In this document: positions 1 through 64,000 of the stretch, piece by piece
Layout of the letters: each line of letters starts with the position of its first letter
How positions within the stretch are numbered: the first letter of the stretch is position 1
Assembly (NCBI GenBank): GCA_009781495.1
Contig: WQYA01000002.1
Span: forward strand, 1 to 64,000
Reading direction: 5' to 3'
DNA from: Cystobacterineae bacterium
GTDB lineage: Bacteria > Myxococcota > Myxococcia > Myxococcales > Myxococcaceae
Length of the DNA stretch: 64,000 bases
Notes under the pieces: generated by a model
Seen by the model: the letters and a program-made list of their open reading frames with translations, nothing else
The model's database searches: none
Told to the model about the DNA's origin: nothing
Translations under genes and position numbers: made by a program

Positions 1-235
1 CGAGGGGGTCGCGAGTGCTGCAGGAGCCCCGCAGGGCCCCAGAGGGTGTTTTTTTGGTTACTTTTTTGTCACACAAAAAAGTGACTCGCCGGTAGGCGAA
101 ACCTACTGCCGCCGCGCAGCGGAGACAGCCGGGCCGCAGGCCCAGCACCAAAAACCCCGCCCGGAGGGCAAAAGAATTGTTTTTAAAAACAGCCAGGCCG
201 CAGGCCCAATAGAACCCCCCCTGAATGGGCGAAAA
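1..235 (+). repeat. Dispersed intergenic repeat (copy truncated at window edge); reverse-complement relative at about 18985-19205
   Basis: gtgactcgccggtaggcgaaacctactg...cagccgggccgcaggcccagcaccaaaaaccccgcccggagggcaaaa matches the reverse complement of 18985-19160 by eye; contains GGGCC-GCA-GGCCC palindrome. Confidence 0.75.
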
Positions 236-365
236 GAATGTTTCTGCCACCCCACAGCCCTGAGTCCTAAACAACTACCCCCCCGGCTATGCCGGTACCC
301 CCCATGGAGGGGAATTTTTTTATAAGCCCGCCGCAGGCGAAAAATCCCCCCTTAGAGGACAAAAT

Positions 366-1337
366 TCAGTGTTTTTTGAGCCCCAGGCCCGTCCCGGAGA
401 GGTTGATCATTGAAAACACCAACCCTAAAAATAACCCCAGCGAAGGGGTAGAGCTTTCCATACGGGCGCCTATCAACTCGGGTGACTTGCTCACCCAGAA
501 TACTTTTATCAACACCAGGCAGAGCAGAATGGCCATCGCCCCTGAAAGCCCCTGAAGCAGCCATGGAAAAATCGGAAAAACTTCGCGTGTACGCTTTCGC
601 CATAACATGCCCCCGACACTCCCTAACGCCAGGGGTACAACCCATACCCCCAGGGAGAGAAACCCCAATATGTCCCCACTGCGCTCCATGCTCCTCCACG
701 GAAAAAAACAAGAAGCTATCATTCCCACGGCGCCCACAATCATCAGCTTGTCGGGGCCTGTCTGGGCCAAAAAGTCAACCTTCAGTGAATTCAACAACAC
801 TTCGGCTTCGTTGAATTCGCTTTTTTCGGCCCTGTTGGAAACCCACTGCTCCGTCAGTTTTTCATTGCTTTGCTCGGGGGTTTCTTCAGGGGGCAGGGGG
901 GGGTGTTTGGAGGAGCCGCGCTCACGGGAGGGCCCGGAGTCGGGTGGGGCCATGGCTTTATGGCGTGAGGAGGGGGTATGCCCTCGTTTTTCCGCAGCGG
1001 TTTTTTGTCGGGAGGGGGGCAGTTGAATGCGTGGGTTGGTATCCTCTGTTCCAGAGGAGGGGGGTTGAGTGCGCGGGTGGGTATTCTTCAGTCTAGAGGA
1101 GGGCCGTTGGGCATGTGGGCTGCGCTCCTCTGCGCGGAAGGAGGGGGGGGGGACACGTGGGTTGCTGTCCTCGTCAGGCTCGGCCGGCAAGTCGTCCAAA
1201 AAAAGAGAAGGATCGAGAATATGGTCACACTTGGGACAAAAAGCAGCATTGTCAGCTGCTTGAGAGCCGCACTCTGGGCAAAGCATAAGTCCTACATTGT
1301 CTAGAGAATAGGCCTTTAGGTCAAAATCTATTTTCAT
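366..1337 (-). CDS. Zinc-ribbon membrane protein with Pro/Ser/Arg-rich repeat linker and C-terminal TM helices
   Basis: CPECGSQAADNAAFCPKC zinc ribbon, repeated PPSxRxxxxxxPR linker, hydrophobic C-terminal half. Confidence 0.7.
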   Translation of the reverse strand: MKIDFDLKAYSLDNVGLMLCPECGSQAADNAAFCPKCDHILDPSLFLDDLPAEPDEDSNPRVPPPSFRAEERSPHAQRPSSRLKNTHPRTQPPSSGTEDTNPRIQLPPSRQKTAAEKRGHTPSSRHKAMAPPDSGPSRERGSSKHPPLPPEETPEQSNEKLTEQWVSNRAEKSEFNEAEVLLNSLKVDFLAQTGPDKLMIVGAVGMIASCFFPWRSMERSGDILGFLSLGVWVVPLALGSVGGMLWRKRTREVFPIFPWLLQGLSGAMAILLCLVLIKVFWVSKSPELIGARMESSTPSLGLFLGLVFSMINLSGTGLGLKKH

Positions 1338-1457
1338 CTACAAATATATTCCTTAGAGTAGGGCCGGGTAAGAGGCTTGGTTGAATAGGTTAAAAGGGAG
1401 GCCAACGGAGTCCTAAGGGTTGGAGAAAGCGCGCCAAATTTCCTGAAGGCTGGTTGG

Positions 1458-1940
1458 GTGCACGACATGTATGACAAAAATGAACTTGGAAAAACCACCC
1501 CGGCGGTGTTGAACGAAGTAGAAAAAGGGGCGATTCGCCGTTTTGCAGAAAGTCTCGGCGACTATAACCCCATTTATTATGACGAGAAATATGCCCAAAG
1601 CATGGGCCTGCGCGGCATTGTTGCGCCGCCGACATTTCCGTTTACGTTTCAGTTGGGAGCGGACTTGCGCGAGCGTTTGAATGTCCCCGCGCAAAGTCTT
1701 CTGCATGCGGAGACGCAGTTGGAATATGAGCGTCCCATTTTTGCCGGAGACAAGCTGTGGGTCAGCTCTGCCCTCGTGGAGTTTTCAGAAAAGCGCGGCC
1801 CGACGGGAAAGTTTTTTCTTGTTGTTATTGAGGAGGAGGGCAGGGGAGAGGACGGCAAGCGCGTCTATAGCATTCGTAACAGCTATATTATTCGCGGCAT
1901 GAAGATGGGGAGACAAAGTGCAACGCAAACTTTATTATGA
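1458..1940 (+). CDS. MaoC/FAS1-like dehydratase-family protein (HadA-like)
   Basis: hot-dog fold signature SLGDYNPIYYDEKYA...GIVAPPTFPFTF. Confidence 0.75.
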   Translation: MHDMYDKNELGKTTPAVLNEVEKGAIRRFAESLGDYNPIYYDEKYAQSMGLRGIVAPPTFPFTFQLGADLRERLNVPAQSLLHAETQLEYERPIFAGDKLWVSSALVEFSEKRGPTGKFFLVVIEEEGRGEDGKRVYSIRNSYIIRGMKMGRQSATQTLL

Positions 1941-2394
1941 GCAAGTCAACGTTGGGGATGAATTGACTTCGTCGACGCGGCTGACGCTGGAGCGTACGCA
2001 GTTGGCCCGCTATGCGGTGGGCGTGGGCGATTTCAACCCGCTTTTTTTTGATGAGCCCTATGCGCGCCAGCAAGGCCTGGTTTCGGTGATGGCGCCCAAC
2101 AGTTTGGCTTTGGGGTTATTTGGGCAATTGTTAATGGAGTGGAGCAAGGGTTGCCGTATTAGAAGTTTATCGGCTAAATTTCTAAAACTCTATTGGCCGA
2201 TGGATCAGCTTTTGGCCAGGGGCCGCGTTGTACAGAAAACGACAGAGGGCACGGAGCATCTGGTGGAGCTCAACGGTTGGGTAGAAAACCAAAAGGGAGA
2301 AATGGTGCTGCGCAGCAGGGCCGTGGTGCAGCTGTTTTTGAACCTTGAGGATGAGAACCGCCACCGGGCGGGCATGCCCCCCCTGGGAAACTAA
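1918..2394 (+). CDS. MaoC-like dehydratase-family protein (HadB-like), overlapping the upstream gene
   Basis: GVGDFNPLFFDEPYARQQGL; GTG start overlapping the preceding ORF. Confidence 0.75.
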   Translation: MQRKLYYEQVNVGDELTSSTRLTLERTQLARYAVGVGDFNPLFFDEPYARQQGLVSVMAPNSLALGLFGQLLMEWSKGCRIRSLSAKFLKLYWPMDQLLARGRVVQKTTEGTEHLVELNGWVENQKGEMVLRSRAVVQLFLNLEDENRHRAGMPPLGN

Positions 2395-2439
2395 AGCCCA
2401 CCCCCACTCCGCCCATTTATGAAAACCCCCTAGGGCCCT

Positions 2440-3855
2440 ATGTCAGAAAAAATACCCCCTGCGGGCGCCTCCATGCCCGGCCATGTCGTCCATTCCAAAG
2501 CCACGGGACTTATTCCCGAGCGCAAACAGGGGGAGCCTGTCTTTGAAATTCCCCCCTCTGCCTCTGTGCCGAACAAAGCCCCCCCCTTTGTCCCCCTGAG
2601 CCCTAAAACCTGCGAGGAAACAGGTTTGCCCACCACCTTCCTCGAAGAGTTGGTTTTGAAAGCTTTGTTCTTTTGCGGCGAAATGCGCGGGGCAGAGTTG
2701 GTGCAATATCTGCAACTTTCGTCGGTTATTGTGGATAAAATTGTCGAAAGCTTAAGGCGTGAGAAATATGTAGAGCTTTATGGCAGCTCTAACCTCAGCA
2801 TCGGCAAGTCCGGTATGCAATATAGGCTTACCCATTATGCCGGGGACTTGCTTAAACAAATATTGGAGCGTAACCACTACCACGGGCCCGCCCCCGTCCC
2901 CATTGAAGAATGGGTCGCCGCCACACGCTTGCAAAGCGTACGCAGCCAGCCCATTCAGGCCACACAATTGCAACAAAGTTTGAAGCACCTCGTCTTGCCT
3001 CCAGGCACAGAGCAACGCCTGGGGCCCGCACTCAGCTCCGGCCGCGCCCTCTTCCTCTGGGGACCCCCCGGCAACGGCAAAACCGCCGTGTGCAGACAAC
3101 TGGCCAAATGCCTCGGAGGCGCTGTCTTCATCCCCCATGCCTTGTGGGTGGATAACTTTGTTATACGCCTTTTTGATAAAACACTGCATAAGCCCTTGCC
3201 CCTCCCCCCTTCGGTGCCACAACAAAATTGTGACGGACGTTGGATCTATTGCCAGCGCCCTTTTGTCGTCGCCGGCGGAGAGCTCAGCCTGGAGGCTTTG
3301 GATCTCATTTATTCGCCCTCCGTACGCATTTATGAGGCGCCCTTTCAACTCAAAGCCACCAACGGCATGCTGCTCCTCGACGACTTCGGACGCCAGCGCG
3401 TCTCCCCCAAAGACTTGCTGAACCGTTGGATTGTGCCCCTGGAAAATGACGTGGACTTTCTCACCTTGCACAGCGGCAAAAAAATACAGGTCCCCTTCGA
3501 CACCTTCGTTGCTTTCTCTACCAACCTCAACCCGGCAGAATTGGTGGACGAAGCCTTCCTACGCCGCGTACGCTATAAGCTGGAAGTCCCCTCCCCCTCT
3601 TTGGAAGCCTTCTTTAAAATATGGGAAAATGAATGCCAAATGAACCATTTGACTTTCTCTAAACCCCTCATTCAACAGTTGATACAACACTGCTATGCCC
3701 CCGTCCAGCGCCCGCTGGCCGCCTGCCACCCCAGAGATCTTATTGCCCAAATTGTCGACATTGCGCGCTATTATAAACGCAGAGCCGAGCTGAGCCCTGA
3801 ATTGCTGTGGGCCGCCGCTGAAAATTATTTTTCCCGCTTTCCTGAAACGGAATAG
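2440..3855 (+). CDS. AAA ATPase with N-terminal proline-rich/winged-helix-like region
   Basis: Walker A GPPGNGKT, Walker B-like MLLLDDFGR. Confidence 0.75.
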   Translation: MSEKIPPAGASMPGHVVHSKATGLIPERKQGEPVFEIPPSASVPNKAPPFVPLSPKTCEETGLPTTFLEELVLKALFFCGEMRGAELVQYLQLSSVIVDKIVESLRREKYVELYGSSNLSIGKSGMQYRLTHYAGDLLKQILERNHYHGPAPVPIEEWVAATRLQSVRSQPIQATQLQQSLKHLVLPPGTEQRLGPALSSGRALFLWGPPGNGKTAVCRQLAKCLGGAVFIPHALWVDNFVIRLFDKTLHKPLPLPPSVPQQNCDGRWIYCQRPFVVAGGELSLEALDLIYSPSVRIYEAPFQLKATNGMLLLDDFGRQRVSPKDLLNRWIVPLENDVDFLTLHSGKKIQVPFDTFVAFSTNLNPAELVDEAFLRRVRYKLEVPSPSLEAFFKIWENECQMNHLTFSKPLIQQLIQHCYAPVQRPLAACHPRDLIAQIVDIARYYKRRAELSPELLWAAAENYFSRFPETE

Positions 3856-3956
3856 GGGCGCTTTTTATCCTTCTCTGGGGTTTATTGCGGGAGAATACCC
3901 CCGTTTTTTGGAAGGGGGCTTGCCTAAGCAAAAGCCCTGGGGCTAAGGAGAGGGGC

Positions 3957-4310
3957 ATGGAAATGGAAATTTCTGTGGAGCTTGACTTCGCTTCCGCCCA
4001 CCACCTCCCGCACCATGAAGGCCCCTGCAGGCGCTTGCATGGACACAACTACCGCTTAAGAGTGACGCTGGCCGGCTCGCCGGACGGCTTCAGCGGCATG
4101 GTGATGGATTTTGAAAGCCTCAGGAAAGAGATATGGGACAAGTGCCTGGTGGAGTTCGATCACCACTGCATCAATGACATTCTGCAAAACCCGACCGCCG
4201 AAAATATGGTGCTGTGGCTTTGGGAACGTTTGGGGGCTAAATTTAAAAACCTAAAGGAATTGGTATTATGGGAGACCCCCGAATATTCGGTGAAATTGCG
4301 CAAACCCTAA
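3957..4310 (+). CDS. queD: 6-pyruvoyl-tetrahydropterin synthase/QueD family
   Basis: FASAHHLPHHEGPCRRLHGHNYRLRV, GMVMDF, FDHHCIND, PTAENM; SD aaggagag upstream. Confidence 0.85.
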   Translation: MEMEISVELDFASAHHLPHHEGPCRRLHGHNYRLRVTLAGSPDGFSGMVMDFESLRKEIWDKCLVEFDHHCINDILQNPTAENMVLWLWERLGAKFKNLKELVLWETPEYSVKLRKP

Positions 4311-4891
4311 AGCCTGACCCCCAAGCCATGCAAAGGGCCATAGCGGACTTTTTGAGAGCGGCGGGGTTTGAGCCCGGGCACCCGCAGTTGGCTCAGACGC
4401 CGGAGCGCGTCACGCAAATGTGGCTGGAGCATTTCCTCGACGGCTATGCCGAAACCCCGGGAGCATTTTTGACAGAGCGTTTTCCTGCCCAGGCGGGGGA
4501 GGGGCAGATGGTATTGCTACACCACCTCCGTTTCCACTCTATGTGCCCCCACCACCTCCTGCCCTATGAAGGTTATGCGCACATGGCCTATTTGCCTTCT
4601 GGAAGCATTGTGGGCTTTGGACGCCTGGCCGCACTGCTCACCGGTTTTGCGCACCGTCTGAGTTTGCAGGAAGACGTGGCCAAAAACATTGCGCATACGT
4701 TGTGGACGGAGCTTCAGACCGAAGGGGCGGCCTGCATTCTCCAGGCGAAGCAGTGTTGTTTGCGGCTGCGCAGGCCGAATTGTGCGGATGCTTGGACGCA
4801 TGCGGAGGCCTATGAAGGCAAATTCAAGACGGAGAAGTCTCTGCAAGAAGCCCTGTGGCTACGCATTCAAGCGGGGGCGGAAGGACCATAA
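4268..4891 (+). CDS. folE: GTP cyclohydrolase I family protein (divergent active site)
   Basis: FHSMCPHHLLPYEGYAHMAYLPSGSIVGFGRLAALL. Confidence 0.75.
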   Translation: MGDPRIFGEIAQTLKPDPQAMQRAIADFLRAAGFEPGHPQLAQTPERVTQMWLEHFLDGYAETPGAFLTERFPAQAGEGQMVLLHHLRFHSMCPHHLLPYEGYAHMAYLPSGSIVGFGRLAALLTGFAHRLSLQEDVAKNIAHTLWTELQTEGAACILQAKQCCLRLRRPNCADAWTHAEAYEGKFKTEKSLQEALWLRIQAGAEGP

Positions 4892-5130
4892 GACTTGCTG
4901 AACAAAAGTCTTATACCATAAGCAAGGGTTGAGTCCATGGGGTATTAGGGACAGGGTTAAATTTGACCTCATGGACGTGGTTCACCCAGGTAAAACCGCC
5001 CAATGAAAAAAATTATATTATGGAAAACAGATGTTTGTATTCCTGCATCTGAGTGGCTTGCCTTTTGCTAGGCATAGGGCAGAGGCGGTTTCATTTCAAT
5101 ATCAAACAACCTATTGCAGGAGGGGCTTTC

Positions 5131-5970
5131 ATGTTTTCATCCGACACTTCAGCAGAAGAGAAGGGGCTTTTTGAGGAGGCAGAGGACGCGGAGCTGCGTT
5201 TTTTCGAAGGAGATAAGGATGCTAAGCGTTCCAAGAAAGCGACGCGAGGGAAGGGGGATGCAGAGGGTTTATCTTTTTATTTAAAGGGGCTGGGTGGCCA
5301 CCGTCAATTGGCGAGGGAGGAGGAATATGCGTTGGCGCACAGGGCGCGTGAGGGGGACACTTCGGCGCGGCACGCATTGGCTTCGAGCAACCTTCCGTTT
5401 GTGGTGGCGATAGCGAAGCGTTTTTCCAACCGTGGTGCGCGTTTGGACGACTTGGTGCAGGAGGGGAACGTAGGCCTCATGAAAGCGATAGAGCATTTTG
5501 ATCCGAAGAAGAACGTACGTTTTGCCACCTATGCGGTTTGGTGGATAAGGGCCTATATTACGCGTTATTTAAAGGACAACCGGAGCCAGGTACGGGGTGG
5601 AGAAGCGGAGCGTTCCTCCATGGTGGATTTTTCATTGGACAACACGGTGGAGGAGGATTCGGAGACAACCTATTTGGACCGGCTGGAGGACACGAGTCCG
5701 ACGGCGGACCTTCGTTTTCTGCGCAGGGAGCGGAACGAGGAAGTGATTCAAGCCCTGGGCCGTGTACGCAAGCGCCTAGGGGATTTGGGGTGGGACATAC
5801 TCCGGGAGCGTTTGACGCAGGACAAGCCGATGACTTTGGAGGAGTTGGGGCAGCGGTGGGGTGTTTCCCGCGAGCGTGTGCGCCAAGTAGAGCTGAAGAC
5901 GAAGAGTTTTCTCGCGCGCTATTTAAGTTCCATTCAGGACGATGGACAAGAAAGCAGGCTAAGCGCCTAA
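5131..5970 (+). CDS. rpoH: RNA polymerase sigma-70 family factor, RpoH/sigma-32-like
   Basis: NLPFVVAIAKRFSNRGARLDDLVQEGNVGLMKAIEHFDPKKNVRFATYAVWWIRAYI region 2 and C-terminal EELGQRWGVSRERVRQVE region 4; SD gcaggagggg. Confidence 0.8.
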   Translation: MFSSDTSAEEKGLFEEAEDAELRFFEGDKDAKRSKKATRGKGDAEGLSFYLKGLGGHRQLAREEEYALAHRAREGDTSARHALASSNLPFVVAIAKRFSNRGARLDDLVQEGNVGLMKAIEHFDPKKNVRFATYAVWWIRAYITRYLKDNRSQVRGGEAERSSMVDFSLDNTVEEDSETTYLDRLEDTSPTADLRFLRRERNEEVIQALGRVRKRLGDLGWDILRERLTQDKPMTLEELGQRWGVSRERVRQVELKTKSFLARYLSSIQDDGQESRLSA

Positions 5971-6137
5971 GGGTTTAGCTCCCATAGCTGAGACATTTTA
6001 TTGAGGCGAAGCTCCGTTTTAGCGTCCGGCAAGGGGGCAGGGGTTTCCCTCTGGGCTTTTGCGTACAGTTGTTTCTGATTTTACAAAACCGCTGTTAGGC
6101 GTTCCCCACTTTTTTACAGGTGTGTTAGCCTCTAGGC

Positions 6138-7895
6138 ATGTACTTTTTGGAACGTTTCATGGTGGTGGGAATGTTTTTTTGTCTCTGGGGAGGAGGAGCG
6201 TGGGGGCAACAGAGGCAGGAACATAAATTTATAGGCATAGAGGATGATATATTCCGTTTTCATTTAGCTCCTGTGCCTACGGAAGTATTTTTAACTCAAC
6301 AAGAGGTGGAAGGGGTGGTTGAAGCGGTACTGAGGGCCTGGGGAGAAGCGGACTCACGTCTTGGTCTTGAGCTGGTTGGCTACAGCACGGCCCGTGACAG
6401 CAGAGACACGCATTCGGTGGTGCCTATTTTTGTCACAAGCAAAGACGACCCTCTTTATTATCCACATTTTGGCTCAAGTATGCCCTCTGTTTTTAACCCC
6501 ATGCGTGCGAGGGATGTGTCGACGACAGGAGCGTTGTTGAAGGCTTGCGACATTGTATTGAATGCTGTGGATTTTCGGTGGAGCACGCAGGGGACGACAC
6601 CTACAACCCACATGGATTTGCAAAGCACGCTCCTGCGCGAGCTGGGCCACTGTTTGGGGTTGGTGGAGAGAGACGATGATTGGGCAATGCTTTGGGAGGA
6701 GAGGGGGGCGATGTCCATCTCATGGCCGTGGATAGGACAATGGCGCAGGGATTTGAATGCGCGGGACAGAGCGGACATACAGGCCTACTACCCCAAAGGT
6801 GGTCCAGGGGCGCGTTGTGAGCGAGAGGGGGATTGCAGTGGTGGAGCGTTTTGTATTCCGCAGCAAGTGCACAACACCATAGGCCCTCGGTCTTATTGTA
6901 CACTGCCTTGTGCTGCAGGGCAGGGGGCTGTTTGTCCTCTGCCGATGTCATGTGTTTCGTCACCTGTTGTTTTTGAAGGGCAATGGGCGTGTCTTTTGCC
7001 CAGACTCACCGACACCCCTATAGGCAGGGATTGCCAAGCGCCCGAGGATTGTGCGTCTTCCTCGGCATTTGAGTGCCTGGGCAACAGTGCGCCGTGGCCT
7101 CAAGGTTATTGCAGCCAGCCTTGTGGTGGGGACAGCTGGGAGGTTTGTCCTACGGGCAGTTTATGCATAGGGGGTATCTTTAAGTGTATGAAGTCTTGTG
7201 GCATACGCGGCAATGATTGCAGGCCGGGTTATTCTTGTCGTGCGCTTATAGATCTGAGCGGAAGCATATCGGATGACGAGGGGGTCTGTTTAGGGAAGTG
7301 TTCCCAAAACAGCGAGTGTGGGGTGGGATGGGTATGCCGTCCCTGGGATGGCATATGCATATTGCAACAGAACCCCCGGGCGCAGTTGGGGGACGCATGC
7401 ACCCAGCACGCGGATTGCAATGCGGGGCATGAGTGTTGGCTGCTGTCAGGGGAGTTGTCTCCAGCGACATGTACAGCCCGATGTCGTCCGGGAGAGCCTC
7501 CTTGTCCTGGGGGGAGTTCTTGCATTGCTTTGGAGGGGGAGGAAGGGGAGGAGCCTTTGTGTCTCAAGCATTGTGAGTCGCGCCAAGCTTGTCCTGGGGG
7601 GTTGCAATGTGCCTTCAGTGGTCCCCAAACCAACAAGACATGCTTGCCGCCGTGTGAAGTTGCAGCAGACTGTCCTATGGGCTACACGCAATGTGCAGAG
7701 GGCCAGTGTTTAGGGGCGAATGGGGAAGACGGGGATGGGGGGGGTGGGGGCGACATAGGGACGATAGAAGCAGACAAGAAGGCTGAAGTTTCGAAGAAGT
7801 CTTCTGGGGGATGTAGTGCAGCAGGAGGGGGGTTTTGGGGTTTTGGGTATTTAGGTATAGGGGTATTGGGATGGAGGTTTTTGAGAAAGCGATGA
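6138..7895 (+). CDS. Secreted Cys-rich protein with degenerate matrixin-like motif and MYXO-CTERM-like C-terminus
   Basis: N-terminal signal, RELGHCLGLVE motif, many Cys-rich repeats, C-terminal SSGGCSAAGGGFWGFGYLGIGVLGWRFLRKR. Confidence 0.7.
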   Translation: MYFLERFMVVGMFFCLWGGGAWGQQRQEHKFIGIEDDIFRFHLAPVPTEVFLTQQEVEGVVEAVLRAWGEADSRLGLELVGYSTARDSRDTHSVVPIFVTSKDDPLYYPHFGSSMPSVFNPMRARDVSTTGALLKACDIVLNAVDFRWSTQGTTPTTHMDLQSTLLRELGHCLGLVERDDDWAMLWEERGAMSISWPWIGQWRRDLNARDRADIQAYYPKGGPGARCEREGDCSGGAFCIPQQVHNTIGPRSYCTLPCAAGQGAVCPLPMSCVSSPVVFEGQWACLLPRLTDTPIGRDCQAPEDCASSSAFECLGNSAPWPQGYCSQPCGGDSWEVCPTGSLCIGGIFKCMKSCGIRGNDCRPGYSCRALIDLSGSISDDEGVCLGKCSQNSECGVGWVCRPWDGICILQQNPRAQLGDACTQHADCNAGHECWLLSGELSPATCTARCRPGEPPCPGGSSCIALEGEEGEEPLCLKHCESRQACPGGLQCAFSGPQTNKTCLPPCEVAADCPMGYTQCAEGQCLGANGEDGDGGGGGDIGTIEADKKAEVSKKSSGGCSAAGGGFWGFGYLGIGVLGWRFLRKR

Positions 7896-8401
7896 GATGG
7901 ACAGGGAGGGTATGTGTCCTAGGGCTTTTAAGCCTATGGGCGGTAGCTTGCTCTCACGGGCGTTTAAGGGGGGATTCTTTTGAGAAGGGGGGGTTGAGTT
8001 ACCGTGTTGTGGCGTTAGACGCTGCGCATTGGAAGCAGGTGGGGGTTTCGGGGAACGATCTGGCTTTTGCGAGCAAGGAGGGGGGGTTTTTGTTGGCGTG
8101 GAATTCGAGTTGCAAGGAGCATGGGGATCCTTCCTTGGAGATATTGACGCAGCATTTGTTGATAGGCTTCACGGAGCGTGAGAAGCTTGGGGGTGAGCGT
8201 TTAGAGTTGGATGGTCGGGAGGGGTTACGCACGCATTATGTGGCCAAAATGGACGGGGTAGCGCGCGAGTTGGAGCTCTTTGTATTGAAGAAGGGGGGTT
8301 GTGTTTTTGACATGGCCTACATTGCTCCTCTGGGGAGGGGGGGGGTTTGGCGAGGGGAGTTTGAGCGGATGCTTTCTGAGTTTCAGGTGAGGTTTAGGTG
8401 A
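7892..8401 (+). CDS. Putative lipoprotein of the mla-like operon
   Basis: lipobox-like LLSLWAVACSHG; ATGA overlap with upstream gene. Confidence 0.6.
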   Translation: MRWTGRVCVLGLLSLWAVACSHGRLRGDSFEKGGLSYRVVALDAAHWKQVGVSGNDLAFASKEGGFLLAWNSSCKEHGDPSLEILTQHLLIGFTEREKLGGERLELDGREGLRTHYVAKMDGVARELELFVLKKGGCVFDMAYIAPLGRGGVWRGEFERMLSEFQVRFR

Positions 8402-9195
8402 TGGAGGAGCCTGGCGCCAAGCCATATTTCTTTCCTGGGAGGAAGTCATTCATTGGGCACATGCTTCGTGAATTGGGGGGCATGGTATTGCTGGGCGCGC
8501 GGGCTTTTGCCCGCATATTTCAGCGTCCTTTGGCATTGGGGGATGTGGCCTACCAAGTGGAGATGTTGGGTGTCAAATCCATGTCGATTGCGTTGTTGAC
8601 GGCGATTTTTGCGGGGCTTGTTTTGAGTTTGCAGTTTGCATTTTTCATGGCGCGTTTTGGGGTACAGCATTCGGTAGGGCGGGTAGTGGTATTAACCCTA
8701 TTTAGGGAGCTAGGCCCCGTGCTGATAGCGCTGACAGTAGGCTCCCGCGTAGGCTCAGGGATAACGGCGGAATTGGGCTCGATGAAGGTGACGGAGCAAC
8801 TGGATGCGATTCGTGCATTGGGAGCAGACCCGATAAAGAAGCTTGTGACGCCGCGCATTTTGGCTTGTTTGCTGGTTTTTCCTGCATTGACGACGCTTTC
8901 GGACGTGGTGGGTTTGGTATCGGGCTCCTGGGTCGTGAAAGCGGAATATGGTCTTTCCTTCAAGGAATTTTTCCGTACGGCATTGGATACGGCGACGCTG
9001 TTGGATTTTACCTCTGGGGTAGGCAAGAGCGTGGTGTTTGGGGGCATTATAGGGGTAGTAGGCTGCTACAAAGGTTTTACAGTACAAGGCGGTACAGAAG
9101 GCGTAGGCAGGGCGACGACCGAAACGGTAGCCATCACTTCGGTGGTTGTATGCCTCACCGATTTTTTTCTTACCAAGTTATTTTTATCGCTATGA
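8398..9195 (+). CDS. mlaE: MlaE-family ABC transporter permease
   Basis: LFRELGPVLIALTVGSRVGSGITAELGSMKVTEQLDAIRALGADP. Confidence 0.9.
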   Translation: MMEEPGAKPYFFPGRKSFIGHMLRELGGMVLLGARAFARIFQRPLALGDVAYQVEMLGVKSMSIALLTAIFAGLVLSLQFAFFMARFGVQHSVGRVVVLTLFRELGPVLIALTVGSRVGSGITAELGSMKVTEQLDAIRALGADPIKKLVTPRILACLLVFPALTTLSDVVGLVSGSWVVKAEYGLSFKEFFRTALDTATLLDFTSGVGKSVVFGGIIGVVGCYKGFTVQGGTEGVGRATTETVAITSVVVCLTDFFLTKLFLSL

Positions 9196-9941
9196 GTGAA
9201 GAGTCGCTTATCCGCTTTGAGGATTTATATTTATCGTTTGGGGATAACCCGGTTTATGAAGGTTTATCCCTAACGGTACCCCGAGGCCAAACCTTAGCGG
9301 TGATAGGGGGCTCGGGTTGTGGCAAGAGTGTATTGCTCAAATGTCTGATTGGGTTGATGTACCCTGACAGCGGCAGGGTTTTTTATGAGGACATAGAGGT
9401 TTCGCAGTTATCAGAGAAGAACCTGCGGGCGATACGCAAGGACATAGCGATGGTTTTCCAGAGTGCGGCATTGTTTGACTCGCTGTCTGTGGGTGAAAAC
9501 CTGGCCTATCCTTTGCGGGAGCACATGCCGGAGCTTTCTGAGGAAGAGATTGGGGCGCGTGTTGCGCAGACATTGGAGTTGGTGAATTTGCCGGGCATAG
9601 AAAGCATGCAGCCGGTGGAGCTTTCGGGAGGCATGCGCAAGCGGGTGGGGTTGGCGCGAGCCATCATGACGCGGCCCAAGGTAATTTTATGGGACGAGCC
9701 GACGACGGGATTGGATCCCATCAGCACGCGGGTGATTGACGAGTTAATTGTTTCGATGAAGAAGCATTTGGGTTGCACTTCCATAGTGGTGACCCACGAC
9801 ATGAACAGTGTATTTCGAGTATCCGATGGGATAGCGATGTTGGCACGTCGGAAGATTGTGGCTTCGGGGAGTGTTGCGCAAATGCGGGCATCCACGCATC
9901 CCGATGTGCAGGCATTTTTTGGTGCGGGAGAAAGCGAATGA
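9192..9941 (+). CDS. mlaF: MlaF-family ABC transporter ATP-binding protein
   Basis: GGSGCGKS Walker A, LSGGMRKRVGLARA signature, WDEPTTGLDP; ATGA overlap with mlaE. Confidence 0.9.
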   Translation: MSEESLIRFEDLYLSFGDNPVYEGLSLTVPRGQTLAVIGGSGCGKSVLLKCLIGLMYPDSGRVFYEDIEVSQLSEKNLRAIRKDIAMVFQSAALFDSLSVGENLAYPLREHMPELSEEEIGARVAQTLELVNLPGIESMQPVELSGGMRKRVGLARAIMTRPKVILWDEPTTGLDPISTRVIDELIVSMKKHLGCTSIVVTHDMNSVFRVSDGIAMLARRKIVASGSVAQMRASTHPDVQAFFGAGESE

Positions 9942-11056
9942 GCAATCCTTCAGAGCGGGAGCGTCATTTAGTATGGAAAGCGGGAATTTTCGTAGGCATA
10001 GGTTTGTTGTTGGCGGGGCTGGTGATTTTTCTTTTAGGGAGGGAGAAGGGGCTTTTCAGCAGTCAAATTTCCTACCGTTCTGCATTTGCGAACATAGACG
10101 GTTTGCAATTGGACTCTCCGGTACGTTTAGGGGGGCTACAAGTAGGGCGGGTGAAGAAGATAGAGTTTTCGGATGACATAGAAGACTCCAGAGTGCTCGT
10201 TGAGTTTGAGGTAGAGAAAGTCTATGCGGACCGCATACGGGAGGACTCCGTCGTGCGTATTGCGAGCCGAGGTGTTTTGGGGGACAAAACCATTGACGTC
10301 AGCATTGGCTCACCGGAGAAGCCAGTTGCCCAGCACAATGCCTTTTTAGAGGCGAGGACTTCGGGGGACATAGCGGAGTTATTGAACAGGGCAGGGGAGA
10401 TAGTCGACAACGTGTTAGACATTACGCGTGGGGTGAAGGGTGGGGTTGACATATATGCGAGCCCGCAATTTGCCAAAAGCATAACGGAAGCTGTGGACTC
10501 TCTGCGAGGGGTACTGGTGGGAATTGAGTCCGGGCCGGGAGCCCTGCACACGTTGATTTTTGACAAGCAATTGGGAGAAGACGCCAAGGTATTGTTGCGG
10601 GAGTTGTCCTCTTCGGCGGTGAAATTGGACAAAGCGTTGGGGAATGTGGATGGGTTGATTTCAGAAGTCCGCAAGGGGGACGGTTTGGTGGGGGCGTTGC
10701 TGAAAGACAAGAAGACGGTTGTGGCATTTCAGTCTTTGGGGGATGCGGCCTCGGAGTTAGCGCTTTTGGTGAAGGGGGCGAGGGAGAATTCAGGGGGAGC
10801 GGTATACCGTTTGCTTTATGGGGAGTCGGCGAGTCTCATAGACGACTTAGCGGCTTCGACGGGGGACCTAAAAGCGATCATGGGCAAAGTACGCTCAGGA
10901 GAAGGCTCTTTAGGGGCTATTATTAATGATCCTTCCGTTTATGAAGACTTAAAAGAGATTTTAGGCAACATAAAGCGCAACCGTCTCTTAAGGGAGTTGG
11001 TGCGTCTGTCCATCAGCAATGGGGAGGATTTTGAGAAATTGGGGAAAACAAAATGA
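9938..11056 (+). CDS. mlaD: MCE/MlaD-family substrate-binding protein
   Basis: N-terminal TM, MCE domain GLQLDSPVRLGGLQVGRVKKIEF; overlaps mlaF. Confidence 0.85.
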   Translation: MSNPSERERHLVWKAGIFVGIGLLLAGLVIFLLGREKGLFSSQISYRSAFANIDGLQLDSPVRLGGLQVGRVKKIEFSDDIEDSRVLVEFEVEKVYADRIREDSVVRIASRGVLGDKTIDVSIGSPEKPVAQHNAFLEARTSGDIAELLNRAGEIVDNVLDITRGVKGGVDIYASPQFAKSITEAVDSLRGVLVGIESGPGALHTLIFDKQLGEDAKVLLRELSSSAVKLDKALGNVDGLISEVRKGDGLVGALLKDKKTVVAFQSLGDAASELALLVKGARENSGGAVYRLLYGESASLIDDLAASTGDLKAIMGKVRSGEGSLGAIINDPSVYEDLKEILGNIKRNRLLRELVRLSISNGEDFEKLGKTK

Positions 11057-12723
11057 TGAAACTGATGCAAAAAAAGTTGCAAAAAACCCGTCTGACGTTG
11101 TGTCCGCCCTCACACCTGGCCCTGTGTCTCATTCTGTTGATGGCCGGATGTGCCAGCAAGGGGCCAATCAACCCAGGCATGCAGAGCAGTATTCCGCAAG
11201 AAAAGAACGCTGCAGAGCAGTTGATAAAAGCTGCTGAGCAGGGGGATGCGGAGGCTCAATTTAAACTTGCCGAAGCCTATAACAAGGGCAAAAACATTCC
11301 CAAAAATATCCAGAAAGCCTTGGAATGGTATACAAAAGCCGCTGAGCAGGGGAATGCTGATGCCCAACTTGACTTGGGCTACATGTTTTTGATGAACCGA
11401 GGTGTGCCTCACGACATCGACAAGGCTTTAGAATTATTTGAAAAAGCTGCAAAAGGCTTCTTGAAAGCCGCTGAGCAAGGAGATGCGGAGGCTCAATTTA
11501 ACCTTGGCATGCTCTATGACTCAGGCCGTGGTGTTCCCAAGGATGAAGAAAAAGCTGTTGACTGGCTGATAAAGGCTGCTGAACAAGGGGACAAAAAAGT
11601 CCTCGTTGCTGTCATGAATGTATTTCGCAGCCACAGAGTCCCTGGCTTCTTTCGCGAGGAACGGCGTCAACAGGTTGAAAATATCAAGGAATTAATCAAA
11701 AAAGCCGCTGAAGAGGGGGATGTCCATGCCCAATATGTGCTGAGTTGGGATTATGAGGATCAAGGGCTTGAAGAAGAAGCGGCGAAATGGTTGGCAAAAG
11801 CCGCGGAAGGTTTCGCCAAAGCCGCCAATGAGGGTGACAGCGAGGCTCAGCTCCAGCTTGGGTCGCTTTATTATATGGGCTATGGCGTGCCTAAGAATAA
11901 AACCAAAGCTTTTGAGTGGCTCAACAAAGCCATGGAAGGGGGGGCGGCGATTGAAAAGCTCTATCGGCTTTTGTTCGACGAAGAGCGTGCCGTGGAGTTG
12001 TTTCAAAAAGCCGCAGAAAGGGGCAATGACGAGGCTCAATTTCACCTTGGTGTATACTATGCCATCAGTAGACTCGACGGCGTTTCCAAAGACATGCAAA
12101 CAGCCATAGAATGGTATACAAAGGCTGCAAACCAAGAGCATGAGGGGGCTCAATACAACCTTGCTGTACTCTATCATGAAGGCAAAGACATTCCCAAAGA
12201 CATTCAAAAGGCCGTGGAATGGTATGAGAAGGCTGCTCATTTGGGCGATAGAAGGGCCCAATGTGCTCTCGCCGAAATCTATGACAAGGGTGAAGAGCTC
12301 CCCAAGGACATCTCCAAAGCCCTGGAATGGTATACAAAGGCTGCACACCAAGAGCATCCAACAGCTCCACGCAGACTTGCGGAAATTTATGACAAAGGCG
12401 AAGGGGTTCCCAAAGACATCACAAAGGCAATAGAGTGGTATACAAAAGATGCTCAGGGATACAGCCCTGAGGTTCGTTATAGACTTGCGGAAATTTATGA
12501 CAAAGGTGAAGGGGTTCCCAAAGACAGCACAAAAGCAATAGAGTGGTATACAAAAGCTGCTGAACAATACCATTCTGAGGCTCAATACAGACTGGGTGAA
12601 ATTTATCTCAAGGGCAAGGGTGTCGCGCGCAACAAGCCCAAAGCTTGCGAGTTCCTGGCTCAATCCGCCAAACGAGATCACCCCAAGGCTGTGAAATTGC
12701 ACAAGAAAGCTTGCGTCAAATGA
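11053..12723 (+). CDS. Sel1-repeat lipoprotein
   Basis: lipobox LLMAGCAS; many A-x-x-G-D-A-E-A-Q-x-x-L-G Sel1 repeats; overlaps mlaD stop. Confidence 0.85.
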   Translation: MMKLMQKKLQKTRLTLCPPSHLALCLILLMAGCASKGPINPGMQSSIPQEKNAAEQLIKAAEQGDAEAQFKLAEAYNKGKNIPKNIQKALEWYTKAAEQGNADAQLDLGYMFLMNRGVPHDIDKALELFEKAAKGFLKAAEQGDAEAQFNLGMLYDSGRGVPKDEEKAVDWLIKAAEQGDKKVLVAVMNVFRSHRVPGFFREERRQQVENIKELIKKAAEEGDVHAQYVLSWDYEDQGLEEEAAKWLAKAAEGFAKAANEGDSEAQLQLGSLYYMGYGVPKNKTKAFEWLNKAMEGGAAIEKLYRLLFDEERAVELFQKAAERGNDEAQFHLGVYYAISRLDGVSKDMQTAIEWYTKAANQEHEGAQYNLAVLYHEGKDIPKDIQKAVEWYEKAAHLGDRRAQCALAEIYDKGEELPKDISKALEWYTKAAHQEHPTAPRRLAEIYDKGEGVPKDITKAIEWYTKDAQGYSPEVRYRLAEIYDKGEGVPKDSTKAIEWYTKAAEQYHSEAQYRLGEIYLKGKGVARNKPKACEFLAQSAKRDHPKAVKLHKKACVK

Positions 12724-12744
12724 AGCCAAGAAGGCGCTGAACTG

Positions 12745-12887
12745 GCGGAGGCGGAAACAGCCGGGCCGCAGGCCAAAAAAACAACGCCCGAAGGGCGAAA
12801 AGGAGCGCACTAACCCCCCCCTTCGGGACTTCTCCAGGGAGGGGAGTTTTTTATATAAGCCCCCGCTGCAGGCGAAATACCCCCCTC
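12745..12887. repeat. Intergenic repeat related to the 108-362 region
   Basis: shared cagccgggccgcaggcc, cgcccgaagggc, ggggagttttttatataagccc-cgcaggcgaaa-cccccct blocks. Confidence 0.6.
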
Positions 12888-13697
12888 TTAAGGGTAGCGC
12901 CCTTTAAGGGCCATAAATTCCTCAGGGGAACTGGGCATACACCCCAGGGAGCGGTTAGAGTGTTTTCCATGGAAGTCGCTCCCGCCAATGGGGACGAGTT
13001 GAAGACGCTGCGCAACGCCTCTCCAGCGTTTGCGCTCCGCCAAGGAATGCTCCGGGTGATCGGTTTCAATTCCATCCAAGCCATGGAGGCAAAGCGCTTC
13101 AACGTCTTTGGCCTCAAGCTGGCTGACATTGGGGTGGGCGAGGCTTGCCGTCCCCTTGGCCTGGTGTACCCAAGCAATGGCTTCCATGGTGGAGGTTTGC
13201 GTCAGGGGCAACCAAGCAGGCTTGCCCGCTTTCAAATAAAGCTCAAAAGCGGCGGCGGTATTTTTGCAGACGCCTTTTTTCACCAAGGCCTGTGCCAGGT
13301 GGGAGCGGGAAAACCTTCCTTTGGGAGACAGCGCGGCCACCTCTTCCATGGACAAGCCAATGTTGAGCGCCTTCAATTTTTGGAGCATGCCTTCCATGCG
13401 TCTTTCTCGGGCTGTTTGCATGTGTCGGCAGACAGCCAGGAGGTTTGCGTTGTTGGCGTCGACGAAGTGGCCAAGCAAATGGACTTCGCGCCCCTCATAT
13501 TGTGTTGAAAGCTCGATGCCCGGCACAATTTCCAACCCCGTATTTTTTGCAGCCTCTTGGGCCTCTGCAATGCCGTCGAGCGTATCGTGGTCCGTAATGG
13601 CAAGGACACGAATTCCCGTTTTTAGAGCCAAGTCTACAAGGGCAGCGGGGGCATATTCCCCGTCGCTAAAATGGGTATGGGTATGTAGATCGATCAT
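12888..13697 (-). CDS. PHP-domain phosphoesterase (TrpH-like)
   Basis: MIDLHTHTHFSDGEY, ITDHDTLDG, VPGIELST, GGSDFHG. Confidence 0.85.
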   Translation of the reverse strand: MIDLHTHTHFSDGEYAPAALVDLALKTGIRVLAITDHDTLDGIAEAQEAAKNTGLEIVPGIELSTQYEGREVHLLGHFVDANNANLLAVCRHMQTARERRMEGMLQKLKALNIGLSMEEVAALSPKGRFSRSHLAQALVKKGVCKNTAAAFELYLKAGKPAWLPLTQTSTMEAIAWVHQAKGTASLAHPNVSQLEAKDVEALCLHGLDGIETDHPEHSLAERKRWRGVAQRLQLVPIGGSDFHGKHSNRSLGCMPSSPEEFMALKGRYP

Positions 13698-13884
13698 AGC
13701 AGGTGGATTTCGGTATCTCCTTTTGAAATTCCCGCTAGCGTTTTATCTTATCGTTAGACAGGGAAGGCAGGGCTTTTTCTAGGGGAGGATGATCCGAGAA
13801 AAAACAAGCCTGACGCCATATGACGGCAAAATGAAACGCTAGCGGGTTGATTCTCTGAGCCAGCTCTGTCAATCTTGCCAGAAA

Positions 13885-14325
13885 ATGCAGCCCGTTTCTC
13901 GAAAACTTGAATATGGCCTTCGCGCCATGCTGTTTTTGGCCTCCCAAGAAGAGGGCAGCGTGGTGCCTTTTCGAGAGGTGGCCCGTCGGATGGACGTCCC
14001 GGAGGACTTTCTGGCCAAAATTTTGAAGACGCTCGTACGCCAAAAGTTGCTCTATTCGACGCGGGGCCCCAAGGGGGGGTTTGCGCTTGCCAAGCCGGCC
14101 TCCAGCATCAGCTTTTTGGATGTTATTGAAGCTGTCCAAGGCCCCATACAGTTGAATTTGTGCACCGACAACCATGCGGCCTGCCATTTTGGAGAAGCGT
14201 GTACCATGTGGGGGGTATGGCGTTTAGGCCAGGAGAGGATGATGGAGGTATACAGGGCAGCTAAGTTAGACAAGTTAGCCATAAGGGGTTTTCTAAACAC
14301 CTCAAACGAAGGGGATAGAGTGTGA
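13885..14325 (+). CDS. Rrf2-family transcriptional regulator with Cys cluster
   Basis: SRKLEYGLRAMLFLA, RGPKGGFALAKP, C-x6-C-x5-C. Confidence 0.85.
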   Translation: MQPVSRKLEYGLRAMLFLASQEEGSVVPFREVARRMDVPEDFLAKILKTLVRQKLLYSTRGPKGGFALAKPASSISFLDVIEAVQGPIQLNLCTDNHAACHFGEACTMWGVWRLGQERMMEVYRAAKLDKLAIRGFLNTSNEGDRV

Positions 14326-14398
14326 GGATAGCCCCTTAGCCTTAGCCAACACCTTATTTTTCTCCCTATCCCTAGCCTAAGCCGACTATAGGGGCCTA

Positions 14399-15577
14399 AT
14401 GACTCAAAACCTCAAAGCCCAATATGAAACAGCCCGCCGTGTAGATCCCAAGCCCATCAGCGGCAAAGAGACGACGGCACAGCTTTTGGAGCATGCCTTC
14501 GGCGCCTATGTGGGAAGGCAGGAGCGCATGGCTTTTGAGTTGATGCAGCGCAGTCTGCAAGAGAATGCGGCGGTGTTTTTGACGCTGTCAGGAGCGATGA
14601 CGCCGGCGGGTTTGCACCAGTCCTGCCTCATTCCGCTCATAGAATCCGGCGCCATTTCCGTGCTTTCAACGACGGGCGCGAACCTCTATCACGATGCGCA
14701 CCGGGTGCTTGGGCACGCCATTCGCGAAGTCAACCCGAATGCGGGAGATTTGCAGTTTCGACTTTCTCGAATTATTCGCATTTATGACTTGGGGTTTTGG
14801 GAAGAAGTCCTCCTGGACACGGACAAACTTTTTTCAGCCTTGTTGTTGCGCCCCGAGTTTCAGCGCAAAATGACGACGCCGCAGTTTCATTTTCTCCTGG
14901 GCAAGGCGATGGCCGGCATAGAGCGTCAGCTTCGTGTGACAAAGCCCTCCTTGTTGTCCACGTGCTACAAACACGCGGTGCCCATTTTTGTGGGTGCGGT
15001 GCAAGACGGCTCCATTTTTTTGAATGCGGTGAAGTTGAAGCGTTTGTTGGGGGAGGCTTTTGCCTTCGAAATTGACACGCTGGAAGACGTTTTTTCCATG
15101 GCGGCGATGCAATACCACTGCCGTAACCACGGCTCTAAACGTATGGCTATTTGGATTTTAGGAGGGGGCGTCCCTAAAAACTACACGCTACAGGGGGAGC
15201 CTTTGTTGGATCAAATCCTCCACATTCCCACCGACGGTTTTGACATTGACGTACAGTTTTGTGTGGACCCTGTCGACAACGGCGCTTTGTCCAGTTGTCC
15301 TGCCGGGGAGGGGCATACCTGGGGGAAGGTTTCTATGGAGGCGGTAGAGCAGGGCTCCGTCTATGTACATACGGATGTAACCGCTGTATTCCCCTGGTTG
15401 ACGCACGCCTTGCTTTCCAAGCGAAATTTACGCAGAAAGCCCATGCGGTTGATGGATGGACTCGACGAAGCCGTCAGCGCCCTCGACAAGGCTGTGCGCC
15501 GCCGTCGAAAGTCCCTGGAAGACACCCTGCATTGGGAAATCCCCAAGAAGAAACCGGCGACGAAGTCCCGCAGGTGA
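14399..15577 (+). CDS. Deoxyhypusine synthase-family protein
   Basis: LTLSGAMTPAGLHQSCLIPLIESGAISVLSTTGANLYHD and GEGHTWGKVSMEA...VYVHTDVTAVFPWL. Confidence 0.85.
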   Translation: MTQNLKAQYETARRVDPKPISGKETTAQLLEHAFGAYVGRQERMAFELMQRSLQENAAVFLTLSGAMTPAGLHQSCLIPLIESGAISVLSTTGANLYHDAHRVLGHAIREVNPNAGDLQFRLSRIIRIYDLGFWEEVLLDTDKLFSALLLRPEFQRKMTTPQFHFLLGKAMAGIERQLRVTKPSLLSTCYKHAVPIFVGAVQDGSIFLNAVKLKRLLGEAFAFEIDTLEDVFSMAAMQYHCRNHGSKRMAIWILGGGVPKNYTLQGEPLLDQILHIPTDGFDIDVQFCVDPVDNGALSSCPAGEGHTWGKVSMEAVEQGSVYVHTDVTAVFPWLTHALLSKRNLRRKPMRLMDGLDEAVSALDKAVRRRRKSLEDTLHWEIPKKKPATKSRR

Positions 15578-15637
15578 AAAAAACTTCTGCGTTGCAGACG
15601 CGCCGGATTTTTAAAAGCGCGGGTTTATATTTGGGGG

Positions 15638-16012
15638 ATGGTTAGAGAAAACGAGCGGCGTAGTGAAGAGAGGGCTACAACAAAGCTGGAAGTACGTTTT
15701 GAAAATGCGAAAGAGGCCGCCCGTATATTCAAAACCTACTCGTTAAACTTATCCCCTTCAGGTATTTGTATACGTAACACGCAGCACCTTTTTCCGGGGG
15801 AGCGCATCCGTTTGTCTCTGGTGGTGGGTGGGCAGAAGTTTGCGTTGAGGGGCCGTATTGCCTGGGCCCGTGAGGACGTGGTGGGCCTGCGTTTTGAAGG
15901 CGTGTCGCCGGAAGAAAAGCGGCGTTTGAAGGCCGCCATTTGGCCGTCAAAAAACGAGTTTGAGGAGGGTTACCTCAAGGGCCAAAGCGAAGAATGGCCG
16001 GAAGTGGACTAG
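15638..16012 (+). CDS. PilZ-domain protein
   Basis: ENERRSEERATTKLEVRF...LNLSPSGICI...GLRFEGVSPEEKRRL. Confidence 0.7.
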   Translation: MVRENERRSEERATTKLEVRFENAKEAARIFKTYSLNLSPSGICIRNTQHLFPGERIRLSLVVGGQKFALRGRIAWAREDVVGLRFEGVSPEEKRRLKAAIWPSKNEFEEGYLKGQSEEWPEVD

Positions 16013-16040
16013 AGTGGCTACCACTTAAACCTAAACCCCT

Positions 16041-16964
16041 CTAACTCCACTCCAGCATCCGCTTGAGGGGGGCGAGGGCTTGGAGGCGGAGGGCCTCGGG
16101 GAGGGTGAGTTGGGGGGAGCGGTTTTTCATACACGCCAGGAGTTTTTCCAGGGTATTGAGTTTCATATGGGGGCAGACATTGCAGGGGCAGCCGTCGCTG
16201 GAGGGGGGGCAGAGGAGGTGTTTGGAGGGGGAGGCCTTGCGCATTTGGTGCAGAATACCGGGCTCCGTCACCACAATAAACTGACGCTCACTCCCTTTGC
16301 TGACACGCTCCAACATTTGCGCCGTAGAGCCGATGAAGTCCGCGTGCGCCAACACCGCCTCCTCGCACTCGGGGTGGGCCACCACGAAAGCTTGGGGGTT
16401 GTCGTGCTTCAGTTGGACGAGGTTTTTTTCGTTGAACATTTCATGGACGATGCAGCTGCCGGGCCACAGAAGCATGTCGCGTCCGGTTTGCTTGGCGACA
16501 TAGTTGCCCAAATGCCTGTCCGGCGCAAAGAGGATGCGGCGGCCCGGTGGAATGCGGTTGACAATTTTGACGGCATTGGAGCTGGTGCAAATGACGTCGC
16601 TGAGGGCTTTGACCGCGGCCGAAGAATTGACATAGGAAACGACGAAGCAGTCCTCATGTTGTGCTTTGAAGGCCGCAAAAGCTTCGGGCGGGCAACGGTC
16701 CGCCAGGGAGCAACCGGCGTTGAGGTCCGGCAGCAAAACCAACTTTTCCGGGTTGAGGATTTTGGCCGTTTCCGCCATGAAGTGCACGCCGCAAAAGACG
16801 ATGACGTCCGCCTTTGTTTGAGCAGCTTGCTGAGCGAGCGCCAGGCTGTCGCCCACAAAGTCCGCGCAGTCCTGTATTTCGCCCTCCTGATAATAGTGCG
16901 CCAGGACAACCGCATTCAACTCGCGTTTCAACTTTTCAATTTGGTTTTCAATATGCATAGTCAT
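16041..16964 (-). CDS. nadA: Quinolinate synthase
   Basis: [54 protein letters not shown]. Confidence 0.95.
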
Positions 16965-16976
16965 ACGGGCAAAGGT

Positions 16977-18803
16977 TTATAGCGCGTCATCCCAGTCCAC
17001 ACGAAGTTGATATTCGTCCTGAGCGTTGGATTCGCGGTTTTTGGGGTCCTTGACTTCCAGGAAATAGACTCCCGGAGTGGCAGAATAACGCAAAGTGGTG
17101 GGGCTGTCTTTTTTGGGGAGGGGGGCGGTTTGGACAAGCTCCAACTTCCCTTCCTCGTCCATGCGATGCAGCCACAACCCCAAGCTGTTTTTAGGGAGGC
17201 CGAAAAGGGTAGCGAGGATGGGTTTGCGCACGAGGAGTTGACTCAAATCCACGCGAAAAAAGTCCACATCCCCCTTGGGATGAACATATCCGCGCAGGCT
17301 TTGCCCCATGGCCAACTCTGTGGCCTGCTCCAGGGTGTTGTTGGGCTCCTTTTCGCGGCGTTGCGCGCCCTCCAGCGCCTGCGCGCGAATGCGATAGGGG
17401 GTTTTGGGGTTTTCCTGGGTTTTCACCCATTTGTTGGAAATTTTTTGAGCGACGGACTCGACTTTGAAATAGCAAGTGCCGGGGCATTCCACATTCAGCA
17501 AGCGCTCCGCCTCATGGATTTTCCCCTCATTGCTGCGCAGCAGGACACGCTCCGCGGCAGCGGCCTCCGCGGGGACAATGGCCGAAAGCTGCAAGTCCAC
17601 GCCCTCAAGCGCGGAGAGCTCCACATGCACCAAAGAAGGCGCAGCCACGTCCACGCGAAAATAGTCCACGTCCTCAGCCGGCGACAAGAGGGCCTGCATC
17701 TCTTTGCCCAGGGCCAGAGGCGTAGCCTGCAAAGGCGTATTGTTCGGCTCCGTCTCAAAAGAGGCATCATCATCCTCCAGAGAGAGTTTCAGCTGATAGG
17801 GAATCAGCAAAAGGGAAGGGCTGGTTTGAGGGTTGGTTTGGGGCTTAGGTTGGGGGTTAGGGTTAGGCGCAGCCGCCCCCCCCTGAGCCGCAGCAGTTTT
17901 CACTCTCAGCGCCACAGTGGAGAGTTGAGGCGGCAGAGCAAAATTCCGCACCCTCCACCCCCCCCTATGCCCCGGACGTGTACGCAGCAGAACATTGCCT
18001 TCGCCGTCGCAGAGTTGAATTTCCAAAGCGGCGTCGGCGTCGGCTTCCACCTCAACGGCAACGCGGAGGAGGGTAGGTGGGGGAGGGGGCTTAGCGGCAG
18101 TTTCCGCCGCAGTTTCCGACGCAACCTCCGCCGCAGTTTTTGGCGCAGCCTCCGTTGCAGACTCGCCCGCAACCTCCGTCACGGGCTTCACCGCAGTCTC
18201 CTCTGCCGCAAGTTTCTCCACCGCCTCGGGCAACTCAAAGCGGAACCAATCCACGTCATCGGCGAAGAGGGTGCCCTGTTGCAGCACCTGAAGGGGCGCA
18301 AGGCTGGCCTCGCTGAGGCGGTTATTGGGTTCCGCCTCATGCTCCGCGACAGCGTCCACAAAGCGCACGCTCAGCCGGTAGCTTCCCCCGGAGCCGTCTT
18401 TGGCGGACACCACGCGGAAGAAGCGGGGCTCGCCGAGGCCCACATTGGGGATGGACTCCACGCCCCCCAAGCCCGCGCGGTTGGTGCGCAGCAGCACCTC
18501 GCCCGCCTCGTTGACGATTTCCAAGGCCACGTCCACGCCCGGGGAGGGGCTGGCCTCCACATGGGCCCAGCGCCCGAGGGCAGCGGGCAGCCAAAACCAA
18601 TCCTCGTCCCTGCCTTGCGGGGGCACAGAAATTTCGGCCTCCAGCGTCAAGTCCGCGTCTATTTTCTGAGCCTGGCTGGCCTGGTTATTCGGCTCCACCT
18701 CTCTGGGGGCAGAAGGGGTGTTGGGTTGCTCCTTTTTAGAAGGGCAAGCCCAGCAAAGGGCAAGGGCAGCCGCAAGGCCAAGCAAAGGGTAAGGTAGAGC
18801 CAT
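16977..18803 (-). CDS. Lipoprotein with repeated PPC-like (EPNN) domains
   Basis: LALCWACPSK lipobox-like; four E-x-E-P-N-N repeats followed by DVDFFRV/DVDWFRF motifs. Confidence 0.75.
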   Translation of the reverse strand: MALPYPLLGLAAALALCWACPSKKEQPNTPSAPREVEPNNQASQAQKIDADLTLEAEISVPPQGRDEDWFWLPAALGRWAHVEASPSPGVDVALEIVNEAGEVLLRTNRAGLGGVESIPNVGLGEPRFFRVVSAKDGSGGSYRLSVRFVDAVAEHEAEPNNRLSEASLAPLQVLQQGTLFADDVDWFRFELPEAVEKLAAEETAVKPVTEVAGESATEAAPKTAAEVASETAAETAAKPPPPPTLLRVAVEVEADADAALEIQLCDGEGNVLLRTRPGHRGGWRVRNFALPPQLSTVALRVKTAAAQGGAAAPNPNPQPKPQTNPQTSPSLLLIPYQLKLSLEDDDASFETEPNNTPLQATPLALGKEMQALLSPAEDVDYFRVDVAAPSLVHVELSALEGVDLQLSAIVPAEAAAAERVLLRSNEGKIHEAERLLNVECPGTCYFKVESVAQKISNKWVKTQENPKTPYRIRAQALEGAQRREKEPNNTLEQATELAMGQSLRGYVHPKGDVDFFRVDLSQLLVRKPILATLFGLPKNSLGLWLHRMDEEGKLELVQTAPLPKKDSPTTLRYSATPGVYFLEVKDPKNRESNAQDEYQLRVDWDDAL

Positions 18804-18984
18804 AGGTAGGCGTTTTAGCGCAGGCCGTTGCGGAAGTCACATTCGGTTGTTTTTTTGGCCTGCGGCCCGGCTGTCTTTTAAATTCCCCTCTAAGGAGGGG
18901 TGCCCCGGAGGGGCGGGGTGGTGGTTGTTTAAGGCTTTATGCTGGGGGTAGCAAAAATATTCTTTTCGTCCATTCGGGTGTTGT

Positions 18985-19205
18985 CTTCTTGGGCCTGCGG
19001 CCCGGCTGTTTTTTAAAACAATTTTTTTGCCCTCCGGGCGGGGTTTTTGGTGCTGGGCCTGCGGCCCGGGCATTTCCGCTGCTCGGCAGCAGTAGATTTC
19101 GCCTACCGGCGAGTCACTTTCTTTTGCATGCGCAAAAGAAAGTAACCAAAGAAAAACTACCCTCCGGGGGCCCCTTAGCGGGGAGCTAAGCCTCATTCGC
19201 AACCC
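18985..19205 (-). repeat. Dispersed repeat, inverted relative of window positions 1-235
   Basis: tttttggtgctgggcctgcggcccggg...cgcctaccggcgagtcactttcttttgc...gaaagtaaccaaagaaaaa. Confidence 0.75.
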
Positions 19206-19425
19206 CTTTCAAACTTCCCTCAATTCGTTTGCATCAGGAGGGGCCGCGAAGCGCGGTGCAAGGTTGAAGCGTGTCAGCACAGTCCTCAGAGCCCCCTCCT
19301 TTCTCTTTTATGCTGCCTTGCATTTCATTCTTAAAAGCACTTCTCTATTGAAAAAAAGGAAATATTCTGATAATATTCTAATAATATTTTGATAAAATAA
19401 AGTCTCAGAAAAGGGGTGCAAGCTT

Positions 19426-19692
19426 ATGATCCGCATTCGGCCCGTCTCGGACCTTCGCAACAAATTTCCCGAAATAGAGCGTGTCGTCAACGGCGGGGAA
19501 GCCGTTTTCCTGACGAAAAACGGCTATGGGGCCATGGTTGTCATGAGTCTCGAAAAATATGCACAACTGACGGAGGACTTGGAGTTGAAGCTGAAGAAGG
19601 CCGACCGTGCTGCCGCTGCTTCTGCAGAGAGCCACAGCCACAAGACGGTTTTTTCGCGGCTGAAAAAGGGGCTCCATGGCAAAACGCGTTAG
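19426..19692 (+). CDS. Phd/YefM-family antitoxin (orphan)
   Basis: RPVSDLRNKFPEIERVVNGGEAVFLTKNGYGAMVVMSLEKYAQL. Confidence 0.85.
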   Translation: MIRIRPVSDLRNKFPEIERVVNGGEAVFLTKNGYGAMVVMSLEKYAQLTEDLELKLKKADRAAAASAESHSHKTVFSRLKKGLHGKTR

Positions 19693-19765
19693 TTTGCGCT
19701 ACCCCCCTTGCCTTCCCCCCCAAACCAAGCTAGAGTATTTTTCGGTGCTTCAACACACCACCTAG
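19676..19765 (+). pseudogene. Possible truncated toxin start (MAKRVSLRY-) interrupted at the boundary of repeat element copy 1
   Basis: ATG overlapping antitoxin stop; homology with copy 2 begins at ~19702, after 9 codons. Confidence 0.4.
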
Positions 19766-19940
19766 TAGCGGTCTTTCCGCGCCCGACAGCGTGGCTTTTT
19801 TGTGCCATTTTGGCCGGGTAGCGCGAAAGCCGAAAAACAGCCCGTGAGGGCTAAGGCCTCGGGCCGTCTACTAGCGGTGTTGAAGTACCTGGCCACCTTC
19901 TCAACAAAGGCAGCCATTCAACAACTTGCTAGTAGGAGGC
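19741..19940 (+). ncRNA. Predicted structured RNA/switch domain, copy 1
   Basis: CTAGTAG(19762)/CTACTAG(19868)/CTAGTAG(19929); CTTCAACAC(19748)/GTGTTGAAG(19877)/TTCAAC(19917); AGCCC-GTGA-GGGCT hairpin 19839-19852. Confidence 0.65.
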
Positions 19941-19944
19941 CAAT

Positions 19945-20049
19945 ATGGCTGACAACAAAATGGAAATGAATACCGGTCCACCCCCTTGGAGTTTTTTTAG
20001 TGCCCCTCGCCGCCCACCTGTTTTGAGGGTGGGGGCTCAAACGAGTTAA
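19945..20049 (+). CDS. Small ORF MADNKMEMNTGPPPWSFFSAPRRPPVLRVGAQTS inside element copy 1
   Basis: AGGAGG 5 nt upstream of ATG; conserved in copy 2 up to a 1-nt indel. Confidence 0.5.
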   Translation: MADNKMEMNTGPPPWSFFSAPRRPPVLRVGAQTS

Positions 20050-20074
20050 GAAGCCGTCATTCATGAAAACCTCG

Positions 20075-20108
20075 GCCCCCGCCTTCTTCATTGGAGGTGG
20101 GGGCTTTG
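20075..20108 (+). terminator. Intrinsic terminator-like hairpin, copy 1
   Basis: GCCCCCGCCT-tcttcattgg-AGGTGGGGGC followed by TTTGTTG. Confidence 0.7.
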
Positions 20109-20148
20109 TTGTGTTTTTTTGGCTTTGGTCTGAACACCCGCGGTTTTT

Positions 20149-20940
20149 TTATGATCCGCCACGCATCTTTTGCTCGATGGAGCGCAAGGTGTTTTGAATT
20201 TCTTGCTCGCGCAATTCCGGATCAATGTCTTGAATATATTCAATGGCCGAAAAATCATCACCGCGCTTTCTATTTTGCGGCGGTTCCAAGGCTTCAATCA
20301 GCAATGCCTCCAATGTGGCAATGACACTTGCAAGCGAGTTTTTGAAAGGAAATTCTTTCAATCCGCCGTCATCCGTTGCTTCCAGAAGCCCGAACCAAGA
20401 AAATCGATTCCAGCGGCTGCCCAGACGATCCATTGTGTGCTCAAAGAGGCGTTTGCTGAGTGGGCGCTCCACGGAGCGCCCGACATAAACCACGGTGTGG
20501 TGATCATAGAGAATATAAATGCCCTTTTGCTTTCCAAAGTCGATGGGTTTGGATGTGGCTTGTTGCTTGCCGAAGAGTTTGGGATCGCCGCGCCAGACGA
20601 CCAAATCTCTTTGCCAATACATTCCAAAAGAACGGATGATGGCGTCTGAATTTTCAATGTTTGGCGCGGAAGCTGCCAATACTTTTTCCTTTGACTTTGG
20701 CGTGGCTTGCGTTGCAGTGTTCAACGCGAAAACGCCCCTGCCGACGCGTATAAACGGCGACTTTTTGCCGTCGTGTTTGATGGATGCTGCAAGTTGTGCA
20801 TTGACCGTTGCAGCAGGCGTTGCCCCTTCGGTTTCATAATAGCCGCGAGAAAGTATCTGCTCCGAAATTTCCGTATAATGCAGCGGCGAATCAGACTCTC
20901 GAAGAACGCGCTTGATGGCTTCTTTCCAAGACTTCTCCAT
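20149..20940 (-). CDS. HARE-HTH + GIY-YIG nuclease-domain protein
   Basis: N-term KEAIKRVLRESDSPLHYTEISEQILSRGYY...SPFIRVGRGVFAL (HARE-HTH); GIYILYDHHTVVYVGRSVERPLSKRLFEH (GIY-YIG). Confidence 0.8.
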   Translation of the reverse strand: MEKSWKEAIKRVLRESDSPLHYTEISEQILSRGYYETEGATPAATVNAQLAASIKHDGKKSPFIRVGRGVFALNTATQATPKSKEKVLAASAPNIENSDAIIRSFGMYWQRDLVVWRGDPKLFGKQQATSKPIDFGKQKGIYILYDHHTVVYVGRSVERPLSKRLFEHTMDRLGSRWNRFSWFGLLEATDDGGLKEFPFKNSLASVIATLEALLIEALEPPQNRKRGDDFSAIEYIQDIDPELREQEIQNTLRSIEQKMRGGS

Positions 20941-21084
20941 GGAGTTTTCCCCTCATTTGGCAACCGTCATAACCACAGGTCAGCCTAGGCCGTTTGCAGA
21001 AAACGCACAACCCCCATCCCTACCTGTGGAGGTTGGCCCTCCCTTCCCCCCTTGCCTTCCCCCCAAAACCAAGCTATAAGCTTC

Positions 21085-21282
21085 GGCAGGTGCTGAACAC
21101 ACCTAAGACAGCGGTTTCTCCGCGCCCGACAGCGTGGCTTTTTTGCGCCATTTTGGCCGGGTAGCGCGAGAGCTGAAAAACAGCCCGCAAGGGCTAAGGC
21201 CTCGGGCCGTCTGTCTTCGGTGTTCAAGTACCTGGCCTTCCCCTTGAACAAGGGAAGTGCCTTCACCCCAAAGACAGGAGGC
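21085..21282 (+). ncRNA. Predicted structured RNA/switch domain, copy 2
   Basis: AAGACAG(21105)/CTGTCTT(21211)/AAGACAG(21271); CTGAACAC(21093)/GTGTTCAAG(21220)/CTTGAAC(21243); AGCCC-GCAA-GGGCT hairpin 21182-21195. Confidence 0.65.
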
Positions 21283-21286
21283 CAAT

Positions 21287-21409
21287 ATGGCTGACAACAA
21301 AATGGAAATGAATACCGGTCCACCCCCTTGGAGTTTTTTTAAGTGCCCCTCGCCGCCCACCTGTTTTGAGGGTGGGGGCTCAAACGAGTTAAGAAGCCGT
21401 CATTCATGA
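21287..21409 (+). CDS. Small ORF MADNKMEMNTGPPPWSFFKCPSPPTCFEGGGSNELRSRHS inside element copy 2
   Basis: AGGAGG 5 nt upstream of ATG. Confidence 0.5.
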   Translation: MADNKMEMNTGPPPWSFFKCPSPPTCFEGGGSNELRSRHS

Positions 21410-21417
21410 AAACCTCG

Positions 21418-21451
21418 GCCCCCGCCTTCTTCATTGGAGGTGGGGGCTTTG
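21418..21451 (+). terminator. Intrinsic terminator-like hairpin, copy 2
   Basis: GCCCCCGCCT-tcttcattgg-AGGTGGGGGC followed by TTTG. Confidence 0.7.
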
Positions 21452-21476
21452 TTGCCCTCCTTGTTCCCTCAATGTT

Positions 21477-21638
21477 ATGTTGAAACATAGTGTCGCCTAT
21501 GGTACTATTAAAAGTGTGAATACGGCGAAAAAGCTTTTGGGGGCCATGCGCAAAAACCCGAGGGACTGGCGCTTGACTCAGCTTCAAACGGTGGCGCGGC
21601 AACATGGAATCCGCTGGCGCCAGGAGACCAAAGTATGA
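21477..21638 (+). pseudogene. hicA: HicA-like toxin, C-terminally truncated
   Basis: NTAKKLLGAMRKNPRDWRLTQLQTVARQHGIRWRQETKV* overlapping hicB by ATGA; lacks the downstream G-S-H region typical of HicA. Confidence 0.6.
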
Positions 21639-21985
21639 GAGGGCTCAACCAATATCCATTTGAAGTACGGGCGATGAGTGAAGGGGAGGGTGGGGGCTAT
21701 TTGGTTTCCTTCCCGGACGTCCCCGGGTGTATTTCCGACGGGGAAACCATCGAGGAGGCCATTGCAAATGGCAAAGATGCGCTCCACGCCACCCTCTTGG
21801 CGCTGAAGGCCGAAGGTTTTCCTGTGCCCAAACCCAACAGCGGGGGCGTAGCCTCGGGCAAATTTGTCACCCGCGTACCCAAAACCATTCACACCCAGCT
21901 TTCCGCGAGGGCAAAGGTGGAGGGCGTATCACTGAATTCGTTGGTGCTGGCTTTTATTGCCGAAGGCCTGGGCAGAAGGGGCTAG
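21635..21985 (+). CDS. hicB: HicB-family antitoxin
   Basis: YPFEVRAMSEGEGGGYLVSFPDVPGCISDGETIEEAIANGKDAL. Confidence 0.85.
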   Translation: MRGLNQYPFEVRAMSEGEGGGYLVSFPDVPGCISDGETIEEAIANGKDALHATLLALKAEGFPVPKPNSGGVASGKFVTRVPKTIHTQLSARAKVEGVSLNSLVLAFIAEGLGRRG

Positions 21986-22176
21986 GGTTAGCCGTTGAAG
22001 GGCCAGGGAAATACCCCAAGAGGCCCCCCCACTCCCCTAACCCCCTCCTGAGGCGGAGGCATTTTCCTGCGGACAAGCGTTTTCTTAAACGCCCTGAAAG
22101 CCACATCCACGTTGTGTTTTTTTTGGCGAATTTTATTCGCGTGCAATTGTCAACCTCTGTAGTGTTTCAAGTCATC

Positions 22177-24897
22177 ATGGCATTGGGATGGAGCGAAATC
22201 CGCAGCAGAGCGGCGACTTTCGCCTATGAGTGGCGAAACCAGGGCTATGAAAAAGGCCAGAGCCAAACTTTTTGGATTGAATTTTTTGAGGTGTTCGGCA
22301 TCAGCCAAAAGCGCGTCGCCGTTTTTGAGAAGAAAGTCAGAAAAACCGGCGGCAGCGAGGGCTTTATTGACATGCTTTGGAAAGGCGTGTTGCTCATTGA
22401 GCAAAAAAGCGCCGGAAAAGACTTGGCAAAAGCCTATAGGCAGGCGACCGAATATTTCCCCGGCCTGAGTGACGACGAGTTGCCGCGTTTTATTCTTGTG
22501 TGCAACTTCGAGCGCTTTCACCTCTATGACTTGGTGGAAGGCACGGACATGGAGTTTGCGCTCGCTGAATTGCCCTCCAAAGTGGAGCTGTTCGGCTTTA
22601 TGATCGGCTTTGCATGGGAGAAACCTTCCGAGAGTGAAAAGGTTTCCGTTGCTGCCGCTTTGAAAATGGCGAAGCTGCATGACAGCCTCAAAGCCATCAA
22701 CTACACGGGGCGCAAGTTGGAGCAATACCTTGTTCGCCTCTTGTTTTGCTTGTTTGCCGACGACACCAGCATTTTTGACAAAAACATTTTCCGCGACTTG
22801 GTTGCCGGGACAAAACCCGACGGCTCCGATTTGGCGCAAATGCTGGCGGACTTGTTTGGCCGCCTGAATACCCCGCCTGGGGAGCGCCTGAAGATGGAGG
22901 ACAAACTTTCTGCCTTTCCCTATGTCAACGGTGGCCTGTTTGCGGACACCTTGCCCATTGCAGCCTTTGACGGGCACATGCGCAAGGCGCTGCTCGACAG
23001 TTGCAGTTTTAACTGGGGGTTTATTACGCCGTCCATTTTTGGCAGCATGTTTCAAGCGGCCATGAGCGAGAAGCAGCGCCGTGAAATGGGGGCGCACTAT
23101 ACCGAGGAATCCAATATTCTTAAGGTAATCCATCCCTTGTTGATGGATGAGCTGAATGCCGAATTTGAGTTGGTCAGAAAAAACACCAAAAAGCTGCAAG
23201 CCTTTCACGACAAGTTGGCGCGTTTGAAATTTCTCGATCCGGCCTGCGGCACCGGCAACTTTCTGATTATTGCCTACCGTGAATTGCGTCGGCTGGAAAT
23301 GAGGGTGTTGGAGGCGCTCCACACCATCCACTCCGCGCATGGAACGAGCATCCAAATGAAGTTGGATGTCAAGGAGCATTCCAAAATCAACGTGGACCAG
23401 TTTCACGGCATTGAGATTGACGAGCTGGCTTGTGAAATTGCCCGCGTGGGCATGTGGCTGATGGACCACCAGTGCAACATGGAGCTTTCCAAGGTATTTG
23501 GGGGTTATTATGTGCGGCTGCCGCTGACGAAGTCCGCCGTCATTTGCCACGAGAATGCGCTGACGGTTGACTGGAACACCGTCTGCCCCGCCCATGAATT
23601 GAATTATATCCTCGGGAACCCGCCGTTTTTCGGGGCACGGATGATGGGAAAGGAGCAGAAGGCCGACCTGGAGGCTGTCATCAGCGACCCGGACGGAAAA
23701 CCCATAAAAGGCGCAGGCAACCTGGATTATGTGTCAGGGTGGTATTATAAAACAGCGCAGATCATGCGGCAAAATGCCCATATCCGCGCTGCACTGGTAT
23801 CCACCAACTCAATTACCCAGGGCGAGCAGACGGCGCTGGTGTGGAAAACGCTGATGGAGAGTTGGAAGCTAAAAATCGATTTTGCCTGCCGTACTTTCCG
23901 GTGGACGAGCGCGGCGCGGGGCAAGGCAGCCGTCCATTGCGTCATTGTGGGGTTCAGCCGGGAGTCCGTTCAGACGAAACGGCGCATATTGGACGAAGAT
24001 TTGGAAATTGCCGCAAACAATATCAGCCCATATTTGGTGGATGCGCCAAATGTGTATATTGAAAATCGGAGCAAACCGTTATGCGATGTCCCTCACATGA
24101 TTTTCGGCAATATGGCGAATGATGGGGGTCATTTCCTATTTTCAGACGATGAAAAAACGGCGTTTCTTCAAAATGAACCGAGCGCGAAAAAGTGGTTCCG
24201 CCCATTCACTGGAAGCTATGAATTCATCAATAAAGTGAACCGGTGGTGTCTATGGTTAAAGGGTATTTCACCCATAGAATTGCAAAGTTTAGCATTGGTA
24301 CGTGAGCGGGTGGCCAATGTGCGGAAACTGCGCGCCGAAAGTACACGCAATGCCACAAGGAAACTGGCAGATTTTCCGGCTCTGTTCGGAGAAACACGGC
24401 AACCGGATAGCGATTATCTGCTGGTTCCTAAAGTCTCTTCCGAAAATAGGGTGTACATTCCAATAGGGTTTATGAACAAAAATACGATTGCATCCGACCT
24501 TGTTTTTATTGTCCCTAACGCGACCCTCTACCATTTTGGCATCCTCACCTCAAATGTACACATGGCATGGGTACGGACAGTTTGCGGGCGCCTGAAAAGC
24601 GATTACCGTTATTCGGCGGGTATCGTCTATAACAACTTTCCGTGGCCGGAACCGAATGACAAACAACGCCAAGCCATAGAAACGGCAGCGCAAGGCGTGT
24701 TGGACGCCCGCGCTCTGTTTCCCGGTGAAAGTTTGGCCACACTCTATGAGCCCACCCTCATGCCGCCGGCACTTCTAAAAGCACATAACACCTTGGATAG
24801 AGCCGTCAAAAACGCCTATGGCGGCAAAGGCTTTGCAACCGAGGCCGAGCGTGTGGCGGATTTGATGGAGCGCTATCAGAGGTTGGTGGGGTGTTGA
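22177..24897 (+). CDS. MmeI-type (Type IIL) fused restriction endonuclease/adenine methyltransferase
   Basis: N-terminal D-x8-EQK nuclease motif (IDMLWKGVLLIEQKSAGKD), FLDPACGTGNFLI, LGNPPFFGARMMGKEQ, C-terminal IVYNNFPWPEPN... Confidence 0.85.
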   Translation: MALGWSEIRSRAATFAYEWRNQGYEKGQSQTFWIEFFEVFGISQKRVAVFEKKVRKTGGSEGFIDMLWKGVLLIEQKSAGKDLAKAYRQATEYFPGLSDDELPRFILVCNFERFHLYDLVEGTDMEFALAELPSKVELFGFMIGFAWEKPSESEKVSVAAALKMAKLHDSLKAINYTGRKLEQYLVRLLFCLFADDTSIFDKNIFRDLVAGTKPDGSDLAQMLADLFGRLNTPPGERLKMEDKLSAFPYVNGGLFADTLPIAAFDGHMRKALLDSCSFNWGFITPSIFGSMFQAAMSEKQRREMGAHYTEESNILKVIHPLLMDELNAEFELVRKNTKKLQAFHDKLARLKFLDPACGTGNFLIIAYRELRRLEMRVLEALHTIHSAHGTSIQMKLDVKEHSKINVDQFHGIEIDELACEIARVGMWLMDHQCNMELSKVFGGYYVRLPLTKSAVICHENALTVDWNTVCPAHELNYILGNPPFFGARMMGKEQKADLEAVISDPDGKPIKGAGNLDYVSGWYYKTAQIMRQNAHIRAALVSTNSITQGEQTALVWKTLMESWKLKIDFACRTFRWTSAARGKAAVHCVIVGFSRESVQTKRRILDEDLEIAANNISPYLVDAPNVYIENRSKPLCDVPHMIFGNMANDGGHFLFSDDEKTAFLQNEPSAKKWFRPFTGSYEFINKVNRWCLWLKGISPIELQSLALVRERVANVRKLRAESTRNATRKLADFPALFGETRQPDSDYLLVPKVSSENRVYIPIGFMNKNTIASDLVFIVPNATLYHFGILTSNVHMAWVRTVCGRLKSDYRYSAGIVYNNFPWPEPNDKQRQAIETAAQGVLDARALFPGESLATLYEPTLMPPALLKAHNTLDRAVKNAYGGKGFATEAERVADLMERYQRLVGC

Positions 24898-24980
24898 AGT
24901 GCATGGCCGACAAAGCCTCCTCACCCCCCTCCCATGGGGCATGGAGGCGTCTGGTTGCTCTCACTTTAACCAGAAACCGG

Positions 24981-25520
24981 CTAGAGATGGACGGCAAGGT
25001 TTCGCTTATAGGCGCCTGGTCCCATGGTATGGGACTGGTTGGCAATTTTGTCTTGCAGCAGCATAATGCCATCCAGCACTTGCTCAGGGCGAGGCGGACA
25101 GCCCGGGACATAAACATCTACGGGTAAAATGCGATCTACCCCCTGGAGGACGGCATAGTTGTTATAGAAGCCGCCTGAAGAGGCGCATACGCCGAAGGCC
25201 ATGACCCACTTGGGCTCGCACATCTGCTCATAAACCATTTTGAGGAAGGGGGCCTGCTTGAGGTTGATGGTTCCAATCACCAGAAGCAAGTCGGCTTGCC
25301 TCGGAGAAAAACGAGGAATTTCAGCGCCGAAGCGGGCAAGATCATGGCGGGCCGATGCTGTGGACATATATTCCATGGCGCAGCAGGCCGTGGCATAGGG
25401 ATAGCAAAACAGAGAATATTTGCGGGCCCACCCCAGGCTCTTGGAAACCATTTTCTGCAAAAACCCTTGGGCCTCCTCCTTGCGCGTGGGGACGATGGGT
25501 AGGTTGACATTCTCGCTCAT
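24981..25520 (-). CDS. nuoB: NADH-quinone oxidoreductase subunit B
   Basis: [10 protein letters not shown]...[15 protein letters not shown]. Confidence 0.9.
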
Positions 25521-25521
25521 T

Positions 25522-25890
25522 TCAGTCCTCCTCCCAGTCCAAAGCGCCCTTCTTCCAAATATAGGCGAGGCCTACCAGCAAGGTGGCTGCAAACATGGCC
25601 ATAATCGCATAGCCGAACCACCCCAAGGTTTTGAAGTTGACGGCCCAGGGGTAGATGAAGACCGCCTCAATGTCGAAGACAATGAAGAGAATGGCCACCA
25701 CATAGAATTTGACGGGGAACCTCTGCCACGGGGAGCCGGTAGGGACGTTGCCGCACTCAAAGGTGGATTGTTTGGTGGGGTTGGGGTTGGAAGAGCCCAA
25801 AAAGCCCGCAACCAGGGGGATGGCGGCTGCCATGAGGCCTGCTACAAGCAGGGTTATGGCAATGGGAATATAGGGCGTAAGCGGTGACAT
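25522..25890 (-). CDS. nuoA: NADH-quinone oxidoreductase subunit A
   Basis: [40 protein letters not shown]. Confidence 0.9.
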
Positions 25891-25922
25891 GGGTGCTTTA
25901 TATAGGGCTTTGCGCAGCCGCG

Positions 25923-27287
25923 TCAAAGCCTTTGAGCGCTTATTTGAGGGGCCTTTTCCAGGGCCGCTTCCAAGGCCTTGCGCAGGGCGGCGCTGCTGGG
26001 TAACCGCAGGGCCGCTTCTCTGTCTACCCAGCGCAGACAGGCATAACGGGGGCTGGACGCTTGCCCTGCCCCTAGCCCCTTTTCTTCCGCTGCCCTCCCC
26101 CTCGCGCCCTTCTTTTTCCCTGCCCCTGCCTCTGCCCCTGCCTCTGCCTTCTCCCTCTCCCCTGCCTTCTCCCCCTTCTCCTCTTGGGGTACCCCTAGCC
26201 ATAGGGAGGGGTTCAGCAAATCCTTTCCCTGTTCTAAAACTAACCCTAAGCCTAACCCTAACCCCTTAGAAGGGTAGCCTAAGCCCCGCTTTTCTAGCCC
26301 TATGGCATAGACAAAAAGTTGCAGACGGCGGTGCGTCAATACGCGCTGGGTTTGGCTCAACAGGGTCATGGGGAGCTGTCCGCCCAGGCATTGAGAAAGG
26401 GGGCTTCCGCAGGCAGCCTCCTTGCCCAGGAGGCGACGTTCAACGGCCACCCCCGGCAACCCCCACAACCCCCCAAAAAGGCCCTTGGGGGAATGTTGGG
26501 CCATGAGCAGTTGGCCGTTCCACTCTATATAGGCCAAAAGCCAACTGAGAATGGGTTTGGGTTTGCTCGGCTTGCGCAAAGGCAATTGGGCGACTTTGTT
26601 TTGAGAGAGGGCCAGGCAGGCAAAACTCCACGGGCACTCGGCGCAGCGCGGGGTATGCGGCTTGCAGACGGTGGCCCCCAAGTCCATGAGCGCTTGGTTG
26701 ATGGAGCCTGGGCCAAAGGGGTGGCCGGGGGGCAGGGCATGCAAAAGCCCCTCCGCGAGTCGCTGTACCTGCGCCAACAGGGGCGCCTTCTCAAGCTCCA
26801 AAGCACACAGACGCGCAAAAACGCGCAGCAGGTTGCCGTCAATGGCCGGCGTCGGCAACCCAAAAGCGATGGAGGCCACCGCCCCCACCGTATAAGGCCC
26901 AAACCCCGGCAATGCCGACAAGGCCTCCAAGCTGGAGGGAAGCTGTGTTTGCCCCTGGGCAAAAAGCTGCTGCGCTGCGGCGTGCAGTTTGCGGCAGCGG
27001 CCATAATACCCCAGGCCCTGCCAAAGCGAGAGGACTTCTTCCAGAGGGGCCTTGGCAAGGCTTTGCAGGTTGGGAAAGCGCCGCATAAACCGCTCAAAAT
27101 AAGCCACCACAGTACCCACCTGAGTTTGCTGCAACATCACCTCACTCACCCAAATGGCATAGGGCTCCGTGCGCCCTCTCCAGGGAAGTTTGCGCCCATG
27201 TAGTGCATACCATTTTTCAAGGTGGTGGAGGAGCAGGGCAGTCGGGGGCTGGGCAGGCATAGGGGCTAGGAGAAGGGGGGCCGACAC
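25923..27287 (-). CDS. mutY: A/G-specific adenine glycosylase
   Basis: WRGRTEPYAIWVSEVMLQQTQVGTVVAYFERFM, LPGFGPYTVGAVASIAFG, C-x6-C-x2-C-x5-C. Confidence 0.93.
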   Translation of the reverse strand: MSAPLLLAPMPAQPPTALLLHHLEKWYALHGRKLPWRGRTEPYAIWVSEVMLQQTQVGTVVAYFERFMRRFPNLQSLAKAPLEEVLSLWQGLGYYGRCRKLHAAAQQLFAQGQTQLPSSLEALSALPGFGPYTVGAVASIAFGLPTPAIDGNLLRVFARLCALELEKAPLLAQVQRLAEGLLHALPPGHPFGPGSINQALMDLGATVCKPHTPRCAECPWSFACLALSQNKVAQLPLRKPSKPKPILSWLLAYIEWNGQLLMAQHSPKGLFGGLWGLPGVAVERRLLGKEAACGSPLSQCLGGQLPMTLLSQTQRVLTHRRLQLFVYAIGLEKRGLGYPSKGLGLGLGLVLEQGKDLLNPSLWLGVPQEEKGEKAGEREKAEAGAEAGAGKKKGARGRAAEEKGLGAGQASSPRYACLRWVDREAALRLPSSAALRKALEAALEKAPQISAQRL

Positions 27288-27321
27288 TCAAGGAGAATAA
27301 GCGCCTTCTGGCACAAGCTTC

Positions 27322-28335
27322 ATGCTAAGACAAACCCCCAAGCGTGTAGGGAGGTATTTTTGGAATAGGGAGGTATTCTTGGGACTCAAACTGGAAAACC
27401 TCTTCTCATGGTCCAAGTCACGCCATGAGAAGTTTATGGGTTGTGAGCGTGCTTATTTCTACCACTACTATTTTTCCTGGGGGGGTTGGGAGAGGGAGGC
27501 CCCCCCCTTGGTGGGGAGGGTTTATACCCTCAAAAAACGCACCAACCGCTATGCCTGGGCGGGGGCCATTGTCCACGAGGCCATACGCGAATGCCTGTTG
27601 AAATGGCTGCTGGGCCAGCCCGTGCATTTGGCAGAGCTCACAGAGCGCACGCACAACCGTATGCGCTCCGAGTTTGCAGCCTCCCGCGGCGGTCTTTTGA
27701 AGAAGCCGCAAAGCAAGCCCTCCTTTTGGGGTTTGGTGGAGCATGAAAACAACGTGGAAGTTTCTGCGCAGGAGTGGCGCGACAACTGGCAGACGGTAGA
27801 AACGGCCTTGAAGCATTTCATGGACTCCGCATGGCCGCGCCGCTTGCAAGAGCTCGACGCGCGGCAGGTGCTTGAAGCCGACAGCAAGGACTTCGACAGC
27901 GCCTATTTTCTGCTGGACGGCATACGCGTATTCGCCATGCCGGATGTGGCCTTTATAAGCAGCGACGGGCCTGTGCACATTGTGGACTGGAAGACAGGCA
28001 GCCCCAGCGACACCAACGTGGAGCAGGTGGTGGGCTATGCTTTGTTTGTGGAGGCCCGCCACGCTTTGCCCGCACTTGGGGCGCGCGTCAGCCTGGTTTA
28101 TTTGAACCAGAAAACCGAGGAGAGTTTCAGCATAGACGAGGCGGCGCTTCACAAGTTTAGGGCTTTTTTCAAAGCCAGCGTAGAAGCGATGCAGGCGAAG
28201 CTTGTGCATGTGGAAAGCAACACGCCGCAGGAAGCGTCCCATTTTTTGAAGACGACGCTGCCCTCCAAGTGTGTGCTGTGTCCTTTTTTAAAGGTATGCG
28301 AAGCAGAAAATGGAGAGGGGGGTGTCGGAGTTTAG
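27322..28335 (+). CDS. PD-(D/E)XK nuclease family protein with putative Fe-S Cys
   Basis: CERAYFYHYY, VHIVDWKTGSPSDTNVEQVVGYALF, CVLCPFLKVCE. Confidence 0.75.
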   Translation: MLRQTPKRVGRYFWNREVFLGLKLENLFSWSKSRHEKFMGCERAYFYHYYFSWGGWEREAPPLVGRVYTLKKRTNRYAWAGAIVHEAIRECLLKWLLGQPVHLAELTERTHNRMRSEFAASRGGLLKKPQSKPSFWGLVEHENNVEVSAQEWRDNWQTVETALKHFMDSAWPRRLQELDARQVLEADSKDFDSAYFLLDGIRVFAMPDVAFISSDGPVHIVDWKTGSPSDTNVEQVVGYALFVEARHALPALGARVSLVYLNQKTEESFSIDEAALHKFRAFFKASVEAMQAKLVHVESNTPQEASHFLKTTLPSKCVLCPFLKVCEAENGEGGVGV

Positions 28336-28393
28336 TGGGGGAGAAGGGGTTTAGGTTTTGGAGGTTATAGACAGACAACCGTTTTCTCTTGAC

Positions 28394-28419
28394 TGAGCAC
28401 ACTCAATGAGCATACTCAT
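28394..28419. promoter_or_regulatory. Tandem palindromic operator candidate for the adjacent TetR
   Basis: TGAG-CACA-CTCA (28394-28405) and ATGAG-CATA-CTCAT (28406-28419) immediately upstream of tetR. Confidence 0.55.
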
Positions 28420-28424
28420 TCAAC

Positions 28425-29012
28425 ATGAGACGCTCAGAGCACAAGGAACGTACCCGCCAGGCGCTGCTGACGGCAGCCCGCGAGAGGATTGCCGCCCAGG
28501 GGTTTGGCGCGACGACGGCCCGGGATGTGGCCGAGGCAGCCGGGGTTGCCGTCGGGACCGTGTTCGTCCACTTTCCGACGATGGGCCGACTGGCCGAGAC
28601 GCTGCTGGATGAGATGGTCGGCGAGGCGCTGGCCCAAGCGGGCGATGGACCGCCGGGAGACGATCTGGTTGTCCAGCTGCTGCACGTCAGCGCTGCCTTA
28701 TATGACGCCTATTTCCTCAACCCCGAGTTGTCGCGCCAGGTGGTGTCCGGTTCGCTCTTCGAAGCTGTGCCCGACGGTCCCTCCAGCCGCCGCATGGCCG
28801 AATTCGCCGCCTGGGTTGGGGCACGGGTGGAGGTGGCGGTGGCTGCCGGGCGCATTGAGCCCGTCCCGGCGTCAGACGCCTTCGCGACCTTCTTCGCGCT
28901 CTACTTCGGGGTCCTCGTCCTCGGGCTGCGCGGCCAGCTCGACGTCGCCGGGCAGATTCATCTGCTCGACCGACAACTGCGCCGCATATTCCGTCCGGCG
29001 GTGCGCTCATGA
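28425..29012 (+). CDS. TetR/AcrR-family regulator
   Basis: RTRQALLTAARERIAAQGFGATTARDVAEAAGVAVGTVFVHFPT. Confidence 0.88.
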   Translation: MRRSEHKERTRQALLTAARERIAAQGFGATTARDVAEAAGVAVGTVFVHFPTMGRLAETLLDEMVGEALAQAGDGPPGDDLVVQLLHVSAALYDAYFLNPELSRQVVSGSLFEAVPDGPSSRRMAEFAAWVGARVEVAVAAGRIEPVPASDAFATFFALYFGVLVLGLRGQLDVAGQIHLLDRQLRRIFRPAVRS

Positions 29013-30616
29013 GCACCGTAGCCGTCGTCGGAGCCGGTATAGGCGGTCTGTCGACAGCGTTGGCCCTGGCCGCCGACGGTCACGACGTCACCGTGCTGGA
29101 AAGGGCCGAAGGTTTCGAGGCTGTAGGTGCGGGGCTGCTTCTCACTCCGAATGCGGTCCAACCCCTCGCGCGGCTCGGCGTGGATTTGGCCAAGGCCGGA
29201 CAGGTGCTGAGTCAAATAACGGTGTGCGGCCGAGGCGGACGCCCTATCAGCACGATCAGTCTAACTCGACTCGCCGACACCTATGGCCCCAGCTACGCAG
29301 TTGAAAGATCTGCGCTGCACACGCTGCTGGCCGAGGCCCTCCCCTCATCAACCGAAGTGCTGCTCGGCGCGCCGGTCACCGCGGTCCGCCAGTCCGGTCG
29401 GACAGTGGCCCTCACCTGGCCCGGGGGCGAGCGGAACTTCGACGTGGTGGTTGCGGCGGATGGCCTGCGCTCGGCGGTCCGGACAATGATGGATGGGCCC
29501 CGGCGGCTGCGCTATTCGCGCAACACTTGCTGGCGCGGCATTGTCCCTCTGGACGAGGTGGGCTCCGGAGCGGTGGAGTCCTGGGCAAACGGCAGCAGAG
29601 TCGGCGTGGTCCCTCTAGGGGACGGTCAAGTCTACTACTACCTGGTCCGCGTCTCACCTGCGGGAAGCCAGACACCGGCCTCAATGGAACGGCTTCGCGC
29701 CCTCTTCTCCGAGCACGCGGGGACTGCCGGACGCCTGATAGAAGCGCTGTCCGAGCTGCCGCCGCTGCACAACGATCTGTACGAGCTCGACAGGCCCTTC
29801 TGGGGACGAGGCCGCGTGCTGCTGCTCGGCGATGCCGCCCACGCCATGACTCCGAACCAGGGACAGGGCGCGGCCATGGCCGTTGAAGACGCACTCGCCG
29901 TCACGCTCGCGCTGCGAGCCGGAGCGGACGGAGCGCTGGAGCGCTACCGGGAAGCCCGTCGGCGACGGGTCCGGCAGGTGCAGCTGAGCTCACGTCGCAT
30001 TGGAACCCTGGCCAACCTGCGCGGCCCCGGCGTCGCACCGGTGCGTGAGGCGCTGATGCGACTTGCTCCGCCAAGCGCCGCCACGTCGGCGATGCGAAAG
30101 CTCGTCGCGCATTGCTCGCCGGAGCCCCACCTAAGCACGCCCTCTGCTGTACCCTCCCGCTTCGACACCCCTCCCTTGAAAGAAGGTGCCCTTAAGTCTT
30201 CCACTACCTCCGTGCGCTCTGCCGCGGTGGCGGGCTGGTCCCTAATTGTTCTCGGCATCGGCCATGTGTCCACAGTCGTCGCGAGCTATGGTCGGCACGA
30301 CGAGGCCACCCGCCGGGCGCTGGACGGGATCGAGCAAGTCCGGGTAGCGATGCCCGGCCTCCAGCCCACGCTGGCCCACCTGTTCAACGGCTACAGCCTG
30401 ACGATGGCGCTCCTGCTGGTAACCGTTGGGACGCTTTTGGTGCTGATAGCCCGGCACACCCAGCAGGCCCCTGGGCTGCTTGTGGCCGCACTGTGGGTGG
30501 TGGTGGTGTTCGCCGGGGTTGGCTTGGTCCTGTCGTGGCTGTTTTTGCCGCTGCCGCCCCTGGTCGGCCTGACGGTCGCACTGGTCGCCGGGCTCGTGGG
30601 ACTTGCGGCAGTCTAG
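29009..30616 (+). CDS. FAD-dependent monooxygenase fused to a C-terminal membrane domain
   Basis: GAGIGGLSTALALAADGHDVTVLER, GRVLLLGDAAHAMTPNQGQGAAMAVEDA; ~4 hydrophobic segments at the C-terminus. Confidence 0.85.
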   Translation: MSTVAVVGAGIGGLSTALALAADGHDVTVLERAEGFEAVGAGLLLTPNAVQPLARLGVDLAKAGQVLSQITVCGRGGRPISTISLTRLADTYGPSYAVERSALHTLLAEALPSSTEVLLGAPVTAVRQSGRTVALTWPGGERNFDVVVAADGLRSAVRTMMDGPRRLRYSRNTCWRGIVPLDEVGSGAVESWANGSRVGVVPLGDGQVYYYLVRVSPAGSQTPASMERLRALFSEHAGTAGRLIEALSELPPLHNDLYELDRPFWGRGRVLLLGDAAHAMTPNQGQGAAMAVEDALAVTLALRAGADGALERYREARRRRVRQVQLSSRRIGTLANLRGPGVAPVREALMRLAPPSAATSAMRKLVAHCSPEPHLSTPSAVPSRFDTPPLKEGALKSSTTSVRSAAVAGWSLIVLGIGHVSTVVASYGRHDEATRRALDGIEQVRVAMPGLQPTLAHLFNGYSLTMALLLVTVGTLLVLIARHTQQAPGLLVAALWVVVVFAGVGLVLSWLFLPLPPLVGLTVALVAGLVGLAAV

Positions 30617-31386
30617 GGCGCCAACTTCGCAACAGCCGCCGCCGCCGCATGCATGCCGAAAACAGCCGTAACAAACACCGCGCTCCCCAGTGTTTTTTGC
30701 CCATAGGGGTTGTCTTGGTTTTCGGTGATGACAGAGGGGCGGGGGGCAAGGGCCTGGGGGTTTCGTATTTCCGTGGAATAAACCGCGGTGACGTGGGTGG
30801 GGGAGGTGAAGGACCACCCAAATTTGCGCCGCAGCTGCCGACGTATGTTTTTGGCAAAAGGATCCATTTCCGTATACGCCAAGTCATCCACGCGGACGGC
30901 AGCGGGGTTAAGGCGTCCGGCCGCGCCCATGGCGCTGACGAGCGGCAGTTTGCGTTGCATGCAGTGGTGGATGAGGTGGAGTTTGTTTTGGGTCTGATCA
31001 ATAGCGTCAAGCACCACGGAATAGGGGGCCTCCTTGGGCGCATCAAGAATGGCCTCCGAGGTATCCGGCTGATAGCGCATACGCAGTCCCCGCAGGCCCA
31101 TATTCGGTTGGATGGCCCGGCAGCGCTCCAACATCAACTCGACTTTGGGGCGTGCGAAACAGGAGGGCATGGCGTGCAGTTGGCGGTTGATGTTGGAAGC
31201 GCTCAGCGTGTCGAAGTCCACGAGCGTCAGCCTACCCACCCCTGAGCGTACCAACCCCTCTATGGCATAACTGCCCACCCCCCCTAAGCCTACGACGAGG
31301 ATATGGGCTTGTTGCAGGCGCTCAAAGTGGGCGTCCCCCAAAAGTTTCTGTGTACATTCAAAATAGGGGTGGGGGGTTAGCGTCAT
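30613..31386 (-). CDS. tcdA: tRNA threonylcarbamoyladenosine dehydratase (ThiF/E1-like)
   Basis: ILVVGLGGVGSYAIEGLVRSGVGRLTLVDFDTLSASNINRQLHA. Confidence 0.85.
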   Translation of the reverse strand: MTLTPHPYFECTQKLLGDAHFERLQQAHILVVGLGGVGSYAIEGLVRSGVGRLTLVDFDTLSASNINRQLHAMPSCFARPKVELMLERCRAIQPNMGLRGLRMRYQPDTSEAILDAPKEAPYSVVLDAIDQTQNKLHLIHHCMQRKLPLVSAMGAAGRLNPAAVRVDDLAYTEMDPFAKNIRRQLRRKFGWSFTSPTHVTAVYSTEIRNPQALAPRPSVITENQDNPYGQKTLGSAVFVTAVFGMHAAAAAVAKLAP

Positions 31387-31408
31387 GGCAAAAGGGGTAT
31401 TATGTCGG

Positions 31409-32188
31409 CTAGGCCAAGGGGGGCAAGCCAAAGAGCCTTTGGGCATTTAAGCTGCTCAAGTGGGCAAGCTCCGCAAAGGGGACCCCCAAAAACTCGGAAG
31501 CCTTTTCTACAACCAGCTTAAGGAAAGCAGGCTCATTGGGGAGGGGGTAAAGGGGTGACTGGAAGGGGCTATCGGTTTCAAAGAGGAGGCGTTGGAGCGG
31601 GGTATGTTTTAAAGCGTTAAGGCTTTTTTTAGCATAGGCCCGGCAAATATTCCCCGAATAGGAGAAATACCCCCCCAGCAGGGTGAAGGCTTTGAGCATT
31701 TCCGGTGGGCCGCTGAAGCTGTGGAGGACGAAGCCTGCGGGGAGGGGTGCGTGTTGGCTGAGCAACTCCAGCAGGGTGCCATAGGCGCCCTGGCAGTGGA
31801 TGACGAGGGGGAGGCCGTGTTTTTTGGCCAGCAGGAGTTGGGCTGCGAAGCAGGCGGCTTGTTTTTGCATGGCAACTGTTGTTGCGAGTTTTTTGTCCAA
31901 GCCGCACTCTCCAATGGCGCAGGCATGGGGCAGCAAAGTCTCCAAGGTTTCCATAAGGGGGGCCAGGGGGGGTAGGGGGTTAAGGAGGGCGGAGGGGTGC
32001 AAGCCCAAAGCGATATGGCATGAGGGGTATTGTTGGGGCCAACGCGAAAGTTTTTCCCATTGCTGAGGGAGGACAGCCGGCACCAAGAAGCCGTGTACGC
32101 CGGCCGTATGTGCGCGCTCCAGGAGGGCAGCGCAGGGCTCCTGAAGAAGCTCGGAGTCAAGGTGGCAGTGCGCGTCAAACAGGTGCAT
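31409..32188 (-). CDS. TatD-family hydrolase
   Basis: MHLFDAHCHLD, ALGLHPSAL, IGECGLDKK, LFETDSPFQSP. Confidence 0.88.
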   Translation of the reverse strand: MHLFDAHCHLDSELLQEPCAALLERAHTAGVHGFLVPAVLPQQWEKLSRWPQQYPSCHIALGLHPSALLNPLPPLAPLMETLETLLPHACAIGECGLDKKLATTVAMQKQAACFAAQLLLAKKHGLPLVIHCQGAYGTLLELLSQHAPLPAGFVLHSFSGPPEMLKAFTLLGGYFSYSGNICRAYAKKSLNALKHTPLQRLLFETDSPFQSPLYPLPNEPAFLKLVVEKASEFLGVPFAELAHLSSLNAQRLFGLPPLA

Positions 32189-32328
32189 GGAAGCCTCTAG
32201 GTTCCGTTGGGGGGGGCATTTTTGTGCAGTGTGACGGGGGCGAGGGGGTCGCCACAGCTTCAAGGTTTCTTTGCGTCTGGCATAGGGGGGGCATGTTGTC
32301 GCCCGTCTCCATGGCTACCCCGAGCGCC

Positions 32329-33390
32329 CTAATTTTTAACGCGATTAAACCCCCCCGGCTGTACGGGAGCAACTCCTGTCAAGTCGTTGATAGCGAAGGG
32401 GCAGTTATCCACCATACCTGGGAGGGCCAGCAGAGCGCCTTGAGACCAATCTTTGTCCTGGAACAGCAAAGCGTTTTTAATTTCGACTTCGGTCAAATCC
32501 GCATTGGCCATCCAGAGGCGTCCCTTCACCATCAGCTGAGCTCCTTTGGGGATACGGTCGAGGTTCAGGTATTGGCGTGGAGCGAGCTGGGCATAGACTT
32601 TAATGGTTTTCAGTTTTGGTTTTTTGGCAAACCCATAGCTGGGGGCATTGGGGTTTTGTCCGGGAAGTACCCAGGAGAAGACGGCGACCAAGTCATCGAG
32701 TTGGTTTAAGGAGGTATTGCGGGGCTGTTTTTGTTTTTTTTTGGTTTGGGGGGAATAGAGGCCGATGTCGTCGAGGCGCAGTCCTGGGAAAGTGACTTCC
32801 CTATCGATATAGGTATCCCTAAATTCCGTTACCACATCCACCTTAGAGGCGCTGGTAACGGAGAGGACATCCTCGTCGAAGCGTTGTTTAAGCATGGGGA
32901 GGGTAAGGAGGAAGCTGTCAATGGGGTTAAGGCCTTCGCTGATGAGTTTGAGTTTGGCCAAGTCGATGATGTTATAGGTTGCATTAATGGTCTCAGCGGT
33001 TTTGAGCCATTCTTCGGGCAGGCGTTTTTGAATCAACACATGCCGGGCCATGGAGATGAGGTAGTCGCTTGCGGGGAAGGCAGGGGTATTCAGTTGGGTT
33101 TGGACGGCAGCGAAGAGGTTTGGATCGAAATAGAGGTTTCCATCCCGGTTATGGAAGAAGGGAGCTGTTTCGGCCAAAGCGGTCAGGAGTCCGCCGAGCA
33201 AGGCTTTGCAATTTTGATCTGCGGTACCCTCATTGAGAGCCCGGGCGAGGCGTGAGCGCTGGAATTTTCTGTCGAGGGATTCTTCTCTAAAAATGGGGCG
33301 GCGTCCGTCGCCGAAAATAACGTCTTTGGGGCTTTGGGCGAAGGCTGGGAGGCAGGCCAGCAAAGCGAGGAGGGCGAGAAAGGGGTGCAT
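32329..33390 (-). CDS. Secreted protein of unknown function
   Basis: signal peptide-like N-terminus FLALLALLACLPAFAQ; long ORF. Confidence 0.6.
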   Translation of the reverse strand: MHPFLALLALLACLPAFAQSPKDVIFGDGRRPIFREESLDRKFQRSRLARALNEGTADQNCKALLGGLLTALAETAPFFHNRDGNLYFDPNLFAAVQTQLNTPAFPASDYLISMARHVLIQKRLPEEWLKTAETINATYNIIDLAKLKLISEGLNPIDSFLLTLPMLKQRFDEDVLSVTSASKVDVVTEFRDTYIDREVTFPGLRLDDIGLYSPQTKKKQKQPRNTSLNQLDDLVAVFSWVLPGQNPNAPSYGFAKKPKLKTIKVYAQLAPRQYLNLDRIPKGAQLMVKGRLWMANADLTEVEIKNALLFQDKDWSQGALLALPGMVDNCPFAINDLTGVAPVQPGGFNRVKN

Positions 33391-33465
33391 AAGGCAATGA
33401 ACACTACTACAAGTTTTAGCTTGAGGTTAGGATGATGACAGGCTTTCATATAAACAGGGTTTACG

Positions 33466-33930
33466 ATGCACTCTAAGTCCACCATACACATTGAGCCTAC
33501 GAAAAACGATGGCGATTTGATGCAAGCGTTGGCGATACAAGAAGTCGTATTCATTGAAGAGCAGGGGATGTCGATGGCGTTGGAGGGTGAGGTTTTGGAG
33601 AGGGAAGCCTTTCACGTATTGGCCTACCAGCAGGGCCATGCTGTGGGTACGGGGCGGCTGTTGATACTTGAGAAGCCGCCGTCTGGGGAGGAGGGGAGGT
33701 GGGGCCAGTTAGGGCGGATGGCGGTACTTCGCTCAAGCCGTGGGGTTGGGATAGGCAAAGCCCTATTGGAAGTATTGTCAGAGGAGGCCAAGCAACTGGG
33801 CCTGGATGGGTTGAGCCTACATGCACAGGTTTCCACCCAGTCGTTTTATGAGAAAGAGGGTTTTGTTGTTTCCTCGGGGGTTTTTCATGAGGCGGGGATG
33901 CCTCATGTAGAGATGCGCCGGGTTTTTTAA
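33466..33930 (+). CDS. GNAT-family acetyltransferase
   Basis: GRMAVLRSSRGVGIGKALLEVL; SFYEKEGFVV. Confidence 0.85.
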   Translation: MHSKSTIHIEPTKNDGDLMQALAIQEVVFIEEQGMSMALEGEVLEREAFHVLAYQQGHAVGTGRLLILEKPPSGEEGRWGQLGRMAVLRSSRGVGIGKALLEVLSEEAKQLGLDGLSLHAQVSTQSFYEKEGFVVSSGVFHEAGMPHVEMRRVF

Positions 33931-33965
33931 AGGTATTTCCGAAGGAACCTGGTTAGCCAATAAGC

Positions 33966-34805
33966 ATGCAACCTACAAAGTTAGCCATATGCTCAAGCCT
34001 CGCGGCTGTTTTTCGAGCAAGGGCCTATATTTTTTTGGGGATGGGGTTTTTGCTTGCTTGCGCACACTTGCCGACGCAAAGGGAGAAGGAGGGGGCGTTA
34101 GCGCATTATGACTTAGGCATTTATGCGCAGCAGACGAACCCGCAAGCGGCGCTCTATGAGTTTAACCAGGCGCTGGCCTTAGACGCTCAGCTCACAGAGG
34201 CTGTGCATGCGAAGGCGGTATTGTTTCATTTAAGTTTCAGGAGGCTGGGTGAAGCCGAGGCGCTCTATAGAGAAGCTTTGCGCCAGAAGGCGGGCTATTC
34301 AGAAGCCAAAGTAAACTTGGGGAGTTTGCTTGCCGAACAAGGACGTCATGCAGAGGCGATGGTTCTCTATGAAGAAGCCTTGGACGACTTGCTCTACCCC
34401 ACACCTTATTTGGCCAGAGCCAATTTGGGTTGGGCCTATTTCCAGCAAGGGAATTTTGAATTGGCCCAAACAAACCTTCGTCAGTCTCTGGCTCAAAACC
34501 CCTCCTTTTGTCTGGCCTATTTTATGTTGTCTTCTGTCTATAAAGCCCAAGGCGCGTGGTCGGCTGCTTGTGAGCAGCTGGAGATGTTTGCGAAGCGTTG
34601 TCCTGAGCATGCGGATGCGCACCGGCAATATGGCATGTGTTTGTTGGAGCAAAGAAAACCTCAGGAGGCTGCAGAAGCTTTTGCGGCCTGTGTTGCCAAA
34701 GCGACGGATGCGCAGGAGGCCATTGGAAGAAGTTGCCGACAAAGTTTGGGTGGGTTTCCCAAAGTGTCGACAGAAGCCGAGGCATTTATTTCAATTCAAG
34801 AATGA
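33966..34805 (+). CDS. TPR lipoprotein, PilF/PilW-like
   Basis: FLLACAHL lipobox; TPR repeats EAKVNLGSLLAEQGRHAEAMVLYEEAL. Confidence 0.7.
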   Translation: MQPTKLAICSSLAAVFRARAYIFLGMGFLLACAHLPTQREKEGALAHYDLGIYAQQTNPQAALYEFNQALALDAQLTEAVHAKAVLFHLSFRRLGEAEALYREALRQKAGYSEAKVNLGSLLAEQGRHAEAMVLYEEALDDLLYPTPYLARANLGWAYFQQGNFELAQTNLRQSLAQNPSFCLAYFMLSSVYKAQGAWSAACEQLEMFAKRCPEHADAHRQYGMCLLEQRKPQEAAEAFAACVAKATDAQEAIGRSCRQSLGGFPKVSTEAEAFISIQE

Positions 34806-34845
34806 GGGGCGATTTTTTCTTAAGGATTTGTGTTAGGCCCGCATT

Positions 34846-35628
34846 GTGAGAACCGTTGTGGATGATGCTGTGGTGACACTGCGCAGGGATTTTTCTGAAG
34901 CCGATCGTGTCATTGAATTGCTGACATGCCGCCATGGAAAAGTTTCGGCATTTGCAGCGAGGGCCAAAAGCAGCCACAAACGTTTTGGTGGGGGCCTTGA
35001 ATTGGGGAGTTGGCTGAAAGTTTGGCTAAGGCCCAAAGTTTCCGCATTGTGGCGCCTAGAGAAAGTGGAATTGAAGGAAAGTTTTCCACAGCTTCGCCAA
35101 AGCCTGGAGGCGACGGCGAAGGCGATGTATGCTTTGGAGTTATGCCGGGAGATTTGCCAAGAGGGGGAGCCGATGGGGGCGATATTTCCTTCGGTGATGC
35201 GGCTGCTGAAAAGTCTCCAGCAAGCGCCCCATGCTGTTGCGCCGTTGATGAAGTTTGAGTTGGCGCTTTTGGGTTATGCGGGGTGGTCGCCTCAGCTTCA
35301 TTTATGTGAGCGCTGTCATGCAGAGATATTGGGCCAGTCTGCAATGGTTTCTTTGCCCAAAGGCGTTGTTTGCATGAGTTGCTCCAAGCATGTGGAAGAG
35401 CAGCTTGTCCTTTCAAAGGAGGCGCTTGAAACGCTTTGGATGCTTCAGAGGCAAGCCGCTGTGGTTTTGAGCGCGAAGCCGCGCGAGGCTTTGCCTTTTC
35501 AGTTTGCAAAACAATTTCCAAGTGAGGCGCAAATTTTCCAGATGCGCTCCTTCCTAGACAGTTTTTGGTTTTTTCATTTGGGCAAGAAACTGAAAGCCCG
35601 GACGTTTATGGAGGAGATGGCCCTCTAG
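34846..35628 (+). CDS. recO: DNA repair protein RecO
   Basis: TVVDDAVVTLRRDFSEADRVIELLTCRHGKVSAFAARAKSS; CERCHAE...CMSC. Confidence 0.85.
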   Translation: MRTVVDDAVVTLRRDFSEADRVIELLTCRHGKVSAFAARAKSSHKRFGGGLELGSWLKVWLRPKVSALWRLEKVELKESFPQLRQSLEATAKAMYALELCREICQEGEPMGAIFPSVMRLLKSLQQAPHAVAPLMKFELALLGYAGWSPQLHLCERCHAEILGQSAMVSLPKGVVCMSCSKHVEEQLVLSKEALETLWMLQRQAAVVLSAKPREALPFQFAKQFPSEAQIFQMRSFLDSFWFFHLGKKLKARTFMEEMAL

Positions 35629-35651
35629 GAGACAGCTCTCTGGGTTATGTT

Positions 35652-37808
35652 TCATTGGAATGTTGTGGGCTGTTTTTCAGCAAGGTGAAAGCTTTTTGAG
35701 GTTTTAAGAGACCTAAGGAGTTTACGTGCGGTTTGAGACCTATAGGGAATATTGCCGAACCTCCAGCGCAGATAGTGGCCATAGGCAGATTCAACATGTA
35801 TTTGGAGGGGGTGGTTTTGTTGTTTAAGGAGGGGCAGGAGGGTTGCGACAGAAGGTATTTGAGGGCCCAAGAGGTTTAATTTTTGGAGGTGTTTCTCAAG
35901 AAGCTTCAGGAAGCGTGTTTCAGGTGGAAGTTTGCGTTTTCTAAAAAAGAGAATGCAAAGCGGCAAAGCCAGCAGCCACAGCCATTGCCATTGCCCATGA
36001 AGGACAAAGGGTTTCCATTGGGTTTGTGTTTTTGCGCCCAGCAGTGACTTCACCATGCCTGTTTGGTTTCGGATGGAATAGTCGACGACGTTGGATTGCC
36101 ACCAGGCGTCGAGTGTTTCTTGGATTTCCAAGGCCCATGCGAGGAAAGCATTCAAACGTGCTTGTCTTCCGACAGGGGGTGTTGCGTCGAAGCTGACCCA
36201 ACCTAGGCGCTCGTCATAGACTTGAGTCCAAGCGTGGGCATCTCCGGCGCGCAATATATAGCGATTGCCGAGTTGCTCTCCTCCGAAAAAACCACCGACG
36301 ACACGCGAAGCAAACCCTCCTTGGCGAAGCAAGACGGCGAAGGCGGTTGCAAATTGTTCGCAGTGACCTCTTTTTTTTGTGAACAAGAAGTTGGCCAAAG
36401 GCTCTTCCTCGTTGCTGGCCGTTTCAAGAGCGTATTGCAGGTTTTGACTGAGGTAATTTTCAATCAGTCTTGCGGCTTTGATGGGGGATTTTTCTGTTTT
36501 CAAAATATCTTGAGCAAGCTTTGCAATGCGGGCGTCCATATTTTCTGGAAGCTGCTTATAGTCTTCCAGCCAGGCGTCGAGCGTTTCATCCCTACGAGCT
36601 ACAGCCTGTGTTTTTTGTGGAGTTAAAATATTTTTAGAAGGGCCAGGTATTTTGTTAGTGGTTGAAGGGCTGCGATGGATTTTAAGAGGGGTTTTGAGTG
36701 GGAGAACGGCGATAGGTTTGGGTGCTGTCGCTTGAATATTTTCAGCGGTATCTGCAGAAAACAACTCTGCTTCGTTGCCCGGGAGGAAACTTTGTGCATG
36801 ATAACTCAATGAGGTTGCGTTGATGGTGGCCCGAATTTCAGATTCCTTGAATTCTGTTATGGAGGTTGGAATGTTGCCTTGGGAGCTTGCTCGCTCAAGG
36901 TTTAGAAAAAGGAATGGCCTATCCAAAGCGATGAGTGTTGCTGAGCCATAAGCAGGGAGCAATTCTATTTGCTGGGAAAGTTTTCTTCCGGTTTTTCGAG
37001 GGAAGACGATTTGGGAGTCGGTTGTTTTTTCAGCTCGTGGCGAATGCCATTCTTTCCCGTCAAAGTCGCGATAATAACGTGCAACCCAATAATGGTTAAG
37101 TTGAGAGCGTTTAGGGTCCGGTTTCAGCTCAATTCTGGCAATAATTCGAGGACTGGTTTTGATGTCGCCGTTGCTTTGAAGTTTGACGGTATCCGCAAGT
37201 CCGGTGACAGCGCCCATGCCTCGTGGGAGGGGGACATGGCCTATTTTCCAGGACAGTCTCGGGAGGAAGATGAAGAAGAGGAGCATGCCGATGGAGGCGA
37301 GGCCGATGCCCATGCCGATTCTATATAAGGCGGGGCGAATTTCAGAGGAGGAGGCCCCATGGTATTGCAATACACCCATTCCCATGGAGATGGGGGTGAA
37401 GACGGCAAAACCGAAGAGGCTGAAGAGATACCACAATTCTCCTGTCAATGCGGCGCCTCCTGTCATCATCAACAAGGCGCCGAGGTGGACTTGAGCGTCC
37501 GTGGATTCATTGGGGGTCCCCATCATTCGCAGCGCTGAAAAAATGCAAGAGAAGCAGCATGCAGCAATGACGAAGTCCGTTTTTCCCAGGAATGCAGAGG
37601 CGAACAAGGGAACGGCGAAAGCCAGCAACAACAAAGCAGAGACAAACTCCATTTTTTGCAAGGGACGAAGCCCCAAGAATGCCAGCAACAAACATGAGCC
37701 GAAAATGAAGACAACCCAAGTTGGAAGCAGAAAGGAGAACAACAGGCTTGAGAATGCAAAGGCTGCTCCCAAATCACGAAACAGCCATTTCCAACGAGAG
37801 GTGCTCAT
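35652..37808 (-). CDS. TgpA-like transglutaminase (DUF3488 + transglutaminase core)
   Basis: multi-TM N-terminus; RGHCEQFATAFAVLLRQGGFASRVVGGFFG, DAHAWTQVYDERLGWVSFDATP. Confidence 0.85.
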   Translation of the reverse strand: MSTSRWKWLFRDLGAAFAFSSLLFSFLLPTWVVFIFGSCLLLAFLGLRPLQKMEFVSALLLLAFAVPLFASAFLGKTDFVIAACCFSCIFSALRMMGTPNESTDAQVHLGALLMMTGGAALTGELWYLFSLFGFAVFTPISMGMGVLQYHGASSSEIRPALYRIGMGIGLASIGMLLFFIFLPRLSWKIGHVPLPRGMGAVTGLADTVKLQSNGDIKTSPRIIARIELKPDPKRSQLNHYWVARYYRDFDGKEWHSPRAEKTTDSQIVFPRKTGRKLSQQIELLPAYGSATLIALDRPFLFLNLERASSQGNIPTSITEFKESEIRATINATSLSYHAQSFLPGNEAELFSADTAENIQATAPKPIAVLPLKTPLKIHRSPSTTNKIPGPSKNILTPQKTQAVARRDETLDAWLEDYKQLPENMDARIAKLAQDILKTEKSPIKAARLIENYLSQNLQYALETASNEEEPLANFLFTKKRGHCEQFATAFAVLLRQGGFASRVVGGFFGGEQLGNRYILRAGDAHAWTQVYDERLGWVSFDATPPVGRQARLNAFLAWALEIQETLDAWWQSNVVDYSIRNQTGMVKSLLGAKTQTQWKPFVLHGQWQWLWLLALPLCILFFRKRKLPPETRFLKLLEKHLQKLNLLGPQIPSVATLLPLLKQQNHPLQIHVESAYGHYLRWRFGNIPYRSQTARKLLRSLKTSKSFHLAEKQPTTFQ

Positions 37809-38755
37809 GCTTCGCCCCCGTCAAACCCGGCCCAGGCCAAGGTTTGAAGAATGCGTTTCTCATGAGCAGGGCCCGAAGAAGCTTTCAGAGTTTGGGTGGG
37901 TGTTTGCAACTCCACATGGCAGCCCTGCATTAAAAGCCAATGTGTGAGGGCAGCCAACTCTTCGCATTGTTTGTCCAAGATGGAAAGCGAGGGTGAAGCT
38001 TCGAGTTTGAGCATACAAACATGGGAATTTTCAGGCTCACGCAGCATTTTCATCAACCTTCCTGTGGTTGCGCTTTTGAGCCAGTGAATGTGCTTTGCTT
38101 CGCTTCCTTCGTGCAAGTCTACGATTCCCCAAACGTCTCCTGAGCCGTTGGTGGTAGATTTGAAATGGGTATTCAAGTTTCCATTGAGGTATTTTTGAGA
38201 AGAGGTTTGAAGAGTTTTAGGGTGGAGTTGAATACGTTTAGGGAGAACCAGAAGGGTTTGGGGCATATAAATGCTGCGTGTTTTTATAAACAAGCCGAAG
38301 GGGAAGCGTGTGGATATTTGAATTTCGCCCAGTTTGAGTGGACCGCGTCGAGGCGCATGGCACTGGGCTGCAACAAGGGTAGCTGGTTTGTTTTTTGTGG
38401 AAGACAGGAATGTTTTTGCAGGAAACGAAGCGTGCTTTTCGTGGAGCTCTATTGCAAATGCGAAGCCCTTGCTTGTGCGAGCTTCATACAAAACAGTGCA
38501 TGCTTCACCGGCTCTTGGGCAGCTTGGAAGAATTCTCGTCAGGCTAAGGTGGCGAATGTTGATTTCAGAGAGGATGCCGGAGCTGACAATGAAGCTGAGC
38601 AGGAGGCCGAGCATGAGATAGAGCAGGTTGTTGCCGGTGTTGAGGGCGGCAACTCCCACGCCCAATGAGAGGGCGATATAGACTTTTCCAATGCGGGTTG
38701 TCTTCAGTTGTCGAGGAGCCTTCCACCGTTTTTTCCACTTTGAGAATGACGCCAT
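37805..38755 (-). CDS. DUF58-family protein
   Basis: overlap with TgpA-like gene; GVAALNTGNNLLYLMLGLLLSFIVSSGILSE; DVWGIVDLHEGSEAKHIHWLKSATTGRLMKML. Confidence 0.8.
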   Translation of the reverse strand: MASFSKWKKRWKAPRQLKTTRIGKVYIALSLGVGVAALNTGNNLLYLMLGLLLSFIVSSGILSEINIRHLSLTRILPSCPRAGEACTVLYEARTSKGFAFAIELHEKHASFPAKTFLSSTKNKPATLVAAQCHAPRRGPLKLGEIQISTRFPFGLFIKTRSIYMPQTLLVLPKRIQLHPKTLQTSSQKYLNGNLNTHFKSTTNGSGDVWGIVDLHEGSEAKHIHWLKSATTGRLMKMLREPENSHVCMLKLEASPSLSILDKQCEELAALTHWLLMQGCHVELQTPTQTLKASSGPAHEKRILQTLAWAGFDGGEA

Positions 38756-38759
38756 GGTG

Positions 38760-39695
38760 TTAGCGGGGGTTTGGCGTGTTATCGAGAATTTCTTGCAGGG
38801 TGGTTTGTGCGACTTTTCGATCAACAAGCATGCTTTCGCTTTGGTTTGCAACGATTCGGTGAGCAAGCACGGGAATAAAGACAGCGCGCAAGTCGTCGGG
38901 CACCAAGAAATCCCTGCCTTCCCAGAGGGCGTTTGCCTTGGCTGCGGCGATGAGGGAGAGCATGGCGCGCGTAGAAATGCCTCGCTCCAATGCGTGGTGC
39001 TTTCGGCTTAAGTTTCCAAGTTGAACGGCAAAATGTGCCACGTCCGGGTGAATGCGAATGGCTTCGCAAGCGGCTTGAAGCTCTTGCAACTCTTCTTGTG
39101 TGGCGATGGGTTGGGCGGTTTGAAGTTTGGGCCTTTTTTCCAAAATCAGGCGAGCTTCATCTTCTGGAGAGAGGTGGCCCAAGGACATGCATACGAGGAA
39201 ACGGTCCAGCTGTGAATCCGGCAAAGGATAGGTTCCAGCAAATTCTGTAGGGTTTTGTGTGGCGACAACAATGAATGGCTCCAAGAGGAAATGGGTTTTC
39301 CCATCGACGGTGACTTGTCTTTGAGCCATGGCTTCAAGCAATGCAGATTGTGTTCGCGGCGGCGCTCGATTGAGCTCATCTGCCAAAACCACTTGGTTAA
39401 AAATAGGGCCTTTTCGGAATTCGAAAACGCCTTCGGATGTCTTATAAATTTGAGCCCCAACAATATCGCTTGGAAGCAAGTCTGAAGTGAATTGTATGCG
39501 CGAAAAACGGAGTTTAAAACAACTGGCGAGTCCTTCGGCCAAGGTGGTTTTTCCAACGCCGGGCACATCTTCAATCAACAAATGGCCGCGAGCCAAAATA
39601 CATGTGAGAGCAAGCCGGATTTCTTTGTGTTTTCCAATGAGAAATTGGGATAGATGGGACTGTAACGACTCCAAACGTCTATATTCGTGGGCCAC
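38760..39695 (-). CDS. MoxR-family AAA ATPase
   Basis: GHLLIEDVPGVGKTTLAEGLA, GPIFNQVVLADELNRAPPRTQSALLEAMAQRQVT; GTG start chosen to avoid overlap with mutL. Confidence 0.88.
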   Translation of the reverse strand: MAHEYRRLESLQSHLSQFLIGKHKEIRLALTCILARGHLLIEDVPGVGKTTLAEGLASCFKLRFSRIQFTSDLLPSDIVGAQIYKTSEGVFEFRKGPIFNQVVLADELNRAPPRTQSALLEAMAQRQVTVDGKTHFLLEPFIVVATQNPTEFAGTYPLPDSQLDRFLVCMSLGHLSPEDEARLILEKRPKLQTAQPIATQEELQELQAACEAIRIHPDVAHFAVQLGNLSRKHHALERGISTRAMLSLIAAAKANALWEGRDFLVPDDLRAVFIPVLAHRIVANQSESMLVDRKVAQTTLQEILDNTPNPR

Positions 39696-39739
39696 TCTTA
39701 AATGTAGCGAGTTATCTCTTCCTCGCTTGAAGAAATCAT

Positions 39740-41527
39740 ATGCGACGCATTCATGTGCTGGACTCAACGCTGATTAACCAAATTGCTGCCGGGGAGGTGG
39801 TGGAGAGGCCTGCAGCTGTCGTCAAAGAGCTTTTGGAAAATTCCATTGATGCCCAAGCTTCTTATTTGCGAATTTGTTTGGACGAGGGAGGGCTTGGCGC
39901 CATTATCGTCCAAGATGATGGCATTGGGATGGACGAGGCGGATGCGCGTGCTTGTTTTCAGAGGCATGCAACCAGCAAAATTTTTTCACAGGAGGATTTA
40001 AATTCCATTTCGACGAAGGGGTTTAGAGGGGAGGCGATTCCTTCCATAGCTGCGGTTTCCAAATTCAACCTCTGGACATCTCCCCAAGGCGCCTCCACGG
40101 GGATACGTATTTCCGTTGAAGGCTCAGAGGAGCTTGTTGTTGAAGTTGCACCTGCCATAAATGGAACGCGCATTGAGGTTGCGGAGTTGTTTTTCAATGT
40201 GCCTGCGCGCAAAAAATTTATGAAGCGCAAGGCGACGGAGCTGCTTCATTGCCAAGAAGCTGTCTATCGCTTGGCGTTGGCGCACCCTGAAATTGGGTTT
40301 TTGGTAGAACATGAAAACAAAGTTTTGTTTTCCAGTGGGGCCTCGTCGGGGGACATTCGTGAAAGAATTTGTGCTGCGTTGGGGGCAGAAGTGTTCTCCC
40401 ACCTTGTGGAGGTGGAGGAGCTTCGGTTGGGAATCCGTGTTTCGGGTTTTGTCGCCTTGCCGGAATACAATCTTCCGTCGGCCAGAGGCGTCTATACTTT
40501 TGTCAACCGGCGCTACATTAGGGATAGGGGGATAAACTATGCGCTTTCTCGTGCTTTTAGGGATGCGCTTCCCGTTGGGCGTCAACCCATCGCCATTTTA
40601 TTTCTGGAGATGGATGGCCACGACGTAGATGTCAACGTACACCCCCAAAAAATGGAAGTACGTTTTGCAGACCCACGGGCCATTCAAGAAGCGTTGGTTT
40701 CCGGCATATCCAAAGCCATTTCTTCTGCGCCGTGGAATGTGCATGGACCTTCTCCTGTGCCCAGCGAATTGGCTTCGGGGGCGCAATATATGGCGGCAGT
40801 CGAGAGGTTTTTGATGCAAGCCCATCCGGCCTCTCAAGACATGTTTGCGAGGGAAGAGGGGGGGGCTCCAGCCTATTTTTCTGCTTCTTCCGTTTTGAAT
40901 GAGCCGTTTGCCCAAGAGTTTGAGCCTGCCTTGAATGCCCTCAGCAAGTCAATGAAGCTGCTGGGTATTTTGGCAGGGCGCCTCTGGGTTTGCGAAGGCT
41001 TAGGGGGGACTTTGGTGGTGGTTGACCCCAAAGCCATGCTGGAGCACGTTCGTTATGCACAACTTTTGGAATGGTTTAAAAACCAGAAATCTTCGGAACA
41101 GGATGCTTTGTTGTCCCATGTGGTGGAGGTGAGGAAAGACATTTTCCAGAAGTTGGAACAGAGCATGGTTTTGTTGGATCGTCTGGGTTTTCACCTGAGT
41201 GTTTTTGGAGAAAAAACACTCTCTGTTGCGCATGGCTTTATGGATTTAAATGCAGCTCAAGCCAAGGCCATGCTTGAAGAGTTGTCTTCCCATTTGCCCG
41301 TGGATGCGACATTGGAAGAAAATGTTTGGCCTCTCATGCGGGCTGTGGCCAAGAAGGCGGCCTCTTTCTATCTCGTTCATGAGGCGACACATGAAGAGGC
41401 GCGTCGACTTTTGAAGCAGCTGGACAAACTGGATTTGAAGACGGCGGCAGGTCTCTCAAAAGTGATTTTGAAAGAGATTTCTCTGATGAGTTTGTTGCCG
41501 TCAGGTGAAAGAATCAATAAAGAATAA
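39740..41527 (+). CDS. mutL: DNA mismatch repair protein MutL
   Basis: INQIAAGEVVERPAAVVKELLENSIDAQA, GFRGEAIPSIAAVSKF. Confidence 0.95.
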   Translation: MRRIHVLDSTLINQIAAGEVVERPAAVVKELLENSIDAQASYLRICLDEGGLGAIIVQDDGIGMDEADARACFQRHATSKIFSQEDLNSISTKGFRGEAIPSIAAVSKFNLWTSPQGASTGIRISVEGSEELVVEVAPAINGTRIEVAELFFNVPARKKFMKRKATELLHCQEAVYRLALAHPEIGFLVEHENKVLFSSGASSGDIRERICAALGAEVFSHLVEVEELRLGIRVSGFVALPEYNLPSARGVYTFVNRRYIRDRGINYALSRAFRDALPVGRQPIAILFLEMDGHDVDVNVHPQKMEVRFADPRAIQEALVSGISKAISSAPWNVHGPSPVPSELASGAQYMAAVERFLMQAHPASQDMFAREEGGAPAYFSASSVLNEPFAQEFEPALNALSKSMKLLGILAGRLWVCEGLGGTLVVVDPKAMLEHVRYAQLLEWFKNQKSSEQDALLSHVVEVRKDIFQKLEQSMVLLDRLGFHLSVFGEKTLSVAHGFMDLNAAQAKAMLEELSSHLPVDATLEENVWPLMRAVAKKAASFYLVHEATHEEARRLLKQLDKLDLKTAAGLSKVILKEISLMSLLPSGERINKE

Positions 41528-41577
41528 ATAAGGCAGAAATTGACACAGCTTCCCATCCCACGGATAAATGATTCGAC

Positions 41578-42507
41578 ATGTCACAGCCCGACTACGGAAA
41601 AGCTTTTGAAGAAATAAAGCGAGAAGTCATTGAATCGCGCAACTTGGTCATCAAAACCGATAGCCTCCTCAAAAATCTTCATGCGGAGTTGAAGCTTTTG
41701 GGAAAACAGCAGATGGATTTTCGCAAGCAAATGTGGATTTCGTCTGCGGCGGCCTATGTGCTGTTTGCCCTGCTTTGTGGTTTGGGCGCATTCGCCATCA
41801 GCAGCATTCGGACGGCTTCGGCCAATGCTGAATTGAAAAAGGCTGAAAAGGTTGCCGTTGAGGCAAACTCACAAATGCAGGAGATGAAACAAGAGCATCA
41901 ACACAGAGAGACGGCTTTGCGTCAAGCCAGCGATGTATTTAGGATGATGTCCACTTTGCAGGGGGATGAGCGGCTTAAAGGCATAGAGGCGCTTTCAAAA
42001 TTAGAAACCGACAAGCTGCCTATGCTTGTTAAGGAAATGTTGCTGGATAAGGCTGAGCAACTGAAACAGGAGATAAGGGCTTTGGCTTTTGAGCAAGGAA
42101 AACAAGCCATGCGTCGCCAGGAATTTGCAGTGGCTGCTTCTTCCTTAACGCAGTTTATAAGCCTAAGTCCCCCAGAGAATGAATGGGTGGAAGCATCCTT
42201 GTTGCTTGGCAATGCGCTTGTTCAAACCCGCAACCATTCAGCGGCTGTTGAGCATTTGGAGCGCTATGTGGCAGCGAGCAAGCGCGGGCGTTCCCGAGAG
42301 TTCGCGCAGGCGCTTTTGGTTCAGGCTTTGGATGCGACGGGTGCTCGAAATGAAGCCGCAAAAATAGCTAGGGAAGCGCTGGATGGCAATCCGAGTGGCG
42401 AATTTGCAAGCAACTTCCGCAATCGACTTTCCAAGCGTGCTTCTCAAAGTGAAGCCAAGGCGAGTGTTGCTCCCAATGGCTCTGCTGCAGAGAGTACCTT
42501 GCCGTGA
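41578..42507 (+). CDS. TM/coiled-coil protein with TPR-like C-terminus
   Basis: single TM AAAYVLFALLCGLGAFAI, heptad-like region. Confidence 0.6.
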   Translation: MSQPDYGKAFEEIKREVIESRNLVIKTDSLLKNLHAELKLLGKQQMDFRKQMWISSAAAYVLFALLCGLGAFAISSIRTASANAELKKAEKVAVEANSQMQEMKQEHQHRETALRQASDVFRMMSTLQGDERLKGIEALSKLETDKLPMLVKEMLLDKAEQLKQEIRALAFEQGKQAMRRQEFAVAASSLTQFISLSPPENEWVEASLLLGNALVQTRNHSAAVEHLERYVAASKRGRSREFAQALLVQALDATGARNEAAKIAREALDGNPSGEFASNFRNRLSKRASQSEAKASVAPNGSAAESTLP

Positions 42508-42929
42508 AGCTCCCATCCACTCTGTGGTTTCGACGTTTTTTGGTTGGCTTGCATTTGGTGGTTGCCATTGTGTTTTGTCTGCTGGTTGCTGTGAGCGTCA
42601 GCAGATCTGTCGCAACGATGACACCCAGACGAGCGCTTGTCTCTCAAGCTCAAAGCGTGGATGACTGTCAAGAGCAAGGGTGGCTGCTTTGGGAAAGCCT
42701 GGAGAGAGAGCGCCAAAATTGGGTGCTTCCAGAATTGAAGACGGCCAACAACTGGATGGAATATCGCGCAGACTGGATGACTCAGCTTGAGAAACTCCAG
42801 AAAAGCTGCACGGAGTCGGAGTCTCAAAAATTGTTTAAAACGCTGCGAAGACTTATGGAGATTTATAGCATACACATGACAGCGTTCGTTCAGGACTTGA
42901 CTCCAGTGATGAAGTCGCTGCAGCGCTAG
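42504..42929 (+). CDS. Hypothetical single-TM protein
   Basis: ATG overlap with upstream gene; N-terminal TM. Confidence 0.55.
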   Translation: MKLPSTLWFRRFLVGLHLVVAIVFCLLVAVSVSRSVATMTPRRALVSQAQSVDDCQEQGWLLWESLERERQNWVLPELKTANNWMEYRADWMTQLEKLQKSCTESESQKLFKTLRRLMEIYSIHMTAFVQDLTPVMKSLQR

Positions 42930-42959
42930 AAGTCGCTGCAGCGTGGGTTGGCTGTGGTG

Positions 42960-44045
42960 TCAGTCTCCAAAAGAAATACCGAGGCTTTTGGCAAAACGAA
43001 CTTCTTGGCCGTTGGGGTCAACCCGCTTTTCTTTGCGTGATTCGGACAGCGGGGTGTGGGTGATGGAGCCGTCACGCAATGCCACCATGTGGCCCCATAA
43101 GTCGTCATAAATCAACTCCAAAGACTTGCAGCCATAGCGTGTGGCCAAGAGGCGATCTGCTGCAGTGGGGGCGCCGCCCCGCTGCAAGTGGCCAAGGACG
43201 GTGACGCGGATTTCGGCTTCAATTTTTTGTGCAAGCAAGTCGGCCAACACTTTGCCGGAACCGCCCAGGCGAACAACACCCCGCCCCGGAGCCTCGTCAA
43301 GCCCCCCCTGAATGGAGATACTCCCTCCCTGAGGATAGGCCCCTTCTGAAACGGCGATAATGGTGAAAGAATGCTTGGCTGTCCCCCTACGCTTAATTTT
43401 ATCAATAACAGAGTCGATACGATAGGGGATTTCTGGGATTAAAATGACATCCGCTCCTCCAGCTATGCCAGAATCACACGTCAAAAACCCTGCGTGCCTG
43501 CCCATCAACTCAATGATCATAACGCGATCGTGCGACTCGGCCGTGCTGTGCAGACGGTCAATCGCCTCAACACAAATGGAGCGCGCTGTGTCAAACCCGA
43601 AGGTTTGATCCGTCCCCGACAAGTCATTGTCAATGGTTTTGGGGCAGCCAATAATGTTCAACCCCTTGAGCGACAGACGGTGCGCCATGGACAGCGTGCC
43701 GTCGCCACCAATGGCAATCAAACCGTCCAACTGCAATTCCCGCGCCCTCTGGACGGCCGCTTCAGACATGTCTTTGAGCACCCATTTGCCGTCTACTTTG
43801 ACGGCATACTCAAAGGGGTTCGCCTTGTTGGATGTTCCAAGGATGGTTCCGCCTTTGTTGAGAATCCCCCGCACGTCCGAAAGCCCCAGCGGCCTTGCCA
43901 AACCCGGCTCCACCAAACCTTGATAACCATTCTCTATCCCAATAAATTCACAGCCATATTCAAGAATACCTCTCTTAATAATGGAACGAATTAACGGATT
44001 TAACCCTGGACAATCCCCCCCTCCTGTCATCACTCCAATTCGCAT
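42960..44045 (-). CDS. pfkA: 6-phosphofructokinase (GGDGT/PKTIDND type)
   Basis: MRIGVMTGGGDCPGLN, IGGDGTLSMAH, GCPKTIDNDLSGTDQTFGFDTA. Confidence 0.93.
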   Translation of the reverse strand: MRIGVMTGGGDCPGLNPLIRSIIKRGILEYGCEFIGIENGYQGLVEPGLARPLGLSDVRGILNKGGTILGTSNKANPFEYAVKVDGKWVLKDMSEAAVQRARELQLDGLIAIGGDGTLSMAHRLSLKGLNIIGCPKTIDNDLSGTDQTFGFDTARSICVEAIDRLHSTAESHDRVMIIELMGRHAGFLTCDSGIAGGADVILIPEIPYRIDSVIDKIKRRGTAKHSFTIIAVSEGAYPQGGSISIQGGLDEAPGRGVVRLGGSGKVLADLLAQKIEAEIRVTVLGHLQRGGAPTAADRLLATRYGCKSLELIYDDLWGHMVALRDGSITHTPLSESRKEKRVDPNGQEVRFAKSLGISFGD

Positions 44046-44100
44046 ATGCTTTCTCCAAAAAACCAAAACGCCTAACTGCCCTCTCCCATATTCTGCTCGT

Positions 44101-44820
44101 CTATTCTACGCTAAGCTTCAGAGAATCCATTTCTTGGCTCCCCTGTACAATTTTAAACGTCCATGTGCCTTTTCTATTCAGGTTAACCGTTCTCCATGTG
44201 CGAAACCGCCCACTGGTTTTGAGCCTGTAGTCCTCCGTTAAACGCAACTGCTCTCCCCAAAATACCTGTAAAATAACGCCCTCATATTCGGAACCTTGAG
44301 GCAAATACCACATCGTCCATAGGTTGATTCGCGTGTAGAGGGGAACGGAATTTTTCGCAATTTCTAGGCATTGACTATAAGTTTCGCTACTCTTCTGAAT
44401 GTCTACCTTGAGGCATGGAATAAAGTCGACGAGGGCGGGGGGGCTGTTTTTACCGTTAAAATAATAGTCAAGGGAACGGCGGATTTCGTCCCTCGGGGGG
44501 ACAGGGGGGGAGGGGGTAGAACCCGGGCCAGAGTCAGAGGCAGGGGTATTAGAAGTAGAGGTATTAGAAGTAGAGGTATTAGAAGTAGAGGTATTAGAAG
44601 TAGAGGTATTAGAACCCGGAGGATTAGAACCCGGAGTAGCAGAGCCCGGAGTAGCAGAGCCCGGAGTATTAGAACCCGGGCTAACCCCCCCCCCCACCCC
44701 CTGCGCGAATACGCCCATCGCCAAACAGCAGCCGAGACAAAATACAGGTTTTAAATAACGCACAAATACCTCCCTAGGCAACCGCTTGGATGCGACCTTG
44801 TGTGGGGGTTGTTTCAACAT
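44101..44820 (-). CDS. Secreted protein with SNTST/PGS tandem repeats
   Basis: signal-like N-term; (SNTST)n and (P)GSATPGS repeats. Confidence 0.65.
   Translation of the reverse strand: MLKQPPHKVASKRLPREVFVRYLKPVFCLGCCLAMGVFAQGVGGGVSPGSNTPGSATPGSATPGSNPPGSNTSTSNTSTSNTSTSNTSTSNTPASDSGPGSTPSPPVPPRDEIRRSLDYYFNGKNSPPALVDFIPCLKVDIQKSSETYSQCLEIAKNSVPLYTRINLWTMWYLPQGSEYEGVILQVFWGEQLRLTEDYRLKTSGRFRTWRTVNLNRKGTWTFKIVQGSQEMDSLKLSVE
44535..44690. repeat. 15-bp tandem minisatellite (gtattagaagtagag)n and related units
   Basis: direct reading. Confidence 0.9.
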
Positions 44821-44981
44821 ACTTGCGCGCGTTGTGCAATGTAGCCTTGAAGGCCCCCAGGGGTTTCGTGGCGGGTTTTGGGCATTCCATATAAAAAATA
44901 GGTATAAATGGGTGGCCTAAGCTTTGCCCCTATTTTCAGACGAAGACTTCGGGTGCGTTTCATGCTAGGCGCTTGGGACCC

Positions 44982-46793
44982 ATGCCGGCCCCCAACGCTC
45001 ATCTTCGGAATTTTTGCATCATTGCGCATATTGATCATGGGAAATCCACGCTTGCGGACCGCCTGTTGGAGATGACGGGCACCATCACCGACAGGGATGC
45101 GCAGGCCCAATTTTTGGACAACATGGAGTTGGAGCGTGAGCGCGGCATCACCATAAAAGCGCAGACGGTACGCATGGCCTACAAGGGCAAGGATGGGGTG
45201 GACTATGCGCTGAACCTGATTGATACGCCGGGGCACGTGGACTTTGCCTATGAAGTCAGCCGCTCCCTGGCCGCCTGCGAGGGGGCCTTGCTGGTGGTAG
45301 ACGCGACGCAGGGGGTGGAGGCGCAAACCCTGGCCAACGTCTATATGGCCTTGGAAAACGACTTGGAGATAGTCCCCGTCATCAACAAAGTGGACTTGCC
45401 GTCTGCGGACGTAGAGGGGGTACGTCGGGAGGTAGAAGACATTATAGGCCTAGACACGTCTATGGCCGTCCCGGTATCCGCTAAAGAGGGGATAGGCATA
45501 GAGGAGTTGTTAGAGTCCATTATACGCCATATTCCCCCCCCCAAAGGCTTGAAGGAAGCGCCGCTGAAGGCGCTGGTTTTCGACAGTTGGTATGACAACT
45601 ACCGCGGCGTCATTATGCTGATAAGGGTATTGGAGGGGGAGATTCGGGTGAAGCAGCGCATTCGTCTGTGGAGCAGCCAGAAGAAGTTTGAAGTCCAGGA
45701 GTTGGGGATTATCAGCCCCTATGTACGCTCTATAGGGGCCCTCATGGCAGGGGAGGTGGGGATATTGGTGGCCAATGTGAAGGAGTTGGCCGACGCGAAG
45801 GTAGGCGACACCATTACGGACGACGAAGTCCCCACGCAGCAGGCCTGCCCCGGCTTCCAAGAAGTCAAGCCGATGGTGTTTTCCGGCGTATTCCCCTTGG
45901 ACTCAGCGGACTATGAGGGTTTGAGGGATGCGTTGACGAAGCTGCGTTTGAATGACTCGGCTTTCACTTTTGAGCCGGAGACTTCCACCGCTTTGGGCTT
46001 TGGTTTTCGCTGTGGCTATTTGGGGCTTTTGCACATGGAGATTGTGCAGGAGCGGTTGGAGCGCGAATACAAGCTGAGTCTGATTAACACAGCGCCCTCG
46101 GTGGTTTATAAAGTGTTTACGGAAGGGGGGGAGGCCTTTTTGGTAGATAACCCGGCTAAACTTCCGCCTATTTCTACCATAGAGCACCTGGAGGAACCGG
46201 TATTAACCTGTCACATTCACGTACCGGAGGAGCATTTGGGGGCGATGTTAAAGCTTTGCCAGGAGAGGCGTGGCACACAGAAGGGGATGGAATATTTGGG
46301 TACCTCCGGTAAGCGGATAAAGCTCACTTATGAATTACCTTTAGCAGAGGTGGTATTCGACTTTTTTGACAAGATGAAGAGCCAGTCCCGCGGCTATGCT
46401 TCCATGGACTATGAGTTGGCGGGCTATGCGCAAAGTGAGTTGGTGAAGTTGGACATACTGATTAACGGTGAGGTTGTGGATGCGCTTTCCATTATTGTCC
46501 ACCGTGAGCGCGCCTATATGCGCGGCCGGGAGATTTGCGAGAAGCTGCGGACGGTGATTCCGCGGCAGATGTATGAAGTAGCGATTCAAGCAGCCATTGG
46601 CTCCCGGGTGATTGCGCGCGAAACCGTTTCCGCCATGAGGAAGAATGTTTTGGCCAAATGCTATGGCGGCGACATCAGCCGAAAGCGCAAGTTGCTCGAA
46701 AAGCAGAAAGAGGGCAAGAAGCGCATGAAACGCATAGGCTCTGTGGATTTGCCGCAGGAGGCCTTTTTGGCCATACTCAAAACGGATGCATGA
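44982..46793 (+). CDS. lepA: Elongation factor 4 (LepA)
   Basis: [67 protein letters not shown]. Confidence 0.96.
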
Positions 46794-46827
46794 CGTTTGA
46801 AGTGGTTGGAGCACTTGATTGAAACCC

Positions 46828-48105
46828 ATGAATGAAGCGGTATTGCTTTCGAGGAAAAAACTTTGGCAAGAGGTTTCGGCTGCGTTTGAGAAGCGGGCGC
46901 GTTGGTTGTGGTTGGCCAACCGCGCGACGAGTTTATGGACGCCCGTAGGCCTGGTTTTTTTCCTGCTTGCCATTTATATAACGATTGTTGAATTCAGCCT
47001 TTGCTCCTATTTGACATGGCTGCCTTGGATGAAGGGGGTGGCCCTGGGTTGTATATTGGCATGGTTGGTTTTGGCAGCAGGGCGTTATGGTGTGGCCAAG
47101 CCCTCTTTCCGTTTGCGCAGGGCGCGTGTCGGCATTGAAGAGGCCGACGGGGAGTTGTTGTGGCTTGCTCGAAAGTCCACGCGCAACATGCCCCCCCCCA
47201 AAGCTTTGGCAGAAATGGTTGAGCTTCGAAAGCAAGCCTGGCTGGCCTATGTAGAAACCGATGCGGACGCGCTTTTGAAGCTGACGGCCAAATTGCAGGG
47301 TGCTGCGTCCAAGCATTTTGCCCAAGCTTCGCGCAGGGCGTGGCGTTGGAAGCTGATGGGCCTCCTGGGCACGCTGGCGCTGGTGATTTTGCTGAGGCTG
47401 GTGGTGGTAGAGCCCTATGCCATTCCTTCAGGCTCTATGCTGCCCACGCTGGAAATTGGCGACCATGTTGTGGTGAACCGTTTTCTCTATGGCGTTCGTA
47501 TTCCCTATAAAAACCGGGTACCTTTTGTATTGCTAAGGGAGCCTAAGCGGGGAGACGTTATTGTATTCAATAACCCTGCTAACACAGAGGTAGACTATAT
47601 TAAACGTGTCATAGGCATAGCGGGCGACGTTATAGAGCTTCGCAACAAGAAGTTATTTATCAATGGCGAGCCCATACTCACCCAGACGGAGACGGAGAAC
47701 TACCCCTATATGACTTATGACTTTCGCTCAGGCTGGGAGAAAGAGAAAGCCCAGTTGGCGCGTGAATTTTTGGGGAGCTACCCGCACCGAGTTTTGTTTG
47801 ACTGGGCGATTCCCAAGGACAACGACGAGGGCCCCTACAAGGTGCCCGACAAGCATGTTTTTGTCATGGGGGACAACCGCGATCACAGCGACGACAGCCG
47901 CTATGGCCTGGGCTCGGGCAGTTTGAAGGCGCATTTTGTCCCTCTGGGCAACATAAAGGGCAAGGCGATGGTGGTATGGTGGTCCTGGGGCCTCAGCGGG
48001 TGGGGCAAGGGGTTATTGAGCGAGCGGGGCCTACGCACAGATCGTTTATTTTTACCGATGGGGATATGCGGTAAGGAGTCCTCCAAACTTAGCGGACTTC
48101 CTTAA
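46828..48105 (+). CDS. lepB: Signal peptidase I with N-terminal extension
   Basis: IPSGSMLPTLEIGDHVVVNRFLYG, RGDVIVFNNP..DYIKRVIGIAGD, MGDNRDHSDDSR. Confidence 0.92.
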   Translation: MNEAVLLSRKKLWQEVSAAFEKRARWLWLANRATSLWTPVGLVFFLLAIYITIVEFSLCSYLTWLPWMKGVALGCILAWLVLAAGRYGVAKPSFRLRRARVGIEEADGELLWLARKSTRNMPPPKALAEMVELRKQAWLAYVETDADALLKLTAKLQGAASKHFAQASRRAWRWKLMGLLGTLALVILLRLVVVEPYAIPSGSMLPTLEIGDHVVVNRFLYGVRIPYKNRVPFVLLREPKRGDVIVFNNPANTEVDYIKRVIGIAGDVIELRNKKLFINGEPILTQTETENYPYMTYDFRSGWEKEKAQLAREFLGSYPHRVLFDWAIPKDNDEGPYKVPDKHVFVMGDNRDHSDDSRYGLGSGSLKAHFVPLGNIKGKAMVVWWSWGLSGWGKGLLSERGLRTDRLFLPMGICGKESSKLSGLP

Positions 48106-48234
48106 GTTTATTTTTTAGGCACTTAAGCTTGACGCATGTGCCTTCCCACGCTAGCTCATCCAAAGTATTTTTCCCTGGTTTTAGCGGCTGTTTTCCCACC
48201 TCGTAGCAACGGTTTTTTAGGACGGAGGTTAAAA

Positions 48235-49125
48235 ATGATACCTCACCTGCTGTCGATACGAGAGCTTTCCCAAGGTGATGTTTTGGACATTTTGGGACGG
48301 GCCTCCAAACTCAAGCGTGAAGGCGCCCAGTGCACGGCGTTGGCGGGGAAGGTGGTGGTAAAGTTGTTTTATGAGCCCTCAACGCGCACGAGTTGCTCAT
48401 TTGAAGTAGCCGCCGCAGGCCTAGGCGCCCACGTTTTGAATTGGAACATTGCCAGCTCCTCTTCCGTCAAGGGGGAGACTTTGCTGGACACAGCGCGCAA
48501 TTTGGCCGCGATGGGGGTGTTTGCCTTTGTCATTCGCCACCCCAACGCCGGGGCGCCGGCTTTGGTAGCCAAGCACATAGGCTGTGCGGTTGTGAACGCG
48601 GGGGATGGGCGTCACGAGCACCCCTCGCAGGCTTTGCTGGATGCGTTTACCCTATTGGAGAAGTGGGGTGACATGAGGGGCCGCCGGGTTTTAATAGTAG
48701 GGGACGTCTTGCACAGCCGCGTAGCGCGCTCCAACCTCTATTGTTTGCAACTGTTGGGGGCCAAAGTCCGTTTTTGCGGGCCGCCCACCTTGGTGCCCAA
48801 GGCCTTTGAGGCTTTTGGCGCCGAAGTCTGTTTTGACTTGGATGAGGCTTTGAAGGAGGTGGACGCGGTGATGGTGTTGCGCTTGCAGAAAGAGCGTCAA
48901 CAGGAGGCGCTGATTCCTTCCGCCCAAGAATACCAGCGCCGTTGGGGAATGGACTTGCGCCGCATGTCCCAACTCAAAGAAGGCACCTTCCTCATGCACC
49001 CGGGCCCCGTCAACCGGGGGTTGGAGCTGGCCTCTGAAGTGATGGAAGGCCCCTTTAATTTAATTTTAGAGCAGGTAGCCAACGGTGTGGTGGTACGGCA
49101 AGCCATTTTGGAGAGTTTGCAATGA
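48235..49125 (+). CDS. pyrB: Aspartate carbamoyltransferase catalytic subunit
   Basis: FYEPSTRTSCSFEVAA, DGRHEHPSQALLDAFTL, MHPGPVNRGLEL. Confidence 0.93.
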   Translation: MIPHLLSIRELSQGDVLDILGRASKLKREGAQCTALAGKVVVKLFYEPSTRTSCSFEVAAAGLGAHVLNWNIASSSSVKGETLLDTARNLAAMGVFAFVIRHPNAGAPALVAKHIGCAVVNAGDGRHEHPSQALLDAFTLLEKWGDMRGRRVLIVGDVLHSRVARSNLYCLQLLGAKVRFCGPPTLVPKAFEAFGAEVCFDLDEALKEVDAVMVLRLQKERQQEALIPSAQEYQRRWGMDLRRMSQLKEGTFLMHPGPVNRGLELASEVMEGPFNLILEQVANGVVVRQAILESLQ

Positions 49126-50243
49126 GCGCCCTCATATTGAAGTCCGCGCAGATTGTGGACCCCGCCAACAACAGGAATACGGTTGGGGACATTTATATTG
49201 AGAATGGCCTTATTACCAGCACCCCCCCCTCAGGCGCCGAAGTATGGGACTTAGCGGGCCACTGCCTAGCGCCCGGTTTTATAGACTTACGTTGCACGGT
49301 ACGCAGCCGGGAGGATTTAAATTTAGCCCTAGAGCAAGGCTACACCACCCTGTTTTGTCCGCAGAAGCCGCCGGAGGAGGTTTTGTTTTCAGGGGCCCCC
49401 AAGTGTATTCCCCTAGGGCCGCTAACACAGGGGAGGGGGGGCAAAGAGTTAGCCGGCATAGGCTTAGGGGCAGGGGCACATATATTATTTGACGGCAACC
49501 AACCCATAGGGAATGCGGGGCTGATGCGCAGGGCCATGCAATATGCTGCCGAGTTGAATGCGGTGGTGATGGTACACGCCGAAGACAAGACGCTTTCGGG
49601 CAAAGGGGTATTGGGTGAAGGGGCCGTGGCCTTAGCCTGGGGGATTCCCTGCGTACCGGCCTCAGCGGAGGCGACGGTGGTAGCGAGGGATTTGCTTTTA
49701 TTAGAGGAGGCGGGGGGGCATCTACATTTTGCGCATTTGAGTTGCAAGCGCAGCGTGCAGTTGGTTGAGGAAGCCAAGCGCAGGGGCTTGTCCGTAACGG
49801 CCGACGTATCGCCCCTACATTTGAATGCGTGGGACGCGAAGGCAGCGCCCTATTCCCCGCTTGCCCGGGTATGGCCCCCTTTGAGGACGGAGGAGGACAG
49901 TTGTGCGCTCCGCGAGGGGTTGAAGTGTGGGAGCATAGACGCCCTTGCTTCGGACCATTGCCGGCGTACGAAGGACGAGGTGGAGGAGCCTTTCGAGCTT
50001 TGTATGCCTGGGGGTGAAAGTTTAAATGCGGTATGGCCGACGTTATGGGCCATGGACATGCCGCTTTTGGACAAAATAGCGCGTGTCACTTCAGGCCCTG
50101 CACGTGCGTTAAGGCTAGCGTGGGGGGGTCATTTAGGCGAAGGGGCATTAGCGGATGCGGTTATTATAGACTTAAAGACGGGGCACATTTTAAAGACGCT
50201 GGTGGATGGGCGTATTTGTTTTTCGCGAGGAGCAACGTTGTGA
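49122..50243 (+). CDS. pyrC: Dihydroorotase-like protein lacking HxH (PyrC'-type)
   Basis: APGFIDLRCTVRS in place of PGFIDLHxHxR; ALASDHCRRTKDEVEEPFE; 4-bp overlap with pyrB. Confidence 0.85.
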   Translation: MSALILKSAQIVDPANNRNTVGDIYIENGLITSTPPSGAEVWDLAGHCLAPGFIDLRCTVRSREDLNLALEQGYTTLFCPQKPPEEVLFSGAPKCIPLGPLTQGRGGKELAGIGLGAGAHILFDGNQPIGNAGLMRRAMQYAAELNAVVMVHAEDKTLSGKGVLGEGAVALAWGIPCVPASAEATVVARDLLLLEEAGGHLHFAHLSCKRSVQLVEEAKRRGLSVTADVSPLHLNAWDAKAAPYSPLARVWPPLRTEEDSCALREGLKCGSIDALASDHCRRTKDEVEEPFELCMPGGESLNAVWPTLWAMDMPLLDKIARVTSGPARALRLAWGGHLGEGALADAVIIDLKTGHILKTLVDGRICFSRGATL

Positions 50244-51325
50244 AGAAAGCCGTATTGGTTTTAGCGGATGGCGCCATATTCCATGGCAGCTCATTTGGGG
50301 CGCAGGGTGAGGTGGTAGGCGAGGTGGTTTTTAACACCTCCATGTTTGGCTACCAGGAGTTGATAACCCACCCCAGTTTGGCCGGACAAATTTTGGTTTT
50401 TTCCTACCCTCACATAGGGAGTGTGGGGATGAATGCGGAGAATGTCGAGTCTGACAAGCCGCATGCCATTGGCCTTGCATTGAGTGAACTCACGCAGGCT
50501 TCCAACTGGAAGGCCAAGGAGTCGCTGGAGAGTTATGTAGAGCGTTGGGGCATAGCGGGGGTATGTGACTTAGACACCCGGCGTCTGCTCACCCACCTGC
50601 GCAAGCATGGCTGTCAACCGGGGGTCCTCTCTTCGGAGACTTTGTCGACGCAGGCGCTCATTGACAGGGCGCGTTGGACGAAGCCCTATGAGGATGTGGA
50701 TTTGGTAGCGACGGTGACAACGAAGAATGTCTATTCCTACCCTACGGAGGTAGAGGGACAGGGGGGGGGCTGGCACGTGGTGGTGGTGGACTTTGGTGTT
50801 AGCCGCAGCATATTGAATACGCTTGTGGCATTGGGGGCAAGGGTGAGCGTTGTTCCTGCCGGCACTTCGGCTGAGGCCATATTGGAGATGAAGCCGCAAG
50901 GCATTTTTTTAAGCAATGGCCCGGGGAGTCCGAATGCGGTGGAGGGGGCAAGCCGGACGGTAGCCTCTTTGCTAGGGAGGGTACCTTTAGCGGGCATAGG
51001 TTTAGGCTATCAAATGTTAGCCCTAGCCTTAGGGCTAAGGGTAGTGAAGATGAAGATGGGGCACCGTGGGGCCAACCAAGCAGTACGTTTCTTAGAGACG
51101 GGGCATATAGAAATTACCGCACAACACCATGGGTTTGAGGTGGAGATGCCCAAGGCCAAAGGGGACATAGAGGTGAGTTATTGCAATGTGAATGATGGCA
51201 GCCTTGAAGGAATTCAGTTGCCAGGACTCAAGGCAGCAGGCATACAATTCCAGCCTTCGGGTGCGGCACATTTACATCCCTTCTATCAAAAGTTTGCCCG
51301 TTGGTCGGACAACAGCATGTTATGA
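50240..51325 (+). CDS. carA: Carbamoyl-phosphate synthase small subunit-like protein, glutaminase triad missing
   Basis: ADGAIFHGSSFGAQGEVVGEVVFNTSMFGYQELITHPSLAGQILVFSYPHIG; GIGLGYQML in place of GICLGHQxL. Confidence 0.9.
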   Translation: MKKAVLVLADGAIFHGSSFGAQGEVVGEVVFNTSMFGYQELITHPSLAGQILVFSYPHIGSVGMNAENVESDKPHAIGLALSELTQASNWKAKESLESYVERWGIAGVCDLDTRRLLTHLRKHGCQPGVLSSETLSTQALIDRARWTKPYEDVDLVATVTTKNVYSYPTEVEGQGGGWHVVVVDFGVSRSILNTLVALGARVSVVPAGTSAEAILEMKPQGIFLSNGPGSPNAVEGASRTVASLLGRVPLAGIGLGYQMLALALGLRVVKMKMGHRGANQAVRFLETGHIEITAQHHGFEVEMPKAKGDIEVSYCNVNDGSLEGIQLPGLKAAGIQFQPSGAAHLHPFYQKFARWSDNSML

Positions 51326-51969
51326 ACAGCCACTACCAGCAGCCGTTTGAGGAACTGATTGCGTGGGCCATTCCGGATTCCAGCAATGTGGATTTGTTGG
51401 AAGCGAAGGCCCAATACATGAAGGTGGTGGGAGACTTTCATGAAGAGGACAGGTTTTTTGAAAACCACATGACATGTTTTTTGGAATATTTCCTTTTCGA
51501 TCGTCCACGCCCAGCCGACAACAAGACGCCCGCGGTTGCTTTCTATGAGCATTTGTTGCGTACCGCCCCAGACAAAGCGGAAGAAGCGCGTTGTTTCACA
51601 GAGACGGTGCATGGCCTTTTTGAAGTGGGCAAATGCAAGGCGCACCGCATTGTTTTGAGGGAGTTGTTTTCTGAAGCCGATTTTGAAGTTACAGAGCGCC
51701 GCTCCATATTGGGTTTAAACAGGAAGGATATTTTAGAGGCGAGGCTGATACCTTTTGATGGGAATTTGCTTTTTTCCCAGAGTTTTCTCATGCACCCCTC
51801 TGAGGTAGCGGATGCCATTCGAAAGGAAGCGAAGCGTTGGAAGAAGGAGGAGCCGCAGCGTCACCCTCGGGAGTTAACGTGGGAGTGTGCACGGCGGTTA
51901 TTGAGGCTTGGCCGCTATCAGCAAATAGATCCGCAACGTGTTTATGATTTTGAGTTAACAGGGAACTAA
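51322..51969 (+). CDS. Conserved-looking hypothetical protein
   Basis: ATGA overlap with carA, full-length ORF. Confidence 0.55.
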   Translation: MNSHYQQPFEELIAWAIPDSSNVDLLEAKAQYMKVVGDFHEEDRFFENHMTCFLEYFLFDRPRPADNKTPAVAFYEHLLRTAPDKAEEARCFTETVHGLFEVGKCKAHRIVLRELFSEADFEVTERRSILGLNRKDILEARLIPFDGNLLFSQSFLMHPSEVADAIRKEAKRWKKEEPQRHPRELTWECARRLLRLGRYQQIDPQRVYDFELTGN

Positions 51970-52122
51970 ACCCAAGGAGGCGAGGGGGGTTGGAGGGGGC
52001 GGGTTATTTCCCATGTTTCAGGAGGAGCCGGGGTTATTTTTGAATAACAAAGCCTACAAAATGCCATGGGGTGCTTGGACACGAGAGGGAGCTTGCTGCA
52101 TGTTGAGGCGAGGTAGGCTCCC

Positions 52123-52857
52123 ATGAGGATAGGCATTCTTTCGGATGTACATTCCAATTTAGAGGCTTTGGTTGCCGTCCTCAGGAGGGCTGAGGCGTTG
52201 AAAATAGATCGCCTCATTTCTCTGGGGGATGTGGTGGGCTATGGCGCTTCTCCTGAAGAGTGCTGTCATTTGATTCGAAGCAACACAGAGTTGACGTTGT
52301 TGGGCAACCACGATGCTGCCGTGGTTGGAAGGATGGACTATTCCTATTATTATGGCGCGGCCCGGCAGGTATTGGATTGGACAGCGGGGGTTTTGAGTGA
52401 AGACAATTTCAGGTGGCTGTCCGGCCTTCCCTATACCTACCGCTATGGGGAGGGGGTATTGTGCTCCCACGGTGCGCCATTTGAGCCTCAGGCCTATGAA
52501 TATGTTTTTTCTGCGGACCAAATTTCCCACCTATTGCCCGAAGTTTTGGCCTTGCCGCGCCTGTCTTTTGTAGGCCACAGTCATTTGTGCAAAGTGTTTA
52601 GAGTGCTTGGTGGAGAAGTGACAGAGCGGCGTGAGGCGGCTTTTGAATTGGAGCCCACGGCGCACTATTTAATTTCCGTAGGCTCCGTAGGCCAGCCGCG
52701 CGACTATGACAACCGTGCCTGCTTTGTGGTGTTGGATGAGGCTGCGCAAAGCATAGAGTTTGTGCGTGTTGAATATGACATTGCGACAGCGGCGCAAAAA
52801 ATTCTGGATGCCTCTTTGGCATTCAGTTTTGCCAACCGTCTTGCATTGGGGATTTGA
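52123..52857 (+). CDS. Calcineurin-like metallophosphoesterase
   Basis: MRIGILSDVHSNLEAL, SLGDVVGYGASPEECCHLI, LLGNHDAA, GHSHL. Confidence 0.9.
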   Translation: MRIGILSDVHSNLEALVAVLRRAEALKIDRLISLGDVVGYGASPEECCHLIRSNTELTLLGNHDAAVVGRMDYSYYYGAARQVLDWTAGVLSEDNFRWLSGLPYTYRYGEGVLCSHGAPFEPQAYEYVFSADQISHLLPEVLALPRLSFVGHSHLCKVFRVLGGEVTERREAAFELEPTAHYLISVGSVGQPRDYDNRACFVVLDEAAQSIEFVRVEYDIATAAQKILDASLAFSFANRLALGI

Positions 52858-52860
52858 CGG

Positions 52861-53706
52861 ATGAAAGAGCAGGCTTTTTTGACGTTGATGCGTTTGTTGC
52901 CCAAGTCCACGTTGTCTTCCTGTGTGGGCCGGCTGGTGAACGCGAAGCTTCCCCGGTGGATGCACCAAAGAAGCATGGCTGCCTTTGCGAAGAAATATGC
53001 CATCAACCTGGACGAAGCGGAAAAGCCCCTGGCAGACTATGCAAACTTTGCTGAATTTTTTTCGCGCAAATTGAAGCCGGGTACGCGCCCCGTGGATACG
53101 GGCGAGGCGTCCATGATAAGCCCGGTGGATGGCCGTATTTCCCAATGGGGGGGGGTGGAAGGCGACAAATGTCTTCAGGCGAAGGGGGTTTGGTTTTCAC
53201 TACCGCAGCTTTTAGGGTGTGAGGGTGCGGGGCGTTGTTTTAGCGGCGGGAATTTTATAACCCTCTATTTGTCCCCCCGCGACTACCACCGCATTCACGC
53301 GCCGATGGATGGGGAAGTTGCAAGTGTACACTATTTGCCCGGCCAATTTTGGCCCGTACACCCCATTGCCGTTAGGAATAAGAAAGCCCTCTATTCCATG
53401 AACGAGCGTTTGTTTGTGAGGATGCAAACGCGGATTGGAAAGGTGGCCATTGTTGCGGTGGGCGCCACTTGTGTTGGAAGGATTGTGACGGCTTTTGACG
53501 GAGGGCATGCCACGCATGAGGGGAAGGAAACCTATACGAAGCACTATGCTTCGCCTTTACCGGTGAAGAAGGGTGAGGAGCTGATGCGTTTTGAAATGGG
53601 CTCCACCGTCATTTTGTTGTTTGAGCCGAACAAGGTGTGTTTGGAGGAGGGTTTGCAGGCGGAGGATGTTGTGAAGATGGGGCAAAAAATAGGAAGCATG
53701 TTGTGA
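52861..53706 (+). CDS. psd: Phosphatidylserine decarboxylase
   Basis: FFSRKLKPGTRPVD, ISPVDGRIS, LYLSPRDYHRIHAPMDG, FEMGSTVILLFE. Confidence 0.92.
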   Translation: MKEQAFLTLMRLLPKSTLSSCVGRLVNAKLPRWMHQRSMAAFAKKYAINLDEAEKPLADYANFAEFFSRKLKPGTRPVDTGEASMISPVDGRISQWGGVEGDKCLQAKGVWFSLPQLLGCEGAGRCFSGGNFITLYLSPRDYHRIHAPMDGEVASVHYLPGQFWPVHPIAVRNKKALYSMNERLFVRMQTRIGKVAIVAVGATCVGRIVTAFDGGHATHEGKETYTKHYASPLPVKKGEELMRFEMGSTVILLFEPNKVCLEEGLQAEDVVKMGQKIGSML

Positions 53707-54953
53707 AGCAAAAGTTTTGCAGTTTGCGAGGCATGAGTGACATTCTCCCTTCGGACATTGCCGCATGGCAACGCCTGGAGGCGACGGCGCGCGAAGTATT
53801 TGGGGTATTTGGTTTTAACGAAATACGGACGCCGATTGCGGAGGAGACGGCCCTATTTGAGCGGGGAGTAGGGGAGGATACCGAGGTAATAGGCAAGGAG
53901 ATGTACAGCTTTTTAGACAAGGGTGAGCGCAACATCAGCCTGCGTCCGGAAGGCACGGCCTCAGCCGCCCGCTGCTACATAGAGCACGCTGTCCACCAAC
54001 GCGAGCCCGTCAGCAAGTGGTTTTATATAGGCCCCATGTTTCGCTATGAGCGCATGAAGACGGGCCGCTACCGCCAATTTCACCAGCTGGGCGCAGAGGC
54101 CTTTGGCATTGCAGAGCCCCAGCAGGATGCGGAACTCATTCAGTTGGCTTTGGCGTTTTTGCAGAAACTGGGCATTGCGCAGGTGCGGCTTGAGTTGAAC
54201 TCGCTGGGCAATGCGGATTGTCGCCGACGTTTTTCCGAAAAAACCCATGCCTATTTTTCAAACCACCGTCATGTGCTGTCAGCGGATTTGCAAAAGACAT
54301 TGGACAAAAACCCCCTGCGTCTGCTGGACAGCAAGGAGGAGGTGATGGCGCCACTCATTGCGTCGGCCCCCCTTTTGCTGGAGCATTTGGATGAGGCTTC
54401 GCGCGAGCACTTTGAAGAGTTGCAGAGGCTTTTGCGGCTTTCCGACATAGACTTTGTTTTGAACCCGCGCCTCGTACGCGGTCTGGACTATTATTCCCGT
54501 ACCGCTTTTGAAATAATAGCCGACTCTCCCCTGTTAGGGACGGCCGGCACGGTATGCGGCGGGGGGCGTTATGACGGGCTTATGGAGCAACTGGGGGGGC
54601 CTTCCACCCCGGCGGTAGGTTTTGCAATGGGGTTAGAGCGCCTCTGTCTCCTCATGGGGGCCGATGCGAAGCCGGGCTTTGAGGGGCCGCTGCTGTTTTT
54701 GGCCGACGCGGGGGCGGGGGACGAGGTTTGGAAGTTGCTTTTACGCCTGCGCAAAGCGGGTTTGGTGGTGGAGGCGGATTTGCGGGGCGGCTCCGTGAAG
54801 AGCCAACTCAAACGCGCCAACAAGTTGAATGCCCAATATTGCCTTGTCCTCGGGGAGGCCGAGTTGCAAACGGGCAAAGCCCAACTCAAGGACATGCGAA
54901 ACAGCACAGAGCGCGAAGTGGTGCTTGCGGAACTTGAGGGAATGTTGCGTTGA
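53703..54953 (+). CDS. hisS: Histidyl-tRNA synthetase
   Basis: RGMSDILPSD, LRPEGTASAARCYIEH, FRYERMKTGRYRQFHQLGAEAFG, GGGRYDGL. Confidence 0.95.
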   Translation: MKQKFCSLRGMSDILPSDIAAWQRLEATAREVFGVFGFNEIRTPIAEETALFERGVGEDTEVIGKEMYSFLDKGERNISLRPEGTASAARCYIEHAVHQREPVSKWFYIGPMFRYERMKTGRYRQFHQLGAEAFGIAEPQQDAELIQLALAFLQKLGIAQVRLELNSLGNADCRRRFSEKTHAYFSNHRHVLSADLQKTLDKNPLRLLDSKEEVMAPLIASAPLLLEHLDEASREHFEELQRLLRLSDIDFVLNPRLVRGLDYYSRTAFEIIADSPLLGTAGTVCGGGRYDGLMEQLGGPSTPAVGFAMGLERLCLLMGADAKPGFEGPLLFLADAGAGDEVWKLLLRLRKAGLVVEADLRGGSVKSQLKRANKLNAQYCLVLGEAELQTGKAQLKDMRNSTEREVVLAELEGMLR

Positions 54954-55864
54954 AGCCCCGTGCAAGCCCCAGCTTGCTGGTGATTGCGGGCCCCACGGGT
55001 GCAGGCAAAAGCCAACTGGCCACAGAGTTGGCCGAAAGTTTGGGGGCAGAAATTGTGGGAGCCGACTCTCAGCAGGTTTATCGCTATTTTGACATAGGTA
55101 CGGCTAAGCCCTCCCTAGAGTTATGCCATAGGGTACCCCACCACCTTATTTCCTGCTTAGAGCCTACCGAAGAGTGTACCGCAGCGCGCTATGCGGCACT
55201 GGCAGACGAGGCCATTGAAGACATTCATTCACGGGGGAAGCGGGTATTGGTAGTAGGGGGTACAGGCCTCTATTTAAGGGCCTTGCTATATGGCCTAGCC
55301 ACATTCCCGCCGGTGGATGTGTCGCTCCGCAACCGACTGGCGGCATGGGCGAAGGAGGCAGGGGACGAAGCCCTCCACCGTCGTCTCCATGAAATAGACG
55401 CGGCGACGGCTGCGCGTTTGCCCAAGGGCGACAGTTTGCGAATGCTTCGCGCGTTGGAGATTTTTGAGCAGACGGGGAAACCGGCCTCGGAGCATTGGAA
55501 GGAACACCGCTTCCAAGAAGAGAGGTATGCCCACCGTTATTTCGTCCTCTCCCCTGAACGTAGCCGGCTTTATGAAGCCATTAACCAAAGGGTAGAGCAT
55601 ATGTTTAAGCGAGGCCTATTGGCAGAGGTAGAGCGTTTGCTAGGGATGGGGTTTAGGGGGGTTCCGGCGATGAGGAGTGTGGGCTACCGCGAGGCCCTGG
55701 GGGTATTGGACGGCCAACTAAGTGAAGCGAAGGCGCGCCTGTTGGTAGCGCAGAATACGCGCCATTATGCCAAGAGGCAGTTAACTTGGTTTCGCAAGGA
55801 GGGGGGGGCGGAGTGGGTGCCGTTGCCTTGCAGCCCTGAGACTTTGTTACAGCGTTTGGCCTAG
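54950..55864 (+). CDS. miaA: tRNA dimethylallyltransferase
   Basis: VIAGPTGAGKSQLATELAESLGAEIVGADSQQVYRYFDIGTAKPS; TTG start overlapping hisS. Confidence 0.93.
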   Translation: MKPRASPSLLVIAGPTGAGKSQLATELAESLGAEIVGADSQQVYRYFDIGTAKPSLELCHRVPHHLISCLEPTEECTAARYAALADEAIEDIHSRGKRVLVVGGTGLYLRALLYGLATFPPVDVSLRNRLAAWAKEAGDEALHRRLHEIDAATAARLPKGDSLRMLRALEIFEQTGKPASEHWKEHRFQEERYAHRYFVLSPERSRLYEAINQRVEHMFKRGLLAEVERLLGMGFRGVPAMRSVGYREALGVLDGQLSEAKARLLVAQNTRHYAKRQLTWFRKEGGAEWVPLPCSPETLLQRLA

Positions 55865-55932
55865 ACAGCACCTTGTGGGATGTGAGAAAATACGGACATG
55901 TCGGACGCGAAAAAACCTTTGAGAGAAAGCCC

Positions 55933-57678
55933 ATGAAAGCGCCAAGACGCCTCCCAATTGTTGCCTTACTCGTTTGGGCATCCGCCTGCCATATCTCCAA
56001 CATATGCACATTTGGCAATAACGAGGGCTGTCCTCTTGGCGCTTCGTGCTATGCGGGCGAGAATGCGAAGCTGGGCGATGATGGCATATGCGTTTATGAG
56101 TCGAAGCCCCTCAGCCCGGAGGCAGGGCCTGCCACGCTTCTCGTGGAAATTGTCCCCAGCATCATCAGCTTCTCGCCAATGGAAATGGACGGCGTCTACA
56201 ATGGACGTTCTGCCACCGTGAAGGTTGTGGTTTCCGGGTTTGCCAACCGCACCGACGCAAACAGCGTGCAGCTGGAAATTGGCCATTTGGACAAACCCGC
56301 ATGGTTGTCATTAGGGGGTGAAGAGAGCGAGCCTTCGGACAACAGCATCACCTTTCGTGTGGGCGTTCAATATGGCGGCTCGACATTCACAGAACCCCCG
56401 GGCTCCATTAACCTAAGGCTGAACCATATTCCAGAGGGCTATGGATATGGCAATGAGACTCAAAGCATCCGCGTTGTTGTGGGAGACGGCCAGAAAGCGC
56501 ACCCCATTGGAGTGAACCAGGCCAACGTGGAAGCTTTTAACCTCTATGCAAGGACAAACGGCCTGGCCTTGCACTATCAGCTGATGGAAGACATTGTGTT
56601 GCTTCCGTCTTCTGAGAACGAAGACAACTGGACGGCGATAGGCACGGGTGCTGCTCCCTTCACCGGCAGCTTTGACGGTGAAGGACACACCATTTCTGGC
56701 CTTAGAATCCGCAGCGCCAAAGACTACCAAGGTTTGTTTGGCCACATAGAGGGCAGTGCTGAAATAACCAACCTTGGGCTGATAAACGTCAGTGTTGCCG
56801 CCGCCGAAACCGGCAGCATCAGCTTTGTCGGCGGCCTGGTGGGCGCTAGCAGGGGTACCGTGCGAAACAGCTATGCAACGGGCAATGTCACCGGCACTGG
56901 CACCAACGGCCCTGTCGGCGGCCTGGTGGGCATTAACGGGGGTACCGTGCGAAACAGCTATGCAACGGGCAATGTCACCGGCACTGGCGCCAACAGCTTT
57001 GTTGGTGGCCTGATGGGTCTTAACAGCAATGGTACCGTGCAAAGCAGCTATGCAACGGGCAATGTTACCGTCGCCGATACCGACGACATCAGCTATGTCG
57101 GCGGTCTGGTGGGCGCTAACGGGGGTACCGTGCAAGACAGCTATGCAACGGGCAATGTTACCGCTGTCGACACCAGCGGCATCAGCTGTGTCGGCGGCCT
57201 GGTGGGCGCTAACGGAGAGGGTATCCTGCAAAACAGCTATGCAACGGGCAATGTTACCGCCACCGACACCAGCGGCATCAGCTTTGTCGGCGGCCTGGTG
57301 GGCACGAACGGTCTCATGGAGATCCCTATCGTCGTCTTCGGCACAGTGCAAAACAGTGTAGCGCTCAATGCAAGTGCCGCCGTCAGCGACATAAATGTTG
57401 GGCGTGTCGTGGGGCGCAACACTGACGGCAGCACCCTGTTCAACAACCATGCACGCAGAGGCATGATGCTGAGCCATAACAACGGCACGAATTATACCCC
57501 CACTTCCGGCGCAACCTTGAAGGATGGCGTGAGCACGTCTGAATACGGTGAACAGGGTTTCTGGATAGGCTTGGGTTGGGACTTCAAGGAGCGTTGGGAA
57601 TGGGGCCCCCAAGGCCTGCCCATTTTGCGAAACGTCGGCGGCACGCAAAACCCCACGGTACAACCGCTGGTTCCCTAA
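55933..57678 (+). CDS. Lipoprotein with GLUG-motif repeats
   Basis: signal/lipobox LLVWASACH; five or more GGLVGxNGGTVxxSYATGNVT units. Confidence 0.85.
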   Translation: MKAPRRLPIVALLVWASACHISNICTFGNNEGCPLGASCYAGENAKLGDDGICVYESKPLSPEAGPATLLVEIVPSIISFSPMEMDGVYNGRSATVKVVVSGFANRTDANSVQLEIGHLDKPAWLSLGGEESEPSDNSITFRVGVQYGGSTFTEPPGSINLRLNHIPEGYGYGNETQSIRVVVGDGQKAHPIGVNQANVEAFNLYARTNGLALHYQLMEDIVLLPSSENEDNWTAIGTGAAPFTGSFDGEGHTISGLRIRSAKDYQGLFGHIEGSAEITNLGLINVSVAAAETGSISFVGGLVGASRGTVRNSYATGNVTGTGTNGPVGGLVGINGGTVRNSYATGNVTGTGANSFVGGLMGLNSNGTVQSSYATGNVTVADTDDISYVGGLVGANGGTVQDSYATGNVTAVDTSGISCVGGLVGANGEGILQNSYATGNVTATDTSGISFVGGLVGTNGLMEIPIVVFGTVQNSVALNASAAVSDINVGRVVGRNTDGSTLFNNHARRGMMLSHNNGTNYTPTSGATLKDGVSTSEYGEQGFWIGLGWDFKERWEWGPQGLPILRNVGGTQNPTVQPLVP

Positions 57679-57784
57679 GTTTGGCGGGCAGCGCGGCCAC
57701 CCCACCTGTGCGCTCCAAGGTTCTTAAGCGCCGCATGCGCAGCCGGGAAGAATGTCTTCGCCATAGGCCCCAGCAACACCTGCC

Positions 57785-58540
57785 TTAGCGTCGCATGGCG
57801 CGCATAGCGGAGCGTTTGGTAGCGGCAAAGGGGGACATTTGGGGTGTAGGGGGGGTTTCAAGGCCGAGTTGCCACCAAGCGGGCTCCCAGGTTTTCATTT
57901 TGAGGCGTTTGTCGTTTTGCACGGCATGGAGGGCGGCCTTCAGTTTTTCGTCGGAGGGGTTAGCGGTGGTGGCGCGGGAGAGGACGGCGAGGGCTTTTTG
58001 TTTTTCTTTGAGTTGGAGGAGGCACCAGGCATAGGCGGCCCACATAAGGCCCTCTTTTTTTCCATATTTGACGGCGAGCTCAAAATATTTCTGCATGGTT
58101 TGCAAGTCCTTGGCTTTGAAGGCGATGGCGCCCTGAATGGCGCTTGCATAGAAGTTGCGCACGCCTGCTTTTTGGAGGTGGTTTTTGGCGAGGGTTTCCT
58201 CGCGCAGGGAATAGCGGATCATTCCGAGGAAGCCTTCAATTTCCTTATCAATCATAAACTGCCAACGTCCGAGAGGGCGAGCGGTCTCCATTTTTTGCAA
58301 GGCTTTGTCGACGCGCGCTTTTTGTTCGCGGGGGTTGGTAGGTTGCATGGTTTGCAATTCGGCTTGGACTTCGCTGACGATGGCCTGGAAGCGTTTGGAG
58401 GTACGTCTGGCCAGGAGGATATAGCAGGCGACGAGGAGGATAAGGGAGGGGATAAGGGCGGCCAGCCAGGGGAAGTGAGCGAGGCGTATACCCAAGGCGG
58501 TCAAAAAAGCGACAGCCAAGGAAAGAAGCAGGTTGATCAT
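57785..58540 (-). CDS. Membrane-anchored TPR-like protein
   Basis: two N-terminal hydrophobic segments, TPR-like C-terminal half. Confidence 0.6.
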   Translation of the reverse strand: MINLLLSLAVAFLTALGIRLAHFPWLAALIPSLILLVACYILLARRTSKRFQAIVSEVQAELQTMQPTNPREQKARVDKALQKMETARPLGRWQFMIDKEIEGFLGMIRYSLREETLAKNHLQKAGVRNFYASAIQGAIAFKAKDLQTMQKYFELAVKYGKKEGLMWAAYAWCLLQLKEKQKALAVLSRATTANPSDEKLKAALHAVQNDKRLKMKTWEPAWWQLGLETPPTPQMSPFAATKRSAMRAMRR

Positions 58541-58651
58541 AGACGCGAGGATCTATACAAGCTAAGTCCCATGTACAATGGTACAGTGGAGGAGGAGGAG
58601 GTTTTTGAGGGTAGGTTAGCGAGGGCAAGTTTTAAGCAGGTGTAGGAGAAG

Positions 58652-58737
58652 GGCTCTCTGTCGGAATTGGTAGACGAGGCGGACTCAAAATCCGTTGTGG
58701 CTGACACCGCGTCCCGGTTCGAGTCCGGGGAGAGCCA
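58652..58737 (+). tRNA. tRNA-Leu(CAA)
   Basis: acceptor GGCTCTC/GAGAGCC, anticodon loop CTCAAAA, GGTTCGAGTCC T-arm, long variable arm. Confidence 0.93.
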
Positions 58738-58781
58738 TTCCTCGGCGTTGTCTAGGGCAGCGTCGAGGTATTTTTCTTTGA

Positions 58782-59156
58782 TTGTCGGGGGTTTTTGTGT
58801 TCACCAAGTCTTCCGAATTGTTGATAGACATACAAAGAACCTGGGAGGAAGCGCAGCAGCAGCTTGTCGCGCTGAGGAAGCAAGTACAGGAGCGGACAAC
58901 GCTTGAGTGTTTTTTAAGCGAGAGGGAGCAAGCGGAGCAGAGGCGGCAGAAGGCGCTGGGGGACTTAGGATTAGCGATTTATGAAGAGATAGAGAAAGGC
59001 GCCCTGATGCCGCCCAAGCGTTGGGAGGGATTGCTGGAGCGGGTGAAGGAAGCGTTGCGAGGGGCAGAGGAGCAGCGTCAGAAGCTTTCGGAGCTGTTGG
59101 ATGAGGGGCAGGCGTTGTTGGAAGCGAAGGGTCCGAAGGGGAAGGGGGGGCAATAA
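58782..59156 (+). CDS. Hypothetical coiled-coil protein
   Basis: ORF between two tRNAs, charged heptad-rich. Confidence 0.45.
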   Translation: MSGVFVFTKSSELLIDIQRTWEEAQQQLVALRKQVQERTTLECFLSEREQAEQRRQKALGDLGLAIYEEIEKGALMPPKRWEGLLERVKEALRGAEEQRQKLSELLDEGQALLEAKGPKGKGGQ

Positions 59157-59208
59157 AGGAGTTGTAAGTGAGAGGCGATTTGTGTAGAGGGGAGAGCCTC
59201 ACAGAAAC

Positions 59209-59281
<73 letters not shown>

Positions 59282-59298
59282 CAAGAAGAAGGGTTGAG

Positions 59299-59341
59299 AA
59301 AGTCCGTCAAAGTCTGCAAGCACTTGACGGACTTTGTTTTT
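59299..59341 (+). terminator. Intrinsic terminator after tRNA-Ala
   Basis: AAAGTCCGTCAA...TTGACGGACTTT followed by TGTTTTTTAT. Confidence 0.8.
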
Positions 59342-59471
59342 TATAGGGTTTTGTATTCATGTCGGTTCAGAGGGAGACACTGACAACCCAGGGGAAACAA
59401 GGCCAACTCGAAGCATTCAAAACCCTTCGAGAGGCAGCGCAAATGGGCGAGGCCATAGACGTTATGCTTTC

Positions 59472-62084
59472 TTAATCCTCTTCTCCTCTAAACCGCGCCC
59501 GTATTTTTTGATTGCCATAAAGGGATCTGGAATAAATTTCAACGGGTACGGGCATAGGATTATCTGAGGCGCTAACATCAGGCATTTTTTGGTCAGGCGG
59601 AGGGGGAAAAAGAATATCACGAGCCAAAAAATCGTTAAAACTATATGTTTCTTTTGCATTATTAATAATAGCTTTTACAATGGTTTCCCTTGATATGGCA
59701 TTAAATTGCATGAGTTGATAACTGCTCATGATGCTGTATTGCCGGGGTCTCCATACTCCTGTTGCAAAATAATAACCGCCTTCCCAGGCGCCTTCGTTAT
59801 ATCCGTTTATGCCGATAAAATGATTCCATTTAATCAATGATAAATTATTTGTTATATCGACATTGGGTTGTAATGCTGCAGATGCAAGAGTTATTCCTAC
59901 AGTTTGTCGATATTGTTCATCAACATATTCATCAGCAAGCCTAAATATATGACCAATTTCATGAATGGCTATTTCCTTGGATAATGAATTGACAGATGCC
60001 GTTGCAATTTCTCCTCCTGAACCGCCATATCTGTTGTCATTAACTATAACTATAATCAAGTGAGGATTAGGAGTTGCAAACCTTGCATATTCCCTGACTA
60101 GATTCATATTCTGGGCAACAAGTAAGCGTTCAATTCCAATATAATTATAAGTGGAATTAAATATCGTATTGGGACTCATGTCGCTGGGATTGGTTTTTGC
60201 TCCCTGGTCAGCCGAAACAGCAGAAACTGAATAAGCAGAAAAATAATCTTCATAGCCTGCAAACGGAGGTATGGAGAAAATATAATCCAACAACTCGGTA
60301 ACCCTGGTGTCAAATACACCGCCGTTGGCGTTATCTTCCAATCTAAATCCGTCACCCAGAAAAACGATATTGGTGGGAGAAGTTTTTGATGATCGCAATA
60401 AAGATTTCACATACCCGTCAACCTTTAGATCAAAAGAGGCGTTTACTGTTGCACTTGTGCCATTTGTGCCGTTTATGCGAATCGTTTCGTTATAAGTGCC
60501 AACGGACAGATTGCCTCTGGGCTGCACGGTAAAGGTTGCCGTTGCTCCACCTGTTGCGAGGCTGGTTGTTGATAGGGTTCCGATAAGGTAATTAACTGCG
60601 GTTGGCTGTGTGAGGGTAACAGCTCCGGTACCGGTATTGGTAATGGTAACGGTTTGTGCTGCCGGTTGAGTGTAAGGCGGTCGCAGGGTGCCAAACGATG
60701 TCAGCGTTGATGCATTGATGGAATAAGAAGGCGGAGCGCTTACTGCAAAAGAGGCATTTACTGTTGCACTTGTGCCATTTGTGCCGTTTATGCGAATCGT
60801 TTCGTTATAAGTGCCAACGGACAGATTGCCTCTGGGCTGCACGGTAAAGGTTGCCGTTGCTCCGCCTGTTGCAAGGCTGGTTGTTGATAGGGTTCCGATA
60901 AGGTAATTAACAGCGGTTGGCTGTGTGAGGGTAACAGCTCCAGTACCGGTACTGGTAATGGTAACAGTTTGTGCTGCCGGTTGAGTGTAAGGCGATTGCA
61001 GGGTGCCAAACGATGTCAGCGTTGATGTACTGATGGAATAAGAAGGCGGAGCGCTTACTGCAAAAGAGGCATTTACTGTTGCGCTTGTGCCATTTGTGCC
61101 GTTTATGCGAATTGTTTCGTTATAAGTGCCAACCGACAGATTGCCTCTGGGCTGCACGGTAAAGGTTGCCGTTGCTCCGCCTGTTGCAAGGCTGGTTGTT
61201 GATAGCGCTCCGATAAGGTAATTAACAGCGGTTGGCTGTGTGAGGATAACAGCTCCGGTACCGGTGTTGGTAATGGTAACGGTCTGCGCTGCCGGTTGAG
61301 TATAAGGCGATTGCAGGGTGCCAAACGATGTCAGCGTTGATGCACTGATGGAATAAGAAGGCGGAGCGCTTACTGCAAAAGCGGCATTTACTGTTGCACT
61401 TGTGCCATTTGTGCCGTTTATGCTAATTGTTTCGTTATAAGTGCCAACCGATAGATTGTCTCTGGGCTGTACTGTAAAGGTTGCCGTTGCTCCGCCTGTT
61501 GCAAGGCTGGTTGTTGATAGCGCTCCGATAAGGTAATTAACAGCGGTTGGCTGTGTGAGGGTAATAGCTCCGCCACTGGTGTTGGTAATGGTAACGGTCT
61601 GCGCTGCCGGTTGAGTATAAGGCGATTGCAGGGTGCCAAACGATGTCAGCATTGATGCACTGATGGAATAAGAAGACGGAGGGCTTACTGCAAAAGCGGC
61701 ATTTACTGTTGCACTTGTGCCATTTGTGCCGTTTATGCTAATCGTTTCTTTATAAGTGCCAACCGACAGATTGCCTTTGGGCTGCACGGTAAAGGTTGCC
61801 GTTGCTCCGCCTGTTGCAAGGCTGGTTGTTGACAGCGCTCCGATAAGGTAATTAACTGCGGTTGGCTGTGTGAGGGTAACAGCTCCAGTACCGGTGTTGG
61901 TAATGGTAACAGTTTGTGCTGCCGGTTGAGTATAAGGCGATTGCAGGGTGTCAAACGATGTAAGCGTCGATGCACTGATGGAATAAGAAGATGGCGTTTT
62001 TCCGTCATCGCAAGCTGTTAATGAAAAGCCTATTGCCAGAATAAATGCCGTCTTAATAACAAAAAAAGCTCTCTTTTTTTTCAT
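59472..62084 (-). CDS. Lipoprotein with five ~105-aa Ig-like repeats and an M64-like metallopeptidase domain
   Basis: IGFSLTACDDG lipobox; five near-identical SYSISASTLTSFGTLQSPYTQPAAQTVTITN repeats; EIAIHEIGHIFRLADEYVDE. Confidence 0.85.
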   Translation of the reverse strand: MKKKRAFFVIKTAFILAIGFSLTACDDGKTPSSYSISASTLTSFDTLQSPYTQPAAQTVTITNTGTGAVTLTQPTAVNYLIGALSTTSLATGGATATFTVQPKGNLSVGTYKETISINGTNGTSATVNAAFAVSPPSSYSISASMLTSFGTLQSPYTQPAAQTVTITNTSGGAITLTQPTAVNYLIGALSTTSLATGGATATFTVQPRDNLSVGTYNETISINGTNGTSATVNAAFAVSAPPSYSISASTLTSFGTLQSPYTQPAAQTVTITNTGTGAVILTQPTAVNYLIGALSTTSLATGGATATFTVQPRGNLSVGTYNETIRINGTNGTSATVNASFAVSAPPSYSISTSTLTSFGTLQSPYTQPAAQTVTITSTGTGAVTLTQPTAVNYLIGTLSTTSLATGGATATFTVQPRGNLSVGTYNETIRINGTNGTSATVNASFAVSAPPSYSINASTLTSFGTLRPPYTQPAAQTVTITNTGTGAVTLTQPTAVNYLIGTLSTTSLATGGATATFTVQPRGNLSVGTYNETIRINGTNGTSATVNASFDLKVDGYVKSLLRSSKTSPTNIVFLGDGFRLEDNANGGVFDTRVTELLDYIFSIPPFAGYEDYFSAYSVSAVSADQGAKTNPSDMSPNTIFNSTYNYIGIERLLVAQNMNLVREYARFATPNPHLIIVIVNDNRYGGSGGEIATASVNSLSKEIAIHEIGHIFRLADEYVDEQYRQTVGITLASAALQPNVDITNNLSLIKWNHFIGINGYNEGAWEGGYYFATGVWRPRQYSIMSSYQLMQFNAISRETIVKAIINNAKETYSFNDFLARDILFPPPPDQKMPDVSASDNPMPVPVEIYSRSLYGNQKIRARFRGEED
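60430..62005 (-). repeat. Five tandem 315-bp coding repeats
   Basis: antisense ORF starts recur at 60473, 60788, 61103, 61418, 61733 (exactly 315 bp apart). Confidence 0.95.
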
Positions 62085-62128
62085 ACATAACTCCTTTTTT
62101 GTCTAAATTTCTGTTTTGGATTTATAAT

Positions 62129-62505
62129 TTATGACATAGCTTTCATGATTATATATATTTCCTTTAAGGTATGGATGCTGCTGCCCATACCATCCAATGC
62201 TGTTTTCCCAGACAAAGCTGATTGTAAACAAAAAATATCCTTGCTGAATTGTTCTAATAGTTCTAACCCATCATTTTCTATAGGCAGGTCTTGCTTTGTC
62301 ATTGGATAAAAGACAATTCCACGGTGATGATGAAAAAGAGGTGGAGTCATTTTTTTAAAGCAGGCATCAATGATAACAATATTCAAGGTATTATTAGCTG
62401 TTTTTAGCTTGTTAAATAATGTTTCCATTTGCTTAAAATTTAGATCAAAGTATCGTTCGACATTGAATCCAAATACTGCCGTTGATGAAGGGCATATTCC
62501 ATTAT
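62129..62505 (-). pseudogene. Possible remnant of a caspase-like (C14) peptidase
   Basis: FGFNVERYFDLNFKQMETLFNKLKTANNTLNIVIIDACFKK...SALSGKTALDGMGSS; no His-Gly motif, no start in frame upstream. Confidence 0.4.
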
Positions 62506-62726
62506 ATTATCCGACTTTTGCCCACAAAGTTGCTAAGACGGTATGAAAAATTTAAGGCCTATTCCAAATAGGTCCCCAAAATCTTTCTTGAACCTTCGCG
62601 CCGGAAACGCGCTTTGCTCCGTTCAGTTTCCCCCCCAGCCTCGGGGGTGTGGGGTGCACACGCGCTGTGTTGGGTTATTGCGCAGGGCTATTGGTTTTTT
62701 GTTCGAAGTTGGCTAAGAACGGCTTC

Positions 62727-63590
62727 ATGCATACCCTTCCTTCCATCCCTTCTCCTGTGCTGTTGAGGCGCCTTTTGAGGCTTGTTTTTTTGAGTGCTTG
62801 CCTGGCTGTTTTTGCTCAGGCGGTCCCTCCCAAGGCCAAGGAGGTTTTGAAGCCCTATGAGGGTACGGAGACGTTTCGCTCCAAACTCCTTTTGTTAACA
62901 GACGGCAAAGGCCACTATTTGGCTTTGTCGCGAGCTGAGGAGAAGCCCACGCAGCTTCCCGCTTTCTGGGGGGATGGGAAAATATTTTTTCGTCAGGAAG
63001 CGTGGGAAGGCTCTCAAGAATACCTGAAGGAGAAAGAGGATGGCGCCTATGTTTTTGTGACGTTTGACATAACTTTTTGGGAGCCGCGCACACAGTGGGG
63101 GGAGAATGCCATTATGAAAACAAGGGAGGACGGGGTTTATGTGATGTGTGGGAGGGGGCGCAAAATTCCCCTCCAGCTTGTGCCCGCCGAGGAGGCCAAG
63201 GCCATTGTGGAGAGTGCCGAGTTTTATGAGCGTCGGTTTCGGAGGACGCCTCACCTGATTGTTCGGGATGATAAGGGCGTTTATTATTATGTCGACAAGT
63301 CCTCCCTAGAGGGTGAGAAGGACTTTCAGTTTTTCATCGGCCAACGTGGGCGCTTCAAAAAAGCCAAACTTCAAAACATTGTCCAGGACTCTGGCGGAGA
63401 AGTTTTCGCAACGCCCAATGGAAGCTTGCGTATGGTTATTGGGAAGTCAGAAGTCTATTGGGTACAAGGGAAGAAGAGGCAACAGCTTATCAAAATTGCG
63501 GTTGCGCCCAACATAGACTTGCCTTTTGTATGGAATGACTTGGGGATGTATGCCAACAAAAAAATGGACACGCCTTGTGACGACATTTAG
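62727..63590 (+). CDS. Secreted protein of unknown function
   Basis: N-terminal signal LVFLSACLAVFAQA; long ORF. Confidence 0.6.
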   Translation: MHTLPSIPSPVLLRRLLRLVFLSACLAVFAQAVPPKAKEVLKPYEGTETFRSKLLLLTDGKGHYLALSRAEEKPTQLPAFWGDGKIFFRQEAWEGSQEYLKEKEDGAYVFVTFDITFWEPRTQWGENAIMKTREDGVYVMCGRGRKIPLQLVPAEEAKAIVESAEFYERRFRRTPHLIVRDDKGVYYYVDKSSLEGEKDFQFFIGQRGRFKKAKLQNIVQDSGGEVFATPNGSLRMVIGKSEVYWVQGKKRQQLIKIAVAPNIDLPFVWNDLGMYANKKMDTPCDDI

Positions 63591-63791
63591 GGCCCAAGGG
63601 GGGTCGCCCAACCGCTTTTTGGGGGGGTGAGGAAGGCCCCAGCTTTTAGGCGGCGCATACACTTCCTTACCTGGCGTATGTTGTTTAGATACCATGCGTT
63701 TAATTTCATAAATGAAAGATTGACAATACAATCAAAGATGTTCTTTTTTAGGACATTCTTTGAGGCCGGATATTTAGGGGAATATTTAGCA

Positions 63792-64000
63792 ATGAAAACA
63801 CAAAATATGGACGCATATGCCCTCCTTGCATGCAAAGGGAACCCAAGCCGGGCAAGTTTAGGGATGTTGGGCATTTTGGCCTTGGGGGTCCTATTAAGCC
63901 TCCATGCTTGTTCTTCGGACAAAATGGAGGAACTGGCTACGGAGGCAGAACCGGAAAAGCCGGAAAAGCCGGAAAAGCCGGAAAAGCCGGAAAAGCCGGA
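63792..64000 (+). CDS. Lipoprotein with PEK repeat linker, truncated by window end
   Basis: GVLLSLHACSSDK lipobox; open to window end; (PEK)n. Confidence 0.65.
   Translation, partial: MKTQNMDAYALLACKGNPSRASLGMLGILALGVLLSLHACSSDKMEELATEAEPEKPEKPEKPEKPEKP
63951..64000 (+). repeat. 9-bp tandem repeat (ccggaaaag)n
   Basis: direct reading, ~5.5 units to window edge. Confidence 0.95.

Follow-up and report, generated by a model that had tools for sequence, protein, structure and literature searches.

Probable antisense immunity modules with an sRNA-Xcc1 core, laid out like the C4 systems of P1 and P7, in a myxobacterial genome

Two copies of a repeated unit lie close to each other in the stretch of DNA analysed here (hereafter the window, 64,000 nucleotides in full), and each of them would represent, with a probability that we put at roughly 0.86, a self-contained antisense immunity module working like c4-icd-ant of P1 and P7 and like the CI-RNA region of P4. 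Both are solitary chromosomal copies, and they have distinct specificities. Their core is that of the RNA family known as sRNA-Xcc1 and, judging from the sequences, the sRNA-Xcc1 RNAs as a whole would be C4-type immunity modules with a core of their own, for which silencing of the following gene is predicted.

The unit, of about 410 bp, is present four times in the 2.27-Mb draft genome (C2:19699, C2:21040, C12:17438, and C2:86548), and the window contains two of these, at C2:19699 (copy 1) and C2:21040 (copy 2). The other three copies share 79-87% identity with copy 2. The core of copy 2 is a member of RF02221 (sRNA-Xcc1) by covariance model, scoring 56.8 bits where the gathering threshold is 53, so that the unit is not a chance repeat, as the first-pass annotation had argued; copy 1 (50.5 bits) and the copies named here C12 and C2_86 score slightly under that threshold, the three lying within 50.2-52.1 bits. 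The parts of the module are given below for copy 2, with the equivalents of copy 1 in brackets.

21052..21080, plus strand: promoter-like site, TTGCCT, a 17-nt spacer, and TATAAG (copy 1, 19708-19736)
21094..21103, plus strand: leader target a1, TGAACACACC, inside the GGTG...CACC hairpin, partner of a' (copy 1, 19749-19759)
21105..21111, plus strand: leader target b1, AAGACAG, partner of b', with three-way covariation (copy 1, CTAGTAG, 19762-19768)
21111..21144, plus strand: GCGGTTTCTCCGC hairpin (21111-21123), overlapping and mutually exclusive with the terminator-like hairpin at 21120-21144
21120-21144, plus strand: intrinsic-terminator-like hairpin CCGCGCCCGACAGCGTGG-CTTTTTT (listed by the terminator scan at 21120 and, for copy 1, at 19777)
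21155..21245, plus strand: C4-like small RNA, the sRNA-Xcc1 core matched by RF02221 (copy 1, 19812-19902)
21155-21163/21229-21237, plus strand: outer stem of the RNA, or P1 stem, GGCCGGGTA/TACCTGGCC, the outer helix that relatives uphold
21182-21195, plus strand: GNRA hairpin of P2, part of the core
P3, plus strand: helix whose loop carries b'
21211..21217, plus strand: b' loop, CTGTCTT, complement of b1 and b2 (copy 1, 19868-19874)
21219..21228, plus strand: a', GGTGTTCAAG, complement of a1 and a2 (copy 1, 19876-19885)
21243..21250, plus strand: target a2, CTTGAACA (copy 1, 19916-19925)
21271..21277, plus strand: target b2, AAGACAG, overlapping the Shine-Dalgarno AGGAGG at 21276-21281 (copy 1, 19929-19935)
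21287..21409, plus strand: short ORF of 40 aa, MADNKMEMNTGPPP..., under the b2 ribosome-binding site (copy 1, 19945-20049, 34 aa)
21418..21447, plus strand: terminator-like hairpin GCCCCCGCC...GGTGGGGGC 3' of the ORF (copy 1, 20075-20104)
19708..20104, plus strand: whole module of copy 1, with the specificity word CTAGTAG, different from that of copy 2

The main evidence for this reading is a 7-nt word with three sites in every copy. The word itself stands in the leader (b1) and next to the Shine-Dalgarno sequence of the short ORF (b2), and a loop of the core carries the reverse complement (b'). In the alignment of the four copies, whose flanks around these sites are near-identical, the word is AAGACAG in copy 2, CTAGTAG in copy 1, CCAATAG in C12, and ACGTAAG in C2_86; each is unique to its copy, and all three sites change together. 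A second triplet, formed by a1, a', and a2, behaves in the same way. The complementarity is that of C4, with a' and b' facing a1-b1 upstream and a2-b2 downstream, and with b2 lying on the ribosome-binding site. In 2000 shuffles of leader and target made for each copy, a three-way 7-nt word did not arise once. When the duplex energies between the loops of the small RNA and the targets were compared, the cognate copy was the best in four of four cases for both targets; over the 13 loci of the genus and of prophages, the cognate site came first in 11 for the leader and in 5 for the ribosome-binding site, partly because some loci have words in common. A pattern search with the a2-b2 pair of copy 2 found it once in its own genome and once in the sister genome G002, upstream of a different ORF.

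The remaining parts are conserved to different degrees. Equivalents of the promoter-like site are found in all copies of the genus, and as TTGACA/TATATT in an E. coli prophage, with that of copy 2 being weak by consensus and absent from the list of a general scan. The arrangement of the leader terminator hairpin is the same in P1 and P7. The hairpin behind the ORF has a short T-run and was listed by the terminator scan in copy 1 only. Regarding the short ORF, the consensus in the genus is MAD.N.E..NTGPP, with 34-40 aa, but the ORF of copy 2 is frame-shifted past codon 18 relative to the other copies, and the peptide had no match in PHROGs; evidence of coding constraint is weak, and the ORF may be non-coding. 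Inside this ORF there is a hairpin (21350-21400 in the window, and also in L007, L009, L012, and L014) which keeps its place among members of the genus and differs in sequence, with stems such as CCCACC/GGGTGG, CACCC/GGGTG, and GCGCATTC/GAATGCGC; this hints at a constraint on the RNA rather than on the peptide.

The core hairpins that had been pointed out in the two copies, AGCCC-GTGA-GGGCT (19839-19852) and AGCCC-GCAA-GGGCT (21182-21195), are found where they were placed; the exchange of one GNRA loop for another is as described, and the change of GCC to GCT facing GGC is real. Relatives support the GNRA hairpin, its closing pairs, and the a1 hairpin: the outer pair of the GNRA hairpin is C-G in 36 of 44 sequences, G-C in 7, and A-U in one, and the helix under it, here AGCC/GGCCT, is TACC/GGATA in the E. 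coli prophage. The proposed complementarity between a GGTG-loop-CACC hairpin and the GTTGAAG/GTTCAAG segment also holds, being nothing other than the a1/a' pair. Two helices did not survive the comparison. The supposed outer core helix CGCGCCCG/CGGGTAGCGCG is broken in C12 and C2_86, copies of the same genome, where CTCGCCCG faces an unchanged GCGCG, and the GTGGC/GCCAT helix overlaps the conserved terminator stem and is lost outside the genus. The RNAalifold check suggested at that stage, run on a MAFFT alignment of 44 cores, recovered the 3-bp GNRA stem only, because helix lengths vary. Single-sequence folding of the window cores does form the P1 stem, but prefers an alternative pairing over the GNRA hairpin, so this hairpin rests on comparison; the structure used here is taken from single-sequence folds together with the Rfam structure of RF02221.

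Relatives of this RNA are numerous, and most of them precede an antirepressor gene. A distant search led to the E. coli prophage PPwrbA_EC3734, where the RNA (69.3 bits with RF02221) lies immediately 5' of an AntA antirepressor; 607 of 5426 E. coli genomes have sequence similar to this region (the RNA and the beginning of ant), often to a part of it only. The exact core ATACAATACCCGNAAGGGGAA occurs in 62 stretches of GTDB genomes, from many proteobacterial groups and a few others, and a slightly longer core in at least 120 stretches of IMG/VR. Among 60 related genomes, only two others carry the RNA, both of the same genus as the source. The domains of 93 downstream proteins, some of which match more than one, include Bro-N (26), P22_AR_N (13), KilA-N (11), Rha (9), AntA (6), and SymE (1). 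Of 133 nonredundant RF02221-type loci, 109 have a three-way word of 6 nt or more, with 75 distinct words, against 14% (maximum 20%) in a control where the loops were swapped between loci; the second word site usually ends 8-11 nt 5' of a start codon, and about one fifth of the relatives, including Xanthomonas copies in which the leader site alone is retained, lack a three-way word of 6 nt. The leader terminator-like hairpin with its T-run is found in 103 of 127 relatives (4.6 in shuffles), and the upstream promoter-like site in 61 of 127 (5.7 in shuffles). Of 134 relatives folded singly, 131 form the P1 stem, whose 5' strand comes in 99 different sequences, and the internal loop of the core reads AATACAA in most relatives.

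Some of these loci show particularities of their own. In three Xanthomonas loci (L033, L036, and L048), the a1-b1 pair with the loops of the small RNA is kept, and the downstream ribosome-binding site is without a2-b2; the RNA seems to be uncoupled from the adjoining gene and may have its target at another place. Two of these RNAs (L041 and L062) lie on a single 1.3-Mb contig, JAMPER010000001.1, of a MAG labelled as Alistipes senegalensis (Bacteroidota); for a feature otherwise belonging to proteobacterial phages, this means either a mislabelled bin or a wider host range. In six loci (L104, L108, L131, L032, L081, and L142), a pair of RF02221-type RNAs lies within a span of a few hundred bases up to 2 kb, and in some of them the words differ, similar to the clustered copies reported in Xylella fastidiosa (PMC12189769). 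In G002 (L207, G002:C2:104000-122000), the modules L017 and L010 are 3 kb apart, have different b words, and each precede one of two near-identical ORFs (MAT.ETETPLRHNEDGLP.YPTRYGMRTAKE...) with no Pfam match.

The closest parallel is the C4 system of P1 and P7 (RF01695, with c4-a1b1 as RF03163). The GenBank record of P1 gives the annotated order a1, b1, c4, a2, b2, icd, ant, and the window copies share with it the order of a1 and b1, leader hairpins with a T-run, an RNA of three helices that has b' in its last loop and a' after it, then a2, a b2 that lies on the ribosome-binding site, and finally a short ORF (icd in P1). They differ from it in a longer P2, with an internal loop and a GNRA cap, and in that no ant gene follows: C4 controls a short ORF plus an antirepressor, whereas the window has the short ORF only. 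In C4, RNase P cuts at the 5' end of the P1 stem, b' covers the ribosome-binding site, and a difference of 4 nt sets the specificity of P1 apart from that of P7 (PMC5320573). The C4 and c4-a1b1 covariance models had no match in 21040-21330 up to an E of 10, nor did the RF02221 model match the c4 region of P1; in Rfam, C4 and c4-a1b1 both belong to clan CL00128, and for RF02221 no clan is listed. Because the C4 model finds nothing in the window, we do not claim membership of RF01695 and, since the covariance models do not match in either direction, our claim is limited to a shared working plan and does not extend to proven common descent.

The CI RNA of P4 has the same layout, seqA-CI(seqB)-seqC, with a seqC (TTCACAGGAGG) comparable to b2 (AAGACAGGAGG); it pairs with the flanking seqA and seqC, causing termination (PMC4825925), and it differs in acting through transcription termination of replication genes. 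This RNA matches the C4 and isrK models, whereas the window does not. IsrK of Gifsy-1, a structural homologue of seqA, precedes a 45-aa ORF and an antirepressor; like the leader described here, it ends at a terminator or reads through into these genes (PMC4825925), with the difference that the short IsrK activates in trans. Finally, sRNA-Xcc1 itself agrees with the window copies in core sequence, in its three helices, and in the GNRA hairpin. The accessible parts of the papers devoted to it describe a discrete 88-nt RNA defined by RACE (PMC2996969), and a trans-acting sRNA controlled by HrpG/HrpX, situated in Xanthomonas integron cassettes upstream of symE (PMC12444791). These parts suggest a divergent regulatory mechanism and contain no mention of C4, and flanking target sites go unmentioned in the literature searched (PMC2996969, PMC12444791); the Xanthomonas loci differ from the window copies in keeping a1-b1 and not a2-b2. 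A text joining 'Xcc1' and 'antirepressor' was absent from the searchable literature, and the link may have been recognised earlier elsewhere.

By analogy with these systems, we infer the following course of events. A single transcript would start from the promoter-like site at 21052-21080 and comprise the a1-b1 leader, the terminator hairpin, the RNA of about 90 nt, a2-b2, and the short ORF. Some transcripts may end at 21138-21144, and the resulting short a1-b1 RNA could serve as a decoy for the small RNA, in analogy with the short IsrK. RNase P probably excises the structured RNA immediately 5' of GGCCGGG. Once released, b' and a' would act in trans by pairing with the a2-b2 of other transcripts, to which they are complementary, blocking the Shine-Dalgarno sequence and turning off translation of the ORF. 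They would also pair with a1-b1 in the leader, which may free or favour the terminator. By predicted duplex energies, the different a and b words would keep the copies apart, as expected for immunity specificities.

Regarding their genomic setting, the region with copies 1 and 2 lies between nadA and nuo/mutY in a genus that we take, from the sample name, to be of termite-gut origin. Both copies flank a gene for a HARE-HTH protein, and their neighbours are a Phd/YefM antitoxin, a HicB antitoxin, and an MmeI-type restriction-modification gene. C2_86 is located between folD and metF, and C12 between a prephenate dehydrogenase gene and an AbiEii-like gene, with a Phd-like ORF adjoining the copy. 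We found no phage genes adjoining any copy, no antirepressor 3' of the window copies, no Bro-N match in the genome, and no match in a plasmid collection. The Phd/YefM ORF directly upstream of copy 1 (19426-19692) has a near-identical counterpart upstream of C12 (L005:3166-3432), which suggests a joint duplication of the antitoxin and the RNA module. Directly 5' of hicB, a 40-aa ORF (21518-21637) resembles by eye the first half of a HicA toxin, with no Pfam match, and 22099-24897 encodes the MmeI-type enzyme, a single-chain restriction-modification protein. Together with phd and hicB, this gene and the RNA modules suggest that the interval from nadA to the nuo genes is a small defence island.

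The copies had first been described as a switch with a possible pseudoknot, and a compact structured RNA with mutually exclusive pairings is upheld; more than 130 relatives point to an antisense module of the C4/CI type rather than to a switch that senses a ligand. As a riboswitch-like element acting in cis, the core would bind a ligand or protein and b' would pair with either b1 (gene on) or b2 (gene off) of the same molecule, which would suit the exclusive pairings and the conserved internal loop. This is highly improbable: the downstream genes are phage antirepressors or short ORFs and not those of a metabolic pathway, the window matches no riboswitch family by covariance models, sRNA-Xcc1 was found as a separate 88-nt RNA (PMC2996969), and the 75 different words would be left without a reason. 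The variability of the words and the antirepressor targets rule out a ligand switch as the main reading. A mobile intron or bridge-RNA-like guide, considered because the word flanks the RNA on both sides, was dropped in view of the same layout in P1, P7, and P4, where its function is known. Inspection by eye gave no convincing attC site adjoining the copies, and we discarded an integron cassette.

The same RNA mechanism could serve another purpose, namely that of an addiction module similar to type I toxin-antitoxin systems, with the short ORF as toxin and the RNA as its antisense antitoxin. The P1 record annotates Icd as an inhibitor of cell division, and a Xanthomonas relative precedes SymE (PMC12444791). 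The short ORF would also be under antisense control, among toxin-antitoxin neighbours (Phd and HicB, with AbiEii near C12). However, the peptide is hydrophilic and proline-rich, to our knowledge unlike the known type I toxins, and both its weak coding constraint and the frame-shifted second half in copy 2 make this purpose unlikely. That same frameshift, together with the lack of phage genes and of an antirepressor beside the copies, would also be expected of decayed remnants of lost prophages, recognisable and without function. This is improbable to a similar degree, since drift would have broken the six pairing segments and the leader terminator, which are intact in four of four copies, and the words differ between copies through coordinated triple changes. 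The antisense immunity module represents our preferred reading.

Family membership in Rfam and a mode of working like that of a known class are not new. Within the searchable literature, what is new is the link between sRNA-Xcc1 and C4, the presence of several solitary and orthogonal copies in one myxobacterial lineage, and a P2 that is longer and ends in a GNRA cap. The question is raised why a presumed termite-gut genus keeps several solitary and mutually distinct copies. We consider it only a tentative and rather unlikely answer that these copies, among toxin-antitoxin and restriction genes, are immunity RNAs kept by the host to silence phages, whether incoming or resident, or rival modules with the same a2-b2 word; if true, the orthogonal set would be an RNA-guided, sequence-specific barrier to superinfection, and one target of this kind would be the site in G002 where the copy 2 words recur exactly, upstream of another ORF.

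For this poorly understood family, known until now chiefly from a plant pathogen as an RNA associated with virulence, the meaning is broader. RF02221 is used to annotate 'virulence-related' sRNAs, with targets predicted across bacterial and even plant genes (PMC2996969, PMC12189769). The anatomy presented here identifies the pairing segments and their likely partner sites, which are the RNA's own leader and the start of the next gene. It joins the sRNA-Xcc1 family to the classical immunity RNAs of P1, P7, and P4, gives a phage RNA family of wide occurrence a single rule that can be tested, and would allow immunity groups to be predicted from a 7-nt word.
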